From Candidatus Bathyarchaeota archaeon (GTDB taxonomy: Archaea; Thermoproteota; Bathyarchaeia; TCS64), in the NCBI GenBank assembly GCA_030739585.1, contig JASLYX010000006.1, positions 1-64,000 of the forward strand: DNA of 64,000 nt. Reading direction: 5' to 3'. Made by a program: the position numbers and the translations under genes. Shown piece by piece: positions 1 through 64,000 of this stretch. Below the pieces are notes generated by a model, which was not told where the DNA came from, searched no databases, and was given only the letters and a program-made list of their open reading frames with translations. Numbering within the stretch: position 1 is the first letter of the stretch; every line of letters begins with the position of its first letter.

Positions 1-773
1 GACGCTTTTGAGCTAATGACTCGCTTTGCTTGAACTGTAAACATCTTGAAATTATTAATCTCTTGATAAATCTTGATTATGGGGTCAACATAAGAATTAC
101 TCAGGATAAACAAGACGCCTTTCGAATCTAATTCAATACATACATCTCTGAGTCTTATTTGCTCTAGGAAATTGAATCCCTTTGAAGAATATGCTGTGAA
201 ATATGAGGTATTACCCACTGGTGCATAAGGTGGATCGAAATAGCATAAATCTCCTGGTTCCGAATATTCTACAATATATGAGAAATCTCTGTTTAAGATT
301 TCAACGTTCTTTAATACATGACTTGCTGCTCGGATTCGGTCTTTAGGCACTATTGTTGGATTGTTATGTGTCCCAAAAGGTACGTTAAATTCTCCTTTTG
401 AATTCACACGGTATAATCCATTAAAAGCGGTTTTGTTAAAATATAGAAAAAGTGCAGCCGCCTCTACATCTGTGAGCTTCCCCTGATTTAGATGGTCACG
501 GAGTTTGTAGAAAACATCTTTTTCGTGGGGATATTGTTGAGCTTGAGATATTAGCTCCTCTGGTTTATCTCTAACAACAATGTAGAAATTAATTAATCTA
601 GATATTATGTCGTTAATTGAGCCTGTCTTGGGCGTTATATGGAAGAAAACAGCTCCGCTTCCGATAAATGGTTCATGATATGTTCTTTCTTTATGATCCG
701 AAGGAAATAAATCAATAATGTCAGGGATGCGCTTTCGTTTTCCACCTGCCCATTTCAATATAGCGTTTACCAT
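1..773 (-). CDS. dam: DNA adenine methyltransferase (Dam/DpnII type), 3' end outside window
   Basis: N6-adenine DNA methyltransferase, reading off the left edge, so about 257 residues are visible and only a short C-terminal piece is missing. It opens MVNAILKWAGGKRKRIPD, the family's N-terminal WxGGK segment, followed by the SAM-binding motif EPFIGSGAVFF near residue 36 and the catalytic motif YFDPPYAPVG near residue 183. This order (motif I before DPPY) is that of D12-class/alpha-type Dam enzymes, which usually methylate GATC-like sites; the actual target cannot be read here. The start is the ATG at 771-773. No cognate restriction gene is visible on the right side; the left side is not in the window, so orphan versus restriction-modification is undecided. 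Its AT-rich sequence hints at an accessory gene. Confidence 0.9.
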   Translation of the reverse strand, partial: MVNAILKWAGGKRKRIPDIIDLFPSDHKERTYHEPFIGSGAVFFHITPKTGSINDIISRLINFYIVVRDKPEELISQAQQYPHEKDVFYKLRDHLNQGKLTDVEAAALFLYFNKTAFNGLYRVNSKGEFNVPFGTHNNPTIVPKDRIRAASHVLKNVEILNRDFSYIVEYSEPGDLCYFDPPYAPVGNTSYFTAYSSKGFNFLEQIRLRDVCIELDSKGVLFILSNSYVDPIIKIYQEINNFKMFTVQAKRVISSKA

Positions 774-845
774 TGGATGCTGTTGATACTACGAAGATAC
801 AATAAAATAGTTTTTCACCATAATGAAAGACGTAAGCTTTTTTCA

Positions 846-974
846 TTAATCCGGGCCAAATAGTGAAAGCAGGGATTGAACCATCTGAGCTTCTAGGTCT
901 CGTTCTTTTAATACTTTTTTTCGTTGTTCTTTTATCCTTCTACCCAGGTAATCCTCCGTAGAACTTCTTTCCAC
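846..974 (-). CDS. Small hypothetical charged protein (42 aa)
   Basis: Short reading frame upstream of and co-directional with dam. It begins with GTG at 972-974; an in-frame TAA lies just upstream, so no longer start exists. The product is strongly charged and predicted helical (EDYLGRRIKEQRKKVLKERD, then a hydrophobic tail MVQSLLSLFGPD). On the minus strand a TATA-like run lies about 30-35 nt before the GTG. I recognise no family. Support is only the coherent amphipathic sequence and promoter spacing, so it could be chance. Confidence 0.4.
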   Translation of the reverse strand: MERSSTEDYLGRRIKEQRKKVLKERDLEAQMVQSLLSLFGPD

Positions 975-1093
975 GCAAGTGATTTATTTCAACATAATTA
1001 AAAAATATCTTGATTTGCGAGATTCAGGTATTCGTCAATTGATAAATTTATGTACTATTGAAGGTATTCTATCTATTGGCGATTAAAGTGGGT

Positions 1094-1180
1094 ATGCGTA
1101 GTGCAAAAAAAAAGCCTCTGACTAAAAAAGAGAGAGCGGAGAAAAGAAAAAAGCGCAAGGAAAAACGGGCATCTAAATGA
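1094..1180 (+). CDS. Very small Lys/Arg-rich protein (28 aa)
   Basis: Begins ATG at 1094 and ends TGA at 1178-1180. The peptide starts MRSAKKKPLTKKERAEKRKK and about half its residues are Lys or Arg, with several Glu. The size and charge resemble ribosome- or RNA-bound micro-proteins such as eL41, but the sequence is not eL41. A TATA-like stretch (around 1045-1053) lies roughly 45 nt upstream of the ATG, which fits an archaeal promoter with a short leader. Function unknown; binding to nucleic acid is inference from charge alone. Confidence 0.45.
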   Translation: MRSAKKKPLTKKERAEKRKKRKEKRASK

Positions 1181-1346
1181 ATTCTCCTTCATAGCTTTAT
1201 CTCCAAATTTCTTTGCAGGAGTTAGATTCCCTCGTGCTCGGAAGGCCCCTTAACGAGTGTTCCAGGTCTTTTCATCTCTAAAATTTCATTTAACCCGATC
1301 AAAAGTTACCATACATTTAGCCAAGGAACATACTTACAGCATAAGA

Positions 1347-2084
1347 TCATAGAAACCCTTTCGACACCAAATCAGCTACTGTGAGTTTTCCAGTATGTAG
1401 GATTGTCGCGATGAGCACACCGGACACTCCGAGGCTACTCACCTTCTCTAGATCCTCGATGCCCCGTATACCTCCTCCAGTCATCACACCAATCCTAGTC
1501 TCCTCTAAGATATCCACGATGACCCCCATATTGATCCCTTGCTCCGAGCCCACCCTCGCCAGATCGAGAACAATAATATTGGTGACTCCAAGCTCCTCGA
1601 GAGCCTTCACCAGACGTGGTGGGGTCATGGAGCGTATCTTTTCGGATTTGCTCAATAATTCTCCCCCTTTCAGATCGATGCTCACTATCACTCGATCCTC
1701 ACCCAGAGCCTTAATCGCTTCCCCCACAAAGCCGAGGCCGGTGAGAGTCTCAGTCCCGATGATTATTGTAGACGCCCCTGCTTCAAGTACCCTCTCAGCC
1801 TTCCCGAGATCGTTAATTCCAGCATCTACCATAAGGGAAAGTTCAGTTTCCGAGCAGATCCGGGAAAGCACGGAAAAGTCCTCTTTGTTCCCTAATATGG
1901 AATCAAGGTCCGCCACGTAGAGCTCGTGAAATCCCTGTGAGGCGAAGACCTTGGAGAGCTCTAGGGGATCGGGTGAGGACCAGAGGATGCTATTAAGAGG
2001 CCGATATTTATTTCTGTCTCCGTGCATAGCATGAACAGCAATGCCGTTCAAGAGATCCAGTACTGGTATGATCTTCATTGGCAT
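1347..2084 (-). CDS. HisA-like TIM-barrel protein next to methanofuran genes
   Basis: A 245-residue protein of the HisA/HisF superfamily. HisA itself isomerises ProFAR in histidine synthesis. The barrel start MKIIPVLDLLNG carries the expected first catalytic Asp (about residue 10), a second Asp sits in VSIDLKGG (about 139), and a phosphate-binding loop GGGIRGIEDL is present near 205. The first phosphate loop reads DAGIND rather than GGGIR, and no other his gene is near. HisA-like paralogues are known in archaeal and methylotroph C1-cofactor clusters, and this one is divergent from mfnF with only 77 bp between, so a role in methanofuran or related cofactor synthesis is more likely than histidine synthesis; that is inference. 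Two Met codons (residues 1 and 3) are both possible starts. Confidence 0.75.
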   Translation of the reverse strand: MPMKIIPVLDLLNGIAVHAMHGDRNKYRPLNSILWSSPDPLELSKVFASQGFHELYVADLDSILGNKEDFSVLSRICSETELSLMVDAGINDLGKAERVLEAGASTIIIGTETLTGLGFVGEAIKALGEDRVIVSIDLKGGELLSKSEKIRSMTPPRLVKALEELGVTNIIVLDLARVGSEQGINMGVIVDILEETRIGVMTGGGIRGIEDLEKVSSLGVSGVLIATILHTGKLTVADLVSKGFL

Positions 2085-2161
2085 CTTTCCAGATGCAGAA
2101 TCTCTGTGCTACTTGATAAAAAGCTTGAACCTTTCCGCTCTAGGTTCAGAGGACTCCTGAA

Positions 2162-3241
2162 ATGGTGAATATCCTCGGTTTCGACGTAGGGGGCGTAAAC
2201 ACCAAGGCCGCCTATGTGGAAACTGATGGAGACTTAGTAGTTAAGGGCAAAACCGCTTCTCAGTATTTCCCCATCTGGAAAAGGTCCTTGGATCAACTCC
2301 CGGTTATGTTGGATGGGCTTTTAAAACAACTTAGGGGACCCTCTAGACTTGACGGTGTCAGTCTGACAATGACCGCCGAGCTGTCTGATGCCTACAGGAC
2401 GAAAAGGGAGGGCGTCAACCATATCTTGGGATCTATTGAGCAGATCCTCAACGGTATCCCCTGTTTTGTACTGGACGTTAACGCTAAATTAAGGAGCTTG
2501 GAGGCGGCAAGGAGTGATCCTCTAGCGGTCGCTGCGGCCAACTGGGTTGCAACAGGTTGGATGGTTTCCCAGAGAATTAGAGATTGCATCGTGGTTGATA
2601 TTGGGAGCACCTCTACTAGTATCATCCCCATAGTCGACGGGGAGATTGCCGCAAAAGGGAGGAACGACCTAGAGAAGCTTATGACCGGGGAGCTCGTGTA
2701 CACAGGCTCTCTGCGGACCAACGTTGCGTCCATAGTGGACTCCATAAAGATTCGAGGCGGTAAGGCAAGAGTTTCCTCTGAGCTCTTCGCCCAGTCGGGA
2801 GATGTTCACCTCATCCTAAGGAACATTAGAAAGGGAGACTACACCGTGGAAACTGCGGACGGAAGAGATGTGACAAGGTGTGAGGCTATGGCACGGCTCG
2901 CCAGGGTTATCTGCGCCGATATCGAGATGCTCAGCGAGCGAGAGATAGTTGACGTAGCTAACCAAGTTTACAATAGACAGATTGAACAGGTGGGGGAGGG
3001 GTTGGAGCAGGTTAGAGCTAGATTGAAAACTAATTATGAACATGAGCCCCCAGTTGTAGTGACAGGGATGGGCAGAGAGTTTCTAGCGAAGGCCGCGGCT
3101 CAGAAAGTCGGGTTCCAAGAGATCGTCGACCTTGGTGACGTAATGGGTGCCGATGCGGCTCTAGTCTCCCCTTCGGTCGGCGTCGCCCTTATGGCAGCCA
3201 GCAGACTCGAGGGAATGACTGTACAATGGATGCCACAGTAA
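2162..3241 (+). CDS. mfnF: MfnF-type aminomethylfuran-tyramine coupling enzyme (H4MPT-linked C1 pathway protein)
   Basis: A 359-residue protein of the family annotated as H4MPT-linked C1 transfer pathway protein; the characterised member, MfnF of Methanocaldococcus, condenses the activated furan with gamma-glutamyl-tyramine during methanofuran synthesis. An actin/hydantoinase-like ATPase fold is visible: GFDVGGVN (6-13), VVDIGSTSTS (144-153) and a late glycine motif VVTGMGREF near 300. Length is about that of the family. The ATG at 2162 follows a TATA-like TTGATAAAA at 2113-2121. Its end overlaps the start of mfnE by 16 nt, indicating translational coupling, and the neighbouring mfnE and mfnB strongly support the assignment. 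Confidence 0.85.
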   Translation: MVNILGFDVGGVNTKAAYVETDGDLVVKGKTASQYFPIWKRSLDQLPVMLDGLLKQLRGPSRLDGVSLTMTAELSDAYRTKREGVNHILGSIEQILNGIPCFVLDVNAKLRSLEAARSDPLAVAAANWVATGWMVSQRIRDCIVVDIGSTSTSIIPIVDGEIAAKGRNDLEKLMTGELVYTGSLRTNVASIVDSIKIRGGKARVSSELFAQSGDVHLILRNIRKGDYTVETADGRDVTRCEAMARLARVICADIEMLSEREIVDVANQVYNRQIEQVGEGLEQVRARLKTNYEHEPPVVVTGMGREFLAKAAAQKVGFQEIVDLGDVMGADAALVSPSVGVALMAASRLEGMTVQWMPQ

Positions 3242-3894
3242 AGATCGGGGGAAGCTTGGCCGAGGAACCGGCAAAATTAAGAGCCCTATGCTTGGAACTT
3301 GGCAAGGTGGCGGGCACACACAGAATTTCCGCTGTGCCTGGGGGAGGAAGGTTCGCCGATGTTGTGAGGGAACTGGATGAACGATATCATCTCAAAGGCA
3401 CCATCGCTCACAACTTGGCAATTCTCGCCATGGACCAGTATGGAATTCTACTGTCTAGCCTAACCCCGAACTCCCAGACTACCTGTACGCTGGAAGGGGC
3501 TAAGATGCATTCAAAGGCAGGGCTACTACCCATACTCCTACCATCAAGGCTGATGTTCCGGGCGAACCCTTTGCCACACTCGTGGGTGGTAACCTCAGAC
3601 TCAATAACCGCTTACATAGCTGGAGAGCTGCTCTCAAGGAAGCTTATACTGGTAACCAATGTGGATGGTGTCTACACTAGGGATCCAAAAGATGACTCCA
3701 GGGCAGAGCTCATCGAGGAAATTTCTGCAGCCGAGCTCTTAACACAAAACATCAGAACCAGTGTGGATACATATCTGCCCAGGATCGTCTCAGAGCAGCG
3801 GCTGGACTGTTATGTCGTTAACGGGAGGTATCCTGAGAGAGTCCGGAAAATACTTGAAAATGAGCTACCTAGGTGCACGCAGATCAGAGCTTAA
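3226..3894 (+). CDS. mfnE: MfnE-type (aminomethyl)furan phosphate kinase
   Basis: Amino-acid-kinase superfamily protein of 222 residues. MfnE phosphorylates aminomethylfuranmethyl phosphate to the diphosphate that MfnF uses. Superfamily landmarks are the N-terminal KIGGSL (6-11), the GGGRFAD loop (39-45) and the C-terminal ATP-side segment LVTNVDGVYTRDPK (about 145-158). Fold alone would also allow aspartate/uridylate-kinase-like enzymes; the 16-nt overlap with mfnF and the tail-to-tail 11-nt overlap with mfnB make MfnE the best call. Confidence 0.8.
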   Translation: MDATVKIGGSLAEEPAKLRALCLELGKVAGTHRISAVPGGGRFADVVRELDERYHLKGTIAHNLAILAMDQYGILLSSLTPNSQTTCTLEGAKMHSKAGLLPILLPSRLMFRANPLPHSWVVTSDSITAYIAGELLSRKLILVTNVDGVYTRDPKDDSRAELIEEISAAELLTQNIRTSVDTYLPRIVSEQRLDCYVVNGRYPERVRKILENELPRCTQIRA

Positions 3895-4615
3895 TTGAAC
3901 CTTGAAGGCAGCGGATCTCCTCCACAAGCTCTCTCACTGCCTCCCTGTAAACGGCGCCTCTCAGACGATCCTTGTCACCACAGACCGCCTTCCTAACCCC
4001 CACTATATCAGCTCCGAGGTCAAATACTTCTCCCAAGTCTTTCCGGTCCAGGGATCCAGCTAGGGAAACCGTCAAACCGAGTCCATGCGACTCTTCAACG
4101 AACCCCCTCAACTCGTCAACTGATAGGAGATCAAAGAGACCTCCGTGGGTCTTAACGTTAACGTCGATCATCACTCCATCAGCTCCAGCTCCGTGGGCCA
4201 ACGCTGGAACCTCTAAGGGACTTAGACACCCGATCTTTTCGTAGTCAGCGTAGCCTGCAGCGATCACCTTTGTAGATTCGCAATACTCTTTGGCGGCCCT
4301 GCAGACCTCTCCTATTAAAAATGCGGCCTCAGATGGGGTCTTCACTCCGAAGAAACTTGCCTTGATATAGTCGGCCCCTGATACAGTTGCTCCGAGGGCT
4401 GCTAATGAGGATGCCCCGGGGAGGTTGGGGAGATCCCCGATGGTAGCGCTCACCTTTATCTCGTTTGGGACCACTTTCCTGATCTGTTTGATGACCCAAG
4501 GGAAATTTGCTCCCAAGGCCCCCTCGTCTGGGTTTTTAACATCAATGATATGGCCGCCACCTTGGACCGCCTCCTGGGCCTCAATAATGTTCTTCACGCT
4601 CACTAGTAGCTTCAT
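3884..4615 (-). CDS. mfnB: (5-formylfuran-3-yl)methyl phosphate synthase
   Basis: First committed enzyme of the furan part of methanofuran: it joins two glyceraldehyde-3-phosphates to the furan phosphate. At 243 residues it has the family length (DUF556). The conserved Schiff-base lysine is in place as K27 within IIDVKNPDEGALGA, and further family segments are visible (IKVSATIGDLPNLPG, IKASFFGV, VIAAGYADY, AGADGVMIDV). It converges with mfnE, overlapping by 11 nt. mfnA, mfnC and mfnD are not in this window. Confidence 0.9.
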   Translation of the reverse strand: MKLLVSVKNIIEAQEAVQGGGHIIDVKNPDEGALGANFPWVIKQIRKVVPNEIKVSATIGDLPNLPGASSLAALGATVSGADYIKASFFGVKTPSEAAFLIGEVCRAAKEYCESTKVIAAGYADYEKIGCLSPLEVPALAHGAGADGVMIDVNVKTHGGLFDLLSVDELRGFVEESHGLGLTVSLAGSLDRKDLGEVFDLGADIVGVRKAVCGDKDRLRGAVYREAVRELVEEIRCLQGSIKL

Positions 4616-4692
4616 GGGTTAACCGATCACGTGGGGAACGATCTAGTTGCACGTTTAAGAGGTTTGCATCTTGTATCTATGAGGCGATTGCA

Positions 4693-5031
4693 TCATTTCT
4701 CTGACCTTTCCAGCACTTGGGATTTCACCTTCTTCAAGGGAAGATGCTTTTTGAGATAGCAAGAAACAACTTCCTCGTTAAAGGTTTTGCATGAGAAGAC
4801 GTCGATGCAGACACCGTTACCGTCGTGGAAGGTGTGGATCGCAATGTGGGACTTATCGATGATTACAAAGCCAGTCCACCCTGGGTTCTCCGGTAATCCT
4901 TCGACAACTAGGGGTCCGGCCAGGATCTTCATCCCAATCAGAGCGGGGAGTTCCGTAAGGATGCGTATGCCTACCTCCTTATCGACCCTGTGATGGAGGA
5001 CGCCGTCTATGATTAAGTGTACGCCGATCAT
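4693..5031 (-). CDS. speD: S-adenosylmethionine decarboxylase proenzyme (bacterial/archaeal class)
   Basis: A 112-residue single-domain AdoMetDC that self-cleaves to form a pyruvoyl cofactor and supplies decarboxylated SAM for polyamines (or for agmatine, in archaea that recruited it as arginine decarboxylase). The processing site is clear: the serine of DKSHIAIHTF is residue 61 and becomes the pyruvoyl group, His66 is the processing His, and Cys81 in DVFSCKTF is the catalytic acid. No spermidine synthase lies nearby. It stands alone between the mfn cluster and a small zinc-ribbon gene. Confidence 0.88.
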   Translation of the reverse strand: MIGVHLIIDGVLHHRVDKEVGIRILTELPALIGMKILAGPLVVEGLPENPGWTGFVIIDKSHIAIHTFHDGNGVCIDVFSCKTFNEEVVSCYLKKHLPLKKVKSQVLERSEK

Positions 5032-5259
5032 CTCAGGATTCTAAAGAAGTGCCAGGAGACTAAAAAGGGATGTGCGAGGATCCAGCTGGGCTTCAATGTA
5101 TGGACCTCTCACTCTCTGGGTCTCATAAACGGAGTCCCCTTTGAGTCCTCTATACACATCATATTGGGTAAAATGGTGTTGGACTTCCCTCTGCACGCGC
5201 TACCTGTTTCAAGGATATATCAGAAGATTATAGCCTAAGAATAGTCGAAAGGTATATCT

Positions 5260-5436
5260 ATGGGCCATTCATTCTGTCATCTGATGAGCGAGACAGGCTT
5301 CGATGAATCACTATGCTATGAGTGCGGGCAACCCCTTTTCCTCAATGTTGAGGAGTGTAAGGCGTTCATCGAGAAAAAGCTCCAAGACGGATTCATAGTA
5401 TGTAGTTGCTGTGGCATAGAAGGACAAGTCAGGTAA
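5260..5436 (+). CDS. Small zinc-ribbon protein (58 aa)
   Basis: Reads ATG at 5260 to TAA at 5434-5436. Two cysteine pairs, CYEC (residues 19-22) and CSCC (48-51), are separated by a helical linker, a typical four-Cys zinc knuckle. A second in-frame ATG at 5284 would give a 50-residue form keeping both pairs. A TATA-like run around 5214-5222 precedes it. Family not recognised; such mini-proteins often bind nucleic acid or a protein partner, but nothing here shows which. Confidence 0.5.
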   Translation: MGHSFCHLMSETGFDESLCYECGQPLFLNVEECKAFIEKKLQDGFIVCSCCGIEGQVR

Positions 5437-5471
5437 AAATAAAATAAGGTCAGCCGTACACCGAAAGAGTT

Positions 5472-6302
5472 CTAGGCTATAGTAAAAGACTCTGATAACC
5501 TCTGCCAATCCTCTTTGTCCAGCATCCAATCCACAGCCCCAAGATTTTCCCTAAGGTGAACAGGATTAGAGGCCTTTGGGATAGCAACGACATTCTCCTG
5601 GGAGATGAGCCAGTTCAATGAGATCTGAGCGTGGGTTCTATCATATTTCTCAACCAATTCGTCGAGAACCGAGTTTCCCGGCATCGCAAGCTTGCCCCTA
5701 GCCAACGGCGTATACGAAATCAGAATAATGTTGTTCTTCTGGCAATATGGAAGGATCTCGTCGCGGGGATCTTGATTCAGTAGGCTATAATGGACTTGGT
5801 CAGCGACCAACGTGTGCTCTTTAAGGTGGGACTGGGCCTCAACTATTAGTTCAGCAGAGAAATTGCTTACGCCTATCTGTCGGGTCCATCCTTCCTCGGC
5901 GCAATACTCTAGGGCGCCCATAGTCTCCTCTAAGGACACCTCAGGATTGGGCCAGTGAACGAGGTAGAGATCCACATAGTCCTGTCGGAGACGCTTGAGA
6001 CTTTCCTCCAATGAAGCTATCAGGTCATCATGCCTGAGATGGTTGTGCCAGACCTTGGTGGTAATGAATAGTTCTCGCCTTTTGAATGGCTCGATCGCAT
6101 CGGCGACTACCTCCTCAGAGTGGCCTGAAGCGTAGCGCTCCGCTGTGTCGATGTGAGTAATACCCAGTTCGATGCCGAGCCTAATCGCCTCGACATCCTT
6201 CTCATCATCCGAAATACCAGCTACTCGTCCCTCACCCATGCCAAAGGTGCCTAGGCCCAATGCCGATATTTTGACATCTTTTGTTATCTTCTTAAAATTC
6301 AT
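5472..6302 (-). CDS. Aldo/keto reductase
   Basis: NAD(P)H-dependent oxidoreductase with a TIM barrel, about 276 residues from the chosen start. The full catalytic tetrad is visible: Asp52 and Tyr57 in HIDTAERY, Lys83 in FITTKVW, His116 in YLVHWPNP; the cofactor phosphate site is in the C-terminal AIPKASNP. The frame is open 44 codons further upstream, but that stretch is hydrophobic and unlike the family, while MNFKKI at 6302 matches the normal barrel entry, so I use 6302. Substrate not deducible. Confidence 0.88.
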   Translation of the reverse strand: MNFKKITKDVKISALGLGTFGMGEGRVAGISDDEKDVEAIRLGIELGITHIDTAERYASGHSEEVVADAIEPFKRRELFITTKVWHNHLRHDDLIASLEESLKRLRQDYVDLYLVHWPNPEVSLEETMGALEYCAEEGWTRQIGVSNFSAELIVEAQSHLKEHTLVADQVHYSLLNQDPRDEILPYCQKNNIILISYTPLARGKLAMPGNSVLDELVEKYDRTHAQISLNWLISQENVVAIPKASNPVHLRENLGAVDWMLDKEDWQRLSESFTIA

Positions 6303-6495
6303 AGATGTCCCCCTGACATGTTTGAAAATAGTGTGTGATATGTGTTTCGAGGACGCACGTACAAAACATAATAAAATGATCCTAGCAACCATCGATGAGA
6401 GGACCGGAGAGATTACAGGGATTAGCAGACTCAATCTGATAGAAGCCTAAACTTCGCTAAAACCCTCAAATCCAATTCTCAATTTTCTAAACTGA

Positions 6496-7803
6496 TCAAG
6501 GAGTCCGTGGTTTCTTTGGAAAGTCCAGTATCTCCTCGCACCAACCGGCTGTAGATTGTAGTTCCTCCTCTCCATAGGGGAGCCCTATGAGCTGTATGCC
6601 TAAAGGTAAACCTTCTCCTGTCAGACCGCAGGGAATCGTGATCGCGGGGAAGCCACAGAAGCTCCAGGGAGCATTGAACGCCGGGTCTCCCGTGGATTCA
6701 AGCCCTAGGGGGGCAGGAGTGACTGATGAGGGGGTAAGGAGAAAGTCTACCTCTCCTAGAAGATCCCTGACTTCCATGGTAAAGATCCCCCTAAACCGCT
6801 TAGCTCTGAGATATGCCGAAGTAGGGATTAGGAGTCCCGCCTCTATCTGGCTCCTCATCCAAGGCTTGTACAAGCCGTTACTATTCCTAAAGATCTCTTC
6901 ATGGATCGATGCAGCCTCTGCGGCGAATATGATGCTATGAGAAGGGTGGACATATCCGAAGCTCCGGGGTAGCTCTAGATCAATGACCTCAGCTCCCGAG
7001 TCTTGAAGCTTGCCTGCCGCGTCCTTAAGCCCTTCCCAAACCAATTCATCAGCTTTTTTTTCGTAGTACCCCCTTAATAGCCCCAGTTTAGGAGGTTCGG
7101 GGTAAGGTTCAGGTTGATGCTCTATCCCCGATAGCACATTAAGTATAATTGTTGCATCCTCGACGGTTCTGGTGAAAAATCCGACATGATCGAGGCTCCA
7201 GCTAAGGGGAAAGATACCCCGGCGACTGATAAGGTCATATGTAGGCTTAAGTCCAACGACCCCACAGAAGGCAGCGGGGCGTATCACAGATCCCCCGGTT
7301 TGGGAGCCTAGAGTGGCAGGGCACATCCCTGCGGAGACCGCAGCCGCAGAGCCGCTGCTGGAGCCCCCCGGGGTATGCCCGATGTTCCAAGGGTTTCTGG
7401 TGGGTGCGGGATCATGTGCAGCGAACTCTGTAGTCTCAGTTTTCCCAGGAATCACCGCTCCAGCCTCCCGGAGAATTGCGACTGTCTCGGCGTCATACTC
7501 CGGGACATAGTCCGCGTAGATCTGGGAGCCCATGGATGTCCTCAGCCCCTGGGTAAAGTAGATATCCTTAACCCCGATTGGTATCCCATGGACTTGGCCC
7601 CTGAGGGATCCATTCACAGCCTCCTTGGTCCGCTCCTCCGCATCGGAGACGGCGCGATCTTGATCCATGGTGACCCAAGCTTCAAGAGTGGACTCGAGAT
7701 CCTCAATGCGTTGGATGATGGACTCGAGGAGATCCGTTGGAGTGAGAGTACCTTCTCTGATAAGGCGGGAGGACTCTGAGATAGTGAACTCGTAGGGCTC
7801 CAT
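6496..7803 (-). CDS. Amidase signature family hydrolase (GatA/AtzE-like)
   Basis: About 435 residues from ATG 7803. The amidase Ser-cisSer-Lys triad is intact: Lys79 in GIPIGVKD, the Gly/Ser loop TPGGSSSGSA (about 144-153) and nucleophile Ser172 in QTGGSVIRPA. Lack of the GatB partner and the presence of gatD/gatE elsewhere in the window argue against a tRNA amidotransferase role; a small-molecule amide hydrolase is more likely. Its ATG overlaps the stop of a small upstream gene (TAATG), so the two are translationally coupled. An open extension of 23 codons upstream is that small gene read out of frame. Confidence 0.88.
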   Translation of the reverse strand: MEPYEFTISESSRLIREGTLTPTDLLESIIQRIEDLESTLEAWVTMDQDRAVSDAEERTKEAVNGSLRGQVHGIPIGVKDIYFTQGLRTSMGSQIYADYVPEYDAETVAILREAGAVIPGKTETTEFAAHDPAPTRNPWNIGHTPGGSSSGSAAAVSAGMCPATLGSQTGGSVIRPAAFCGVVGLKPTYDLISRRGIFPLSWSLDHVGFFTRTVEDATIILNVLSGIEHQPEPYPEPPKLGLLRGYYEKKADELVWEGLKDAAGKLQDSGAEVIDLELPRSFGYVHPSHSIIFAAEAASIHEEIFRNSNGLYKPWMRSQIEAGLLIPTSAYLRAKRFRGIFTMEVRDLLGEVDFLLTPSSVTPAPLGLESTGDPAFNAPWSFCGFPAITIPCGLTGEGLPLGIQLIGLPYGEEELQSTAGWCEEILDFPKKPRTP

Positions 7804-7982
7804 TACTTGCCCTCCACTAGATCCGAGGAGGGATCGTCTCCAGGCTCCAACTCTAAGCCCTGGACCTTCCAAATGGATTCTGACAGACTCTCGAGGAGAG
7901 GTCTGAGCTTTTTTGCCTCCTGCTGGCCGTAACTCTTCTCCGCTCTGCTTAGCAACCCCTCTAGAATCAATTGTTTCTCCAT
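7803..7982 (-). CDS. GatC/AtzG-like small partner of the amidase (59 aa)
   Basis: ATG at 7982, TAA at 7803-7805, overlapping the amidase ATG in a TAATG. The product begins MEKQLILEGLLSRAEKSYGQ, has a helical middle (KKLRPLLESLSESIWKV) and an acidic, Pro-containing tail (LELEPGDDPSSD). This size, helix-then-acidic-tail layout and position directly before an amidase match GatC and AtzG-type stabilising subunits, which wrap around the amidase with their tail. Sequence identity to those families is too low to be certain by eye, so the assignment rests mostly on architecture and coupling. Confidence 0.55.
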   Translation of the reverse strand: MEKQLILEGLLSRAEKSYGQQEAKKLRPLLESLSESIWKVQGLELEPGDDPSSDLVEGK

Positions 7983-8092
7983 GTCTTAGCGTCCCTTCTC
8001 TAGTTCAGCCTCTGTGATACTTATCGTTGACGCAGCCACGTGTGCGTTAATTTTAACGTAGAAGAGACTACATCTATGTTCGTTGATATATC

Positions 8093-8785
8093 TTGGAGTA
8101 TGAGATCAAATATAATCCCAGCTATTCGATGCTGGTTTTGGATCTAGATGATGGAGAAAGAATCACAGGGGAAGCGGGTTCGCTAACCTATATGACTCCC
8201 AATATTGAAGTAGAAACTCGTACTAGAGAGAAGAGTCTATTTGGGACACTCAAAACTAGCCTCTTAGGCGGTCAAAGTCTCTTCGTAACTGATTTTACGT
8301 CAAGAGGAGGTAAAGGCCAGATCGCCCTCGGTGCTGCTCCCATTGGAGATATAAAAAAGTTTGAAGTAAACCCAAATCAAGGTTGGATCATCGAGAGATC
8401 TTCTTATTTGGCATCCTCGAATCAGGTTGAATTAGATATCAGATGGGAGGGGTTCAGTAGGGGTCTCTTTGGACAAGGCCTCTTTATGGTCAAAACAAGC
8501 GGATCAGGAGACCTGTTCATTAATACATTTGGAGCAATCGATGAACACAAACTCGGGCCTGGAGAAAAGCTGGTTGTTGACAACTTTCACCTAGTTGCCT
8601 TCAGCGATACCTGTAATTATCAAGTCAAGAAGTTTGGGGACTGGAAAGAGACAATCTTTAGTGGAGAAGGTCTAGTTACTCACATTGAGGGCCCAGGGGC
8701 AGTCTATATTCAGACTAAAAATCTCAGAGAATTTGTTGACTGGTTATGGGTCTTAATCAGGCCTAGAATCTCTGCGCATAAATAG
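8093..8785 (+). CDS. AIM24 / TIGR00266 family protein
   Basis: A 230-residue all-beta protein of the family found in bacteria, archaea and (as AIM24) mitochondria; molecular role poorly defined. Recognisable parts include the early strand-rich EAGSLTYMTPNIEVETRT, the LLGGQSLFVTDF segment and late GEKLVVDNFHLVAFSD. Translation must start at TTG 8093: an in-frame TGA lies a few codons upstream and no ATG fits the conserved N-terminus. It stands alone and ends TAG. Confidence 0.85.
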   Translation: MEYEIKYNPSYSMLVLDLDDGERITGEAGSLTYMTPNIEVETRTREKSLFGTLKTSLLGGQSLFVTDFTSRGGKGQIALGAAPIGDIKKFEVNPNQGWIIERSSYLASSNQVELDIRWEGFSRGLFGQGLFMVKTSGSGDLFINTFGAIDEHKLGPGEKLVVDNFHLVAFSDTCNYQVKKFGDWKETIFSGEGLVTHIEGPGAVYIQTKNLREFVDWLWVLIRPRISAHK

Positions 8786-8876
8786 TTGGTTCCCACTGAG
8801 CTCGTCGCATACCCAACTGAGGAGAATTCAGATCTGAGTATAATCATTATAAATCATATTTAAATTCGCTAATAGT

Positions 8877-9041
8877 TTGGAGAGGAAGACCCAAGGCCAC
8901 AATACATCCCAGATTTTAGAGCCGGCACGCGTGGTCACCGTGGCCTCTTGGCATTATAGGGAATATGTCCATCGGAATCAAGAAGAACCTATCAAAGATA
9001 TATCCGAACCTAAAGAAGAGTTACTCATCGAGATCACTTAA
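8877..9041 (+). CDS. Small hypothetical protein (54 aa)
   Basis: Open frame from TTG 8877 to TAA 9039-9041. The peptide includes ILEPARVVTVASWHYREY and an acidic helical end (EEPIKDISEPKEELLIEIT). A TATA-like TCATATTTAAATT sits about 15-25 nt before the TTG, implying a nearly leaderless message. No family recognised. Coding is supported by composition and promoter spacing only. Confidence 0.4.
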   Translation: MERKTQGHNTSQILEPARVVTVASWHYREYVHRNQEEPIKDISEPKEELLIEIT

Positions 9042-9139
9042 AACAGTTCACCTATATATTTTTGACCGACCACTAGGAATTGTTTGAGCCACACGGGAAA
9101 CCCTCTTAACCAGCGCAGAGAAATACAGATGGATAAAAC

Positions 9140-9319
9140 ATGCCTTTAGTAGAGATCAAGTGGTGGGCTGGCAGGGACAACGCAACCAAGGCCAAGACTA
9201 TCGAACTAGTGACCAATGCGATATGCGAAGCATGCAATTGTAGCCCAGATGCCGTTACCGTTATCATCCAGGACTTCGACAAGGCCGGTTGGGGTAAAAG
9301 CGGAAAACCTTCGGGCTAA
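9140..9319 (+). CDS. 4-oxalocrotonate tautomerase family protein (59 aa)
   Basis: ATG 9140 to TAA 9317-9319. It begins MPLVEIKWWAGRD, with the Pro that becomes the N-terminal catalytic base after Met removal; the length (about 60), the helix KAKTIELVTNAICEA and the strand AVTVIIQDFDKAGWGKSGK all match 4-OT/YwhB-type tautomerases, which form hexamers and act on enol/keto acids or dehalogenation products. It sits 120 bp before two amidohydrolase genes; a catabolic link is inference. A T-rich terminator follows. Confidence 0.8.
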   Translation: MPLVEIKWWAGRDNATKAKTIELVTNAICEACNCSPDAVTVIIQDFDKAGWGKSGKPSG

Positions 9320-9330
9320 ACCAGAGCCCA

Positions 9331-9342
9331 TTTTTATTTTTT
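9331..9342 (+). terminator. Poly-T terminator after the tautomerase gene
   Basis: A TTTTTATTTTTT run begins 11 nt after the tautomerase stop, with a weak GGCT/AGCC inverted repeat just before it. Archaeal RNA polymerase commonly stops at such T tracts. Confidence 0.45.
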
Positions 9343-9440
9343 CAATCCATTCCAGTTCATGCTATTAGGTTAGCCTTGTCAAGTTTCCTACGAGCATCAT
9401 AAATTACCATAAACATATAGCAGAAAGAGACACATGGCGA

Positions 9441-10907
9441 ATGAACTTCATGCTGACCAAGATTAAGGCAAGCTACGTGGTTGGATTCGATGGTGTAGGC
9501 CACAGGATAATCCGGGACGGCGTCGTTGTCTACGAGGATGACCTGGTCCTATATGTTGGGAAATCATTCAGAGATCCAGTGGATGAGACCATTGAGGCCC
9601 GTGGACGCCTCGTCTGCCCCGGCTTTGTGAACATCCACGCTTTGACGAGCCTGTGTATCACCCATTTCCGCACAGACGGATTGGGAACGAAAAGACAAAC
9701 GAGCTCTAAGGAGACCATGCTTAGGGGTCTCAAGAAGCCCAAGGTATATTTTGAGGGGAACGATCTTGACGTAAGTGTCCGTTTCAGCTTCGCTGAGCTC
9801 CTTAAGGGAGGTGCAACCACAATCTGTGAGATCACCAGCTTTGGGACATCTGGGTTTCAACCCCCTCGTGGGCAAGCGGAGCTCTTCGTTGACATCGCGG
9901 GAGAGATGGGGGCGAGGGCCTATATCTCTCACCCCCACACAGATATGCAGCTCTATACCAACGATGATGGCTCGACCTTATACTATTTAGATGAGGAGGC
10001 GGGGTTGAGGGCTCTCGCAGACGCCCTTACGTTCTGTGATGATTACGAGGGGGCTCACGACGACAGAGTGAGGACAATGCTGTTCCCATACAAGTTCGAT
10101 GCCTGCTCCGAGGACCTCCTCCGTGAGACGAAGCGCGCAGCCCTGAAGAAGGACATCCCCATTCATATGCACACCTCCCAATATCTCCCAGAGTACTATG
10201 AGAGCCTTCGCCGCTACGGGAGGACCCCCATCCGCTTCCTCTATGATATCGGGTTCTTGGGTCCAAAAACCATCATCACACATGCCCTATATACCAGCAT
10301 GAACCCGGTTTCCCCTGCCCCCGACACCGTCATAGGGGATCCCCGCGACATTACCATGATGGCGGAGAGCGGGGCCACCTTAGGACACACCCCCATGATC
10401 TGGGCCAGGATCGGGCTGATGCTTCACACATATGCCAAGTACCGGAACGCAGGCATCAATATAGGGATAGGCACTGACGCTTTCCCCATGGACATGATAA
10501 TGGAGATGAGATGTGCAGCCCTTTTAGGAAAGATCGCGGATAGGCACCGGACCGCTGTTACAGCCAGAGATGTTTTTGATGCCGCCACCCTAGGGGGCGC
10601 AAAGGCATTGGAGAGGGATGACCTAGGACGCCTCTCCCCAGGGGCGAAGGCGGACATTGTGGTGGTAGACCTCAGGGGGATGCATACGGCTATGAACGAC
10701 GATCCCATCAGGACCCTTGTCTACTTCGCGAGTCAAAGGGACATTGAGACGGTCATTGTAAACGGCAAAACTCTGGTAGAGGACCGGAGAATCTCCGGTC
10801 TCGACGAGGAAAAGCTCTCGGCTGAGGCGAACAAGGTGAACCAAGCCTGGAAGGAACGGAGCGGCACAGTCTACGCTGAGTCCTACCAAGAGTGGGCGGG
10901 ATATTAA
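9441..10907 (+). CDS. Amidohydrolase family protein A (HxH motif reads H-A-L)
   Basis: A 488-residue member of the ATZ/TRZ-like (cytosine-deaminase/chlorohydrolase related) amidohydrolases. Late metal ligands look normal: a His in IPIHMHTSQY, a His in TIITHALY and an Asp in IGIGTDAFPMD, and the C-terminal AKADIVVVDL is the usual composite domain. The first metal motif, normally N-x-H-x-H, reads GFVNIHALTS near residue 67, so the second His is Leu. The next gene starts 1 nt after its stop, so the two are co-translated. Substrate unknown; an active single-metal deaminase, or a subunit working with its neighbour, are both possible. Confidence 0.85.
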   Translation: MNFMLTKIKASYVVGFDGVGHRIIRDGVVVYEDDLVLYVGKSFRDPVDETIEARGRLVCPGFVNIHALTSLCITHFRTDGLGTKRQTSSKETMLRGLKKPKVYFEGNDLDVSVRFSFAELLKGGATTICEITSFGTSGFQPPRGQAELFVDIAGEMGARAYISHPHTDMQLYTNDDGSTLYYLDEEAGLRALADALTFCDDYEGAHDDRVRTMLFPYKFDACSEDLLRETKRAALKKDIPIHMHTSQYLPEYYESLRRYGRTPIRFLYDIGFLGPKTIITHALYTSMNPVSPAPDTVIGDPRDITMMAESGATLGHTPMIWARIGLMLHTYAKYRNAGINIGIGTDAFPMDMIMEMRCAALLGKIADRHRTAVTARDVFDAATLGGAKALERDDLGRLSPGAKADIVVVDLRGMHTAMNDDPIRTLVYFASQRDIETVIVNGKTLVEDRRISGLDEEKLSAEANKVNQAWKERSGTVYAESYQEWAGY

Positions 10908-10908
10908 G

Positions 10909-12402
10909 TTGGCAAAGGTTTCCGTGGACACTCTCGTCCTCGGAGGCACTCTCCTCCCTATGAACCGAGCTGGCACAATTCTTAAGGACGGAGGCCTCGC
11001 CATCACCGGCGATAGGATTACAGACGTTGATTATTGTCACAGACTTAGGAAAAAGTACACCGCGGAAAGAACTATCGATGCCCGGAGAACCGCGATCATC
11101 CCTGGGCTTGTAGATACCTATGGTCATGCAGGCCACGGTCTCATCCGGGGGCTATATCACCCTATCCATGGCTGGCCAGCGGGCCATCTATATTGGCACG
11201 CCACTACCGACCGGTGGTGGTACGCCGAGGCCCAACTCGCCGCCACCGAGCGTCTCAGCTTTGGAGTCACTACCGGGGCATCTATCATCGGGTCCACTCC
11301 TGCTCGCACCGATAGTCCTATATTCGCAATTAGAAACGCAGAAGCCTACTCCAAAGTCGGCATAAGGGCTGTGCTAGGAGTAGGCCCCCCGGATCAATTC
11401 ATTCCCCACATCCCTACACCGTGGAGCGGCACCCACTTTGAGGGCGGCCAGTGGTTCGAGAGGACCTTCACCCACGAGGATGCGGTCGCCAACTCCGTGG
11501 AGGTCATCAAGAAGTGGCACAAGGGTGCAAACGGACGAATCAAGATAGCCCTCGCTCCGGCTTACCTCTTCGGACGCCACACGAATCGAGGCAGATTCGC
11601 TTATGAATACAAGCCGGAAGACATCCCCGTTATGGTGGAGAGAGGTGAGGAGATGAGGGAACTTGCAGACCTTTACGGGGTCCAGATTCATACTCACATC
11701 TTCGCGGGATCAGTTGAATTCGCCTTGGAAAACTTTGGAGAGGAGACAGTAGATGGGCTCCTAGGACCCGACGTGGTGGTGGCCCATGGGAACGGTCTTA
11801 GCTCCCGGGAGGTGGAGGCCCTAGGCAGGAACCAGTGCGGCGTCGCAACCGCTCCCTCCACCGCCGAGAACGTCTGGTACGGCTACCCCCCGATCATGGG
11901 GTTACTGGAGGCGGGAGCAAATGTCTCAATATCCACCGACGGTTCTGCTCCCCGCTTCAGTTTTGACATCTTCAAAGACATCCACCGAGCAATGTGGCAC
12001 CAATGGATGATCCACGGCACTCAGACTGTACTCCCTGTGGGAAAAGCCCTCAGGATGGTCACCATTGATGCTGCAAGAGTCCTCGGCATGAGTGATGAGG
12101 TCGGCTCCCTAGAGCCCGGGAAAAAGGCTGACGTTACTCTGGTGAACCTTGATAAGCCCCACCTCTCCCCGGAGACTTTTGTCCCAAATCTTCTCGCTTA
12201 CTATGCCAACGGCAACGACGTGGACACTGTTATGGTAGATGGAGTGATTCTGATGGAGAAAAGGGAAATCTTGAGTATTGACAGGGAAAAAGTAATGAAG
12301 CTTGCTCGGGAGGAGGCCGAAAATGCTTTTGATCGAGTAGACCTAGAGAAATACAAGGAGGCGGACCACAATTTCTGGCATGGGATCCACTACGAGGAGT
12401 AA
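10909..12402 (+). CDS. Amidohydrolase family protein B (HxH motif reads Y-G-H)
   Basis: A 497-residue amidohydrolase related to protein A but diverged. It starts at TTG 10909, one base after the upstream stop. The first metal motif reads GLVDTYGHAGHG (about 66-77): Tyr replaces the first His while the second His is kept, the mirror image of protein A. Other ligands are present (VQIHTHIF, VVVAHGNG, ISTDGSAPRF) and the C-terminal KKADVTLVNL domain is complete. Its TAA overlaps an ATG (TAATG) that opens a decayed frame. Probably acts in a complex with A on the same substrate class; inference. Confidence 0.82.
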   Translation: MAKVSVDTLVLGGTLLPMNRAGTILKDGGLAITGDRITDVDYCHRLRKKYTAERTIDARRTAIIPGLVDTYGHAGHGLIRGLYHPIHGWPAGHLYWHATTDRWWYAEAQLAATERLSFGVTTGASIIGSTPARTDSPIFAIRNAEAYSKVGIRAVLGVGPPDQFIPHIPTPWSGTHFEGGQWFERTFTHEDAVANSVEVIKKWHKGANGRIKIALAPAYLFGRHTNRGRFAYEYKPEDIPVMVERGEEMRELADLYGVQIHTHIFAGSVEFALENFGEETVDGLLGPDVVVAHGNGLSSREVEALGRNQCGVATAPSTAENVWYGYPPIMGLLEAGANVSISTDGSAPRFSFDIFKDIHRAMWHQWMIHGTQTVLPVGKALRMVTIDAARVLGMSDEVGSLEPGKKADVTLVNLDKPHLSPETFVPNLLAYYANGNDVDTVMVDGVILMEKREILSIDREKVMKLAREEAENAFDRVDLEKYKEADHNFWHGIHYEE

Positions 12403-12697
12403 TGATCATACCTTCCGATATCCCCGTGACGGTCTACAATGCTGCGCTTGACACCCATGTGGGATTATGGATGACGCAAATACACACCTCAAAGCTTCTA
12501 AGAATAAGCCCATGATACTAACATTCATCGCAGATGACATCTAGGGGCGACGTCTATACCAGAAGGTGAACGGTGTAGATAACACCCCGTCTCCCCTAAA
12601 TACACCATTCCTGAGGATGAAAGACCTACTCTTTATGGACCAGGGAGACTACTTGGGTGAAATACCTGAATTACTGAACAAGCCATACTTCCCCTGA
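12402..12697 (+). pseudogene. Decayed coupled ORF with frame change and in-frame TAG
   Basis: An ATG at 12402 overlaps the stop of amidohydrolase B and reads 37 codons (MIIPSDIPVTVYNAALDTHV...). In the overlapping frame an ATG at 12467 continues for 76 codons to TGA 12695-12697, broken only by TAG at 12542-12544; the part after the TAG still looks protein-like (MKDLLFMDQGDYLGEIPELL). This suggests a former third gene of the operon carrying one frameshift and one nonsense change. Family not recognised. Confidence 0.35.
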
Positions 12698-12751
12698 GGC
12701 ATGATCTGCTTTGTAATGAATTTGCGCAAAAACTACCCAAGTGATTGATGT

Positions 12752-13094
12752 TTGAATTGCCAGTTTTGCGGAGACGAGATCAAGGACAACCATAAATTCT
12801 GCTCTGACTGCGGCACGACTATCTCCCCTGAGGCTCTAGACTTCATTATAACCACGACGCCCACAATCTAGGGATACAAGATCAAAAAGGTTATGGGGGT
12901 TGTGACTTGGTCTCACTCCACGGACCTGGGGCGTTATTGGGAAAGTCATAGCCGGAATCGAATCTATATTAGATGGGGAGGTAACGGCCTTCACTACAGA
13001 GCTCGAGAAGGCGAGGATGGAGGCTATAGAGAGGGTGAAGAACAAGGCCTTAGCTCTGGGGGACAACGCTATAGTGGGGATTGACCTTGAGACA
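12752..13094 (+). pseudogene. 5' part of broken zinc-ribbon/YbjQ gene
   Basis: Begins with a zinc ribbon, CQFCG then CSDCG (CxxC pairs at residues 3-6 and 17-20), followed by a YbjQ (DUF74 heavy-metal-binding-like) domain. The domain is broken by TAG at 12869-12871, where the intact paralogue at 13281-13640 has Gln in TTPSIQGYK, and by a frameshift near 12930. Past the frameshift the frame reads GKVIAGIESILDGEVTAF and ends at DLET, where homology stops abruptly; the missing C-terminus is found 0.85 kb downstream. Confidence 0.75.
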
Positions 13095-13940
13095 TATAGT
13101 GTGTAAAACTAAAGAGTGATATGTTGAACGATATGAGCAAGATCATTCCGTAGAGGACATTCAGTTTCCAGTATGAGTTAAGAAAAGATAAAGTCTTAAG
13201 ACCTTATTTAGATTGCACTTCGCTTATCAGATCCGCTAAAAGTTCGTCTTTACCTAATAGGTGGACATGTCTTTTCAGCGTTAATGGGAGTAACGTGTTG
13301 GTTCTGGTTCAACCACTACGGCAGTTCCCGTGGCTGAGATGACCATGATACTCATCTTCGCTGAACCCATTTCAGAGGTCTCTAAGTCTATCCCAACGAT
13401 AGCGTTAGCACCTAGTTTCTCTGCATTTTCAATGACACGTTTTATAGCTTCGAGTCTAGCTTTTTCTATCTCTACCGTGAAAGCAGAAACCTCACCGCCT
13501 CGAAGAGCTTCGATCGATCCCCAGATCTGTCCTCCGACTCCCCTTGTTCTCGGAGATAACCCGGTTACTAATCCAAGTACCTTTGTTATTTTATATCCCT
13601 GTATTGACGGGGTGGTAACTATCTTATCACTACTAATCATTTTTTTTATTCACCATAATAAATCATGTCCTGACAGTAATAAAGGCATTTAAGCGTGATA
13701 TCTCTTTGGAGACCCAGGTAACGTACCAATTTGTGTTCGTAATAGTAATCTTGCCCCTTCTCTTAGTGCTTCAGTTCTACTTATATTCAATCCATTCTTC
13801 CCATTCTGAACTAATTTCCCAGAGTTCATATAGAGACCGTTCGTTATCATATGCAGATCGTTCACCTTTGACATCCATCAAAGCCCATTTCTTTCCAGAG
13901 CGATCCTTATACATGGATATTGGACCATGTGCATCTCGCA
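13095..13940. other. About 846-bp segment interrupting the zinc-ribbon/YbjQ gene
   Basis: The broken YbjQ-like frame runs to 13094 and resumes at 13941 with the expected next residues. The intervening block holds the intact minus-strand YbjQ gene and small minus-strand frames. A CAT trinucleotide is shared at both junctions (13093-13095 and 13939-13941), which may be a minimal target duplication or chance. No terminal inverted repeats or transposase are visible, so the mechanism is open. Confidence 0.5.
13281..13640 (-). CDS. YbjQ/DUF74 heavy-metal-binding domain protein
   Basis: An intact 119-residue single-domain protein. Family segments are IVTTPSIQGYKITKVLGLVTG at the N-terminus, the helix KARLEAIKRVIENAEKLGAN and the core strand AIVGIDLETSEMG. 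YbjQ proteins form pentamers of uncertain function. Minus-strand promoter sequence GATTTATTATGG lies about 25-30 nt before the ATG. It sits inside the segment that splits a diverged paralogue on the opposite strand. Confidence 0.85.
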   Translation of the reverse strand: MISSDKIVTTPSIQGYKITKVLGLVTGLSPRTRGVGGQIWGSIEALRGGEVSAFTVEIEKARLEAIKRVIENAEKLGANAIVGIDLETSEMGSAKMSIMVISATGTAVVVEPEPTRYSH

Positions 13941-13941
13941 T
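13689..13941 (-). pseudogene. Small frame of unknown function, probably frameshifted
   Basis: Two overlapping minus-strand frames look like one disrupted gene. The first (ATG 13941 to TAG 13777-13779, 54 codons) reads YKDRSGKKWALMDVKGERSA and ends EWEEWIEYK; the second, overlapping in another frame, continues SRTEALREGARLLLRTQIGT to TAA at 13689. The latter resembles the end of a ribbon-helix-helix DNA-binding domain. Its first ATG coincides exactly with the insertion junction, so the original N-terminus may be lost. Confidence 0.35.
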
Positions 13942-14021
13942 CTGAAGTGGGCGGCAAGATGAGTATCGTCATAATATCCGTCACGGGGACCGCCGTCTTT
14001 GTGGACCCCGAAGAACACTAA
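13941..14021 (+). pseudogene. 3' part of broken zinc-ribbon/YbjQ gene
   Basis: Reads SEVGGKMSIVIISVTGTAVF and ends DPEEH plus TAA at 14019-14021. It aligns residue for residue with the C-terminus of the intact paralogue (SEMGSAKMSIMVISATGTAV), so it is the missing end of the gene that stops at 13094. Confidence 0.7.
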
Positions 14022-14284
14022 GCAAAGGTAGACTACTGCGTGCCGGATACGACCTTTGCATATCTAAGACCGCCTTGGGTTATCGAGATGTAGAGTATAG
14101 AAGTGTTTATTGTGGAGTTGGTGAAATATGACATTGCGGGGACTCACATATTAGTTGGTGTCAGCCTCCACCTATCTGAACTTTGTCCTAGATTTCTTTG
14201 ATTTTTACCTGCACAACTTCCAACATGCAGAACAAATCAACTGGAATAAAACGGAAAATTGGGTGCCTTCATAGAGAGAAAGGT

Positions 14285-15913
14285 TTAGAATTCTGGTCTG
14301 GGCTTTCCTCGCTTCTTATCGAGGCTTGCCTTCACAAGACCGTAGTAGGGTGGCGAAGGACTCCAGGGACGGCTTTTGAACTCAGGATGGAACTGGGTCC
14401 CAAGGAAGAAATAGAGCTCGGGTAGTAATAGGATCTCCTTGAGTCCCTTCTCCTTGCTCCAACCGGGGAAGACCGCTCCACCCTTTTCCAGTTTATCCCA
14501 GTACTCTGGGTTTACCTCCCATCGGTGCCTGTGGCGCTCTTTGATCTCCGTTGTATTGTACAGTTTGTGAGGAAGACTCCCTTCAGCCACAATTACCGTG
14601 TTGGCCCCAAGTCTCATGGTGCCCCCGAGTTCACTGATCTGCTTTTGTTCGGGCAGCAGATCAATGACGGGGTGAGGTGTTTCAGGTATACACTCTGTGC
14701 TAGCGGCGCCCTCGAGGCCTACCACGTACCGTGCGAACTCAACGGTTGCTAGTTGGAAGCCGTAACAGATGCCGAGGAAAGGCTTGTCTTTGGTACGGCA
14801 GTGGTTGATGGCGATAATCTTTCCTTCAGCGCCCCGCTGCCCAAATCCTCCGGGGACTAAGACCCCGTCATATCCTTCGAGAATCTTCACCTGCTTGATG
14901 TCCTCCTCAAAAAATTCGGTTTCAATCCAATCTATTTGAACTTTGCATCCTGCTTTTGCGGCGGCGTGACGGAGCGCTTCGTTGACGCTCACATAGCAAT
15001 CAGCAAGCTCGGCATACTTTCCGCACATTGCAATTTTTACCGTCTCAGTAGGCTCTTTAAATTCCTTAACCATGGCCTCCCACTTGGACCAGTCGGTCTC
15101 GGACTTTTTGAGCCCCAGGTAATCGCAGACGACTTGTCCCATACCCTGACTCTCAAGAACTAGGGGCAACTCGTAGAGGGTTTTCACATCTACTGAGGAG
15201 AATACCGCTTTTTCCTCGACGCTGCAGTAAAGGGCAATCTTCCTTTTAGGGTCCTCGAGAAGAGGCCCCCCTTCAGTTCTGGCCACAATGAGGTCGGGCT
15301 GGAGCCCGATGGCCCTTAATTCCTTGACACTGTGCTGGGTTGGTTTCGTCTTTGGTTCTCCCACCGCACTGAGGACAGGGACGAGGGTGACGTGAACCAG
15401 AAGGGTATTCCCCCGGGGTTCCTCGATCTTCATCTGCCTAAAGGCCTCAAGGAATGGGAGCCCCTCGATGTCTCCCACAGTGCCCCCGCACTCCACCAGG
15501 AGCACATCGGCGGTAGTCTCATCAGCTACTAATCTGAGGCGATGCTTAATCTCATCAGTGACATGGGGTATAATTTGAACACAGTGCCCTAGGTATCCCC
15601 CATTACGCTCCTTTTTGACTACGCTCTGATAGATCTTACCTGAAGTGATGTTATTAAGCCCTGTAAGCTTAACCCCAAGGAAACGTTCGTACGTCCCAAG
15701 GTCCATGTCGGCCTCATAGCCATCATCCAGGACAAAGACCTCACCGTGGATGTAAGGGTTCATGGTTCCTGCATCTACATTGAGGTAGGGATCACACTTG
15801 ACGGCGCTGACTTTTAATGCCCGGGCTTGGAGCATCTTTCCGATGGAGCAGGTGACCAGCCCCTTCCCAAGGCCACTCAAAACGCCCCCTGTAACAAAAA
15901 TATACTTGACCAA
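14285..15913 (-). CDS. pyrG: CTP synthase
   Basis: Makes CTP from UTP with glutamine nitrogen; 542 residues, normal length. The synthetase domain opens [16 protein letters not shown] with its P-loop, followed by [14 protein letters not shown]; the glutamine amidotransferase domain has the nucleophile Cys in [11 protein letters not shown] and the His/Glu pair in [12 protein letters not shown]. The start ATG at 15913 gives the canonical N-terminus. It is followed closely upstream by gpmI on the same strand but with a 184-bp gap, so probably separate promoters. Confidence 0.97.
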
Positions 15914-16097
15914 TTTTAAGACCTACCGATATACATATGTTTTTTGTATCTTGGAAATGTATCAAAACTTTTACAGGTTTCCTGCGCGATAGGCATGGAG
16001 AAGGTGCCTTCCGTCCAGTTTGAGCGGTGATTTGAGAATTTGAGGCGCATACCCATGGGTGGCATCCATAGGTGATAAGATTTTCGTGGATATGCAC

Positions 16098-17642
16098 TTA
16101 TGCCCTGATGATCAGACTCTCAGCCGTCATCTCTCGGGGTTTCTCAATCCCCATAAGGTCCAGGACCGTCGGGGCGACGTTCGCCAGTCCTAGACCAGAT
16201 TTAAGTTGAACACCCTTGAGATCCGGGTCGTCGCTTACCAAGATAAATGGGACGGGGTTAAGACCGTGAGACGGGTTAGGCTCCCCATTAGGGTATAGCA
16301 TCGTTTCTATGTTTCCATGATCTCCTGTGACTAGGACCGTGTAATCTTTATGGAGGGCGTTATCAAGGAGGCGTCCAAGACACAAGTCCACGGTCTCTAC
16401 AGCCCTAAGCCCTGCGATATAGTTGGCAGAGTGACCTACAAGGTCTCCATTAGCGTAATTGACTAATATGAACTCATAAAGCCCTTTCTGGACCTCCTGG
16501 AGGAGCGTCTCGGTGACCTCATGGGCCTTCATCACTGGATCATTTTCATAGCTGGGCACCTTGAGACTGGGAATCATGATCCGGTCCTCCCTAATATTGG
16601 CATTTTCCTCCTGGCTATTGAAGAAATAGGTGACCTGCGCGTATTTTTCGCTCTCAGCTATCCGGAGTTGCCTAAATCCATTGGAGGCAATGATCCACCC
16701 CAAGTTGTTTTTAATTTTTTTTTGGGGGAACGCCACAGGAAGATCTAGATTACGGTCATATACACTCATGCATGTGAAGTGGACCTGGGGAATCTTTTTC
16801 CTTAGGAACGCGTCAAATTCAACCTGAGTAAGGGCATAGGTTATTTGGCGGGCCCTCTCAGACCTAAAGTTCCAAAAGATTACCGAGTCTCCGTCTTCGA
16901 TGGTTGCTATAGGTTTTCCGTTTTTATCAGTCACTACTGTGGGCTGGATATAGTAGTCTGTGTCATCTCCCCTGCGATAGGCCTCAGACACAGCTTCCAA
17001 GGGGTCACTTGTTAAATGGCCGATTCCAAGAGTAAGGAGATGATAGGCTTTTTCTGTTCGCCCCCAGTTAGTGTCCCGATCCATGGCATAGTATCTGCCT
17101 ACAAGGGAGGCAATGCGCCCAACCCCTACCTCCTCAAACAGTCTCAGGGTCTCCCGGAGATACTTTTTTGCACTCCGAACAGGTGCATCCCGGCCATCGA
17201 GGAAACCATGAATAAATACTTCATTCAGACCCTCCATCCTGGCGAGCTCGAGCAAAGAAGAAAGATGGGTGATGGTCCCGTGGATTCCTTGATCGCTAAG
17301 GAGTCCCATCAGGTGAAGTCTCCCCTTATCCTTTAGGCAATGGTTAATCGCGCCCATTAGGGCTTTGTTAGAAAAAAAAGACCCGTCCTTAATGCTCTGG
17401 TTGATTTCTTTAAGGGGCTGTAACACCACCCTCCCAGCCCCCATGATAAGATGCCCCGGCTCACTGCCTCCTTGGGTGCCTTCCGGGAGTCCGACGGCGT
17501 TTCCTACGCAGTTAAGAAGAACCCATGGGCGGGTCTTCATGAGCCTGTCGTTAACGGGAGTATCAGCGAGTCGCACGGCGTTTCCTACTATCTCCTCAGA
17601 GTAGCCCCATCCATCCCGGACGACTAGGAGGACTTTTCCCAT
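16098..17642 (-). CDS. gpmI: 2,3-bisphosphoglycerate-independent phosphoglycerate mutase
   Basis: Glycolysis/gluconeogenesis enzyme interconverting 3- and 2-phosphoglycerate; 514 residues, the length of the GpmI type rather than the shorter archaeal ApgM. Signatures: VLLVVRDGWG at the N-terminus, the phospho-Ser motif GGSEPGHLIMGAGR near residue 60, DGRDAPVRSA, and metal-binding TGDHGNIE near 445. The nucleophile context GGSEPGH varies from the common GNSEVGH. GpmI occurs in some archaea, probably by transfer. Confidence 0.95.
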   Translation of the reverse strand: MGKVLLVVRDGWGYSEEIVGNAVRLADTPVNDRLMKTRPWVLLNCVGNAVGLPEGTQGGSEPGHLIMGAGRVVLQPLKEINQSIKDGSFFSNKALMGAINHCLKDKGRLHLMGLLSDQGIHGTITHLSSLLELARMEGLNEVFIHGFLDGRDAPVRSAKKYLRETLRLFEEVGVGRIASLVGRYYAMDRDTNWGRTEKAYHLLTLGIGHLTSDPLEAVSEAYRRGDDTDYYIQPTVVTDKNGKPIATIEDGDSVIFWNFRSERARQITYALTQVEFDAFLRKKIPQVHFTCMSVYDRNLDLPVAFPQKKIKNNLGWIIASNGFRQLRIAESEKYAQVTYFFNSQEENANIREDRIMIPSLKVPSYENDPVMKAHEVTETLLQEVQKGLYEFILVNYANGDLVGHSANYIAGLRAVETVDLCLGRLLDNALHKDYTVLVTGDHGNIETMLYPNGEPNPSHGLNPVPFILVSDDPDLKGVQLKSGLGLANVAPTVLDLMGIEKPREMTAESLIIRA

Positions 17643-17859
17643 AAGAGGGTAAACCCCTTCCTCGATGAATATAACTTTTCGCGCGCGAGGTCAGATACTC
17701 TTAAGCGTAGGAGGCAATAATTCTCGGATGTAATGATCTATCATCAAAGCGCGCGGAAAGATTATATCTGACATCCGGATTATCACGCAGGAAGATGGGT
17801 GAATATATTCCAGCCTAACGGACTTTTTCTTGACACCCATCCAGTAGAAGGTACATAAT

Positions 17860-19296
17860 TTGACTGAAAACCGGAATGAAAAGTTCGACAACTTCAGCAA
17901 GTGGTTCGATAAAGTACTCCTCGAGGCCGAAGTAGTCGATGATAGGTATCCTGTGAAAGGATTCTCTGTCTACCGGGGATGGGGTTACAGCGTTGTAAAA
18001 CGTATCTATCAGATGCTTGAGGAGCGACTTGAAACTACCGATCATCAGCCCATGCAGTTCCCCGTGGTGATCCCAGAGGATGCCTTCCAAAAGGAGGAAG
18101 ATCATATTGAGGGATTCTCTGCAGAGGTATTCTGGATCACTCACGCTGGAGACAATAAGTTAGACCGGAGGCTCCTTCTGAGACCCACCTCTGAGACAGC
18201 GATTTATCCAATGTTCAAAATCTGGATCCGAAGCCACGCAGATTTGCCCCTCAGGATGCACCAGACATGCAACGTCTACAGGTACGAGACTAAGGCCACC
18301 CGGCCCCTCTTTAGGGGGAGAGAGTTCCTCTGGAACGAGGCTCACACGGCCCACATCGATTTTGAAGATGCAGAGAGACAGGTAAAAGTTGCGGTGAAGG
18401 TCTACCGTTCAGTCTATGATGCGCTGGGGATTAGCTACTTGATACTTAAGCGCCCTGATTTTGACAAGTTCGCGGGTGCAGTGTACAGCCTAGCCTTTGA
18501 CACCTGGAACCCAGATGGAAAGGTTAACCAGATCGGTACGGTCCACCAGCTTGGGGAGAACTTTGCTAAGGCCTTCGAGCTTACCTATGAGGATGATAAC
18601 GGGAAAAGAGCTTATGCCTCTACTACCTGTTATGGTATGGGGATGGGGCGAACCCTAGCAGCTACTATCGCCCAACACGGCGATGATAATGGCCTCGTGC
18701 TCCCGCCTATTATGGCCCCCCATCAGGTTATCATCATCCCCATCCCCTTCAAGGGAAAGGAGGACTTGGTGTCCGAATACTGTAACGAGGTCAAATTAAT
18801 CCTCGCTAAGGCGGGTTTCAGGGTGGCCCTAGATGATGATGACAGGCTGAGGCCCGGAGAGAAATACTATAAGTGGGAGATGTTCGGAGTCCCAATAAGG
18901 GCCGAACTGGGGCCTCGAGAGGCAACTGCAAGGGTGGTGACCTTGGTCAGGAGGGACACTAAGGAGAAGAAGAAAGGGGAGATCGATGACCTAGTTAAGG
19001 ATGTGACAGCCATGGCAGCTGATATACAAACAAATATCTCAGCTATGAGCCAAGAACGCCTCAAGAGTGAGCTTGCTGAAGCCTCCAGCCTTGAGGAGCT
19101 TAGAAGCCATATGGACAAGAGGAGGATCGTTCGGGTTAACTGGTGCGGAGAACCCTCCTGTGCCTTCGAGATCAAAGATAAGGTTGCCGGGGAGGTGAGA
19201 GGGACCCTTTGGGAAAGGCATGAAGAGCCTACGGGGGACTGTCTGGTCTGCGGAGACGATGGTAAATACATCGCCTACGTTTCCCGCACGTATTAA
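17860..19296 (+). CDS. proS: Prolyl-tRNA synthetase, archaeal/eukaryotic type
   Basis: Class II synthetase of 478 residues without the bacterial insertion domain. Motif 2 region LRPTSETAIYPMF, then FRGREFLWNEAHTAH, the anticodon-binding domain, and the archaeal C-terminal zinc domain with CGEPSC and CLVC ending in the typical terminal Tyr (YVSRTY). TTG 17860 is the only start that gives the conserved N-terminus (ENRNEKFDNFSKWFDKVL). Transcribed away from gpmI. Confidence 0.96.
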   Translation: MTENRNEKFDNFSKWFDKVLLEAEVVDDRYPVKGFSVYRGWGYSVVKRIYQMLEERLETTDHQPMQFPVVIPEDAFQKEEDHIEGFSAEVFWITHAGDNKLDRRLLLRPTSETAIYPMFKIWIRSHADLPLRMHQTCNVYRYETKATRPLFRGREFLWNEAHTAHIDFEDAERQVKVAVKVYRSVYDALGISYLILKRPDFDKFAGAVYSLAFDTWNPDGKVNQIGTVHQLGENFAKAFELTYEDDNGKRAYASTTCYGMGMGRTLAATIAQHGDDNGLVLPPIMAPHQVIIIPIPFKGKEDLVSEYCNEVKLILAKAGFRVALDDDDRLRPGEKYYKWEMFGVPIRAELGPREATARVVTLVRRDTKEKKKGEIDDLVKDVTAMAADIQTNISAMSQERLKSELAEASSLEELRSHMDKRRIVRVNWCGEPSCAFEIKDKVAGEVRGTLWERHEEPTGDCLVCGDDGKYIAYVSRTY

Positions 19297-19643
19297 ATGA
19301 CCAGATCATCTATCCTTTTGTTTATTAGATAGTAACAATACTGCTCGCAGATTATATTTAGTTGAAATCGCCGAAAAAAATTGGCGGACAAGTTAAATTT
19401 CCAATTAAATGAGGGTAGTTGGGAGTGGACACCAATTTGCAGAAGACCAGATTCAAATTATCACGCGTGCAGCGTAATCATCCTCCTGTGAGTCCTTTCT
19501 CTCCACTCTCAAATAGATTTCTTCAGGCGCTTCCAATGCCCTTGGATGAGGGTGCATGGCATGGTCATTTTGGTTGTTCGCTTTTTTCTAATGCGTTCCA
19601 CGCTTACGTTAACAATCTTGATAATAGACCTCAACAACCTCAC

Positions 19644-19847
19644 ATGCACGCGGAACGGGAGAGCATCCTCAATTACATGGTCCTCGAGAAAATTGGCAAG
19701 ACCCCCGCGAATAGTGGCGAGGTATCCCTAGAGGAACTCATGCTCTTCGAGAAGTTTGGGCGAGAAAATCTCAAGCTGGATCTAAGGAGTCAATCCAGAG
19801 AGACCTCTCTTGAAGTAGTGGTAAACACTTTTCGGAGGTTCTCATGA
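19644..19847 (+). CDS. Small protein coupled to the next gene (67 aa)
   Basis: Chosen start ATG 19644; the frame is open back to 19419, but the upstream half is Pro/Ser-rich and not protein-like, while a TATA-like TTGATAATAG lies about 25 nt before 19644. The product is helical and charged (RESILNYMVLEKIGKT, EELMLFEKFGRENLKLDL). Its stop overlaps the start of the following gene (TCATGATG), so the two are translationally coupled and probably work together. Family not recognised. Confidence 0.5.
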   Translation: MHAERESILNYMVLEKIGKTPANSGEVSLEELMLFEKFGRENLKLDLRSQSRETSLEVVVNTFRRFS

Positions 19848-20770
19848 TGCTAAGTGTAAGGGGAAAACTTGCTAAAGGGAAGAAGGGGACTCTTAGTATA
19901 GAGGGAGACAAGGTCTTCGTCAAGGAGGAGAAGGGATTCTTTAGAAAGAGGCTTGAGAATGTCAACGTGATTAACGTTACTGGAGCAATATCCACCTCCC
20001 TTGAGGAGAAGCAGCCACCCTACAAGAGCTTGATCAAAATTAAGATCGATTATATCGAGGGAAAGGAAAGCTTGGGGTTAGTTTTCTTTTCTGAGGACAG
20101 GAAAGGCCTTGAGGCGGTCAAGGAAGAAATCGATGCTGATATCAAGAAAAGATGTGAGAGAGCTAAACTAGAGGAGGACTCAAGGATTGTGGAACGGGAG
20201 TCCCATATCCACCATTTAAGCCTAGTCCTCGAGATAATAGACCAGACCTTTCAGGTCCTTTTTGAGCTTCACGGGGAGGCGAGGTGGGGGCTTATTAGAA
20301 ATAACGTCGCAGAAGCGGTACGGATCGTGAATGAGATGGAGGCCCTGAGGGTAGTTGCCCCCATAGCCGTTGATATCCGGGGCCTTTCATCCGCCGTTAG
20401 TGAGAGGAGGGTTGACCAAATCAAAGAGGAGGCTTATGCCATTCTCTCAGTTGTGCACAGAGACGCAGAGCGGCTGCCCCATTACGAGGGTATCCTGAAC
20501 TTTGACATGGAACTCCATGAAGTCTTTGTAAAATCTTTCATCTTGCTCTGGGACCTTTATCTCACCGAGAGCGTCGAAGGCCAGGTTGATGTTGAAACGG
20601 TCAAAGCCTTTGTGAAAACGTTCAAGAGATTGGGACAATCCATCCATAGTAGTCCTATTCAATTGGCACTTAAAGAGATGGAAATCCTGAGCTTCCCGGA
20701 AAATATCGTTTCATGTTTCAAGAGTCTTAGACAACTGATTCTTCAGAGCTTGGAGAACCTCATCAAATAG
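19844..20770 (+). CDS. Uncharacterised protein with N-terminal PH-like and C-terminal helical regions
   Basis: A 308-residue protein. The first about 100 residues alternate strands and turns (KGTLSIEGDKVFVKEEKG, LIKIKIDYIEGKESLGLVFF) and look like a small beta-barrel of the PH/GRAM kind; the remaining about 200 are long helices (FQVLFELHGEARWGLIRNNV). No catalytic motif or membrane segment is visible. Start ATG 19844 overlaps the previous gene. A scaffold or regulatory role is a guess. Confidence 0.75.
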   Translation: MMLSVRGKLAKGKKGTLSIEGDKVFVKEEKGFFRKRLENVNVINVTGAISTSLEEKQPPYKSLIKIKIDYIEGKESLGLVFFSEDRKGLEAVKEEIDADIKKRCERAKLEEDSRIVERESHIHHLSLVLEIIDQTFQVLFELHGEARWGLIRNNVAEAVRIVNEMEALRVVAPIAVDIRGLSSAVSERRVDQIKEEAYAILSVVHRDAERLPHYEGILNFDMELHEVFVKSFILLWDLYLTESVEGQVDVETVKAFVKTFKRLGQSIHSSPIQLALKEMEILSFPENIVSCFKSLRQLILQSLENLIK

Positions 20771-20775
20771 CCCTT

Positions 20776-21003
20776 TCATCTCCTCCCGTACACCTGTGCG
20801 ATCAGGGATATTAAGGAGAGAACGATGAGGAGGGGAGAAGTCACGAAGTAGAATCCGTTTCTCCTATAACCCCAGATCAGGAACCAGGGCACTTGGTTTT
20901 GATAAGGTAGATAGTGGGTTAACAATGGGAGCAAAACCAGCAGCAAACCAGAAATTAAAAGTATAATGCCAAAGATCATGAACGACGGATAGTTGGGCTC
21001 CAA
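20776..21003 (-). CDS. Small two-helix membrane protein (75 aa)
   Basis: Two hydrophobic helices, FMIFGIILLISGLLLVLLPL (residues 8-27) and a second around SPLLIVLSLISLIAQV (56-71), joined by an aromatic/basic loop with WFLIWGYRRNGFYF. The layout (short polar ends, basic C-terminus YGRR) is that of conserved small archaeal membrane proteins. It converges with the preceding gene, 5 bp away. Function unknown. Confidence 0.65.
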   Translation of the reverse strand: MEPNYPSFMIFGIILLISGLLLVLLPLLTHYLPYQNQVPWFLIWGYRRNGFYFVTSPLLIVLSLISLIAQVYGRR

Positions 21004-21043
21004 CCGTTTATCCCCAAATTCATAGGGGTATTCTAATAAAACA

Positions 21044-21763
21044 ATGGGGAATGGTCGAAATAGTTATAATGTTTACGGCACTCCCCGATCCCGTATTTCA
21101 GGAGGATTAAAGACGCGGATTATAATTATTGGCGCTCCGGGATCTGGTAAAGGGACTAGGGCGAGAACTCTCGGAAAGATGTTTAATATCGCCGTGATAA
21201 CAGTCGGCGACATGTTAAGAGAGGCTGCTTCTATCGGGACCGAGCAAGGTCTCATCGCAAAGGACTATATGAACCGGGGAGAGCTTGTTCCCGACAAAAT
21301 AGTAATATCTATTATGGAGAAGCGTCTCACTAGGACCGACGTAGAAAGAGGTTTCATTTTAGACGGCTTTCCGCGAAGCATAAAGCAGGCTATCACCCTC
21401 GATGGTATCCTCAAGAGGTTGAATGCTAAAATCGATCATGTGATCACCATCGTCGCGAGGTCGGAGACCATCGTAGATAGGATCTCCCTCCGGAGAATCT
21501 GCCCGAATTGCGGGGCGGTTTACCATCTTAAGGACATCATCCCCAGAGTGGATGGAGTCTGTGATGAGTGTGGAGCCAATCTTATTCAGCGCGAAGACGA
21601 TAAAGAGGAGATCATAAGGCGCCGATTTGAAGTCTACGAGAAGCAAACCTTCCCAATTATCGAGAAATATGCCACTGCAGGGAAACTCAGAGAGATTAGC
21701 GGAGAACTTGAGATCAAAGAAATTCCAGCCGCCCTCAATAAGCTACTAAATCCCAAGAGCTAG
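21044..21763 (+). CDS. adk: Adenylate kinase, zinc-LID type
   Basis: ATP:AMP phosphotransferase of the bacterial-like Adk family. P-loop GAPGSGKGT at 30-38, the NMP-binding region ITVGDMLRE, FILDGFPRS, and a LID domain with four metal-ligand Cys (CPNC and CDEC). About 24 residues precede the usual N-terminal strand; no closer start codon exists in frame, so ATG 21044 stands and the tail is a genuine or mis-called extension. Ends TAG. Confidence 0.94.
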   Translation: MGNGRNSYNVYGTPRSRISGGLKTRIIIIGAPGSGKGTRARTLGKMFNIAVITVGDMLREAASIGTEQGLIAKDYMNRGELVPDKIVISIMEKRLTRTDVERGFILDGFPRSIKQAITLDGILKRLNAKIDHVITIVARSETIVDRISLRRICPNCGAVYHLKDIIPRVDGVCDECGANLIQREDDKEEIIRRRFEVYEKQTFPIIEKYATAGKLREISGELEIKEIPAALNKLLNPKS

Positions 21764-22611
21764 GTTTATTACACGGCCCTCAAGAGGAACTCCGTAAACC
21801 TGGGCGCGTGGGTCAAGGTGGTCCTGACCTCCAAGAGGTCTTCCACACTCTTGATAAAGTGGGTCTATCCGAAGATGATGATACCCTCTTTTGAGGTCTC
21901 AGTTTCATTGGCTTTAATAACAATCTAGAAAACCGCTGGATCAATTTAGCAACATATTTGAGAGTTTTCTTCCTAGAAAATAACGTGTACCCTCCCCTGA
22001 GGAGAAAAATCTAATATTTGTAGGTGTTCGTGACGACTGGCTCCTGAGCCTAAGGCATGACAATCCATTCATCAGCTGGGGTGGATATTCCCTATAGTGT
22101 CTCACTCTTCGTCCCAAGCCTCGTCAACGTGGTTATAATACGGTTGAACCTTTCAGAGGGGGTGTATCAAGACGATGTGGTCTATACCTGAGAGATGAGG
22201 AAGGCCGAATACTATTGTTGGCAGTTGTGGATTTTGAGATTAGACGTGCCGTGGGCTTCAAAATAAACCCATCAATTGCGAGTACCCCAACGTGAATATT
22301 GAGAACAAGGAAATAGATGATAGGATCGAGGTCGCGAACCTCATCTTCTTTAAGGTGGATCTCGTCTAGACGTCATTTCTCATGATGCATCTTTCTACCT
22401 TAAACACTTCTAAGCGGTGACATAAACTAGAGGCGGAGCTTTGAAATGGGTCAACAGTTGTGCTTCGTAACTGACCGGTCCATAATTTAATGACTGTCAG
22501 GGTTTCGGAGTCACCACCAATTTATACTGTAGAGTCTCACAAGATCTAATTATAATTCATGCTAGAGGCCTTCAAAAGAAAAACTAGGGACCAATTTTTT
22601 ATAGAGGCTCT
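21764..22611. other. 848-bp gene-poor stretch, probably decayed coding sequence
   Basis: No intact gene. Short open pieces look protein-like (for example RILLLAVVDFEIRRAVGF around 22205-22260 and NIENKEIDDRIEVANLIFF around 22298-22355, in different frames), which suggests a frameshifted relic. I cannot name the family. A T-rich stretch and the pyrB 3' end follow. Confidence 0.3.
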
Positions 22612-23547
22612 CTAGACCGTTCCTAGAACTAATGCCAAGATAGCCATTCTGAGGTAGACGCCGTGCCTCATCTGCTTGAAGTAGAGGGCATGGGGGGTAT
22701 TGTCAACATCTGTTGAGATTTCATTGATTCTGGGTAAGGGGTGCATCAACTTCATATCCTTCTTGGCACCCTTGAGGAACTCTTTGTTGATGAGATAAGC
22801 GTCCTTTAGTCTTGCATAGTCTGCAGGGTTAGAGAACCGTTCCTTCTGTATCCTCGTGGCGTATACGATATCCATCTCGGGAAGTACGGATTTCAGATCC
22901 TCGGTCACAGTGTAAGTAAGTTTCCCATCGACGTCGTCGATGACATCCTGCCTCATTCTGAGGGCTTTCGGAGATACGAAGGTGCACTTGACATCATAAT
23001 TCCTGAGGGCCACGGCCAGACTGTGGGTTGTTCGGCCGAATTTGAGGTCTCCCGCGAGAGCGATATTTAGCCCGTCAATTGTTCCTTTATCACTCCTAAT
23101 TGTGTGGAGATCAAGTAGGGCCTGGGTGGGATGCTCCCAAGAACCCGAGCCACCGTTTATCACGGGGACCGTGGCAACTCTGGCGGCCATCCTTGAGGAC
23201 ATCTCGTCAGGGTGGCGCATCACGATGGTATCTGAGTATCTACTTACGGTTCTAATGGTGTCGGCGAGGGATTCCCCCTTTTCCACGGAGGATCCAGCGG
23301 GGGTCGCAAAGCCTATCACGCTCCCCCCCAGCCGGTTCATGGCGGACTCGAAGCTGAGCCGGGTTCTGGTGCTAGGCTCAAAGAATAGCGCCGCCATGAC
23401 CTTCCCCTTGAGGAGGTTGGATCCTGATTGTTCTAATTTTACCATATCGTCAGCTGTGTCGAGGATGAAATCGATCTCAGCACGATTGAACTCTCTCATA
23501 GAGATAATATCTCTATCTTTGAATATCTTGGCGCTAACCATAAACAC
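22612..23547 (-). CDS. pyrB: Aspartate carbamoyltransferase catalytic subunit
   Basis: Second step of pyrimidine synthesis, carbamoyl phosphate plus aspartate. 311 residues, normal length. The carbamoyl-phosphate motif FFEPSTRTRLSF is at 55-66, the HPTQALLDLHTI motif near 145, and MHPLPRINEI near 275. In most archaea the regulatory gene pyrI follows directly; none is recognisable downstream here. Start taken at ATG 23547; a second ATG two codons on is equally good. Confidence 0.96.
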   Translation of the reverse strand: MFMVSAKIFKDRDIISMREFNRAEIDFILDTADDMVKLEQSGSNLLKGKVMAALFFEPSTRTRLSFESAMNRLGGSVIGFATPAGSSVEKGESLADTIRTVSRYSDTIVMRHPDEMSSRMAARVATVPVINGGSGSWEHPTQALLDLHTIRSDKGTIDGLNIALAGDLKFGRTTHSLAVALRNYDVKCTFVSPKALRMRQDVIDDVDGKLTYTVTEDLKSVLPEMDIVYATRIQKERFSNPADYARLKDAYLINKEFLKGAKKDMKLMHPLPRINEISTDVDNTPHALYFKQMRHGVYLRMAILALVLGTV

Positions 23548-23608
23548 TTCACAAGAAAGATAATGTATTAAATATATAAAAAAATTTCAGAGAAACAAAA
23601 ACAGGAGA

Positions 23609-24640
23609 TCAAGGAATGATATGTGTGCCCGTCTTCCCATCTATTGCGTCTACGGCCTTATCTAGGGACGTTATGGTGGCCCTTCTGCCCCCCCACTTGA
23701 TGAAGCGGATGCATGCCTCCATCTTAGGGCCCATGCTCCCCCGCATGAAATGGCCCTCGTCGAGGAGTCTTTCAGCCTCCTTAAGACTGACCTCTCCTAC
23801 AGGTTTTTGATCGGGTTTCCCATAATTGAGCATGGCGTGCTCAACATCTGTGAGGACAAGGAAGTCGGTGGCATCAATGGCCTCAGCAAGTCTCTCCCCG
23901 GCCTTGTCCTTGTCGATGACTGCGAACACACCCTTGAGCTCGCCATTGTCATTCTCCTTCATGACGGGAATGCCGCCACCGCCTGACGCGATGATAACGA
24001 CTCCTTGGTCTATGAGGCTCCGGATGGTTTTCCCCTCCACATTTGCGATGGGATCGGGGGACGGCACTACTCTTCTGTAGGGCTTGGAACTCGAACTTTC
24101 GGGAAGAACCTGCTTAATGACGAATCCGGCCTTCTTCTTTTCATGATACTCCTCCCCTGCTGGAGGGTCTATTATGTATCCTTTGGTACAAGCAAGCTCT
24201 ACTGCCTCCTCCTTGGAGAAAAAGTTCCCGATGGGCTTTGAGGGGTCAAGGAACTCAGGATCATCAGGACTTACGAGCACTTGATTGATTACCGCTACAA
24301 CAGGGATGTTTATGGAGTCACCACCGGCTTTTTTTAGGTGGTTCTGAAGGGTCTGCTGGAACATGTAGCCGATCTGGCCTTGGCTCATGGAGCCCACCAC
24401 GTCAAAGGCTTGGGCGGGGACGATGCCCGATCCAGCCTCCTGCTGGACCAGGAGGTTTCCCACCTGGGGCCCGTTTCCGTGGGTGATTGCGATCCGGTCT
24501 CCTTCTCCCTGCCTTTCGATGAGCCTGACAATCTGTTCGCAGGTGATAGTGACGTTATTCAGCTGCTGGGCTGTGGTCCCTTCCTCGGTCCTGCGCTTGA
24601 TCGCGTTGCCACCTAGGGCTATTAGCAATCTTCTATCCAT
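23609..24640 (-). CDS. arcC: Carbamate kinase-like protein
   Basis: Amino-acid-kinase-fold enzyme interconverting carbamoyl phosphate and ADP with ATP, CO2 and ammonia. Motifs: LLIALGGNAIKRR at the N-terminus, ITHGNGPQVGNL (about 53-64), VIIASGGGGIPV near 210, and MEACIRFIKWGGRRATI near the end. 343 residues, slightly long for the family. It lies 61 bp upstream of pyrB on the same strand, so it could supply carbamoyl phosphate to PyrB; this is inferred from position. Confidence 0.93.
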   Translation of the reverse strand: MDRRLLIALGGNAIKRRTEEGTTAQQLNNVTITCEQIVRLIERQGEGDRIAITHGNGPQVGNLLVQQEAGSGIVPAQAFDVVGSMSQGQIGYMFQQTLQNHLKKAGGDSINIPVVAVINQVLVSPDDPEFLDPSKPIGNFFSKEEAVELACTKGYIIDPPAGEEYHEKKKAGFVIKQVLPESSSSKPYRRVVPSPDPIANVEGKTIRSLIDQGVVIIASGGGGIPVMKENDNGELKGVFAVIDKDKAGERLAEAIDATDFLVLTDVEHAMLNYGKPDQKPVGEVSLKEAERLLDEGHFMRGSMGPKMEACIRFIKWGGRRATITSLDKAVDAIDGKTGTHIIP

Positions 24641-24746
24641 CCTTGGTCACTTTCCTTTTTCTCGGAAGAATAGGTATAATATCAAATCCTCTATTTATTG
24701 CTTTAAGCTTTCGAGATGATATTTCTTTAAGTCTAAACAAAGAGAT

Positions 24747-25961
24747 GTGAGGGACATGTTAAATGATATCTTAAGGGCTGCCCAGAAAAATCAGGAGAAC
24801 GCCATCTTATTCCTACAGATGCTGATCCAGACTCCCAGTCCAAGTGGGGAGGAGAGAAAGGCTGCAAGGATCACAGCCAAGGAGATGAAGGCCTCGGGCT
24901 TCGACGAGGTAGCCGTGGACCGTCTTAACGACGTTATGGGCACCATCAAAGGTGTCGGAGGGGGTAGGAGCATCCTGTTCAACGGCCACCTAGACCATGT
25001 CCCCCCAGGGAAGATGGATGAGCCGTATTCCGCTAAGCTGATGAACGGCTCAGCCTTCGGAGTCGAGGGGGAGGTGGTTTATGGCAGGGCCGCATCGGAC
25101 AATAAGGGAGCCCTTGCTGCCATGGTAATGGCGGGGAAGATTATCAAGGACCTCAGCATCCAACTAAAAGGAGATTTCAAGGTCGCCGCCGTCTCACTCG
25201 AAGAGGTCGGAGGAGCCGGAACTCAGGCCACCATTGAGGAGAGCGGATTCACCGCGGACCTCGTGGTGATAGGGGAGGCGACAGAGAATAGAGTCGCCTT
25301 GGGGCACCGGGGCGGAGTAGGAGTAGACATCGTCGTGAAAGGGATGAGCTGCCATGCGAGCGCCCCAGAACGCGGCATCAACGCTCTATACAAGGCGGCG
25401 GAAATCATCTCTAGGATCAGATCAGGGCTCATCCCGAGGCTCCCCGACCATCCAATCTACGGAAGGACCTCCATCTCGATCACCCAGATTTCTGTGAAAC
25501 CCGACACCTCCAACGTAGTGCCCGAGGAGTGCAGCTTCCACATCGACTGTAGAAACAGCCCAGACTACTCCATCATCGCTCTAGTAGAGGATCTGGAAGA
25601 GTTGATCGCCTCGATGAAGGAGGCAGATCCAGAACTCGATGCTGATGTGGTGACACCAAAACGACGAGGAACAATGAGGGGCTTCAACGGCTTCTACACA
25701 GACCCAGAGGAATATAGCATAGTCCAAGAGGTGAAGGAAGCTGTATCTGAAGCCCTAGGGCAAGAGACAGAGACCAAGCTCTGGACCTTTCGTACAGACG
25801 GAAATTATTACGCTTGGAAGGGGACCCCTGTGGTAGGTTTCGGACCGGCAGAGGAGAGGTTCAGCCATACCAATCTAGACCATGTTAGGGTCAAAGAATA
25901 TCTCGAATCGATCAAAGTATACGCATGGCTGGCGTGTAAGATCTGTGGGGTGAAAGGATAG
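24747..25961 (+). CDS. M20 family metallopeptidase (ArgE/DapE/LysK-like)
   Basis: Zinc-dependent deacylase/aminoacylase of 404 residues. Metal ligands are visible in FNGHLDHVPPG (His, about 77-87), GRAASDNKGALAA (Asp, about 112-124), and the Glu pair in SLEEVGGAGTQA near 152; the dimerisation domain follows and a late His is in FSHTNLDHV. GTG 24747 and ATG 24756 are alternative starts. Divergent from arcC with about 106 bp between; whether it belongs to the pyrimidine/carbamoyl context (for example N-carbamoyl amino acid turnover) is not shown. Confidence 0.88.
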   Translation: MRDMLNDILRAAQKNQENAILFLQMLIQTPSPSGEERKAARITAKEMKASGFDEVAVDRLNDVMGTIKGVGGGRSILFNGHLDHVPPGKMDEPYSAKLMNGSAFGVEGEVVYGRAASDNKGALAAMVMAGKIIKDLSIQLKGDFKVAAVSLEEVGGAGTQATIEESGFTADLVVIGEATENRVALGHRGGVGVDIVVKGMSCHASAPERGINALYKAAEIISRIRSGLIPRLPDHPIYGRTSISITQISVKPDTSNVVPEECSFHIDCRNSPDYSIIALVEDLEELIASMKEADPELDADVVTPKRRGTMRGFNGFYTDPEEYSIVQEVKEAVSEALGQETETKLWTFRTDGNYYAWKGTPVVGFGPAEERFSHTNLDHVRVKEYLESIKVYAWLACKICGVKG

Positions 25962-25976
25962 CGCGCGCTTTTTCGG

Positions 25977-26405
25977 TTAGGGGTAGAGGCGGTTCATCTT
26001 CAGAAGCTCAACTAGAGTGGGGGACATCTCATAGTCCTGAAAGTCTGATGGTCTTACCCACCTCACATCCAAGGCGTCCTGGGATGCCTCCAACGAGCCC
26101 CCCACGGGATAAGCCAGATAGTCGACGATTACAAAGTGAAACTTGATCCTGTTCCCGTCTCCTTCGACGATCTTGTCGACGACCCCTAGAACTCCCACTA
26201 TTTCCACCTCTAGCCCCGTCTCCTCAAAAGCTTCCCTCATAGCTGCCTCCTTAGCCCTTTCCCCTAGCTCCACAACTCCCCCCAGAATGGACTAGAGGCC
26301 CGTATCAGGCTCAGCCGCCCTCTTGATCAGCAGATACCGATCGTCATCCTGGATCAGGACTCCGCCCACCAAGGGTTTCTCTGGATAGAGCCGCCTCCCA
26401 CTCAT
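25977..26405 (-). pseudogene. Nudix hydrolase interrupted by one in-frame TAG
   Basis: From ATG 26405 the frame gives a standard about 142-residue Nudix protein if codon 38 (TAG at 26292-26294) is read through. Before it, YPEKPLVGGVLIQDDDRYLL is the usual first strands; after it, GGVVELGERAKEAAMREAFE plus ETGL is an intact Nudix box. Homologues have Trp at the interrupted place (GLW-S-PGG), so TGG to TAG is the simplest change. The remaining frame is clean. Either a recent nonsense mutation, a sequencing/assembly error, or amber readthrough. Confidence 0.75.
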
Positions 26406-26493
26406 GTCTAGGATCCTGCCACTCCACCGATTTAATATGCCCCGACGCAGAGAGTTTATAACTCTTTGATCTCTAGGACCCTGAGGGTTTGAT

Positions 26494-27177
26494 ATGAGAG
26501 TCATCGTCTTCACTCAGGGCTCCTATGGGGAGTGTATTCTTGAGAATCTGAGGCTCCGGGCGCCGAAGGAGTGGACGATCGAGGAATCGGTTATGCCCGG
26601 GGGGCTGTCGATATTGATCGAGGAACCCGAAGAGATCGTTGATGACCTAGATCTAAACGGGAAATGGGACCTCGTCCTGTTCATGGGGGAGAGCCCGTCA
26701 GCCTTCACCCTTCTCCCCAGCATTCTAGAAAAGCTCGAGACTGGGACTGTAATCGCACCAGTGGCCGACTACGAATGGCTCCCTCAAGGCTTGGAACGCC
26801 AGATCGGGAGCGAGATCGAGGGTTTAGGCGTGGAAATTGTTTTTCCCCGAACTTTTTGCTCTCTCGCACCTGTGGGAGTGCCCAAAATCGACGCATTCGC
26901 GGAGTTGTTCGGCTTTCCTAAGCTAGAGATAGCTGTGGTTGACGGGGAGGTGAGTTGCGTTGACGTCCTGAGGGGTGCACCATGCGGTTCCACTCATTAC
27001 ATGGCTGAGAAGCTCCCGGGCACGAAGGTCAGTGATGCAATGCCCCGGGCTGGCACCCTTGTCCAGATCTATCCCTGCCTCGCTTCTAGAAAGGTGGACC
27101 GCTTCTTCGGGGATTCACCGATCCACGTGGCAGGGAATATTGCTGTGAAGGCCCTAGAGAAAGCCCTCAGGAAATAG
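26494..27177 (+). CDS. DUF166 family protein
   Basis: A 227-residue archaeal protein of the family often labelled thymidylate synthase-related. N-terminal VIVFTQGSYGECILENL and the mid-protein VVDGEVSCVDVLRGAPCGST with its CGST-type Cys motif identify it; WDLVLFMGESPS is another conserved piece. It was historically proposed as an alternative thymidylate synthase, but the activity is not established as far as I know. TATA-like GTTTATAAC lies about 30 nt before ATG 26494; transcribed divergently from the Nudix gene. Confidence 0.78.
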   Translation: MRVIVFTQGSYGECILENLRLRAPKEWTIEESVMPGGLSILIEEPEEIVDDLDLNGKWDLVLFMGESPSAFTLLPSILEKLETGTVIAPVADYEWLPQGLERQIGSEIEGLGVEIVFPRTFCSLAPVGVPKIDAFAELFGFPKLEIAVVDGEVSCVDVLRGAPCGSTHYMAEKLPGTKVSDAMPRAGTLVQIYPCLASRKVDRFFGDSPIHVAGNIAVKALEKALRK

Positions 27178-27180
27178 GGC

Positions 27181-28719
27181 TTAGTCATCTATCGTTATCT
27201 GGGGATGGGGTATCTCTCCTTGGGATGCAAGCTCCATGTGGACGAACCTACTCATAGGGGTCGTCGTTGACGATGCCGGATAAACCTCTGGGAGGACCTT
27301 AACCCATATTGGAAAACGGCATTTAAGAGCGGTTCCCTTCACGATAGCCTCTCCCTGGGGGAGGTCCCCTATGAGGCGACTGAACTCATCTCCTACGATC
27401 TCGGCGAGTCGCTGCCGGTCCAAGTCTTCAAGGCTATGGCAGATGATATTGTTCGCGCATTGGGTGACAACGGTCTTATCTACCGTCGCAAGGCGCTGTG
27501 TGACTATCCAGAGGCCCACACCGTTCCTGCCACCGTTGGTGGCGATTTCCTTTACAATTCCGAGGAGTTTGCCTCTGACGTCTTTATCTCCTAGATCGAA
27601 GACTCCTCTTTGAGGGGCATAGTACATTGCTTCCTCAAGAATTACGACGCACCCGAACTTGCGGTTTTCTAAGGCTTCACTGAAGATCCTCCGGAGAACT
27701 TGGGCGACAACAAGATGCTTCTGGGACCATGAGTCCTTGCCGCTAGAGATGTCCATAATTACAATGCGGCGATCCTTGAGGAGCTCCACTGGGTCAAGAG
27801 GCATCAAGTCCCCGTCTGGTATAAGCTTGGAGCCCGCAATGGCGTTTAGTACTTGCTGTTGGTACTGCTTGAATTCGTCCGCCTTCTTGTTGAACCCAAG
27901 AGATTCCGCTCCCACGAACTCCACCGCCCTGCCTATATTATGCTTAGTAATAGGAGATGCCTGGGCATAGAGAATCTTCAACCCTTTTACAAGAATCTTA
28001 GCGTTCCACCATGTCTTCTGCCACCCGAACTCAGAGAGGTAGTCCTCCCAGGGAATATTTGAGGGCTGGAAGAAGCGCATCCATGGGACCTTGAGCACTT
28101 TGTCGATGCCAATACGTTTTATAAGGCTCGAGTATTCTCCATCCTTGTCCACCACGAAAAACCGAACAGGGGGATTTAGGTTAGCGGCCCTGGCGACCAT
28201 GGAAATCGCGGTCGTTGTTTTCCCTGTCCCAACAGCACCGCAAATGAGTGCGCTCTGTCGGATAAGCGGATAGACTCCTAACTCAACATCAAGATCAGTG
28301 CTTGGATCAGTGCCTAGAAGTAGTTTCCAATCGCCATTGGGCTTAGTGAATCTAGCCACGACTTCTCTCTCCGCGATGCGCACTAGTGTGTTCGGACTTA
28401 TGTGGTGCCTGAGTGGTCTAAGGCTCCCAGCCTCGTCAAGCCATCCCCACTGGTAGGCCCGGGCGTGGATCGTTGTGCTCTCTGGGTCACTCAAAATCCT
28501 CCCCTCTTGAAGGAGGACTTCCTCATACTCCCGTACTCTCCTATGGGGGTAGACTCCTGTTATTTGATAAACCACTGGAGAGCCATTCTTAGGATGCTTG
28601 AAGTAGACAAGGTCCCCCTTTGCGAGTTCCTTACCCCTGACGAGAACCACAGTGATCTCGTCAACCCGGTACTCCCCTGTTTTACTGTACGTGTATCCGA
28701 CGATCATGTGCCCATCCAC
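27181..28719 (-). CDS. herA: HerA-like bipolar DNA translocase/ATPase
   Basis: FtsK/HerA-superfamily hexameric ATPase of 512 residues that pairs with NurA in archaeal end resection. An N-terminal HAS-barrel-like beta domain spans about 1-150; Walker A is GAVGTGKTTT (161-170), Walker B is CVVILEEAMYYAP near 375, and the following NGGRNGVGLWIVTQRL holds the arginine-finger region. The start overlaps nurA by 16 nt, so nurA-herA form an operon. Unlike the classic archaeal locus, mre11 and rad50 are absent here. Confidence 0.9.
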   Translation of the reverse strand: MDGHMIVGYTYSKTGEYRVDEITVVLVRGKELAKGDLVYFKHPKNGSPVVYQITGVYPHRRVREYEEVLLQEGRILSDPESTTIHARAYQWGWLDEAGSLRPLRHHISPNTLVRIAEREVVARFTKPNGDWKLLLGTDPSTDLDVELGVYPLIRQSALICGAVGTGKTTTAISMVARAANLNPPVRFFVVDKDGEYSSLIKRIGIDKVLKVPWMRFFQPSNIPWEDYLSEFGWQKTWWNAKILVKGLKILYAQASPITKHNIGRAVEFVGAESLGFNKKADEFKQYQQQVLNAIAGSKLIPDGDLMPLDPVELLKDRRIVIMDISSGKDSWSQKHLVVAQVLRRIFSEALENRKFGCVVILEEAMYYAPQRGVFDLGDKDVRGKLLGIVKEIATNGGRNGVGLWIVTQRLATVDKTVVTQCANNIICHSLEDLDRQRLAEIVGDEFSRLIGDLPQGEAIVKGTALKCRFPIWVKVLPEVYPASSTTTPMSRFVHMELASQGEIPHPQITIDD

Positions 28720-29768
28720 TGTCCTTCACCCCAATATGGGGCCAGATGGCTCAACTCTGCTGTGGTTCTCCCGACCCTGCCCACGATGTCTTTATACACC
28801 TCCCTGATAAACCGCCTCGAGACCTTTACTTCCTCATCTGCCCGTATTATGGGCAATGGGATGCCCTTCCAGACGCTGGAGAAATAGCAATAGTCAGCAA
28901 TATCATTCAGATCTCCTAGACAGAATGCAGGGAGATCAATCCTTACCGGGGGGATTGCCCACTCTTTGGAGAGACGTATGTAAAATGAGTAAACCGGGTG
29001 GCCAATAGCGTCCATAAAAGGTGTCCTCTGTACCGACTTCATTGCCGCGGATCTTGGGGAGAAGATGTCGGTTCTCTCCCCAGACCTCAAGCAGTGGAGA
29101 AGGAGGAACGCGTCTGGGAACTCCGTTAGCCTCTGGAGTCCCAAATTATAGATGAGATACCGAGCCGAGGGGCGTTTGATGACGCCAGCTACGGATACTC
29201 CTTTCTCTCGACAAATGTTGAGGAACCCACTGACCGCATTTACGAGACGGCTTCTATCCGCCTCGCCCCCAACCATGTTCCACCAATTGCTGAACGCTAG
29301 GGGACCATCAACTAAGATGAGACGGACATCCGGATCACCCTCAACATACTGTGTCGCGGTCTCATACAGTTTTGCTTCCCGCCGAATGTTTATGATTCCT
29401 CCCAGTTGTCCCCCCTCAATACGGTATGGAAAACAGAAGGACTCAGGTTCACGGAAGAAACGCTCTCCAGAAGGGAGAGTGTAGACAAGGGCGCTAATTA
29501 CTGCAAAGCGCCTAGAGGCGAGGGGAAGTATATGACTACCGGCGTCCACCCCCGCTACCTCGTTGAAGGGATCCCTCTTCGTTGCGGAGTGAATAGAGAT
29601 TTTCTTTCTGATCATCTTAGCTAACTCTTTAACTACGTACAAATCTTCCTCGATCTGATTTGTCACCTCATCGAGGAGAAGGTTTCTTATCAATAAATAC
29701 AGATTCGGACGCGCATTGTGGTTGAGGATGTCCATTTCAACACCCGCATTTTCCCTATCTGTTAGCAC
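28704..29768 (-). CDS. nurA: NurA-domain 5'-3' nuclease
   Basis: RNase-H-like nuclease partner of HerA, 354 residues. The two metal-binding acidic motifs are in VAGVDAGSH (Asp75) and RLILVDGPLA (Asp154), with a C-terminal conserved VRIDLPAF further on. An alternative start is the Met at residue 12. Overlaps herA by 16 nt. About 200 bp upstream, and divergent from it, starts a row of small winged-helix genes. Confidence 0.88.
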   Translation of the reverse strand: MLTDRENAGVEMDILNHNARPNLYLLIRNLLLDEVTNQIEEDLYVVKELAKMIRKKISIHSATKRDPFNEVAGVDAGSHILPLASRRFAVISALVYTLPSGERFFREPESFCFPYRIEGGQLGGIINIRREAKLYETATQYVEGDPDVRLILVDGPLAFSNWWNMVGGEADRSRLVNAVSGFLNICREKGVSVAGVIKRPSARYLIYNLGLQRLTEFPDAFLLLHCLRSGERTDIFSPRSAAMKSVQRTPFMDAIGHPVYSFYIRLSKEWAIPPVRIDLPAFCLGDLNDIADYCYFSSVWKGIPLPIIRADEEVKVSRRFIREVYKDIVGRVGRTTAELSHLAPYWGEGQWMGT

Positions 29769-29968
29769 CTCTCATCAACCTCAGAATGAATATGTACAAC
29801 ACTTTTTTCCTTCATATTTAAACCCTATGATCATTACGAGCGTAATTTCCGATAAATGGCGTTTTATATATAAAGTAAGAAATTAACACGCTCAGAAAAC
29901 ACCCTCGTCTTACCGGACTCGGTCGTCACCCCAAAAGTAAAGTTAATAAGAAGAATAGGAAAAATAGG

Positions 29969-30223
29969 ATGTACACCATGAAACAAGATTATTCTCTCAA
30001 AGAACAGGTCTTCAGGACATTCCTCGCAGATCCGAGCCTGGGCCCCAGCGAGATGACCGAGAAACTGGGGGCGAAATACAACTCCGTGAAAGCGGCATAC
30101 GCGAAGCTCTGCGACGAAGGGAAGCTGAAGAGGGAGGGGCGGGGAAGCTACACTCCGGATTTAGCGGGGATCATTCTCGGCCTTATGGACCGTGTCGAGG
30201 CCCTTGAGAAACGAGAGAGATAG
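29969..30223 (+). CDS. Small winged-helix protein 1 (84 aa)
   Basis: First of five consecutive plus-strand winged-helix genes. Helix-turn-helix sequence PSEMTEKLGAKYNSVKAAYA (recognition helix about 37-50), a wing with EGRGSYTP, then a short C-terminal helix GLMDRVEALEKRER that could be a coiled-coil contact. A TATA-like AGTTAATAA lies about 25-30 nt before ATG 29969, the likely promoter for the series. Ends TAG, 9 nt before the next start. Confidence 0.72.
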   Translation: MYTMKQDYSLKEQVFRTFLADPSLGPSEMTEKLGAKYNSVKAAYAKLCDEGKLKREGRGSYTPDLAGIILGLMDRVEALEKRER

Positions 30224-30232
30224 GGGATTGCA

Positions 30233-30502
30233 TTGTCGAAGATATGGGAAAAAGCGTTGAAGGAGCTCAGCCCGAAAAGCAGCCAGTTCAAGGTTCTGGT
30301 CTACCTCGCGTTCGAGGGGGCTGCGAGCCCGACCCAGATAGCCCAGGAGACGGGGATCTCCCCCGGGACTGTGAGACCCGCGCTGAGAGCCCTGCTATCG
30401 AAAAAGTATGTCACCCAGGAGAGGGATAGATCCTACAAGTCTAAGGTTCCATTCACTGAGATAGTCTCCGATCTATTCACGAACGCGATACGCCGAGATT
30501 AA
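30233..30502 (+). CDS. Small winged-helix protein 2 (89 aa)
   Basis: Starts at TTG 30233. Typical MarR/ArsR-like helix arrangement: FKVLVYLAFEGAASPTQIAQ, recognition helix SPGTVRPALRALLSKKYV, then a charged wing QERDRSYKSK. It resembles protein 4 most (both have LAFEG/LTFQG followed by P-T-Q-I-A or P-S-Q-I-A). Probably a DNA-binding regulator; target unknown. Confidence 0.72.
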   Translation: MSKIWEKALKELSPKSSQFKVLVYLAFEGAASPTQIAQETGISPGTVRPALRALLSKKYVTQERDRSYKSKVPFTEIVSDLFTNAIRRD

Positions 30503-30520
30503 ACCACTGCGGGATTTGAA

Positions 30521-30775
30521 ATGGGTTCCAAAGAGCTCGATGGGCTGAGGAGGGCTGAGAGCCAGCGTCAGGTCCTCATCTACCTGATCGAGAAGGGGGA
30601 ACCTTTATCGTCTCAGGAGGTCGCCGACGCTCTGGGGATTACGGTGAACGCCGTGAACATTGCGCTCTTCAACCTGAACAACAAGGGGCTCGTGGAAAGG
30701 GTCTCCCGGGGAGTCTACAGGTACAAGCTGGGGCCCATCATAGTGAAGCTACTGGAGAGATATCTGGACAGGTGA
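30521..30775 (+). CDS. Small winged-helix protein 3 (84 aa)
   Basis: ATG 30521. Shares its N-terminus (KELDGLRRAESQRQVLIYL) with protein 4 (REELDGLKLDTAAFQVLSYL), showing recent common descent. HTH: SSQEVADALGITVNAVNIAL, wing RGVYRYKLG, and a C-terminal helix PIIVKLLERYLDR. Four nt separate it from the next gene. Confidence 0.72.
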   Translation: MGSKELDGLRRAESQRQVLIYLIEKGEPLSSQEVADALGITVNAVNIALFNLNNKGLVERVSRGVYRYKLGPIIVKLLERYLDR

Positions 30776-30779
30776 AACT

Positions 30780-31046
30780 GTGAGCCGGGAAGAGTTGGAC
30801 GGGCTGAAGCTAGACACTGCGGCGTTTCAAGTGCTTAGCTACCTTACTTTCCAAGGTACGCCTCTCAAACCCTCCCAGATTGCTAAGGGCGCCAAGCTGA
30901 AACCGTCGACAGTTAGGGCAAGACTCTCGGAGATGAAAGATAAAGGGTTGGTAACCCAGGGCTCTGCAGGCTACCTTTCAGCGGTAAACCCCTACGACAT
31001 ACTCATGAAGTTGTACAGAGTTATAAAGAACGAATCGGGTGTTTGA
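30780..31046 (+). CDS. Small winged-helix protein 4 (88 aa)
   Basis: GTG 30780, 4 nt after the preceding stop. N-terminal EELDGLKLDTAAFQVLSYLT, HTH KPSQIAKGAKLKPSTVRARL, recognition helix then SEMKDKGLVTQGSAGYLSAV. The last codons overlap the start of gene 5, so the series is one transcript. Confidence 0.72.
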   Translation: MSREELDGLKLDTAAFQVLSYLTFQGTPLKPSQIAKGAKLKPSTVRARLSEMKDKGLVTQGSAGYLSAVNPYDILMKLYRVIKNESGV

Positions 31047-31368
31047 TCTCATGTCCGAAGAGAAACTGGAAAAGCTTAACCTGAAGATGGAGGCCGTTAT
31101 CGGGCTCGGCAAGGCCCCCAGCCAGAACATTATTTTCTTCCATCTCTTGGGAACAGGGAAGACCATGACAGTCAGAGAAATCTCAGGAGAGGTGAACCTA
31201 ACAGTCAAGGCGACCGAGAGGGCAGTCGCGAAACTCTTGGATAAAGATCTAATACAGCGGGCGCCGTTTAGGGTTCGGTCCTACTTCTGTGATAGCAAGG
31301 AGGTACTCAAGGGAATCCTGATGATGGTTCAGAACCTAAAAGAGAGGCTCGATAAAAGAGGGCTCTGA
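31039..31368 (+). CDS. Small winged-helix protein 5 (109 aa)
   Basis: Start overlaps gene 4 by 8 nt (ATG-like starts at 31039 and 31051). A longer N-terminal helix EKLEKLNLKMEAVIGLGKAP precedes the HTH MTVREISGEVNLTVKATERA; a C-terminal helix LKGILMMVQNLKERLDKRGL could dimerise. It converges with the next gene, 1 bp apart. Confidence 0.72.
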   Translation: MFDLMSEEKLEKLNLKMEAVIGLGKAPSQNIIFFHLLGTGKTMTVREISGEVNLTVKATERAVAKLLDKDLIQRAPFRVRSYFCDSKEVLKGILMMVQNLKERLDKRGL

Positions 31369-31369
31369 A

Positions 31370-31837
31370 CTATTTCTTCTTCAGGGGAGGCAGGACCTTT
31401 TCCTCGATCCACTTTACACCTTCTGTAGATAGTTTGTAGTAGGGAGCCCGATCCACCGGCTTGAAGATGTGGCCTCGTTTCCTCATCTCATGGAGCCTAG
31501 CGGGGACTGTGACCTGCTTTCCACTCGCCGCCAGCCTCTTGGTGATCTCCCTGGAACTAGATTGGTGTTCTTGTAGGGCGTAGAGGATGAGGCCAATTGA
31601 CGCATAGTGAGATAGTTTCGCCTTAGTGACAATGATCGGGCCTTTAAGCCTGATATCAATTATCCCCTTGAGGTCGTCCTTCGCCTGAGTCACTAAAATC
31701 TCTGAGATCCTGTTATTTACCTCCATTATAAAGTCTTGATTTAGCTTCGAGAGGGCATCCAATACCTCCTCAGTTGTGTCTCCGCTGACGTTTATCTCCC
31801 CAAATGGGGTCTTGATGGAGATTGAGATGCCGGTCAT
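31370..31837 (-). CDS. Two-domain winged-helix protein 6 (155 aa)
   Basis: N-terminal domain of about 60 residues begins with paired strands ISIKTPFGEINVSGDTTEEV followed by a helix; the C-terminal half is a winged helix (SSREITKRLAASGKQVTVPA, then ARLHEMRKRGHIF, wing APYYKLSTEG). The N-terminal strand-helix unit is shared with protein 7. Start overlaps the stop of gene 7 (ATG in ...GTAATGACC), so they are coupled. Confidence 0.7.
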   Translation of the reverse strand: MTGISISIKTPFGEINVSGDTTEEVLDALSKLNQDFIMEVNNRISEILVTQAKDDLKGIIDIRLKGPIIVTKAKLSHYASIGLILYALQEHQSSSREITKRLAASGKQVTVPARLHEMRKRGHIFKPVDRAPYYKLSTEGVKWIEEKVLPPLKKK

Positions 31838-32253
31838 TACATCCTCTCGGTTTCTTTTATGACATATAGATAGCCCTTCTTATCATCCTTCCATCGCCTG
31901 ATTCTGCCTTTCTTAACTAGCCAAATTAGGACTGGGGAGAGGGTGCCTTTAGGGAAGAAGATCGCGTTAGCCTCCATCGCTTTCTTGAGCTCAGAGATGG
32001 TTCGGGGATTTTTACCCCAATCTGTAGTGAGAAGAGCTACTACGGCGGCACCGCACTTATCAGTCCAGCTGATTTTAGGATAATCCAGTAGCTTCCGCGG
32101 GAGGTCGGGGCGATCAACCTCAAAGGCGGTGGTTACCTTCTGGACGATACTAGAGAGGTCATCGAGTGTGGACATGACTTCCTCCTTGTTCCCGCCTAGC
32201 TCTATTTCCATGTCCCCTATCCTAACCTTGAGATGAAATGGTGGACGCTCCAT
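31837..32253 (-). CDS. Two-domain winged-helix-like protein 7 (138 aa)
   Basis: N-terminal LKVRIGDMEIELGGNKEEVM matches the strand-helix unit of protein 6; the C-terminal part has PRTISELKKAMEANAIFFPK and GTLSPVLIWLVKKGRIRRWK, a winged-helix recognition region, ending with a wing KGYLYVIKE. First gene of a minus-strand pair with protein 6. Function unknown; DNA binding is inferred from fold. Confidence 0.68.
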   Translation of the reverse strand: MERPPFHLKVRIGDMEIELGGNKEEVMSTLDDLSSIVQKVTTAFEVDRPDLPRKLLDYPKISWTDKCGAAVVALLTTDWGKNPRTISELKKAMEANAIFFPKGTLSPVLIWLVKKGRIRRWKDDKKGYLYVIKETERM

Positions 32254-32846
32254 AGGAACACATCTGAATGGTATAAACGATAATATTTTCGGTTTAGATT
32301 ATAATACTATAACGGCGCGGGCGCTATTACCTGTTCAAAGTTCTATATCCCGTTTTTCAAGTGTATCCCGGTGAAAAAGCTCAACTTACGTGGTTTTCTA
32401 AATTTCTCTTCAGAGGGATAAGGCTACATGGATGATAATGACTAATTTCAGGGACTTCATAGGATATGCCGCGATCTCTCTCTATTTGTGTTGGCTTTCA
32501 TGATTGCATTCATGAAGATTCTGACATCATATCTGGGGGATTTCTCCAGAGTTCTCTATAGTTTTGAGGGGGGGCTTCTCTTAGGGATGTTACTCCTGAT
32601 AGGTAATGTATCTGCGTTGATATTACACTTTGAACCTTTAGAAACCTTACTTTACCCTCTAAGGTGGATTTGTTTAAAGCTTTGCAGAGTTTGGAAAGCG
32701 GGAGTAGAAATAAGGATACTTTCTCGGGGTTCTATGATGTATCAAGCCATGATTGATAACCCGGGGACAGCCTTAATTTCGTCGTATCCGTGCGCGCTGT
32801 AAATGGCAAATATCCGTTAAATACCGTGGAAAATATTCTTACCTAA
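32254..32846. other. Intergenic stretch with a doubtful membrane-protein frame
   Basis: From 32488 (TTG) to 32802 a frame reads a hydrophobic start (LAFMIAFMKILTSYLG) and a second hydrophobic run (GLLLGMLLLIGNVSALIL), but no good start is present and an ATG-led frame just upstream is shifted. It may be a decayed small membrane gene. TATA-like GTTAAATACC at about 32816-32825 serves the next gene. Confidence 0.3.
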
Positions 32847-34016
32847 ATGGCTGGAAAGGTTCTCAAGATAGGCATCGGAATCCTTGGGGGGGAGATCCTC
32901 CATACTCTGGCTAGGGCCGGCGTGGACGAGATCATTGTAGCTTGCCGCGACGAGGCGAAAGGTAAACAGAAAGCTGCCCAGGTCGCGATGGGGGCAGCTG
33001 CTCAGGGCCTCTATCCGAATATCTCGTACAGAAAGATCGATCTGAACAACGTTGAAGAGACAACTCGAATTTTAAGCGAGGTGGAACCAGATATGGTCTT
33101 CAACTCAGCCGACCTTTATCCTTTCTGGAGGTTCCATACGGATCTGCCCCGGGACGTTGCTAAGAGGCTTGGGGAAGGTGGACCTGTGGGTTATAGCTTG
33201 GCGCTTCCCTTCAGATTGCTATTGCTTTACAGACTCATGAAGGCGGTCAAGGCCTCGGGTACCGACGCCCACGTTTTATTTACCAATGATCCCTGTGAGA
33301 TTATCAGCCCTATGTTAGCTGGAGCTGGGTTGGCGCCAACCACTGGTATAGGTGATTTCGCCCACATAATTGAGCCTATGCGGAGGGTCGTTAGCGCCAA
33401 GACCGGGGTTCATATCAAAGATGTTGAGGTCTATTTGGTAGCTGATTTCGCTACTTATCATCTCCTTAGGCGGAAAATTGCTCCCCCAAAATCCATGTAC
33501 TTCCTGAAGGTGATTGCAGGGGGTAGCATCGTGACGGACCGTTGGGATCCTATAGAGATACTATCAGCAGCTGTGGAAGAGTCAAGATCAAAAGGGAGGA
33601 AAAGCCCAATCGCAGACCAGCATTACACAGCCTCTATCGCCGTTGGGGATATGATGGCCATCCTTGGAGATACCGGGGAGATCCGTCACTGCCCGGGGCC
33701 AGCAGGGCTACAGGGGGGATTCCCTGTTAGGCTGAACGCGAACGGTGCTGAGGTCGTACTCCCCGAAGAGATTACTCTGGATGAGGCCATTGGAATGAAT
33801 GCAGAGGCCCAGAAGCTGGAGGGAATAGAGAGAGTGACCGGGGATGGGACAGTGGTCTTCACTGATGAGGCCGTAAGGATTATGGATGAGGAGATGGAGT
33901 TAAACCTCAAATCATTCAACGTGACTGAATGCGAAAAGGTGGTTGAATACTTTTGGCATGCTTACAGAGCTCTGGTGCGGAGATATAAGGACAAGCCCAA
34001 GTCCCTTGAGTTCTAG
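32847..34016 (+). CDS. Rossmann-fold NAD(P)-binding protein, MDH/LDH-like layout
   Basis: A 389-residue protein. The dinucleotide site is IGIGILGGEILHTLARAG (about 7-24), followed by ACRDEAKGK as the specificity loop; the later LFTNDPCEIISPMLAGAGL recalls the T-N-P segment of malate/lactate dehydrogenases. Residues of the normal active-site His-Asp pair are not obvious, so the reaction is unknown. Saccharopine-dehydrogenase-like annotation is an alternative. Start ATG 32847 lies about 22 nt after a TATA-like box; stop is 2 bp from a convergent aminotransferase gene. Confidence 0.6.
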   Translation: MAGKVLKIGIGILGGEILHTLARAGVDEIIVACRDEAKGKQKAAQVAMGAAAQGLYPNISYRKIDLNNVEETTRILSEVEPDMVFNSADLYPFWRFHTDLPRDVAKRLGEGGPVGYSLALPFRLLLLYRLMKAVKASGTDAHVLFTNDPCEIISPMLAGAGLAPTTGIGDFAHIIEPMRRVVSAKTGVHIKDVEVYLVADFATYHLLRRKIAPPKSMYFLKVIAGGSIVTDRWDPIEILSAAVEESRSKGRKSPIADQHYTASIAVGDMMAILGDTGEIRHCPGPAGLQGGFPVRLNANGAEVVLPEEITLDEAIGMNAEAQKLEGIERVTGDGTVVFTDEAVRIMDEEMELNLKSFNVTECEKVVEYFWHAYRALVRRYKDKPKSLEF

Positions 34017-34018
34017 AC

Positions 34019-35191
34019 CTATTCCTTAGAGGCAATGGCCTTTCTTACTCCCTCGGTAAAAGCATCGATCTCCTCTACCGAGTTGTAAAAATGGGGAGCA
34101 ACCCTAATCGTGGAGTGGAAAATCGGCGAGCACTTAGCCCAGTCAGGCCTAGACCCACAGGGAAAAATCCCCTTTGACTTTAACGCATCAACAACTCTCT
34201 GCGGATGATGAACTTGGAAATTCAGTATGCCTGATCGGAACGAGGCTTCTTCCGGCGTTGTAACTTTGAGCCCCATTTCCCTAAGAGAGTCTCCGAGGCG
34301 CCCCGTGAGCATCAGAACCCTCTTCTCGATAAAGTTTTTCCCCGCGTCCAGCAGGAGCTTCATTGCTTCTGTAGCTGCGACGAGGCTGATATACGCTGGC
34401 GCACCTACCTCGAATCTTCTTGCATCATCCGGAAACCTCAGGGTCAGTTGATTCCGATCCTTCACTCCAGAAGTCGATCTCCAACCTGTTAGCGGGGGAT
34501 CACAGTCATCGATCAGTTCTTTTCGAACGTAAAGATACCCTGATCCTGGTGGGCTGAGGAGCCACTTGTAACAGCCAGCAGCCAAAAAGTCAATCCCCGC
34601 TCTTCGCACGTCTATCTCCATAACACCTGCAGACTGTATTCCATCTACTATGAGATACGCTCCATGTTCGTGGGCTATCTCTGCGAGGGCCCTGAGATCG
34701 TGCCTGAACCCGTTGAGCCAGTGGACGTGGCTTACCACCACTGCTACAGTCTCGTCATCGACTGCCTCATCGATGTCGCTGAGGAGTACCCTCCCTTCGG
34801 CATTCTCCACGAACCTAACTTTGACGCCAGGTTCTCTGCGGAGGAATGGATAGATAACCGATGAGTACTCATAGTCGGTTGTGACGATATTAGATCCTTT
34901 GTAAGGATCGACGACTCCGGCCGCTATGTTTAGCCCTACAGAGGTATTCTCAACGAAGGCGACCTCTTCTTTTTCGGCCATAACCAGTTCAGCGAAGAGA
35001 GCTCTACCCCCATCCTCGGGAACTCCGGCATCCACTAGAGTTAGCCCAGAATGCATCGCAGAGTATAGATATTTCTGGATCGCCTCAGCTCCACATTTCG
35101 GTATTGGTCCCCGTGAGGCATGGGCAAGGTAAACCTTCTTTTCTGTAATGGGGAACTGTTCCCGGATCTTCCTGAGATCGATCATAGTCAC
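34019..35191 (-). CDS. Class V aminotransferase (cysteine-desulfurase/isopenicillin-epimerase-like)
   Basis: PLP enzyme of 390 residues. The PLP lysine is in LAAGCYKWLLSPPGSGYLYV near 216, the aspartate contacting the pyridine in LIVDGIQSAG, and the early VENTSVGLNIAAG phosphate-contact region is present. A loop with the catalytic Cys of IscS-type desulfurases is not evident, so group is better read as aminotransferase/kynureninase-like. TATA-like sequence is seen before ATG 35191. Confidence 0.85.
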   Translation of the reverse strand: MTMIDLRKIREQFPITEKKVYLAHASRGPIPKCGAEAIQKYLYSAMHSGLTLVDAGVPEDGGRALFAELVMAEKEEVAFVENTSVGLNIAAGVVDPYKGSNIVTTDYEYSSVIYPFLRREPGVKVRFVENAEGRVLLSDIDEAVDDETVAVVVSHVHWLNGFRHDLRALAEIAHEHGAYLIVDGIQSAGVMEIDVRRAGIDFLAAGCYKWLLSPPGSGYLYVRKELIDDCDPPLTGWRSTSGVKDRNQLTLRFPDDARRFEVGAPAYISLVAATEAMKLLLDAGKNFIEKRVLMLTGRLGDSLREMGLKVTTPEEASFRSGILNFQVHHPQRVVDALKSKGIFPCGSRPDWAKCSPIFHSTIRVAPHFYNSVEEIDAFTEGVRKAIASKE

Positions 35192-35755
35192 TCAATAACC
35201 TGTTAGTAAGTTAATAAAACGAGTTTCACCTGACTCCGTCGTAGCTCGGAAAAAAGTCGCGTGCATCTTGGTCCTAGATCAAGGCGGCTGATTATGAGAT
35301 AAAGGAATTCCTTGGTTGAGAAGAGGGCCTACAATTATAGTGGAGAATGGTTATGGATATATTAAAGCGGAATTGATTGTAACAGATTCCTAGATTTTGT
35401 CTAATCCCTTTGCAAGAAGGGCTCACGAAATCAGACGTAATTGTGGCTGTTTTGTAGGATAATTAGTAGAGATAATGGCTCCGAGGCACTCCTAGCCTTC
35501 ACTAAGTCAGTGTTCAGCAGGCTTGAGCGCAGAAAAAAGTACAGTAAGAATCTCCTTACAAGCTGTTCCAAAAGCATAAATCTGCTAATTCTCCTCGCCA
35601 GAGAGTATACACCGTGTAAGTCTAGCTTGAATTATAGAGAACTAAAGTTCGAGTAAGAAACTCTAGTGATCTAAGTAGGTACCTTTGGAACCCTCCTCTT
35701 TGTGCCGTGCGAAGTAGGTGCCTGAGACAAAAGCCTATCGCTGCCTCACTGTTTA
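35192..35755. other. 564-bp stretch without a convincing gene
   Basis: A 71-codon plus-strand frame from TTG 35441 to TAA 35654 encodes a basic Ser/Lys/Leu-rich peptide (AFTKSVFSRLERRKKYSKNL), unlike any family I know. The rest is AT-rich with no repeats or RNA structure that I can support. Confidence 0.3.
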
Positions 35756-37651
35756 TCATTTAATCCTTGCTTGGATGGCTTCCCGTAGGATGGTCTGAAC
35801 GTCTTCTGCTCGGGCCCTCCCCCTGATCTCTACCATCATCATCCCCATCAGGGGCCCGATCGCCTTCATCCCTCTCTGTTCCACCAGTCCCTCATTCTCT
35901 GAAACCTTCGCCATAACCCGCTCCCGTAGAGCTTCCATACCTATCATACCAAGACTGAGGGCTTTAAGGGCCTCCTTAACCGTCCTATCTGGATTTAAGG
36001 CCAGCCAAGCTATGAGCTCGGGGATTGACTCCTTGGCTGTCCCCCTCTTATTGACAAGAGTGAAGATGCCCATAATCGTATGCTCTCTGAGGCTCTTAAT
36101 TGGAATCCCGTCTCGCTGCAGGCTCCTCAGAGTTTCTGTGAGGGTAACGGCGATGAGCGTAGGATCGCCAAGACCTTTCCCCGCTAGTGCCTCAAAGAAT
36201 TCTGAGTAGATCGAGTTCATCACTTGTTTCGCTAGCTTCTCATTTATACCGTAATCGGCCTTTAGCCTCGCCAACTTATCCTCTGGCATCTCTGGAAGCC
36301 TAGCCTCTAGGGTTTCCAGCTTTTCTGATGTAATTGGGATGCAGACAATATCGGTCTCGGGATACATCCTCGCTGCTCCGGGGCGGGGTCTTGTAAAATA
36401 GCTAGTTCCGTCGGGGTTCGCTGAGCGAGTCTCTCGGGGAATCCCATAGAGTGTCTGTTTAGCTCTATCGAGAACAGCCTCGAGTGCCTTATGTGCCTTT
36501 TTCTCCTCATCAGCGACTATAACGACTGCGTCCGATGACTTAGCCATCATTCGGTCCCTCAGAGATTGGACCTCCCCCTCTGATATGTTATAGCCGGGAA
36601 GCTCATCAGTGTGGAATATCCCTCTTACCCCAGCATGGAAACGAGCGTGGTCCGCCATCTCCGTTCCTAGTCTCCTGCCAGGGCAGAGCTCGTGGCCCAC
36701 TATCTCGGCGAAACCGTGGAGCTTGACGGCTAGGACCTTTCCCCCTTTTTTTAAGACAGTCTTTAGGATATGACTTTTAGACCCTTTGAAGAGACTTGTG
36801 ACATCAACAATGTTGTTCTTTAGGTCCCCCTTCTTGACGCCTCGAACAGCCAATGCGTCGGTCAGCCTAAGAAGGGCCACCTGTCTTTGGACCTCAAACT
36901 CTACAACCTTGGAAATGAGGCTCAGTTCCTGGACTCCTTTGATCTCTATAATGGCACCATCTGCTATGGAGATGTTAACATCCTGTCGGATGGAGCCTAA
37001 TCCTCTCCTCACCTTCCCTGTGGCCCTTAGTATCTGTCCGATCGCGAGGGCTACCCTCTCCGCCTCCTCTGGGGAGTAGATATCTGGATCCGTAGCAACC
37101 TCTATAAGAGGTATCCCGAGTCTGTCGATCCTGTAGTGGCTTACCTTTCCATCGTCGGCAACCTTCCTAGCGGCATCCTCCTCGAGGCCCACATGTTGGA
37201 TGCTATACGTCTTACCATCGGACTCTACGGAGCCGCCCGCGCTGATAATACAGGTCCTCTGGAAACCAGTAGTGTTGGAGCCATCCACCACGATCTTCCG
37301 CATAACGTGCACCTCGTCTACGGGCTTGGAACCAGACATGAGGGCGAATGTGAGGCAAATGTCCAAGGCCTCAAGGTTCAAAGGTCCTGGGGGTTCCTCG
37401 TCCATTTCAACAAAGCAGCTGGTGGCACGGTCTGCCTCGTAGAGCATTGTCTTCCCCTTAATGAACTCAAAGAGGGCGGCGGGGTCAACCTTCCCCAACT
37501 CGCTCTGGCTCGGCCTAAGCCTGCGGAGAAATGTGTACTCAGGCTTTTCCTTAAAGAGCGTGGGGGGACACTTGCAAAAGAGCTTATGCTCTGTAGCCAG
37601 TTCCTGGTGGATCTCGAGGCCTACTTTAAGCCCCAGCTTACCATAATCCAT
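35756..37651 (-). CDS. gatE: Glutamyl-tRNA(Gln) amidotransferase subunit E
   Basis: Archaea-specific subunit that phosphorylates and amidates Glu-tRNA(Gln) together with GatD. 631 residues, normal length. GatB-like cradle with KVGLEIHQEL at 10-19, ATSCFVEMDEEPPGP, GIPLIEVATDPD, then the insertion domain of the AspRS type and a C-terminal YqeY-like tail. Its start overlaps the gatD stop by one base, so gatD-gatE are coupled. Presence implies that this organism makes Gln-tRNA indirectly. Confidence 0.97.
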   Translation of the reverse strand: MDYGKLGLKVGLEIHQELATEHKLFCKCPPTLFKEKPEYTFLRRLRPSQSELGKVDPAALFEFIKGKTMLYEADRATSCFVEMDEEPPGPLNLEALDICLTFALMSGSKPVDEVHVMRKIVVDGSNTTGFQRTCIISAGGSVESDGKTYSIQHVGLEEDAARKVADDGKVSHYRIDRLGIPLIEVATDPDIYSPEEAERVALAIGQILRATGKVRRGLGSIRQDVNISIADGAIIEIKGVQELSLISKVVEFEVQRQVALLRLTDALAVRGVKKGDLKNNIVDVTSLFKGSKSHILKTVLKKGGKVLAVKLHGFAEIVGHELCPGRRLGTEMADHARFHAGVRGIFHTDELPGYNISEGEVQSLRDRMMAKSSDAVVIVADEEKKAHKALEAVLDRAKQTLYGIPRETRSANPDGTSYFTRPRPGAARMYPETDIVCIPITSEKLETLEARLPEMPEDKLARLKADYGINEKLAKQVMNSIYSEFFEALAGKGLGDPTLIAVTLTETLRSLQRDGIPIKSLREHTIMGIFTLVNKRGTAKESIPELIAWLALNPDRTVKEALKALSLGMIGMEALRERVMAKVSENEGLVEQRGMKAIGPLMGMMMVEIRGRARAEDVQTILREAIQARIK

Positions 37652-38982
37652 CAGCCGAACCTCCCCGTGTAAAGTGTCCTATCCGAATACTCTCCTGCGA
37701 TATTCTTCTGCATCAGCACTTTAGCCGATTCTAGGTCTTCTGAGTTAGCAAGGGCCCACATCAGCTTCACGTAGGCCGTTTCCGGAAGCATGTCCCCGAG
37801 AGGTTCGACCCCTAGCCGTTGGAGCATCCGACCCGTGGTGTAGACGTTCATATTAAGTCTCCCCCAGATGCATTGGGAGGTCATCCCAACGTAGAGCCCC
37901 GCCTTGATAGCCCTATCTATGACCTCGAATAGCCTTGTACTAACATGGCCAAGGCCAGTCCCCTCTAGGATCAGCCCCTTGTAACCTTCATCAACATACC
38001 ACTCCACAAGATTTGGCTGTAGGCCTGGGTAGAATTTCACAAGACCCGTCTTTTCTTCGAAACCGTTCATGATCTTAAGCGTGCCGTCGTTTCTTCTCCG
38101 ATAATCGTTCTCAAACATCTCCACCTTTCCCTCAGCCACTTTAGCGAGGGGTCTGACGTTTACAGACTGGAACGCATACCTTGCACTGGTGTGTAGCTTT
38201 CTTACCTTGGTACCCCTATGGAACACAACGCCGGTGTCTGATGTAGTCTCGTGCATTCCTAGGACAACCTCGGCAAAGGGTGCATTTACAGCAGCGGTGA
38301 CGACCCCCACGAGATTTGTGGCAGCGTCGCTGCTGGGTCGATCTGAACTCCTCTGGGAGCCCACAAGGATGACGGGGATTGGCAGGTTCCTCAGGGAAAA
38401 GCTGAGGGCCGCAGCAGAGTATCCGAGAGTGTCGGTTCCGTGGGTTATGACGATGCCTGCCACGCCAGCGTTGACCTTCTCCGATACCATCGTTGCCATA
38501 CCAGTCCAGTGGCGAGAATTGATGTCCTCACTAAAGACGCTATAGAGGATGTCTGCTTCGACGGCAGCGAAATCGGAGAGCTCTGGGACTATGCTGAGGA
38601 GGTCCCTAGATGAGATAGCAGCATGGACTCCCCCCGTGGTATAGTCAACTCTGCTTGCTATGGTGCCTCCGGTGCTAACAATACTCACCCGAGGGAGCCC
38701 CTTCTTTATGCTTGGGAGGGGTGGAGGGCTGAACTCGGGCTTATCTGCTTCACCTATCCGCTTGACCCGCGTTAAAGCATTGAAGGTGACCCCTAAATTA
38801 TATCCGTTTCTAAGTTTAAGGACGATGTGATGTTCATCATCGCTCTCAAGGCGGGGCATCAGGGAGCCTTCGTATATAGTATTCTGGGACTCTACCTTGA
38901 CAAAGTCCCCAATTCCAGCTCCGATGGCTTTGAGGGCCACCTTGAGTCTCCCCCGGTAGCCTTGTAGAGAGTCCTCATCCAT
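37651..38982 (-). CDS. gatD: Glutamyl-tRNA(Gln) amidotransferase subunit D
   Basis: L-asparaginase-like subunit releasing ammonia from glutamine (or asparagine) for GatE. 443 residues. A GatD-specific N-terminal domain, then the asparaginase Thr motifs STGGTIASRV near 96 and ITHGTDTLGYSAA near 177, and catalytic Lys region VGSQRSSDRPSSDAATNL. Preceded by a TATA-like AAATATAAG on the minus strand about 40 nt before the ATG. Confidence 0.96.
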   Translation of the reverse strand: MDEDSLQGYRGRLKVALKAIGAGIGDFVKVESQNTIYEGSLMPRLESDDEHHIVLKLRNGYNLGVTFNALTRVKRIGEADKPEFSPPPLPSIKKGLPRVSIVSTGGTIASRVDYTTGGVHAAISSRDLLSIVPELSDFAAVEADILYSVFSEDINSRHWTGMATMVSEKVNAGVAGIVITHGTDTLGYSAAALSFSLRNLPIPVILVGSQRSSDRPSSDAATNLVGVVTAAVNAPFAEVVLGMHETTSDTGVVFHRGTKVRKLHTSARYAFQSVNVRPLAKVAEGKVEMFENDYRRRNDGTLKIMNGFEEKTGLVKFYPGLQPNLVEWYVDEGYKGLILEGTGLGHVSTRLFEVIDRAIKAGLYVGMTSQCIWGRLNMNVYTTGRMLQRLGVEPLGDMLPETAYVKLMWALANSEDLESAKVLMQKNIAGEYSDRTLYTGRFG

Positions 38983-39374
38983 TTAGAATCAGAACTTCTT
39001 ATGCCGCAGGGGCTTATATTTGGTACTGCATAAAAACCTATATTATTGGACATCGGAGTAGAGAGATCGTTAGATAATCTATCGCGCTATTTGTGAACTG
39101 TTTGTTCCAAATATTTTGTTAACTTGGAAATTTCAGTAAATTTCATCTGTTTATACATGCGATCACATTTCAAAATATGTTTTTTAGATGATTGAGATTT
39201 TAATTAGGGATGGAACATCTTCACCTAGAGCGGGTCCCATCTAACTCGCGGCACTAACAACTCTAGTTTCCATGATGTGATGCTCACGTACAGTGAACGT
39301 TAAACAGTTAGATTGTGACAAATAGGATAATTTTATGGGGAGCACATTTGAGTATTATCCCGTTGTTCGAGTAG
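38983..39374. other. 392-bp AT-rich intergenic region
   Basis: Holds the gatD promoter at its left end (near 39020). I see no ORF, RNA gene or repeat that I can support in the remainder. Confidence 0.4.
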
Positions 39375-39953
39375 TTAAATCCGTTTCAGGGTCTTTTGGT
39401 TGAAGCCCAATTTAAGAAGTTTTTCCCTGATCTCTTGGTCTGAACATCCCTTTTCCCTGAGTTTTGCTGCCATGGACCTAACGCTCTCGACAGGTTCCCA
39501 TGGATACACGATCCAAGCTTTTGTTTCTGCTGCATGGTAGTCCGGTATGAAACTAGTCCAGGGTTTGAGGTGGAGGGTCGCTACCTTAAGTTCTCTCGGA
39601 CTCTTACCGAACACGTGGTCTTTCGCCACCTGAAGAGAGCCCCCAGTGTCAGACACGTCGTCAACCACCAGAACGCTCTTCCCTAAAACATCGGCGTTCA
39701 GGAGGTAGACTATCTTAGGTTTTTTGGCCGAATTGTGGATGTCTGAATAGAATTCAACCTGGACACTTGCCAACCGTCTTATGCCTAGCTGGTCACAGAG
39801 TATACGTGCAGGGTTAAAGCCTCCCCTGCTAATTGCGACTATGATGTCAGGACAGAATCCGCTCTCCATGATCTTCTGGGCGAGCTCCTCGGAGAGGCGT
39901 TCAATATCCTCCCAGCTTTGGTGGAGAAGTGTGAGGTCTCCAAAGTCGTCCAT
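39375..39953 (-). CDS. Purine phosphoribosyltransferase family protein
   Basis: Type I PRTase. The PRPP-binding motif VLVVDDVSDTGGSL is about residue 97-110, and VAISRGGFNPARIL is the pyrophosphate loop near 38. The frame is open to 40055, but ATG 39953 (MDDFGDLTLLHQSW) gives the normal start and leaves room for a promoter toward nadM. About 192 residues; the C-terminal helical tail (EKGCSDQEIREKLLKLGF) is family-specific. Xanthine or hypoxanthine/guanine salvage likely; which base cannot be read. Confidence 0.85.
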   Translation of the reverse strand: MDDFGDLTLLHQSWEDIERLSEELAQKIMESGFCPDIIVAISRGGFNPARILCDQLGIRRLASVQVEFYSDIHNSAKKPKIVYLLNADVLGKSVLVVDDVSDTGGSLQVAKDHVFGKSPRELKVATLHLKPWTSFIPDYHAAETKAWIVYPWEPVESVRSMAAKLREKGCSDQEIREKLLKLGFNQKTLKRI

Positions 39954-40042
39954 CTGTGAATCCCAACTGTGTAATGACGGTTTACATATCTCGGTTATAT
40001 AACTGACCCTATACCCCGAGCCCCTCGGATTTGGGAGATACG

Positions 40043-40050
40043 TTAAATAA
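40043..40050 (+). promoter_or_regulatory. TATA box of nadM
   Basis: TTAAATAA ends 19 nt before the ATG at 40070, the spacing expected for a leaderless or near-leaderless archaeal message. It also argues against the longer TTG start at 40031, which lies upstream of the box. Confidence 0.6.
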
Positions 40051-40069
40051 ACCATATGTCATTTTTTCA

Positions 40070-40627
40070 ATGAATCCGGAGCGAGAACTATTGTTTAGAA
40101 CAGCCCTTTTTGTCGGAAGGTTTCAACCATTCCATTTTGGCCACCTCCATGCAATAAAAAAGATACTTGAGGAATCGGAGGAGCTCCTCATCGTGGTGGG
40201 GAGCGCTCAGATGAGCCACGAGCCAGATAATCCTTTCACTGCAGGGGAGCGTCTCGAGATGATTGGGAAAACACTGGCCGCCTCGGACGTGCCTATGGAA
40301 AAGTATATGCTCATCCCCATTCCAGATGCCCCTACCCACAGGGTTTGGGTTTCCCAGGTCGAGTCACAGACGCCCCGTTTCAATGTGGTCTATACTAACC
40401 AGCCTCTCACTCGGAGGCTCTTGATTGAGGCCAATTACGAAGTAAAAGGGATCGATTTCTACATGAGGAATAAATACGAGGCTACGGAGATTCGGCGGAG
40501 AATACTCTCAGGGGAGGACTGGGAATCCCTTGTCCCAGCTGAGGTCTATAGGTACCTCCAGGAGATCGACGGTGAGGGTAGGATCAGGGACCTTGCAAAG
40601 TTAGACTCCGGCCGCGTTCATGATTAA
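40070..40627 (+). CDS. nadM: Nicotinamide-nucleotide adenylyltransferase, archaeal type
   Basis: Makes NAD from NMN and ATP. The nucleotidyltransferase signature GRFQPFHFGHLHAI is near the N-terminus; VGSAQMSHEPDNPFTAGERLEM and the late EATEIRRRIL (ISTxxR-like position) complete the family pattern. 185 residues from ATG 40070, the family length. First gene of a five-gene plus-strand series (nadM, B3/B4, rtcA, XPB, DUF790). Confidence 0.92.
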   Translation: MNPERELLFRTALFVGRFQPFHFGHLHAIKKILEESEELLIVVGSAQMSHEPDNPFTAGERLEMIGKTLAASDVPMEKYMLIPIPDAPTHRVWVSQVESQTPRFNVVYTNQPLTRRLLIEANYEVKGIDFYMRNKYEATEIRRRILSGEDWESLVPAEVYRYLQEIDGEGRIRDLAKLDSGRVHD

Positions 40628-40648
40628 AGAATTGCAGGATGATTGAAC

Positions 40649-41308
40649 ATGTGGCTTCAAGTTTCCCCCAAACTCGCTGCAAGGTTCCCTGGGCTTCGCG
40701 CCAAAACAATCAGGATGGAAGACGTCGAAGTCCACCGCCAGTCTGTTGAGCTTGAGGCATTCAAGATCGAGGTCATAGCGAATGCGCAGGCGAGATGGAC
40801 ACTGGACCAGCTCCGAGAGCATCCCCGGTTCAGGGCCTATAGGGACTTTTTCTGGAGGGTAGGGGTGGACCCCACAAAAATCAGGCCTGCCTCCGAAGCG
40901 CTCCTCAGAAGAGTGCTGAGGGGTCGCCGGCTCCCTATGATAAACACCTTTGTTGACGTCTACAATCTTGCTTCGGTCGAGTCCGCGATTCCTCTTGCGG
41001 CTTTCGACGAGGAGAGGCTCTCAGGCACTCTCTACCTGAGGGAAGCTGCTGTAGGGGAGGAGTTCCTTGGGATTGGGATGGCGACGCCCGTTGTTCTGGG
41101 TGGGGGGGAGCCCGTTATTGAGGATGGTAAGAAGCTGGTGGCCATCTATCCATATCGAGACGCTGAGGTGTGTAAAATCACCAAGGCCACGAGGGATGTA
41201 CAGCTGTTGATCTGTGGCGTCCCTAATATCACCGAGGCCCTCCTCTCTAACGCCAGCAGGGTCGTCATTGAGTGGATTACTCGGTTCTGCGGCGGTTCTC
41301 AGACCTAG
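40649..41308 (+). CDS. Stand-alone PheRS-like B3/B4 domain protein
   Basis: About 219 residues. The B3/4 fold is the editing domain of the PheRS beta subunit, which removes mischarged amino acids; stand-alone copies are presumed trans-editing or aminoacyl-deacylase proteins. Diagnostic segments: FFWRVGVDPTKIRPASEALL, LPMINTFVDVYNLASVES and IYPYRDAEVCKITKAT. TTG 40643 two codons earlier is an alternative start. Its end overlaps rtcA by up to 37 nt. Substrate unknown. Confidence 0.82.
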   Translation: MWLQVSPKLAARFPGLRAKTIRMEDVEVHRQSVELEAFKIEVIANAQARWTLDQLREHPRFRAYRDFFWRVGVDPTKIRPASEALLRRVLRGRRLPMINTFVDVYNLASVESAIPLAAFDEERLSGTLYLREAAVGEEFLGIGMATPVVLGGGEPVIEDGKKLVAIYPYRDAEVCKITKATRDVQLLICGVPNITEALLSNASRVVIEWITRFCGGSQT

Positions 41309-42381
41309 GAGGATTACTCATAATCGAGGTGGATGGTTCAATGATGGAGGGGGGCGGTCAGATCCTCCGGATGGCGCTGAGTTACAGCGCTCTGTTGGGA
41401 GTTCCGACGAGGGTCCACAACATCAGACAAGGGAGGAGTCGTCCCGGCCTTAGACCTCAACACCTCAAGACAGCAGAGGCTGTTGCCCTAATGTGCAAGG
41501 GTGAGGCTACAGGTCTGAGAATCGGATCCTCAGAGATAACGCTCCTGCCCGGCCCCATTTCGGGTGGAAACTTCGAGGTTGATATTGGTACAGCAGGTAG
41601 CATTACCCTATTGCTCCAGTGTCTAACCCCCCTTACCGCTTTTGCAGGAGCTCCCACAAGCCTTGTGGTCCATGGGGGCACTAATGTCAGATGGTCTCCT
41701 CCGATGCCTATCATGGAGAACGTGACCTGGGCCGCTTTAGAGTCAATGGGATTCCAGGGATCGCTCTCCGTGAAGAGAGAGGGTTTTTATCCTAAGGGTG
41801 GTGGGCTTGTTTCTGCAGATTTTAAATCTGTGGAGAGTCTTGCCCCGCTGATTGCTAAAGGTCAAAGAGTCTCAGCCGAACAAGGCGTCTCGATCTGCGG
41901 TAAACTCCCGGGTCACGTTGCTGAAAGACAAATGGGCGCGGCCAAAGCCCGGTTGAGGGCGGCTGGAATGGATGCCCACATTGATGTCAGGGTTAAATTA
42001 GGCAGGGAATCGCCGTTGTCTCCAGGGAGCGTCATTTGCCTGTGGGTTAGTGAGAGCCCAGGCATCTTCATTGGATCAAGCTCAATGGGGGAGAGGGGGA
42101 AGCCAGCAGAACAGGTTGGGGAGGAAGCAGTAGATGCATTTCTATATGAGGTTAGATCCGGTGCCGCCGTGGACCGCTTTACAGGTGACAACCTGATCCT
42201 CTGGTGCTCACTTGCAGAAGGAGAGTCGGATTTCACCGTGAGTCAGCTAACGAAGCACACTGAGACCGCTGTTGAGCTGGCCCAGATCTTTACAGGTGCA
42301 ACTATCCGGGTAGATTCCATGGAAAACGGCGCTCGCATCCGGATAAAAGGGACCGGGCTCAGGAACCCATACATCGACTGA
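41272..42381 (+). CDS. rtcA: RNA 3'-terminal phosphate cyclase
   Basis: Converts RNA 3'-phosphate to 2',3'-cyclic phosphate via a covalent AMP-His intermediate. Family landmarks: MEGGGQILRMALSYSALLG, RSRPGLRPQHL, FYPKGGGLV, and the nucleophile His in SQLTKHTETAVELAQIF (about 329 from the first start). The conserved N-terminus (IEVDGS) begins after a GTG at 41272 that adds about 16 non-family residues. A Shine-Dalgarno-like GGAGG at 41310-41314 precedes ATA-ATC-GAG, so a non-canonical start there, or GTG within EVDGS, is possible. Overlaps the B3/B4 gene. Confidence 0.92.
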   Translation: MDYSVLRRFSDLGGLLIIEVDGSMMEGGGQILRMALSYSALLGVPTRVHNIRQGRSRPGLRPQHLKTAEAVALMCKGEATGLRIGSSEITLLPGPISGGNFEVDIGTAGSITLLLQCLTPLTAFAGAPTSLVVHGGTNVRWSPPMPIMENVTWAALESMGFQGSLSVKREGFYPKGGGLVSADFKSVESLAPLIAKGQRVSAEQGVSICGKLPGHVAERQMGAAKARLRAAGMDAHIDVRVKLGRESPLSPGSVICLWVSESPGIFIGSSSMGERGKPAEQVGEEAVDAFLYEVRSGAAVDRFTGDNLILWCSLAEGESDFTVSQLTKHTETAVELAQIFTGATIRVDSMENGARIRIKGTGLRNPYID

Positions 42382-42442
42382 TGGCGTGAAATCTATATTC
42401 CCCCGGGGCTTGATGGTCCTTTGATGCTTCAGGAGAGTCAGA

Positions 42443-43771
42443 TTGATAGTCCTTAGATTTGAGCGGGGAACAGTAGTTGCGGAGGGCGGAGCCATTCCCT
42501 TTGGTGTGCGCGATGCCAGTAGCGGCAACTATCGTGCCTCTGCTCACCTGCACGACGTGATCGTCAAACGCCTGGCCTCGAAAGGTGTGGAGTTTCGGGA
42601 TGAGGCCGTGGCAAACTTACCCCTTAGCCCTCTTTCCTCTAACTTCAAGCTCAGAGACTACCAGGATGAGGCTCTAAGAGCTTGGAGGCAGGCCGGACGC
42701 AGAGGGGTGGTGGTTCTTCCCACCGGCGCTGGGAAGACAGTGCTGGCGTTGAAGGCAATCGAGGAGCTGGGTAAGGCCACTCTCGTTGTAGTTCCAACCC
42801 TAGTCCTCGTAGATCAGTGGAGGGAGAGGCTAAAGGAGGCTTTCGGGATCGATGTGGGCGTCTTGGGGGGAGGGCATAGGGATGTACGAGCCATCACCGT
42901 ATCCACATATGATTCAGCTGCTATCCAGGCCCCTACCATAGGGAACAGATTCTGTCTTATTGTTCTGGACGAGGTTCATCACCTCCCTGCCCCGAGCTAT
43001 AGACGAATAGGGTTCATGTATACTGCACCCCACCGTTTGGGCCTCACCGCGACCTTGAGCAAGAAAGAGGGTGCGGCGGATGCCATAATGGAGATGGTTG
43101 GGGAGCTGGTATATGAGACCTTCGTGGATGACCTGGCTGGGGTGCACCTCTCTGACTACTCGGTCTGCACTGTTCGAGTGCCCCTTTCTGAGGTGGAGCA
43201 ACTGGAGTATGACCGGAGGTTCTCGCAATACAGAGGCTATCTCCAGAGGCGGGGCATAAAGATCCGGAGTGCAAAGGACTACCAGCGATTCGTGCAGAGG
43301 ACCGGAAGGGATCCTGAAGCGAGACGGGCACTCCTCGCGAGAAATAGGGCGATGGACCTTGCCCAGAACTCATCTAGCAAGGTGGTTTATCTGAAGGGGC
43401 TCCTAGAGGAGAACCAGGACGAGAAAGCCATCATATTCACCCGGCACAACAAGTTGGTTTACCGCGTCAGCCGGTCTATGCTGATCCCAGCAATCACCCA
43501 TCAGACACCAAGAGAGGAGCGGCAAGAGATCCTGGCGGGGTTCAAGGAGGGGCGTTACCTACGAGTGGTGACGAGCCAAGTCCTAGACGAGGGGGTGGAT
43601 GTCCCAGACGCCTCTCTTGCAGTCATCCTGAGCGGGACGGGAAGTGGAAGACAGTTTATCCAACGCCTCGGGAGGGTGCTCAGGAAGAAGGGAGGAAAAA
43701 AGGCGAAGCTTGTGGAGCTCGTCTCGATGGGGACCGCTGAGACTCGGGCCAGCAGGAGGCGGAAGCAATGA
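42443..43771 (+). CDS. XPB-like DNA helicase
   Basis: Archaeal XPB (SF2) homologue, 442 residues. N-terminal damage-recognition-like domain, Walker A VLPTGAGKTVLA (91-102), DEVHH box (176-180), TATLSKK motif III and QRLGRVLRKKG motif VI. The C-terminal domain with its RED/thumb region is between the two lobes. Starts TTG 42443. The next gene begins four bases before its stop, the classic XPB-Bax1 arrangement of nucleotide excision repair. Confidence 0.93.
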   Translation: MIVLRFERGTVVAEGGAIPFGVRDASSGNYRASAHLHDVIVKRLASKGVEFRDEAVANLPLSPLSSNFKLRDYQDEALRAWRQAGRRGVVVLPTGAGKTVLALKAIEELGKATLVVVPTLVLVDQWRERLKEAFGIDVGVLGGGHRDVRAITVSTYDSAAIQAPTIGNRFCLIVLDEVHHLPAPSYRRIGFMYTAPHRLGLTATLSKKEGAADAIMEMVGELVYETFVDDLAGVHLSDYSVCTVRVPLSEVEQLEYDRRFSQYRGYLQRRGIKIRSAKDYQRFVQRTGRDPEARRALLARNRAMDLAQNSSSKVVYLKGLLEENQDEKAIIFTRHNKLVYRVSRSMLIPAITHQTPREERQEILAGFKEGRYLRVVTSQVLDEGVDVPDASLAVILSGTGSGRQFIQRLGRVLRKKGGKKAKLVELVSMGTAETRASRRRKQ

Positions 43772-44955
43772 TGCTCGACTCTGAACATATCCGGGTAAGG
43801 CGGAGGAAGGGAACCATGAAGCCTATTTATGCCTCTGAGGAGGAGCTGGGCCTCGCGAAGACCCTAATCTCAGTGTACCGAGATTCCGTGGAAAAGGCTC
43901 GGAGAGAGCTGAGAGGGGCTGTCTCGGGATGTGAGGAGCTGGGATACAACTATAAGTTAGTTAGGGGGCTTTCCTCACTTCTGGAGGAGAGGTGTGCCTT
44001 CGAGAGCAGGGAGGTTATATCTCCCCTCGAGGCAAGGAACGCGCTCTTCGGCGATGCGGGTCGAACAGTTGTCGCCACCGAGAAGGGAAGGAACCGGGTC
44101 ATGGCCAACACTGCCTTCCGGCTTGGGATCTCTACCCTCGAGCTAGAGCAGAGTCTCTATGCTGATCTCGATGATGAGAAGATACTGGCAGAATTTAATG
44201 AGCCTGAGTCCCATGACCTGTTGAAGGAGTACAATTTTGCCCTCACGATAGCCGTGATTGCCCATGGAAAACGGCTCGAGGTTAGTTACAATGGCAGTGA
44301 TGGTAGACTAGAGGACGCAATGGATAAACTTGGGAAGAGCAGAGTCTCGAGGTCCGGCGGGGTATCGAGGCTTGTCGTGGAATGGAGACCTAGTAACCGG
44401 AGTGGTTACCGGGGGGCACTCATCGAATTGGTCATTTCAAGGTTGTTACAGTTGAAGGGGTGGGCACTTTCAGTGGCAGTAATATTCCCGTTAAAAGTGG
44501 GACGGGCTTATAGGCTAGAGCTTAGAGGGGACGTCGAGGGGGGGATGCTGAGTGCAAACTCCACGGGGGAGAACCTCCTCATCCCGGAGGTACAACGCAC
44601 TTCTCCCCCCTTCCTCCGATCCGCCCCCCCCTCAAAAGTGAAGTCTAGTGGGGGGGTTATCATTGTGGATGATGTTGCCCGGAAGATGAGACTCACAGAG
44701 TCAGAGGTCAGAATGATGTATCGTGAGGAGAATCTTCTCGATCTAGGGGGAGTGCTAATCTCCCGGGAGAAGAAGGAGGAGACTCTTAAGGCACTTGGAG
44801 GAGCATCTGATATGAAGTTCGATGCCGTGAGGGTTATGTTGAAAAGACTCGGGGTCAAGCAGCCCGTGCCAGTCCTCGAGGCGTTGGGATTCGAGATCGA
44901 GTGGAACCGAGACCGTAAGGAGAGCTTGGTATACCGTCTGAAACGGGGTGGTTGA
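43768..44955 (+). CDS. DUF790 (Bax1-type) nuclease, XPB partner
   Basis: A 395-residue protein matching the DUF790 family, whose member Bax1 binds XPB and is an endonuclease. N-terminal MLDSEHIRVRRRKGTMKPIY and the central AITIAVIAHGKRLEVSYNG-like segment (here NFALTIAVIAHGKRLEVSYN) are visible. ATGATG start overlaps the helicase stop by 4 nt, so the two are coupled. Restriction-endonuclease-like catalytic residues are in its C-terminal half but I cannot fix them by eye. Confidence 0.88.
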   Translation: MMLDSEHIRVRRRKGTMKPIYASEEELGLAKTLISVYRDSVEKARRELRGAVSGCEELGYNYKLVRGLSSLLEERCAFESREVISPLEARNALFGDAGRTVVATEKGRNRVMANTAFRLGISTLELEQSLYADLDDEKILAEFNEPESHDLLKEYNFALTIAVIAHGKRLEVSYNGSDGRLEDAMDKLGKSRVSRSGGVSRLVVEWRPSNRSGYRGALIELVISRLLQLKGWALSVAVIFPLKVGRAYRLELRGDVEGGMLSANSTGENLLIPEVQRTSPPFLRSAPPSKVKSSGGVIIVDDVARKMRLTESEVRMMYREENLLDLGGVLISREKKEETLKALGGASDMKFDAVRVMLKRLGVKQPVPVLEALGFEIEWNRDRKESLVYRLKRGG

Positions 44956-45193
44956 GCCCTTGTTGATGGCTCGATAATACAAAGTTAATTGATATCTAAT
45001 ATTTCATAATATGCTGATTGGTTCGGTTCTCTATTTAATGCATTAACGGGGCAGGTATGAAAAAATTTTGACGGATGGGAATGCCACTATTTTACCAATC
45101 ATGTTCTGACCTGCAAAATCAGATTTTCTCCACGATTTTAGGGTGTAACTGTGGTACTTTAGGCGCAGTCTGGACACGGTTCCTCAGAATATC

Positions 45194-45202
45194 CTTTATA
45201 TC
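45194..45202 (+). promoter_or_regulatory. TATA-like box of the proteasome beta gene
   Basis: CTTTATATC lies 32-41 nt before the ATG at 45235, in the position of an archaeal box A with a short leader. Confidence 0.45.
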
Positions 45203-45234
45203 TGCCCTCTCTTTCTAACTGGTGGTTGGCAGAT

Positions 45235-45840
45235 ATGGGTTATCAGAACATACAAGGAGCCACCGTGGTGGGCCTCAGGTGCAGCGACGGTGTGGTGCTG
45301 GCCGCGGAGAAGCGGGTGAGCTGGGGTCGGATGGTGGCGAGCAGGCACGGGAAGAAAGTGTTCCAGATCACCCCGAATATGGGACTAGCCTTCGCGGGGC
45401 TGGTCTCTGATATGCAAGCAATGACCCGGGAAGTCACCGCTTACGCTAATTTATATGACTTAGAGCACAACCGGGAGATAACTGTGAGGTCAATGGCTAA
45501 ATTGATCTCAAATATGCTTTTCCAGAGGCGAATGATGCCTCTACTCATGGAGTCTGTAGTGGGGGGAGTCGACATTGACGGTCCAACGCTCTTTTCCATG
45601 GACCCTGTGGGGAGCCTGATACCTGACCCCTTCATCACCGCGGGGAGTGGTGCGCCTATCGCGATGGGATTGGTAGAGGCCAAATACTCTGAGTCAATGG
45701 ATCTAGAGGCTGGAGCCAAGCTTGCGCTGGATGCGATCAGGTCCGCTGTGGCCAGGGACGTGGTCTCCGGTGACGGCGTGGATATATTGTTAATCCGAAG
45801 GGATGAGACCGAGGAAAGAACCCACACTACAAAGTCCTGA
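45235..45840 (+). CDS. psmB: Proteasome beta-type subunit lacking catalytic Thr1
   Basis: 20S proteasome beta-family subunit, 201 residues from ATG 45235 (TTG 45226 would add three residues). The sequence after a short propeptide reads QGATVVGLRCSDGVVLAAEK: where active subunits have Gly-Thr1-Thr-Thr-Val-Gly, this one has Gly-Ala-Thr-Val-Val-Gly, so the N-terminal nucleophile Thr is Ala. Glu17 and Lys33 equivalents are in place (AAEKR, HGKKVF), as are GLVSDMQAM and TAGSGAPIAMG. Probably a structural or regulatory beta subunit paired with an active one encoded elsewhere; inference. Confidence 0.9.
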   Translation: MGYQNIQGATVVGLRCSDGVVLAAEKRVSWGRMVASRHGKKVFQITPNMGLAFAGLVSDMQAMTREVTAYANLYDLEHNREITVRSMAKLISNMLFQRRMMPLLMESVVGGVDIDGPTLFSMDPVGSLIPDPFITAGSGAPIAMGLVEAKYSESMDLEAGAKLALDAIRSAVARDVVSGDGVDILLIRRDETEERTHTTKS

Positions 45841-46262
45841 CCGGCATCATGCCTGGATTATAGGAATTTTTCACCTCGGCGTGAGGATACCCATGGAGTT
45901 TTTGCACTTTTATTATCTTATGGGTCACATTTTTTTATGTTGAATGAGATCTTTTCTGAGCATTTTCAGTTTTATTTTTAGGTAGATTCGGGTTTTCCTC
46001 GCATGTGAGCGCAATAAAAATTAGGATGATAAATATTTTTGGTTTATTCATCCGCAGAAAAACTAAAACGCACCTCTAGTTTAGCAACGAGCTGGTGTGA
46101 GAAGAAAAATTAATAATAAATTTAAGGAAATATCGATATTCTTTATCTGAGAGAGAAGGTCCACTATTTTTTCCTCTTTTACTTCTGCAAAGCTTAATTC
46201 GCGTGAATAAATATCCCGGGTAAAGGATTAAATGGGGGTCGTTTATTAACAATTGTTGCTAT
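45841..46262. other. AT-rich intergenic region upstream of tRNA-Ala
   Basis: No ORF or structured RNA that I can support. The right end carries the tRNA promoter. Confidence 0.4.
46242..46249 (+). promoter_or_regulatory. TATA-like box of tRNA-Ala
   Basis: TTTATTAA ends 13 nt before the mature tRNA 5' end, consistent with an archaeal box A at about -25 and a few nt of leader. Confidence 0.45.
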
Positions 46263-46338
46263 GGGCTGGTAGTTCAGCGGTATGAATGCTCGGCTCGCAT
46301 CCGAGAGGTCGGGGGTTCAAATCCCCCCCAGTCCACCA
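46263..46338 (+). tRNA. tRNA-Ala (anticodon CGC)
   Basis: Full cloverleaf: acceptor GGGCTGG with CCAGTCC, D-stem GTTC/GAAT, anticodon stem CTCGG/CCGAG around loop CTCGCAT (anticodon CGC, decoding GCG), T-stem GGGGG/CCCCC around TTCAAAT, discriminator A and an encoded CCA. The G-T pair at position 3-70 is the alanine identity element. No intron. Confidence 0.96.
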
Positions 46339-46708
46339 AAAATATTAGACGATAACTCTTCATTATATCCGCCCAATCGTGCGCCTTCTATTTTAACTTC
46401 ATGTGAATTTATTTAGTTCAGGATGAAGTTAACGACGTCTTTAAAATCATTCTCAATTATTGTAAATTAGCTTGCTCAAAAATATCGTATAATCGTTCCG
46501 CACGTGCAGTATTCACTCTTTTGGTATTCTATATCCTCTAGAGAAGCATGATCTTTATCGGGATTTGCTGTAATCCATTTGCTACTTTTGGAGTGTCTTC
46601 CTTATTGCTCATATATTTGAGCTAGCAGTGTCTGCCTGTTATGGTACTTTTTTTCAAGAATTTTAGTGAGCAGCTTAAAATCGCCACTTTTTCCCTTTTT
46701 TTAACCTC
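46339..46708. other. 370-bp AT-rich intergenic region
   Basis: T-rich tracts (for example 46680-46702 region) probably end the minus-strand isomerase-like transcript and the tRNA transcript. No gene seen. Confidence 0.35.
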
Positions 46709-48400
46709 CTATCCTATTTGAACGCCGCAGAGATGGACCCTTACCCCTAGGGTGTGGAACATTGATGCCTTTACGGCTAGAGCTTTATCAGAAGTCTCAG
46801 GGTCCGGCGCGTACACCACATTGATATGGTTGGACTTGTGCCTCGCCATCATTTGGTCCCTGGAGACGCCGTGGAGCACCGCGTGCATGATGGGCCACTG
46901 GGGGGTTGTGGCTAGAAGCCTCCTTTCGGTCTCTTCTTCTGGCAGATCCACTACTGTTGCCCGACCCATGTCGACATGGAGCCCCCCGTTCATCACATAG
47001 ACTCTGCTCCAAACTATGTCGCCGGGCTTGCTCACCCCTTTTAGGGTCCCACCTCCGAGGCGGAAGTACATCGGGGGCTGCCTTTCGCTAGAGGCTCCCG
47101 TGTACCCTCCAACAAAGTGTGATGCGGGGGCGGACCCTGAGATAAGGAAGACCCAGACAAAGTCGTTGATGTTGTTGCTCTTGTAGTATTCTCCCCAACG
47201 GATATCGTGGAGGGTAGTGGAGGGGTCAAGCCCCATCGCTGTCCAGACCCGGTTAGTAATAAGAGAGTCGAGCCCGGTGCACTCATCCACCTCGTTGAAG
47301 TGGGGCAGAGCTTTCCCCCGATAAAGCTCATTTCCCGTCATAGGATCGAAGACAGGGGGCCTGTCTGGGTTGTTAAGTAGCCCCTCAGTTAGGTCTGAAG
47401 CGGGAACCAAATCCTTGAGCCCTTGTTGATATTGGATCCCGATGGTGTCACAACCGAATTTGGCCGCGATCCTCACCGCAGCTATGTACATCTTACACTG
47501 CTCAAGTAACTATTGGTCGGTTAGTTCCGTCTCCTCATCTGTCCCCGTGACGAAGGTCATACCCCTCTCCTCGAGCCAGCCCCTTACGCTCTGGGCCTCC
47601 TTATCGGTGACCTCGCGCATGGCAACAAAGAGGTCCGACTGGCTAAGGCGCTCCTTGTAAACCCCTAACTTATTGAGCTGCTCATCATCGATGATCGCGT
47701 TGTACATTCCCATGCACCCTTCGTCGAATATTCCCATTATTGCCTTTGATTGCATCAGCTCCTTGGCGAGTGATATACCCAGCTCAGACTCAACGGAGGG
47801 TAGTCTTCTTTGATCATAGTCCAGTACGTGGCTTGTATCGTGGGTGATCCTACCTTCGTCTATCCACTGGTGGATCCCGTTAAGGAAGAAGTTGTCAGTG
47901 AAGTCTATGCTCCAGATGGTACTAAACTTGACGCCCATCTTAGTAAGGGAGGCGTTGAGGTTGAGCATACCAACGAGCCCCGGCCACTCCCCGCTCCAGT
48001 TAGCCAGTGTGAGGATAGGTCCTCGGTGATCCCTGAGTCCCGCGAGGACATGGTGACTGTACTGCCACACAGCCTCTGCGACAATGATCTTTGCCTCTGG
48101 GTGGATTCCCTTGAAGACGTCCATTCCTATGCGTTGGTTCCAGATAAATCCGTGGCCTAATTGGGGGTCGTATTCATGGCCTCTGATGAGTGTGATACCT
48201 TCATTTGCAAAAGCTTTTATCACTTTCACCTCCATCGCCTTTTGGGCAGCCCAGCAGGTTCTATTCGCGGAAAGACGGAGGTCACCGCTTGCCACGAGGA
48301 TCGCCGTATTTGCTCCAATAGGTTCTGGAATCTCTATTCTAGGAATCCTATAACCTGCCATGAACTCTTTCTGGCCCAGATCAATATATAATTCGATCAT
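46709..48400 (-). pseudogene. L-fucose/D-arabinose isomerase-like protein interrupted by one in-frame TAG
   Basis: A 563-codon frame broken only by TAG at 47510-47512 (codon 297 from the first Met). N-terminal part: AILVASGDLRLSANRTCWAA, IKAFANEGITLIRGHEYD, WSGEWPGLVGMLNLNASL; C-terminal part: KFGCDTIGIQYQQGLKDLVP, GGYTGASSERQPPMYFRLGG, and HKSNHINVVYAP. This resembles the L-fucose isomerase fold family, with metal-ligand Glu/Asp/His candidates on both sides of the TAG. A CAG to TAG change is plausible (residues before it are LTDQ). ATG 48358 is a likelier start than 48400, because a TATA-like box lies between them. Either a new pseudogene or amber readthrough. Confidence 0.7.
48383..48393. 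promoter_or_regulatory. Shared TATA-like element between isomerase-like and dehalogenase-like genes
   Basis: AATATATAATT is nearly palindromic and sits between divergent genes. It is about 25 nt before the ATG at 48409 on the plus strand and about 25-35 nt before the ATG at 48358 on the minus strand, so it could serve both directions. Confidence 0.45.
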
Positions 48401-48408
48401 CAGGAGTC

Positions 48409-49638
48409 ATGGAGAAAAGTCTTTTTCAATCGCCGATACCCAGAAAGGAAAAGGTTTCCAGTATGGCAAAGACCCGAAACTTCAATGAGAACTACCCCGT
48501 CAAGGACTTTTACATGAGGTTCGACCAGAGGGACACCGCTTTCGGGCAGCGTCTAAAAAGAACCGGGAGTATCGTGAACTTTGGGGGAGACGAGGACAAA
48601 ACTGAGCGGATCAACCAGGGCATTTCCGGTTTTTCTCTGGTAGATTATGCCTTCAACTCCGCTGCTGGAATGTATGAAACCCTTCCAGGGAAGCACGACT
48701 CCCAGGGAACAGGTTTCTACTCTTGGGAACCCTTGGGAGTAGCCAGAAAGCCTGAGGGAGTCCTCCGTTGGGAAGGAACACCTGAGAAGGCAGCGAAGAT
48801 AATTGTCAAGGCCGCAAAATATTTTGGTGCCGCTGGTATCGGGTTCACGAATATCGATAAGCGATGGGTCTACACCTACGCTAGGTTTGGGAGGGAGATT
48901 GTCTTTGAAGACGTCGAGGAGGGCTATCTCACTGATAAAAAAGCAGTGATCCCAGAGAGCCACAAATGGGTCATTGCCCTCACCGTTCCCATGGAGTATG
49001 AGGAAACGAGGTACAGCCCCACCCGGCTAGAGGTCGCCACCGCGATGGGGTACAGCAGAATGCATCTACTTGCAGGTCATGTCGCCGAGTTCATTAGAGG
49101 CCTCGGTTACCACGCAATCCCCTGTGGCAACGACACTGCTCTTAGCGTCCCCATCGCAATCCAAGCTGGTCTGGGCCATTTGGGACGTCACGGCCGCCTT
49201 ATCACCTGGGAGCGAGGCCCCTTGGTTCGGATCTGCAAGATTTTTACAGATATACCCCTTCCCCAGAGTCCCCAGGCCCCCGGGGGCATCATCGAATACT
49301 GTGAGGTCTGTAAAAAGTGTGCAAAACACTGCCCTAGTCAAGCGATCGCCCATGGTCCTCGGGAGTGGATGGGACACAAGGGGTTCAATAATTCCGGAGC
49401 ACTCAAGTGGTACAGCAACGCTGAAAAGTGCCTTGACTATTGGCATGAGATAGGACATGGATGTAATAACTGCTTTATGGTCTGCAGCTTTACAAAGCCC
49501 TCGGGGCTCAAGCATTCCGTGATAAAGTGGTTTATCAGAAACGTCCCGCTCCTGAATCGTTTATGGGTCTGGGCTGATAACGCCATGGGCTACGGTAAAA
49601 TGAAGGATCCGATAAAATACTGGGAGCAAACCCTATGA
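48409..49638 (+). CDS. Reductive-dehalogenase-like cobalamin/Fe-S protein, cytoplasmic type
   Basis: A 409-residue homologue of the RdhA catalytic family. B12-binding-type core (HAIPCGNDTALSVPIAIQAG, GLGHLGRHGRLIT) is followed by two Fe-S motifs: CEVCKKCAKHCP (about 298-309) and the incomplete-spaced second cluster CLDYWHEIGHGCNNCFMVC. No twin-arginine signal peptide and no membrane-anchor gene rdhB are present, so it is not a respiratory membrane-bound enzyme; cytoplasmic members act in catabolic dehalogenation or other reductions. Met at residue 19 is an alternative start. Substrate unknown. Confidence 0.85.
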   Translation: MEKSLFQSPIPRKEKVSSMAKTRNFNENYPVKDFYMRFDQRDTAFGQRLKRTGSIVNFGGDEDKTERINQGISGFSLVDYAFNSAAGMYETLPGKHDSQGTGFYSWEPLGVARKPEGVLRWEGTPEKAAKIIVKAAKYFGAAGIGFTNIDKRWVYTYARFGREIVFEDVEEGYLTDKKAVIPESHKWVIALTVPMEYEETRYSPTRLEVATAMGYSRMHLLAGHVAEFIRGLGYHAIPCGNDTALSVPIAIQAGLGHLGRHGRLITWERGPLVRICKIFTDIPLPQSPQAPGGIIEYCEVCKKCAKHCPSQAIAHGPREWMGHKGFNNSGALKWYSNAEKCLDYWHEIGHGCNNCFMVCSFTKPSGLKHSVIKWFIRNVPLLNRLWVWADNAMGYGKMKDPIKYWEQTL

Positions 49639-49799
49639 GTTACATCAACTCCAACATCGTATTCTCGGATTGGAGGAGTATTGTCTATTTCTACGTCAGG
49701 ATCTTTTGTTGCACTCAGGTACCCCCCTAGAGAGACCTGAGCGAGCACCAACGCGAATAATTTAGGCGATGCGGCATCTGAATAAAAGATATCCGCGGA
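49590..49799 (-). CDS. Doubtful small protein between rdhA-like and ileS (69 aa)
   Basis: From ATG 49799 the minus strand encodes a protein-like sequence (MSADIFYSDAASPKLFALVL, VSLGGYLSATKDPDVEIDN). A TATA-like GTAATAAAACC lies about 22-33 nt upstream. It overlaps the end of the dehalogenase-like gene by 49 nt. The frame is also open further back into ileS. No family recognised. Confidence 0.3.
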   Translation of the reverse strand, partial: SADIFYSDAASPKLFALVLAQVSLGGYLSATKDPDVEIDNTPPIREYDVGVDVTHRVCSQYFIGSFILP

Positions 49800-49872
49800 C
49801 ATATACCTTACGAACAGGGTTTTATTACGAGCTAGGGAGAGGGTCTTGGAAGAACCAAGTACATGCCCTAGT

Positions 49873-52800
49873 TCAGACCTGTCGAAGACCAAGGATAAGT
49901 TTTTTTCCATCTATGTCAAATTCTTCTCTGTAAACGCCTCTTGGGAACTTGCCCTTAGTAAGCTCTATAGAAAGAGTTTCTGCCTTAATGTAATCCTCTT
50001 CAACTTTGAATACCTTCTCAATGAAGGGATCTCCGGTGTAGAAGGTTGTGATGTTATCATCGATCTCAAAGTCGGCCTGTTTCCTCAAGGATTGGATCCT
50101 CCGGACAATATCCCGGGCGATTCCTTCCCTCTCTAGATCCGGGGTAATTTCAGTCCTCACGCCTACTAGAAGCCCTGACTCCTCAACCACTGAGTATCCC
50201 TGAACTTGAACGGGGGTCACTTTTACTTCCTCCGGAAGGATCTCCACTATTTCTCTGGAGACGGTGATTTCCAATACTTCGCCGTCCCGGAGTTTAACGG
50301 CCTCGGACTTGCCCAATGCCTTTATCGCCTTTGCGACATTTTGAACGTTTCTACCATACTTTTTCCCAAGCAGAGAGTAGATGGGTTTCACCTCAAGGCC
50401 CATTAGCGCCTCGCTCTTACCTGTGAACCTCACTGATTTGACGTTAAGTTCTTCCTTAACGATGATTCTTAGGCTAGTAAGGGTCCTAATGGATTCAATA
50501 TCGGCCACGACAACCGCTTCTGCTAGTGGCTGGCGGAGTTTAATGCCGCTGGTGTTTCGGGCGGCACGGCCCATGCTGCTAACTCTAATAGTAAGGTCCA
50601 TCCTCTTCATGAGCTCCTCATCGATAAGGGCTTCATTGACCTCAGGCCATGAGCAGAGGTGGACGCTCTCAGGGGCATCAGACTCGACTCCTCGTACCAG
50701 CCTTTGATAGATCGCCTCTGTGAGGAACGGAGTGATGGGGGCCATGATCAGGGTCAGCGTCTTGAGGCAAGTGTATAGAGTGGAATATGCTGCCCGCTTG
50801 TCATCATCAGCCTCGCTCCTCCAGAACCTCCGTCTACTCCTCCTGATATACCATCGGCTGAGGACGTCAACGAACCTTTCGGTCTTCTTGCAGCTGGAAA
50901 AGACTTCATAACTAGCTAGCTCTTTTGTAGTGTGCCTCACCAAGGAGTTTAGCCTTGATAGTATCCACTTGTCCATCTCAGTAAGGGCTTCGGGCTGCTG
51001 CTCTGGAGTCCATCCGTCAAGGGATGCGTAGATGCTGAAGAAGTTGAAGATATTCAGCAGAGGCATGAAAAAGAGGCGCTTCACATCCCCTGCTCCTGTA
51101 TACCCAAAGAGAATATCGTTCTCAGGCTTCCAACTGCAGAAGAGCCACCTCATAGTGTCGGCCCCCATTGTCTCCGCTGCATCGTCGAACCAAATCGCGT
51201 TACCCCAGCTCTTGTGCATCTGGCGTCCGTCCTCTGCTAGAACCGTACCGTGGCCCATAACTACCTCGAAGGGGGTCTTACGCTCTAGAATGGTGCTCAT
51301 TGCGAGCATAGAGTAGAACCAGTTCCTAAACTGGCCTATATAGCACTCTGTAATGAAATTGGCGGGGAACCACTTTTTCCAGTATGATTGATCGGTCCTA
51401 TAGTCTAGTGTAGAGTATGCGACTATACCGGCGTCAAGCCAGGGGTTCCCAACGTCAGGGATACGGCTCGCTGTGCCACCGCATTTATCACAACGTATTT
51501 TGACGGCATCTAGGTAGGGTTTGTGGGGGCTGTGACCGTTGAATTCTTCCCAGCCACTTATGGCTCTCTGCTCTAGATCTTCCTTGCTCCCCACTACGTC
51601 AAACCAGTTACAGTCGGGGCAGGTCCAGATGGGAAGGGCAAGACCATAGTAGCGCTTTTTAGAGATCATCCAGTCTTGCATGTTCTTGAGCCAATCTAAC
51701 TCCCTAGAGAGGCCGAATTCGGGTATCCACCGAGCCTGTTTTGCGGAATCCATCATCTGATACCTGAGATTTGTCTCCTTCTCCTTTTCGGTGATCTCAT
51801 CAAAGGGCTTATCGATGCCTCGACCCATGTTGATGAACCACTCCTCGGCATGGAGAAAGACTAGCTCGCTACCGCACCTCCAGCAGACGGGATATCTGTG
51901 AGTATAGTCCTGGACTCTGAACAGAAATCCCTTATCCTTTAAGTTGTCGAAGATTGTCAGGGGTGAGTCGTATACATGGGTTTTGGAGAGCTCTCCGAGC
52001 CCTTCTTTGAAAATGCCGTACTCATCTAGTGGCCCCACCACAGGGAGATTGTTTTTAATCCCTAACTCATAGTCTTCCTTGCCGGCCCCTGGGGCGATGT
52101 GAACCATCCCAGTTCCCTCAGTTTCTCCCACTTCTTCCCAGGAGATGATCCTATGGGCCTTAGGGACCCCGAGACTCTTTGGCAGTTCCAACTCGTCGTA
52201 TGGTCCATCGTAGCTCCAGTCCAGCATCTCCGCTCCCTTGAGCTCTTCTAGGACCTCGTATCCCCCGTCAGGGAAAACTGTGGATAATGTCCCTTTGGAA
52301 AGATAGAGAAGCTCATCCTTGTGGCTTACTTTTACGTAGTCAAGCTCTGGGTGGACGGCAACCGCCACGTTGGATGTAAGAGTCCAGGGGGTAGTTGTCC
52401 AGAGCAAGAGCCTCCCCTCACGCCCTCTTAATGGGAATCTGAGGTAGACGCTAGGGTGAGTGATTTCTCGGTATCCCTCGGTCACGATCTCGTGCTGGCT
52501 AATTCCAGTGCTGCATCGTGGGCACCACGGCATCGCGTCGTGTCCTTTGTAGATGAGTCCTCTCTCGTGAAGCTTCTTAAGGACGCTCCAGATCATATAG
52601 TTATTCTCGTCGCTGAGGGTATAGTAACTCCCTCCTAACTCTCGAGAACCCAGCTTACCGACGAGCTCCTCTGCGGTCCCCGATACAGGGCCGTGGGTTC
52701 CCACGTATGTAGTCTCTCTCATTGGGGTTTCCATAGCTTCCTTTAGTTTCCGGAGTTCAGTTGGACTATTCCAGTCGGTCCACATCCCGAGCCTGATTGA

Positions 52801-53208
52801 CTGCTCCGTCTGAACCGCTGAGAATTCTAACACTCTTTGCTTACACTTCTTCACAAACTCCGCGACGCCGTATCTCTCAATGTCCCTTTTGGACTTGAAA
52901 CCGAGCTCCTTTTCTACCTCAACCTCGATCCAAAGCCCTTGACAATCAAAGCCATTTTGGTTCCTCACCTCTCGACCCTGCATGAACCAGTATCGGGCCC
53001 AGAGATCCTTGTAAGTGCGCCCCCAGGCGTGGTGAACTCCCATGGGGTTGTTCGCAGTTATGGGACCATCGATGAAGGTCCAGGGCTGTCTCCCAGCCTG
53101 AGTGGCAACCCTCTTCTCGTAGATTCTGTTCGAGTTCCAGAAATCCATGACTTCCCTGTCCATGGATGCTAAATCCACCTTGCTATCTAACTGCTTAAAT
53201 ATCATCAA
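49873..53208 (-). CDS. ileS: Isoleucyl-tRNA synthetase, variant signature type
   Basis: Class Ia synthetase of 1111 residues. The HIGH-type motif reads ANNPMGVHHAWG (52-63), and the KMSKS-type motif reads GRQMHKSWGN near 665 (KMSKS to MHKSW). The editing domain (TPWTLTSNVAVAVHPELDY) and several zinc-ribbon Cys clusters (CPRC, CWRC, CPDC/CDKC) are in place, and the C-terminal anticodon-binding region is full length. I recall this variant form from Chloroflexi-type IleRS, suggesting gene transfer between domains; that is from memory and not checked. Ends just after the small doubtful frame. Confidence 0.93.
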   Translation of the reverse strand: MMIFKQLDSKVDLASMDREVMDFWNSNRIYEKRVATQAGRQPWTFIDGPITANNPMGVHHAWGRTYKDLWARYWFMQGREVRNQNGFDCQGLWIEVEVEKELGFKSKRDIERYGVAEFVKKCKQRVLEFSAVQTEQSIRLGMWTDWNSPTELRKLKEAMETPMRETTYVGTHGPVSGTAEELVGKLGSRELGGSYYTLSDENNYMIWSVLKKLHERGLIYKGHDAMPWCPRCSTGISQHEIVTEGYREITHPSVYLRFPLRGREGRLLLWTTTPWTLTSNVAVAVHPELDYVKVSHKDELLYLSKGTLSTVFPDGGYEVLEELKGAEMLDWSYDGPYDELELPKSLGVPKAHRIISWEEVGETEGTGMVHIAPGAGKEDYELGIKNNLPVVGPLDEYGIFKEGLGELSKTHVYDSPLTIFDNLKDKGFLFRVQDYTHRYPVCWRCGSELVFLHAEEWFINMGRGIDKPFDEITEKEKETNLRYQMMDSAKQARWIPEFGLSRELDWLKNMQDWMISKKRYYGLALPIWTCPDCNWFDVVGSKEDLEQRAISGWEEFNGHSPHKPYLDAVKIRCDKCGGTASRIPDVGNPWLDAGIVAYSTLDYRTDQSYWKKWFPANFITECYIGQFRNWFYSMLAMSTILERKTPFEVVMGHGTVLAEDGRQMHKSWGNAIWFDDAAETMGADTMRWLFCSWKPENDILFGYTGAGDVKRLFFMPLLNIFNFFSIYASLDGWTPEQQPEALTEMDKWILSRLNSLVRHTTKELASYEVFSSCKKTERFVDVLSRWYIRRSRRRFWRSEADDDKRAAYSTLYTCLKTLTLIMAPITPFLTEAIYQRLVRGVESDAPESVHLCSWPEVNEALIDEELMKRMDLTIRVSSMGRAARNTSGIKLRQPLAEAVVVADIESIRTLTSLRIIVKEELNVKSVRFTGKSEALMGLEVKPIYSLLGKKYGRNVQNVAKAIKALGKSEAVKLRDGEVLEITVSREIVEILPEEVKVTPVQVQGYSVVEESGLLVGVRTEITPDLEREGIARDIVRRIQSLRKQADFEIDDNITTFYTGDPFIEKVFKVEEDYIKAETLSIELTKGKFPRGVYREEFDIDGKKLILGLRQV

Positions 53209-53670
53209 TCGTCACCCGTTCGCACTGCCAGAAACCTTTGTTGAAACACAACCGGGTGTCCATTGTTATAATCTCATTAAATTTAGCGGTCACCGGACAT
53301 CCGAGGCACCAGAAGAATGGGTCTTGTATCCGAATAAAAAAGTTGAGGTAAGCCGTTACCTTATCTTGTTGATTTGAACTCGTTTAATAGGAACATGCAG
53401 AATGCACAGATCAACAACGTTGAAGAGGGAGCGCGTGAGGAACTCTATTAAAAATTCTTCCTTCGCCTTGCATACGCTGAAACCAAAGAATGTTTACCTA
53501 GATCTGTTCTGTACCAGTTGAGAGATATTACTTGGATTAGCAGGGTTCAAATATACGTCATGAACTCAACTGAGGTCAAACTCCTCTACCTTGATAAGGG
53601 GCTTCCGCATCGATGAAATACTTTTCAAGGGCGATTTGAATTTAAATTAGCGAGTCTGAGGGGAACAGCT
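53209..53670. other. 462-bp intergenic region between divergent ileS and sugar-nucleotide genes
   Basis: Contains a TATA-like TTATAATC near 53266 for one of the divergent genes and only trivial ORFs of under 20 codons. Nothing else seen. Confidence 0.4.
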
Positions 53671-55026
53671 GTGGAAATCGTTATAGTCGGCATGGGGTAC
53701 GTGGGCATACCAGTAGCCGCCCTCTTCGCAGACGTCGATGGGTTCAACGTCACTGGGGTACAGCGGAGGTCCAAACGGTCGGGGTGGAAGATCGATCACC
53801 TCAACAACGGTAAAAACCCCATAGAAGGTGAGGAACCAGGACTCGCAGACCTCATCAAGAGGGTCGTGGAGAAGGGGGCGTTCAGAGCCACCGATGATAC
53901 ATCGGTCTACGGTGAAGCAGACGCCATTCTCATTGCCGTACAGACACCAGTTGACGAGAACCAACTTCCACGGTACGAGTCTTTAAGACAGGTCTCCCAT
54001 GAAATTGGAAGTCAGTTGAAAAAAGGGACCCTCGTGATCTTGGAGTCTACTGTTGCTCCTGGGACCTCCGAGAATGTCGTTAAACCAATCCTTGAGGAGC
54101 AGTCCGGGATGAAGGCAGGAGTGGATTTCAACCTCATCTTCTCCTATGAGCGGGTTATGTTAGGCCGCCTCATCCATAACCTCACTAAATTAGACAGGAT
54201 CATCGGGGGAATCACCCCCGAGTGTACAAGGAGAGGCATAGAGCTCTATTCTCATATCGTGGATGCCAAACTCCATGCAACTGATAGCCTCACGGCAGAG
54301 GTATCCAAGGTGACAGAGAATACGTACAGGGATGTCAACATAGCCTTTGCCAACGAGATAGCTATTATCTGCGAGAGTCTAGGCGTTGACGTCCATGAGG
54401 TTAGACGCCATGTAAACTCCCTCCCACATATCCCTGGAGATCCCGGGAAAAACCCCCTCAGAACTATGCACATACCCGGAGCCGGTGTTGGGGGGCACTG
54501 TCTCCCAAAGGACCCATGGCTCCTCAAGTACGGTCTCGATACGTATGGCAATTTTAGTTTTGATCCTAGGCTGATAATAGAGAGCCGGCGCATTAACAAT
54601 TCCATGCCGAGCCATATGGTAGAGCTCATTAAGGAGGCATTGAGCAAAAAGGGCATCAATATAGAGGACGCCAAGGTTACCCTCTTAGGGGTGGCATTTC
54701 TTCCCAACTCAGATGACACCCGGAATACTCCGACATATTCCCTTTATAATCTACTCAAAGTGCTCTGTGCGGAAGTAATAGCCCATGATCCCTACGTCAA
54801 GGAGTATGAAAATCTAGAGATTAGCAATGATTTAGAGGCGACTATTAACGGCAGTGACGCCATTGTCCTTGTTACACGACATGAGGAGTACAAAGAATTG
54901 TCCCCGACATTATTGAGGGCAAAGATGAGGACCCCCGTTATAGTCGACGGACGCAACAATTTCAATCGGAAAACGTATCTCGAGGCAGGCTTTGCTTTTC
55001 TAGGGGTAGGGATCCCACGAGAATAA
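53671..55026 (+). CDS. UDP-N-acetylmannosamine/UDP-glucose 6-dehydrogenase family protein
   Basis: A 451-residue NAD-dependent nucleotide-sugar dehydrogenase (WecC-like). N-terminal VIVGMGYVGIPVAALFADVD is the NAD site, the catalytic Cys is in GAGVGGHCLPKDPWLL near 275, and the C-terminal UDP-binding domain has LGVAFLPNSDDTRNTP. GTG 53671 is the start. Followed by a DegT-type aminotransferase, consistent with synthesis of an amino- or uronic-sugar donor for surface glycans. Confidence 0.88.
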   Translation: MEIVIVGMGYVGIPVAALFADVDGFNVTGVQRRSKRSGWKIDHLNNGKNPIEGEEPGLADLIKRVVEKGAFRATDDTSVYGEADAILIAVQTPVDENQLPRYESLRQVSHEIGSQLKKGTLVILESTVAPGTSENVVKPILEEQSGMKAGVDFNLIFSYERVMLGRLIHNLTKLDRIIGGITPECTRRGIELYSHIVDAKLHATDSLTAEVSKVTENTYRDVNIAFANEIAIICESLGVDVHEVRRHVNSLPHIPGDPGKNPLRTMHIPGAGVGGHCLPKDPWLLKYGLDTYGNFSFDPRLIIESRRINNSMPSHMVELIKEALSKKGINIEDAKVTLLGVAFLPNSDDTRNTPTYSLYNLLKVLCAEVIAHDPYVKEYENLEISNDLEATINGSDAIVLVTRHEEYKELSPTLLRAKMRTPVIVDGRNNFNRKTYLEAGFAFLGVGIPRE

Positions 55027-55096
55027 ACTACGCCTTCTTCAACTGTTGATAGAGCCGCTATGTCTAATGACGTTTAAAAGTAGAGACTTAGTTTAG

Positions 55097-56254
55097 ATGT
55101 CTATGGATAAACTGGCCATCAATGGGGGCCCACCGATTTCGGAGAGACGGATCGCGATCGCAAAGCCTGTATTCGATGAGAAGACCATCCAAGATGTTGA
55201 AGAGGTCATCAGATCAGGGTATTTGAGGCAAGGCCCAAAGACAAAGCTCTTCGAGGACAATTTTGCAGAGAGGGTTGGGGCGAAATATGCATATGCGGTC
55301 TATACTGGAACGGCTGCTTTACATGTTTCATATCTATCCGTCGTCAAGCCGGGGGATGAGATTATAGTGCCCTCGTTCACTTTCTTCGCAACCGCCAGCA
55401 TGGCAATCCATTCAAATGCTGTACCAGTCTTCGCAGATATCGACCCTGGGACGTTCCTCATTGATACCGAAGACGTGAAAGAAAAGATCACGACCAAGAC
55501 GAAAGCGATAGTCCCGGTCCACCTATTTGGGAACGCTGCTGACATGGACGCCCTATCAGACATCTCAGATGACCATGACATCAAAATAATCAGCGACTCC
55601 GCCCAAGCCCATGGAACCGAGTACGCCGGGAGAGACCTAGGCTCCTATGACGATCTCAACTGCTACAGCTTCTACCCGTCAAAGACCCTCACCACCGGAG
55701 AAGGGGGGATGGTCACCACCAACGATAAAGAGTTCGACAAGATCGGTCGCCTCCTAAGGAGCCACGGGGATAACAGTCGATACCACCACGTCATGATGGG
55801 GCTCAATTACAGGATGAGCGACATCATGGGGGCCATCGGCGTCAACCAACTCTCCAGACTCGACGAATTCCTCGAGACACGGAGGCATCTGGGTAACAAA
55901 TATCTCGAAGGAGTCTCAAAGATAAGCGGGATCACCCCACAAAAAGTCGGGTCAAAAGTCAACCACGCCTACAGTTACTTTTCCTCGGTCCTCGAGCTGG
56001 ATGAACTCAAGTGCACCAGAGACGAGTTCGTAGAGGCCGTGAACGCGGAGAACATCGACTGCGCAGTCCACTACCCGATGCCGTTGAACGTTCAGCCTGC
56101 GATACTTGACATCATGGAGCCTGCACCCTGCCCAGTCTCTGAGAATGTCTCCGCTAGAATATTCTCGCTTCCGATGCACGCTGAATTGACGAATGCAGAC
56201 CTTGAGACCATCCTTAGAGGAGTTGAAAAGGTGGTCTCCCATTATCAAAAATAG
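55097..56254 (+). CDS. DegT/DnrJ/EryC1 sugar aminotransferase
   Basis: PLP enzyme of 385 residues that aminates a keto-sugar nucleotide. PLP lysine in YSFYPSKTLTTGEGGM near 192, the Asp-Ser pair in IISDSAQAHGTEY, and the early GTAALHVSYLS substrate-phosphate region. Lies 70 bp after the sugar dehydrogenase gene. Ends TAG. Confidence 0.92.
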   Translation: MSMDKLAINGGPPISERRIAIAKPVFDEKTIQDVEEVIRSGYLRQGPKTKLFEDNFAERVGAKYAYAVYTGTAALHVSYLSVVKPGDEIIVPSFTFFATASMAIHSNAVPVFADIDPGTFLIDTEDVKEKITTKTKAIVPVHLFGNAADMDALSDISDDHDIKIISDSAQAHGTEYAGRDLGSYDDLNCYSFYPSKTLTTGEGGMVTTNDKEFDKIGRLLRSHGDNSRYHHVMMGLNYRMSDIMGAIGVNQLSRLDEFLETRRHLGNKYLEGVSKISGITPQKVGSKVNHAYSYFSSVLELDELKCTRDEFVEAVNAENIDCAVHYPMPLNVQPAILDIMEPAPCPVSENVSARIFSLPMHAELTNADLETILRGVEKVVSHYQK

Positions 56255-56494
56255 GATTTACCCTAGTTTCATTTCTATCTCATATCCGGGTAAGACTGGG
56301 ATTGGAGTTTCTTTTTCCTCCTGGTCTCGACCCAGCTTCCATAGATACCCCTCAGAGCTCAGAGCCCCCAGATTTGATCATTTTCGACCGGGCTTACGAG
56401 AACTTCAGCAGTGCGATCCGAAGCCATCTCGTTTGAAAAATGAGGTTATAGGATAATAATTTACTCATTCAGTGAATGAGCAGGAGCTTGAAGC

Positions 56495-56989
56495 TTACAT
56501 AAAATGGGGTTCGGTGGAGTAGTCTTTCTCCCATTCACCCTTTTTTTCGTTGAACTCATCTATAGAGTACCTGATCCTGGCGGGATTTCCGTAGACCACC
56601 ACATCTGGTGGGACATCCCTCGTGACTACAGAGCCCATCCCCACCACGGAGCGTGCTCCAATCCTGATCCCGGCTTTAAGGACAGCACCAGCACATATGA
56701 CAGCGCCATCCTCGACTGTGACCCCCACCATCTTGGGAGACATGGGGAACGGGTCATTGGTAAATACCACTCCAGGACCCACGAAGACCCCGTTCCCGAT
56801 CACCGTGAGAGGCGGAATGTAGGCGTTCCCCTCTATCTTGCAGTCCCTACCGATCTTGACACCGTAATCTATGTGGACGAGGCTCCCAATCTTGGTGTTG
56901 TCTCTGATCTCGGCGCCGTCCCCTATATATGTGAAATGCCACATTCTGACGTTGTCGCCCAGCTTAACATTCTTCCCGACATGATTCAT
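56495..56989 (-). CDS. Left-handed beta-helix (hexapeptide) acyltransferase
   Basis: WbbJ/WlbB-type N-acetyltransferase of about 164 residues from the ATG at 56989. Repeating hexapeptide turns are clear: GKNVKLGDNVRMWHFTYIGD, IRDNTKIGSLVHIDYGVKIG, IGARSVVGMGSVVTRDV. The open frame reaches 57058, but the extra N-terminus is hydrophobic and not family-like. With the neighbouring dehydrogenase and aminotransferase it would acetylate the amino sugar; substrate inferred. Confidence 0.87.
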   Translation of the reverse strand: MNHVGKNVKLGDNVRMWHFTYIGDGAEIRDNTKIGSLVHIDYGVKIGRDCKIEGNAYIPPLTVIGNGVFVGPGVVFTNDPFPMSPKMVGVTVEDGAVICAGAVLKAGIRIGARSVVGMGSVVTRDVPPDVVVYGNPARIRYSIDEFNEKKGEWEKDYSTEPHFM

Positions 56990-57244
56990 GACCCCTGACA
57001 CTGTAACACCATACCCAGAAGTAGCGATCAAAGATAAAAAACTTCTAGAGAAAAACAAATATGGACTTGCATAATATTTTAATCACTTGTTTCTCCGCGT
57101 CTAATATGTAAAAAATGAAATATGTTTATCTCCACGATTTAATTCTAGACCAAAGATATACCGTTTGGGCTGAATAGGCTTGGGTACTTACGCGTGAAAT
57201 AATATGCAAAATTTATGTATTTGATATTATAAAATAGAATTAAA

Positions 57245-58228
57245 ATGGTTAAACTTTTACAAGTAGGAAATCTTAAGGCAGAAAAAAATGAGAAAGCATA
57301 TGGTTTTTGGAAAATAGCGGAAACACCTAGTACAGATATTGCATTACCAATTATTTTGATAAACGGGAAAGGTGATGGTCCAACTCTTTGCATTACCGCA
57401 GGCAGTAAACCCTGTGTTTATGCTGGAATAGAGGCGGGTATTAGGATCTCTAAATTAATTAATCCTGAAGAATTAAACGGTAAGCTCATAATATGTCCTG
57501 TAATTGACATTCCAAGTTTCAACACAATTACCTCAGATGTCTGTGCTATTGATCTCAAGCCAATTCCTAGAGAACCAAGAGAAACTGGTTCTATATCTAA
57601 CATTATTGGTAAAGCTAGAAGAAAATTAATCTCAATGGCAGATTACGCTATTGATCTTCACGGCGGGGACCTTGATGAAAACTTAATTGAAGGAATCGTA
57701 ATATCCGGATGGACCGGCGACATTGGTTACGATGAAAAGGTTATCAACTTAGTCAAATGGTTTAGGCCTAAGGCCTGGCAGAGAAAACCCGCCCTAATGA
57801 CAAAAACTATTCCAAGTATTTTAATCGAGTCAGGTGGAGGCGGCAAACTCGAAGAAGGTCAGATCGATTTTCATATCCAGGGCCTAATAAATGTCATGAA
57901 GGGGCTTAAAATGATTGATGGTGAGCCGAAATCATCCATTCCACCAGATTTTGTTTACGGCATCGGTCAGAGGTTTGAACTTCGGGCAGGTCGTGGAGGG
58001 ATCTATTATAGCAAAGTGTCTGCTGGAGATCATCTTGAAAAAGGGCAGGTGATAGGCACAATTGGCAATTTGTTCGGTGATACCGTTGAGACCTTAACCT
58101 CCCCTGTGACTGGAAGAATTATAGCATATTGGGATGAGAATAAAGTTTTAAATACAGGTGACATTATCGGAGTGGTCTATGCATCGGATACGGAAACAGA
58201 CTATACAATCAAACCACCAAAAGGATAA
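57245..58228 (+). CDS. Succinylglutamate desuccinylase/aspartoacylase-family protein lacking metal ligands
   Basis: Carboxypeptidase-like AstE/AspA fold, 327 residues, AT-rich codon use unlike its left neighbours. Family pieces are GDGPTLCITAG, ELNGKLIICPVIDIPSFN, the third-metal-ligand motif AIDLHGGD and the catalytic-base region SILIESGGG. The first metal motif that should read G-x-H-G-x-E reads AGSKPCVYAG, so both the His and the Glu are absent. Either a pseudoenzyme or an altered activity. A TATA-like box (around 57222-57230) precedes ATG 57245; a T-rich terminator follows. Confidence 0.78.
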   Translation: MVKLLQVGNLKAEKNEKAYGFWKIAETPSTDIALPIILINGKGDGPTLCITAGSKPCVYAGIEAGIRISKLINPEELNGKLIICPVIDIPSFNTITSDVCAIDLKPIPREPRETGSISNIIGKARRKLISMADYAIDLHGGDLDENLIEGIVISGWTGDIGYDEKVINLVKWFRPKAWQRKPALMTKTIPSILIESGGGGKLEEGQIDFHIQGLINVMKGLKMIDGEPKSSIPPDFVYGIGQRFELRAGRGGIYYSKVSAGDHLEKGQVIGTIGNLFGDTVETLTSPVTGRIIAYWDENKVLNTGDIIGVVYASDTETDYTIKPPKG

Positions 58229-58244
58229 GTTCAATAGGGTTAAA

Positions 58245-58290
58245 TTATTTTTATCTCTGCAGTTTTTTTTATTAACTTTTATTTCTTTTT
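58245..58290 (+). terminator. T-rich terminator after the aspartoacylase-like gene
   Basis: Several T tracts (including eight T at 58263-58270) follow within 60 nt of the stop, typical of archaeal termination. Confidence 0.4.
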
Positions 58291-58528
58291 GTCCTGTAAG
58301 ATTTTTTGTGGATTATCTTAACTATGTATATTTGTCTCCACATGGAGAAGCTTTTTCCTTCTGAAACGGGGGGGTACCGATAAGACTAATCCTGATCCTA
58401 GGGTAAATGTATCCGGTATGCCGTTACCTCAAATAACGAAAAACGCGCCTTATTATAGACTCTACAGTATCTAGTTTCCACGGTTCTCTCCTCTATAAGT
58501 TGTATTGGGTGGGCGCAAAGGGATCCGG

Positions 58529-59734
58529 TTAGTCCTCAACCTTTACCCCCAGATGGAGGATCACGAGTCCGATGAAATAGATCACTGTAGTGATAACAAA
58601 TATCGGATAGAGTCCGTACGTGTCTGCGATATAGGCGGCGACCATAGCGGAGACAGGCATTACAATGTTATAAGGAATTGAAGAAAGTGCAAAACCTACT
58701 CCTTTCTGATGAGGTGGTGAAAGGCGCGCAATAAGAGTCATATGGGCGGGCATGCCGAGAGTGCCAAAGAAACTGTGGATTATATAAGCGATCATGAAGA
58801 ACCAGTATCCCCTAACTAAAAAAGCGAGAGCAAAGAATGCATAGGATCCAAAGAGAGTCATTACAAACCATCGTTTCTCTCCATATCGGGAGGCAAGTTC
58901 TCCTCCTAGGGGATTGGCAATGATGCCAATCAGAGAGCTGACTCCAAGCATCATACCTATTTGGCCAATTGTCCATCCTTGGACCTCTACGAGCCAAATG
59001 CTCATGAAACCTGTGGTGAGGCCTCCCCCAAAGCGTCTCACGGCGGCAGAGAAGAGAAGAAAGAACATATTAGAGTTGAGGAGAGTTTCAATAGTTTCTC
59101 CTTCATCCCAGGCTTCTTGGACCTCTTTCGTCAACAACTCAGTGGCGGGTTTCACAAAATAAAGGGCAACGAGCCCAAGCAGTATAGGAATGATCCAAAA
59201 ACCGTAGATCTGTCTCCAGCTAAAAGCCAAGACTCCTACCAGAATCGAGATGCTTAGGGGTCCTAGGGATGTCCCTGCTGTACCCCCACTGTTAAAGATC
59301 CCCATAACTCTGGTGCGATCCTGAGGCCTAGTAGTGTTGAAGACATAGCTCTGAGAAGCAGGGTGATAGATGGTGGTAGTCAACGTGAGGAGAGTGGAGG
59401 CAACAATGAACATCCAGGGAGTTGAAGAAACGCTCCCTAAAAGTGTCCCCATTGCGGCGATCACAATACTAAGCGCAATAATCTTTTTTGTGCCGAACTT
59501 ATCGGAAATAATCCCACTGGGAATGCTTAAAAGAAACTGGAAGATGCTGGGGATTGCAATTATGAGGCCAACCTGTTGATAGGTGAGGCTAAACTCCGCC
59601 TTGAGAACTGGGAAGAGGGTGGACCGAATATTCCCAGCTGCATGGACAAGCATGTGGGTCAGAACCAGGATAAGAAGATTTGAGCTCAATATCCCCTTCC
59701 TATTTGACTTTTCGCTCCCCCCTATCTCAATCAA
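58529..59734 (-). CDS. Major facilitator superfamily transporter
   Basis: A 401-residue protein with about 12 hydrophobic helices. Loop 2-3 signature SGIISDKFGTKKIIALSIVI and the second-half equivalent GGELASRYGEKRW are typical MFS motifs. An acidic central loop (EVQEAWDEGETIETLL) splits the two six-helix halves. Substrate unknown. Transcribed away from the following surface-protein remnant. Confidence 0.87.
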   Translation of the reverse strand: MIEIGGSEKSNRKGILSSNLLILVLTHMLVHAAGNIRSTLFPVLKAEFSLTYQQVGLIIAIPSIFQFLLSIPSGIISDKFGTKKIIALSIVIAAMGTLLGSVSSTPWMFIVASTLLTLTTTIYHPASQSYVFNTTRPQDRTRVMGIFNSGGTAGTSLGPLSISILVGVLAFSWRQIYGFWIIPILLGLVALYFVKPATELLTKEVQEAWDEGETIETLLNSNMFFLLFSAAVRRFGGGLTTGFMSIWLVEVQGWTIGQIGMMLGVSSLIGIIANPLGGELASRYGEKRWFVMTLFGSYAFFALAFLVRGYWFFMIAYIIHSFFGTLGMPAHMTLIARLSPPHQKGVGFALSSIPYNIVMPVSAMVAAYIADTYGLYPIFVITTVIYFIGLVILHLGVKVED

Positions 59735-59987
59735 CGTTTTCGACTTCCATAGGAATTGGGTTTCATTTTACCTTTGCGCGCGTAATAATGTTGACTGATA
59801 TAACAACAGCGTTTCAAATATTAGTCGGAGGGATTAGTGAGTCTATCCTGGAATCAGTCAATCCATATCGATAATTAGTCTTCAAACAATATAGGCAGAG
59901 AAAATCGGGAAAAATACAAAGAGACTGAAAATCTAACGCAGTAATTACCCCCAATTATAAGTAGGTTATTTGAACACGCATGAGTAA

Positions 59988-60647
59988 CAAGAATATTTCA
60001 TAGATACGAACTGGTCATTCAAAGTACACACATTCACCGGAGTCATCGGAGAAACAACACTGTCCTGGTCCCCATCTGACATTGCAGACATCCCCAACGA
60101 TTACACTGTGAATCTGGACACTCCAACGAACTCTGTGGATATGCGTGAAGAAACCCAGTACACGTGGACCGCGCAAGCGTCCACCACATACACATTCACA
60201 ATCACCTTGACGAGTGAAACCGAGTTTACCCTGGAGTTAAAAGCGGGGTGGAACATGGTTTCCCTTCCAGTGGTTCCCGATGACCCCGCGGCCAGTGCTG
60301 TTATGCCACCTGGGGTTTTCTACCAGTTGGTAACTTGGACTGGCACAAGTTATGCCTTATCCACAGAGTTTGAAGCAGGTCGCGGATACTGGTTGCTGGT
60401 GCTGCAGGATGTAGACGTCACTGTTTCCGGACCGCCTGTGGATTCGTTGAGTCTGGGACTCTCCACGGGCTGGAACATGGTTGGGGGGACTATTGATGAG
60501 GTGCAAGCTAATGACGTGTTCCCTGGCTTCTACCAGCTGGTGACTTGGACCGGTACGAGCTATGCCTTGGCAACTGCATTCGAGCCTGGACGGGGATACT
60601 GGGCTCTGGTCCTGGCGAATACACAGATCGAACTACCCCCCAGCTGA
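59988..60647 (+). pseudogene. C-terminal remnant of a repeat-containing surface protein
   Basis: An open frame of 220 codons with no usable start before GTG 60108. It contains a beta-rich Thr/Ser-rich region (TAQASTTYTFTITLTSETEF) and then two copies of a module: AGWNMVSLPV followed by FYQLVTWTGTSYALSTEF, and TGWNMVGGTIDE followed by FYQLVTWTGTSYALATAF. Modules like these close large secreted archaeal surface proteins. The protein-like sequence continues upstream of GTG 60108 to 59988, so the N-terminal part is probably deleted. No anchor or sorting signal follows. Confidence 0.55.
60231..60636 (+). repeat. Two tandem surface-protein modules
   Basis: Modules at about 60231-60436 and 60451-60636 share the nucleotide block around TACCAG(T/C)TGGT(A/G)ACTTGG, and the encoded YQLVTWTGTSYAL is identical in both. 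Codon differences show the duplication is not very recent. Confidence 0.7.
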
Positions 60648-60810
60648 TCGAGTAATTCTATGAGAAACTACTGAGGATTGCAAAGCGGGGCGCGCGATTT
60701 CGACGACGTTAAACTTTTCAAGAAACGAAAATAGCTCAACGGTTCGGTGGAATTTTATAAGTGTAAAAATCAGAAAAAAAAAAGTAGTTTTTGTCTAAAG
60801 ATTCATACCC

Positions 60811-61554
60811 TTAGGCTGCTCTCTCGGCCCACATTTTATCGTGTTCAATGAATTCGATTACAACGTATTGTAATGTATCATCAACTTTGCGGATGCCGTG
60901 TATATCACCTTCAGGAGTATAAAGTAACGAGCCTGCGCATACATCGTGCTCAACGCCCTCAGCGACACCAGTTCCTCTACCTCTAAGGAAATACATGATC
61001 TCCTCGGGATTCCGATGATCGTGTAGTGTTAAGCCCGTGGTGTTTGTCTGGATATCCACGCCATGCATTCTAAGTGCGCCCATTACCGCGTGTTCTTCCT
61101 CCTTGAACAGCTGAGTATAGCCTACCATTACCCGACTAGAGTGATGCTGAGGAACCTTGTACATATTATTGACCCTGGATTTAGCCCACCGCATTGCTGG
61201 TCTGGGGAGCTTGTATGAGACAGTGAGTATTCTTACTTCGCCCTCTCCATCGTGGCAGAGGCTGTGTTTCTTGACGGCTTCTGAATCCTCCCATCGTTTG
61301 TTACATGGCATGAACCATGCAGAATCCTGATGTATCAGGCTTCCGTTGTGGCCATTCTGTTTAGCACAACCCTGAACAATGTAGTGTTGGAACTCGGTCA
61401 AAGGTTCATTAAAAACCACCTCTCCTCCTTTGGAGAGAACATAGTGCCTAACGCCAAGTCCACCGGGTTTACTCTGTTCAGGTTTCAAAAGGACTCGTTC
61501 AATAACGCCTGGTGCTATTTCCTTTCCGGAAACATTATTTATATTTACATGCAT
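60811..61554 (-). CDS. Bicupin protein B
   Basis: A 247-residue protein with two cupin units. N-terminal unit: LTEFQHYIVQGCAK; C-terminal unit has the metal-ligand pattern HDHRNPEEIMYFLRGRG and SLLYTPEGDIHGI. Close paralogue of the next gene (61567-62352), which lies 12 bp upstream in transcription order, so the two form an operon from a tandem duplication. Reaction unknown. Confidence 0.8.
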   Translation of the reverse strand: MHVNINNVSGKEIAPGVIERVLLKPEQSKPGGLGVRHYVLSKGGEVVFNEPLTEFQHYIVQGCAKQNGHNGSLIHQDSAWFMPCNKRWEDSEAVKKHSLCHDGEGEVRILTVSYKLPRPAMRWAKSRVNNMYKVPQHHSSRVMVGYTQLFKEEEHAVMGALRMHGVDIQTNTTGLTLHDHRNPEEIMYFLRGRGTGVAEGVEHDVCAGSLLYTPEGDIHGIRKVDDTLQYVVIEFIEHDKMWAERAA

Positions 61555-61566
61555 TTCATTTCTCTC

Positions 61567-62352
61567 CTATTTCCATGCTGGACGGTTTGTTTCTCCTTGA
61601 TAGCCTCTCTCAGTCCAAGACTTGTCATGTTCGATCAGCTCCATGCATATGTATTCAAGAACGTCATCTGTTGGATTCCAGATACCGTGCAGTGTACCTT
61701 CTCGGGTATAAAGATATGAGCCGGGTCGTACATCGTAAACTACGTCCTCAGCCATGGCTTTCCCGGTACCTCTCAGGAAATACATTATCTCAGCAGGATT
61801 TCTATGGCCTTGGAGTTCACCTTTCTCGTCAAATCGGCCTTTGTGCTGACCGGGTGGATGAGTTTGTATATCCAGAGCGTGGAACCTTAGGGCCCCCATT
61901 ATTGCATGCTCCTCCTCGGTGAACATTTGGCTGTACCCAATACTGGTTTGATGAGGGGAAAGAACTTGGAATAGATGCCGTGACCTGCTTTTTGCCCACC
62001 TGAAGGCGGGCCTTGGTACTTTGAACGCTACAACGAATATCCTTGTCTCGCCTTCTCCAACATGTGTAAACCGCTGAGCCCGTAAGCCCTTTGCTTGTTT
62101 TTCCGGATCGTGTGTCCCGGCAGGTGCAAAAATTGCTGTATCGGCCGTTCCACTTGTTGCTCGGCCTGAAATGATATAGTGTTGGTATTCAGTCATCTCA
62201 TTCTCGATAACCAACTGGCCACCATCAGTGAGTGTATAATGAAAAGCGCTGCACATTTGTTCGTCGTCGCCTTGTTCCTCTGTCATAAGCACTTTTTTGA
62301 TGACTCCTGGGGCAATTTCTTCTCCTTTGATGTCTTCAACATTTACGTGCAT
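61567..62352 (-). CDS. Bicupin protein A
   Basis: A 261-residue paralogue of bicupin B: MTEYQHYIISGRA in the first unit, and QGHRNPAEIMYFLRGTG plus SYLYTREGTLHGIWN in the second. The central SRHLFQVLSPHQTSIGYSQM matches B's VPQHHSSRVMVGYTQL. N-termini are also alike (MHVNVEDIKGEEIAPGVIKK against MHVNINNVSGKEIAPGVIER). Likely dioxygenase, isomerase or regulator using a bound metal; not determinable. Confidence 0.8.
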   Translation of the reverse strand: MHVNVEDIKGEEIAPGVIKKVLMTEEQGDDEQMCSAFHYTLTDGGQLVIENEMTEYQHYIISGRATSGTADTAIFAPAGTHDPEKQAKGLRAQRFTHVGEGETRIFVVAFKVPRPAFRWAKSRSRHLFQVLSPHQTSIGYSQMFTEEEHAIMGALRFHALDIQTHPPGQHKGRFDEKGELQGHRNPAEIMYFLRGTGKAMAEDVVYDVRPGSYLYTREGTLHGIWNPTDDVLEYICMELIEHDKSWTERGYQGETNRPAWK

Positions 62353-62491
62353 ATTAATTCTAGATCACTGTAGGTTAAGCTTGATTTAAAATTTTTCTCA
62401 GAGTTAATTAGGGCTATAATAATAAAGAGGTGAACTGAGAGGATGAATTTAGAGTTTAATAAAATAAAAAAAATTATAAAGATTAAATGGT

Positions 62492-63847
62492 TTATGTTAT
62501 CGCTAATTTAAATGACTCTTCTAGAATGCTGAGCCCTGCATCAATCTGTTCTTCAGTAGTCACTAAATGAGGCGTTAATCGTATAACATTATTATTACCA
62601 TATCGGCCCATGGATCTGATCAAAAGTCCTTTTCTATAGGCATTGTCCACGATTCTATTTGCTAGCTCATTAGCCGGATTCTTTGTCTTCCTATCTTCTA
62701 CAAGCTCTATACCTAGCATAAATCCGATTCCCCGTATATCTCCTATATTCTCGAATCTCTCGGATAATTCATTCAGCCTTTTTTTGATCATGAGTCCCTG
62801 CCTCGAAGCCTTCGCAAGAAGCTGTTCCTCTTGCATCACCTCCAAGACAGCTGTGGCTGCGACACAGCTAACTATATTTCCTGAGAAAGAACCAACCGTG
62901 CCTCGAGCTATGGAGCCACATTTGTCTATAATATCACTGCTAGTAGCTACTGCTGAGATGGGTAAACCACCACCCATTGATTTTCCCAGACAAACTATAT
63001 CTGGGACAATATCCCAGTTCTCGACTGAAAGGAATTTTCCTGTTTTACCAAATCCTGAGAACACCTCATCGACGAGTAAAAGTATCCCCTTCTCATCACA
63101 CATTTTTCTTAGACCCTTTAAATAGCCTGGTGGTGGAGCCAAGACTCCGCTATTAGCCGGCAAGCCTTCAATAATAATTCCAACGATTTCTTCAGGGTAA
63201 TAGCTTTCAAAAATCTCTTCAAAATAAGACAAACATACGAGGTTACAGTTTTCAAAGTTATGACCCATGGGGCAGCGATAACAATAGGGCCATGGTGCGT
63301 ACAAAATTTCTGTGATGAGTGGGGACAGACCTCCCTTGAACATATGTTTGCCGACTCCAGCAAGACGGGAACAATCGACTGTACCCTCCCCAAAGTTTAG
63401 TCCATGATAACTTATGATGATCCTTTTTTTTGTATAGTCCCGAGCAAGACGAGTCATCAAGTCTATGGCTTCGCTTCCAGTGGCGGTATACCCAATCTTG
63501 CCGTTACTCAAATCTCCTGGTAGCCACTTTAGTAATTTTTCTGCGTAATCTATGAATGGGACTGATTGACCAGCACCTCCTGACGATGTCTTTAATTGCT
63601 TTTGGACCGCCTCTATTACCCTCGGATGGTTGGAGCCAACAGCGTTTATAGACGAACTAAAACTTAAAAATGCGTTACCATCCAAGTCCTCGACCATGGC
63701 ATTGTATGACCTTTTAACGGCCAATCCCCGTTTTGAAGGAGAGCGGGGTTTCATAAAAGTCCGAGATTTCCGAATCATAATCTCTTTAGATTTAGGTCCA
63801 GGGAGATTCGTGGAGATATTGGGAACAGAAAACTTTTCTTTATTCAT
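62492..63847 (-). CDS. Class III aminotransferase (GSAM/ornithine-type)
   Basis: PLP aminotransferase of 451 residues. PLP lysine in VCLGKSMGGGLPISAV near 290, LLVDEVFSGFGKTGKF for the pyridine-contacting Asp, and GSEAIDLMTRLARDYTKK near 125 for the phosphate-site region. The C-terminal GIELVEDRKTKNP... segment is usual for the class. Co-directional with the two bicupins, 139 bp upstream of them; a shared pathway is inference. Confidence 0.88.
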   Translation of the reverse strand: MNKEKFSVPNISTNLPGPKSKEIMIRKSRTFMKPRSPSKRGLAVKRSYNAMVEDLDGNAFLSFSSSINAVGSNHPRVIEAVQKQLKTSSGGAGQSVPFIDYAEKLLKWLPGDLSNGKIGYTATGSEAIDLMTRLARDYTKKRIIISYHGLNFGEGTVDCSRLAGVGKHMFKGGLSPLITEILYAPWPYCYRCPMGHNFENCNLVCLSYFEEIFESYYPEEIVGIIIEGLPANSGVLAPPPGYLKGLRKMCDEKGILLLVDEVFSGFGKTGKFLSVENWDIVPDIVCLGKSMGGGLPISAVATSSDIIDKCGSIARGTVGSFSGNIVSCVAATAVLEVMQEEQLLAKASRQGLMIKKRLNELSERFENIGDIRGIGFMLGIELVEDRKTKNPANELANRIVDNAYRKGLLIRSMGRYGNNNVIRLTPHLVTTEEQIDAGLSILEESFKLAIT

Positions 63848-64000
63848 GTCTGTCCTTGATGTCAGTAAATATTAAAGCATTTCGCAACCTATTCTTTTAG
63901 GCTCCCGCGTGTGAAAAAGACCACTAACAACCCACAATTAAAGTAAATGGGTCATATTATGATTCCTATAGCGTTGCTGACCAAATTTATTTACTAGGCA
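63848..64000. other. Window-edge intergenic sequence
   Basis: AT-rich, probably promoter region of the class III aminotransferase gene. No ORF or RNA seen. Confidence 0.3.

Follow-up and report, generated by a model that had tools for sequence, protein, structure and literature searches.

A Bathyarchaeota genome carries, within the 64,000-nucleotide stretch analyzed here (the window), a nine-gene locus in which herA2 and nurA2 encode a second HerA–NurA pair, divergent in sequence, conserved among relatives, and separate from the Mre11–Rad50-linked pair, next to seven small winged-helix genes, W1 to W7. Extra NurA–HerA pairs show conserved linkage with W6/W7-family proteins in several classes belonging to a single archaeal phylum, and five more small winged-helix genes (W1–W5) have been added in the taxonomic order to which the window belongs. 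We consider it about an even chance that the locus encodes a second HerA–NurA motor–nuclease for chromosome maintenance with its own winged-helix DNA-binding partners. No published description was found.

Layout of the locus and the HerA2–NurA2 pair

The locus and its conserved neighbors are arranged as follows.

27181–28719, reverse strand: HerA2, second HerA-type DNA-translocating ATPase (Pfam DUF87, E 1.7e-9)
28704–29768, reverse strand: NurA2, NurA-type nuclease (Pfam NurA, E 2.7e-13), overlapping herA2 by 16 nt
29769–29968, no strand: divergent promoter region, of conserved length in the alignment of relatives
29969–30223, forward strand: W1, 84-aa winged-helix protein with a C-terminal helix (profile match to W3; orthologs)
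30233–30502, forward strand: W2, 89-aa winged-helix protein (MarR_2, E 4.7e-7)
30521–30775, forward strand: W3, 84-aa winged-helix protein (HTH_24, E 1.9e-6)
30780–31046, forward strand: W4, 88-aa winged-helix protein (MarR_2, E 1.7e-6)
31039–31368, forward strand: W5, 109-aa winged-helix protein (HTH_24, E 9e-4)
31370–31837, reverse strand: W6, 155-aa two-domain protein, N-terminal β-hairpin/helix plus winged helix (AlphaFold2)
31837–32253, reverse strand: W7, 138-aa two-domain protein, W6 homolog (hhalign, AlphaFold2)
35756–38982, reverse strand: gatE and gatD, conserved neighbors outside the machine (synteny with W7/W6)

The herA2–nurA2 and W1–W5 operons diverge across about 200 bp; the successive gaps in W1–W5 are 9, 18, 4, and −8 nt (W4 and W5 overlap by 8 nt), the convergent genes W5 and W6 are separated by 1 nt, and W7 shares 1 nt with W6. 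The sequence-only reading had described a herA–nurA operon without mre11 or rad50, followed about 200 bp away by five co-directional winged-helix genes. Its coordinates and strands are correct, neither mre11 nor rad50 lies beside the pair among the ORFs listed around the locus, and the five genes are identified as winged helices by Pfam (W2–W5) and by the W3 profile (W1).

HerA2 matches the Pfam DUF87/HerA central ATPase domain at 38.6 bits (cut-off 23.2), and NurA2 matches the NurA domain at 50.4 bits (cut-off 21), with residues D75, E131, and D154 invariant in 18 sequences. A PDB sequence search with NurA2 returned no NurA among its results, and a NurA tree was set aside, its long branches being poorly placed. 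HerA2 scores well below the cut-offs of the HerA repair equivalogs NF040937 (45.7 bits versus 800) and NF040819 (32.5 versus 970) and shares ≈31% identity with the genome's other HerA over the C-terminal part. A standard nurA-herA-mre11-rad50 operon lies elsewhere in the genome, on another contig, so that herA2 is indeed a second copy and, as had been proposed, its locus is not the standard repair locus. Across 30 other Bathyarchaeota loci HerA2 is 58 to 90% identical, herA2 has a dN/dS of 0.04 to 0.05, and the herA2/nurA2 overlap, 16 to 19 nt, is kept through the order.

The locus resembles the archaeal herA–nurA–mre11–rad50 operon in encoding a HerA-type ATPase and a NurA-type nuclease together, but differs in its lack of mre11 and rad50, its divergent sequence, and its winged-helix partners. 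It is also like the extra nurA–herA pairs of Pyrobaculum, vertically inherited paralogous pairs that exist beside the repair pair (PMC3396285). The Pyrobaculum nurA-csm6-herA arrangement (PMC3396285) is different: the window has winged-helix genes, no csm6 or cas gene was recognized among the ORFs listed around herA2–nurA2, and, since nurA2 and herA2 overlap, nothing lies between them.

Winged-helix genes and the shared promoter

Winged-helix Pfam models are matched by W2–W5, with no Pfam match for W1, W6, or W7; the W1 profile matches that of W3 with 96% probability. Like Lrs14-type archaeal regulators, the best NCBIfam match of both W3 and W5, these are small winged-helix proteins, but their scores against NF040939 (W3, 26.9; W5, 21.6; W2, 16.8 bits) fall below the cut-off of 90. 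W2 (support 99/98), W3 (99/91), W4 (96/83), and W5 (99/98) each form their own clade, W4 grouping with W2 and W3 with W5/W1, and W1 has an ortholog in 24 loci. W3 and W4 cross-match at 32 to 41% identity and, given their separate clades, are not the clear recent paralogs they had been called; the tree rules out recent tandem duplication of the W genes, and W1–W5 are old orthologous groups. Two further candidate rearrangements were discarded: an apparent W4–W5 fusion in one relative (L033) has a TAG between the two genes, and what looked like an additional winged-helix gene separating W4 from W5 in two others (L047 and L055) is an acetyltransferase-like gene on the opposite strand.

In the AlphaFold2 models of W6 (pLDDT 84.6) and W7 (pLDDT 80; above 90 in the winged-helix part), an N-terminal β-hairpin/helix domain precedes a winged helix that is confidently predicted at the C terminus; on these models the earlier description of two convergent two-domain winged-helix genes is correct. 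W6 and W7 align with an hhalign probability of 89.5%, and a PDB structure search with their N-terminal domain returned generic winged helices only, none with E <0.001.

The arrangement of all nine genes, strands included, is unchanged in 21 relatives that were fetched, and relatives with an incomplete block are mostly cut by contig ends. In one chromosome (G007) the block is split, probably by an assembly error, since each of the two breakpoints interrupts a reading frame that is fused to another gene, with runs of N nearby. The gatDE genes adjoin W7/W6 throughout the order and in other families. In G088, from a different family, the ends of two contigs share 25 bp; if joined, these contigs would read W5-W4-W3-W2, divergent from a winged-helix gene, then NurA2–HerA2. 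In a search of 257 class genomes, W3 gave strong matches only within the order and in G088, and it is present almost only in genomes with NurA2, which goes against the refuting case of winged-helix genes occurring elsewhere without herA–nurA. The locus is vertically inherited through the whole order. Values of dN/dS lie between 0.07 and 0.17 for every W gene (W1, 0.12; W2, 0.08–0.09), similar to the 0.10 to 0.12 of neighboring gatD/gatE, and place all seven under purifying selection. Together with the recurring gene order, they show that the arrangement is not a chance one.

The divergent promoter, aligned among 25 relatives, seven of them close, keeps a length of 192 to 219 bp. It contains a nurA-side TATA on the reverse strand (29813–29824) and a W-operon TATA (29863–29874), the latter flanked by a conserved inverted element, GAGCGTAATTTC (29838–29849) and GAAATTAACACGCTC (29879–29893). 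Given this element, a role in regulating transcription is probable for one or more of the W proteins, or for some other factor. A wider regulon was sought and rejected: the exact half-site is unique to this promoter in the genome, and matches with one mismatch are no commoner than in the control.

Association beyond the order

The association extends well past the window: 208 of the 257 class genomes have W6, as do 112 of the 120 high-quality Bathyarchaeia genomes. Genomes without HerA2–NurA2 usually carry a divergent pair, HerA3–NurA3; 155 class genomes have HerA3, 33 have NurA2, and none has both. When HerA3 and W6 share a contig they lie within 10 kb of each other in 33 of 49 genomes, and in 13 they are tens of kb to ≈1 Mb apart; some W6 carriers have no HerA3 match. 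The two strongly divergent pairs may reflect replacement of one by the other, or may be a single locus.

Outside the class, 12 loci were picked by a W6 match alone. Ten, including four from amoA genomes (ammonia oxidizers), have a NurA–HerA pair near the W6-family genes, often divergent from W7-like genes. The eleventh (G260) is a single ORF that joins a HerA-type ATPase and a W6 winged helix; this fusion was seen once, in the sole genome of its order and class here, and its HerA part has no N-terminal barrel. One genome (G433) has W6-like genes and no HerA nearby.

Candidate functions of the locus

From the association of the pair with winged-helix genes we infer the following mechanism. HerA2 would be a hexameric pump acting together with NurA2, and W6/W7 would bind DNA by the winged helix and touch the motor by the N-terminal domain or a coiled coil; by doing both, they could load, orient, or restrain HerA2 at particular sequences or ends, as FtsK γ does at KOPS, the oriented sequences whose binding by γ guides FtsK (PMC2680272). 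W1–W5 would be extra DNA-reading subunits, whose role could differ from that of W6/W7, and at least one of them might also autoregulate both operons via the inverted element of the shared promoter. DNA-end sensing, raised in the sequence-only reading, is one possible form of such an adaptor. The likeness to FtsK and γ is in working, a same-superfamily DNA pump steered by a winged helix, and is drawn here from gene association; the G260 fusion shares the order of motor then winged helix. The window's winged helices differ, however, in being separate proteins, a nuclease is attached, and HerA2 scores 14.3 bits against FtsK_SpoIIIE (cut-off 24). More tentatively, Thermoproteota, including Bathyarchaeia and ammonia oxidizers, may share a core, so far undescribed DNA-motor system. 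In it, a second HerA–NurA pump would take its direction from separate winged-helix subunits and, as a functional counterpart of FtsK and γ, would serve to segregate chromosomes, resolve dimers, or deal with broken forks; the window's order would have added five DNA-reading subunits to it.

It is unlikely, though worth serious consideration, that the W proteins are ordinary local transcription factors for themselves and the divergent nurA–herA operon, with no part in DNA processing. The inverted element around the W-operon TATA, its genome-unique half-site, the conserved promoter, and the Pfam/NCBIfam matches, which are to regulators of a generic kind (MarR and Lrs14, for example), fit this account; yet seven distinct regulators for two operons, each kept as a separate ortholog, would be unusual, W6/W7-type genes stay linked to divergent NurA–HerA pairs in other classes, and a HerA-type ATPase–W6 fusion exists. 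Local autoregulation is, moreover, compatible with an adaptor role. That the neighbors are functionally unrelated core genes held together by slow rearrangement is very improbable: gatDE, without an obvious DNA-processing link, is also kept beside W6/W7, but the independent recurrence with different NurA–HerA types and orders, the conserved divergent promoters, and the fusion argue otherwise.

Genome defense, in which HerA2–NurA2 would break down foreign DNA and the winged-helix proteins would have a sensing or licensing role, is improbable. A 2026 study found that Thermococcus kodakarensis HerA–NurA degrades both strands of double-stranded DNA, spoke against its acting directly in end resection, and suggested an antiviral role (PMC12977600); a paralogous nurA–herA pair of Pyrobaculum is CRISPR-linked (PMC3396285), and the HerA models of PADLOC recognize HerA2 (E 1e-21 for the best). 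Against this, the locus is core and syntenic beside gatDE through the whole order rather than a patchy island, a similar association recurs in other classes, no cas genes were recognized among the ORFs listed around it, PADLOC has no model matching NurA2, W6, or W7 and matches W1–W5 only as generic winged helices, no defense partner of HerA2 lies among its neighbors, and the score against the HerA-based anti-phage model NF042943 is 53.3 bits (cut-off 800). A viral or plasmid origin was likewise rejected, as profile searches found no relative of NurA2 or W6 in viral contigs or of W6 in plasmids. The long linkage of the pair with winged-helix genes suggests a chromosome-maintenance machine rather than the defense or element-control system proposed earlier, and such a housekeeping role may have an antiviral side effect, as with RecBCD. 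Most improbable is an accessory to DNA transfer, with the pair readying single strands to be imported or exported; Ted DNA-import loci and HerA genes do co-occur, and NurA–HerA has been proposed to generate the strand that is transferred (PMC9905601), but the weak NCBIfam CedD match (32.5 bits versus a cut-off of 600) covers the Walker A region only, and no import genes were recognized among the listed neighbors.

With the function of archaeal HerA–NurA again under question, a phylum-wide second pair with fixed DNA-binding partners suggests that HerA–NurA machines are specialized and adaptor-regulated, and FtsK-like steering of an archaeal motor becomes testable. Short and for the most part lacking a Pfam family, the W genes are easily missed despite the prevalence of W6 in Bathyarchaeia.

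A second HerA–NurA pair beside seven winged-helix genes

The locus comprises a HerA-type ATPase gene and a NurA-type nuclease gene, herA2 and nurA2, five small winged-helix genes (W1–W5), and two two-domain winged-helix genes (W6 and W7).

Features of the locus (window coordinates)
27181-28719, − strand: herA2, HerA supported by Pfam
28704-29768, − strand: nurA2, NurA supported by Pfam; overlaps herA2 by 16 nt
200 bp between nurA2 and W1: spacer
29969-31368, + strand: W1–W5, with gaps of 9, 18, 4, and −8 nt
31370-32253, − strand: W6 and W7, convergent with W5

Pfam supports winged helices in W2–W5 and matched no family in W1, W6, or W7; profile comparison relates W1 to W3 and W6 to W7. AlphaFold2 models of W6 and W7 each contain an N-terminal β-hairpin and helix and a confidently modeled C-terminal winged helix; Foldseek returned generic winged-helix matches alone for the models, with none significant at 0.001. 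Nearby, a Nudix-like coding region (25977-26513, − strand) is broken into two adjacent ORFs, with an intact relative in locus L035, and the interval from W7 to gatE (32488-35191) harbors extra dehydrogenase-like and aminotransferase-like genes, where many relatives have 50 to 230 bp.

The sequence-only reading, which suggested a possible role in defense, element control, or DNA-end sensing, had raised the question of a second herA copy; the genome (1.69 Mb in 28 contigs, bathyarchaeotal judging from the nearest named relatives) indeed encodes another DUF87 protein, on contig C2 within a nurA–herA–mre11–rad50 operon. The two HerAs share about 31% identity in the C-terminal part, and the window HerA falls far below the NCBIfam cutoffs for repair HerA. 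In a HerA tree, a long, fully supported branch divides the window type and related types of other Thermoproteota from the two repair-type HerAs, with long branches restricting any finer reading.

Conservation of the locus in Bathyarchaeota

A scan of the genome collection, mostly metagenome-assembled, retrieved 30 related bathyarchaeotal loci, 21 of which conserve herA2 and all eight other genes in the same order and strand; among the others, four are truncated by contig ends, three belong to lineages further removed from the window, and one probably reflects misassembly. Relatives maintain the nurA2–herA2 overlap at 16 to 19 nt and the nurA2–W1 spacer at 192 to 219 bp, and dN/dS of the W genes between the window and close relatives (0.07–0.17) is similar to that of gatD and gatE. 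NurA2 is found in 33 of 257 class genomes: the family accounts for 24 (of its 27), other members of the order for five, and genomes beyond the order for four. These and the other genome counts given here are not independent owing to common ancestry.

W1–W5 each form one clade spanning nine or ten taxa, and four of these five groups also include G088, a genome of a different family, so the array is older than the order. Strong W3 matches are found in the order and in G088, where the nurA2–herA2 and W2–W5 contigs end in an identical 25 bp; joined there, they would set W2–W5 in divergent orientation to a winged-helix gene with nurA2–herA2 next after it.

Synonymous divergence of W1–W3 (29969-30775) from loci L033 and L034 is 0.35 to 0.51, against about 1.1–1.2 for HerA, NurA, and gatE, or roughly half. 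Gene exchange or additional constraint at the DNA level may be responsible, although the error is large for such short genes. In L047 and L055, a gene on the opposite strand is inserted between W5 and W4; its product is acetyltransferase-like and has an OB-like part at the C terminus. The block in G007 (CP070640; L113 and L035) is interrupted at two points, one within nurA2 and one between W3 and W2; each breakpoint is fused to other ORFs, and the split is probably an assembly error. Small helical HEPN-like proteins beside winged-helix genes in two families (L115:4623-5024 and L056:4444-4899) apparently constitute a single protein family.

W6 and HerA–NurA within and outside the class

W6 is present in 208 of 257 class genomes and in 112 of the 120 best. 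W6 neighborhoods in genomes without NurA2 contain gatDE, W7, W6, and W6b, a W6 paralogue from whose winged helix weak profile matches hint that W1–W5 may derive. In NurA2-less genomes, proteins of 485 to 487 and 358 to 369 residues are encoded a few kilobases from W6; Pfam identifies the former as HerA (HerA3; E 1e-13 to 2e-18) and the latter as NurA (E 7e-6 to 9e-4, at or over the cutoff in two of three). HerA3 occurs in 155 of 257 class genomes, none of which is among the 33 that carry NurA2. HerA3 and W6 share a contig in 49 of the 79 genomes with both listed, lying ≤10 kb apart in 33 and >20 kb apart in 13; random placement in a 1.5-Mb genome would put a position within 10 kb in about 1 to 2% of cases by our own estimate, which takes no account of shared ancestry.

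The W6 profile was then searched against the phylum, and 12 out-of-class loci were picked on W6 alone. Ten of them have a NurA–HerA pair close to W6-family genes (three of the HerA2 type and seven of the HerA3 type), and several share the divergent layout, nurA being faced there by a W7-like gene. The genomes of four of the ten harbor amoA and are therefore those of ammonia-oxidizing archaea. The twelfth locus, in G433, has W6-like genes and no HerA nearby; in L165:5674-7786, from an amoA-bearing genome, W6-like genes adjoin a PCNA-like gene, with no HerA nearby. Finally, the eleventh locus, in G260 (L162:5773-7173, − strand), is a single intact 466-residue ORF that joins a HerA-type ATPase region (residues 3–260), through a coiled-coil-like stretch, to a W6 match (residues 333–465; E 2e-25), known from this one genome, the sole representative of its class in the collection.

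Proposed roles: adaptor or regulator

HerA is a hexameric DNA pump on which NurA is seated as the nuclease, as established in other archaea. HerA–NurA from T. kodakarensis degrades both strands and may not carry out end resection (PMC12977600); such machines would therefore need control. The G260 fusion has the same layout, motor, coiled coil, and winged helix, as FtsK and its γ domain, the part that guides FtsK at oriented DNA motifs (PMC2680272). Pyrobaculum is known to have extra nurA–herA pairs, one CRISPR-linked (PMC3396285), and a link between HerA and the loci for Ted DNA import has been described (PMC9905601). The literature covered here, including work on Thaumarchaeota, Bathyarchaeota, and gene neighborhoods, contained no description of the association of HerA–NurA pairs with winged-helix genes.

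The W proteins may act as a detached, multi-subunit adaptor for HerA2–NurA2, akin to FtsK γ; the gene association is observed, and their contact with the motor, DNA specificity, and cellular task are inferred. The main rival, that they are regulators, could be true in part. We favor the detached adaptor because these small DNA-binding proteins are constant companions of the pair and are joined to the motor in a single ORF in one lineage. Two TATA boxes lie in the nurA2–W1 spacer, and the one serving the W operon is flanked by a conserved inverted element, GAGCGTAATTTC / GAAATTAACACGCTC (29838-29893); the exact half-site of this element is unique to the spacer within the genome, consistent with local autoregulation.
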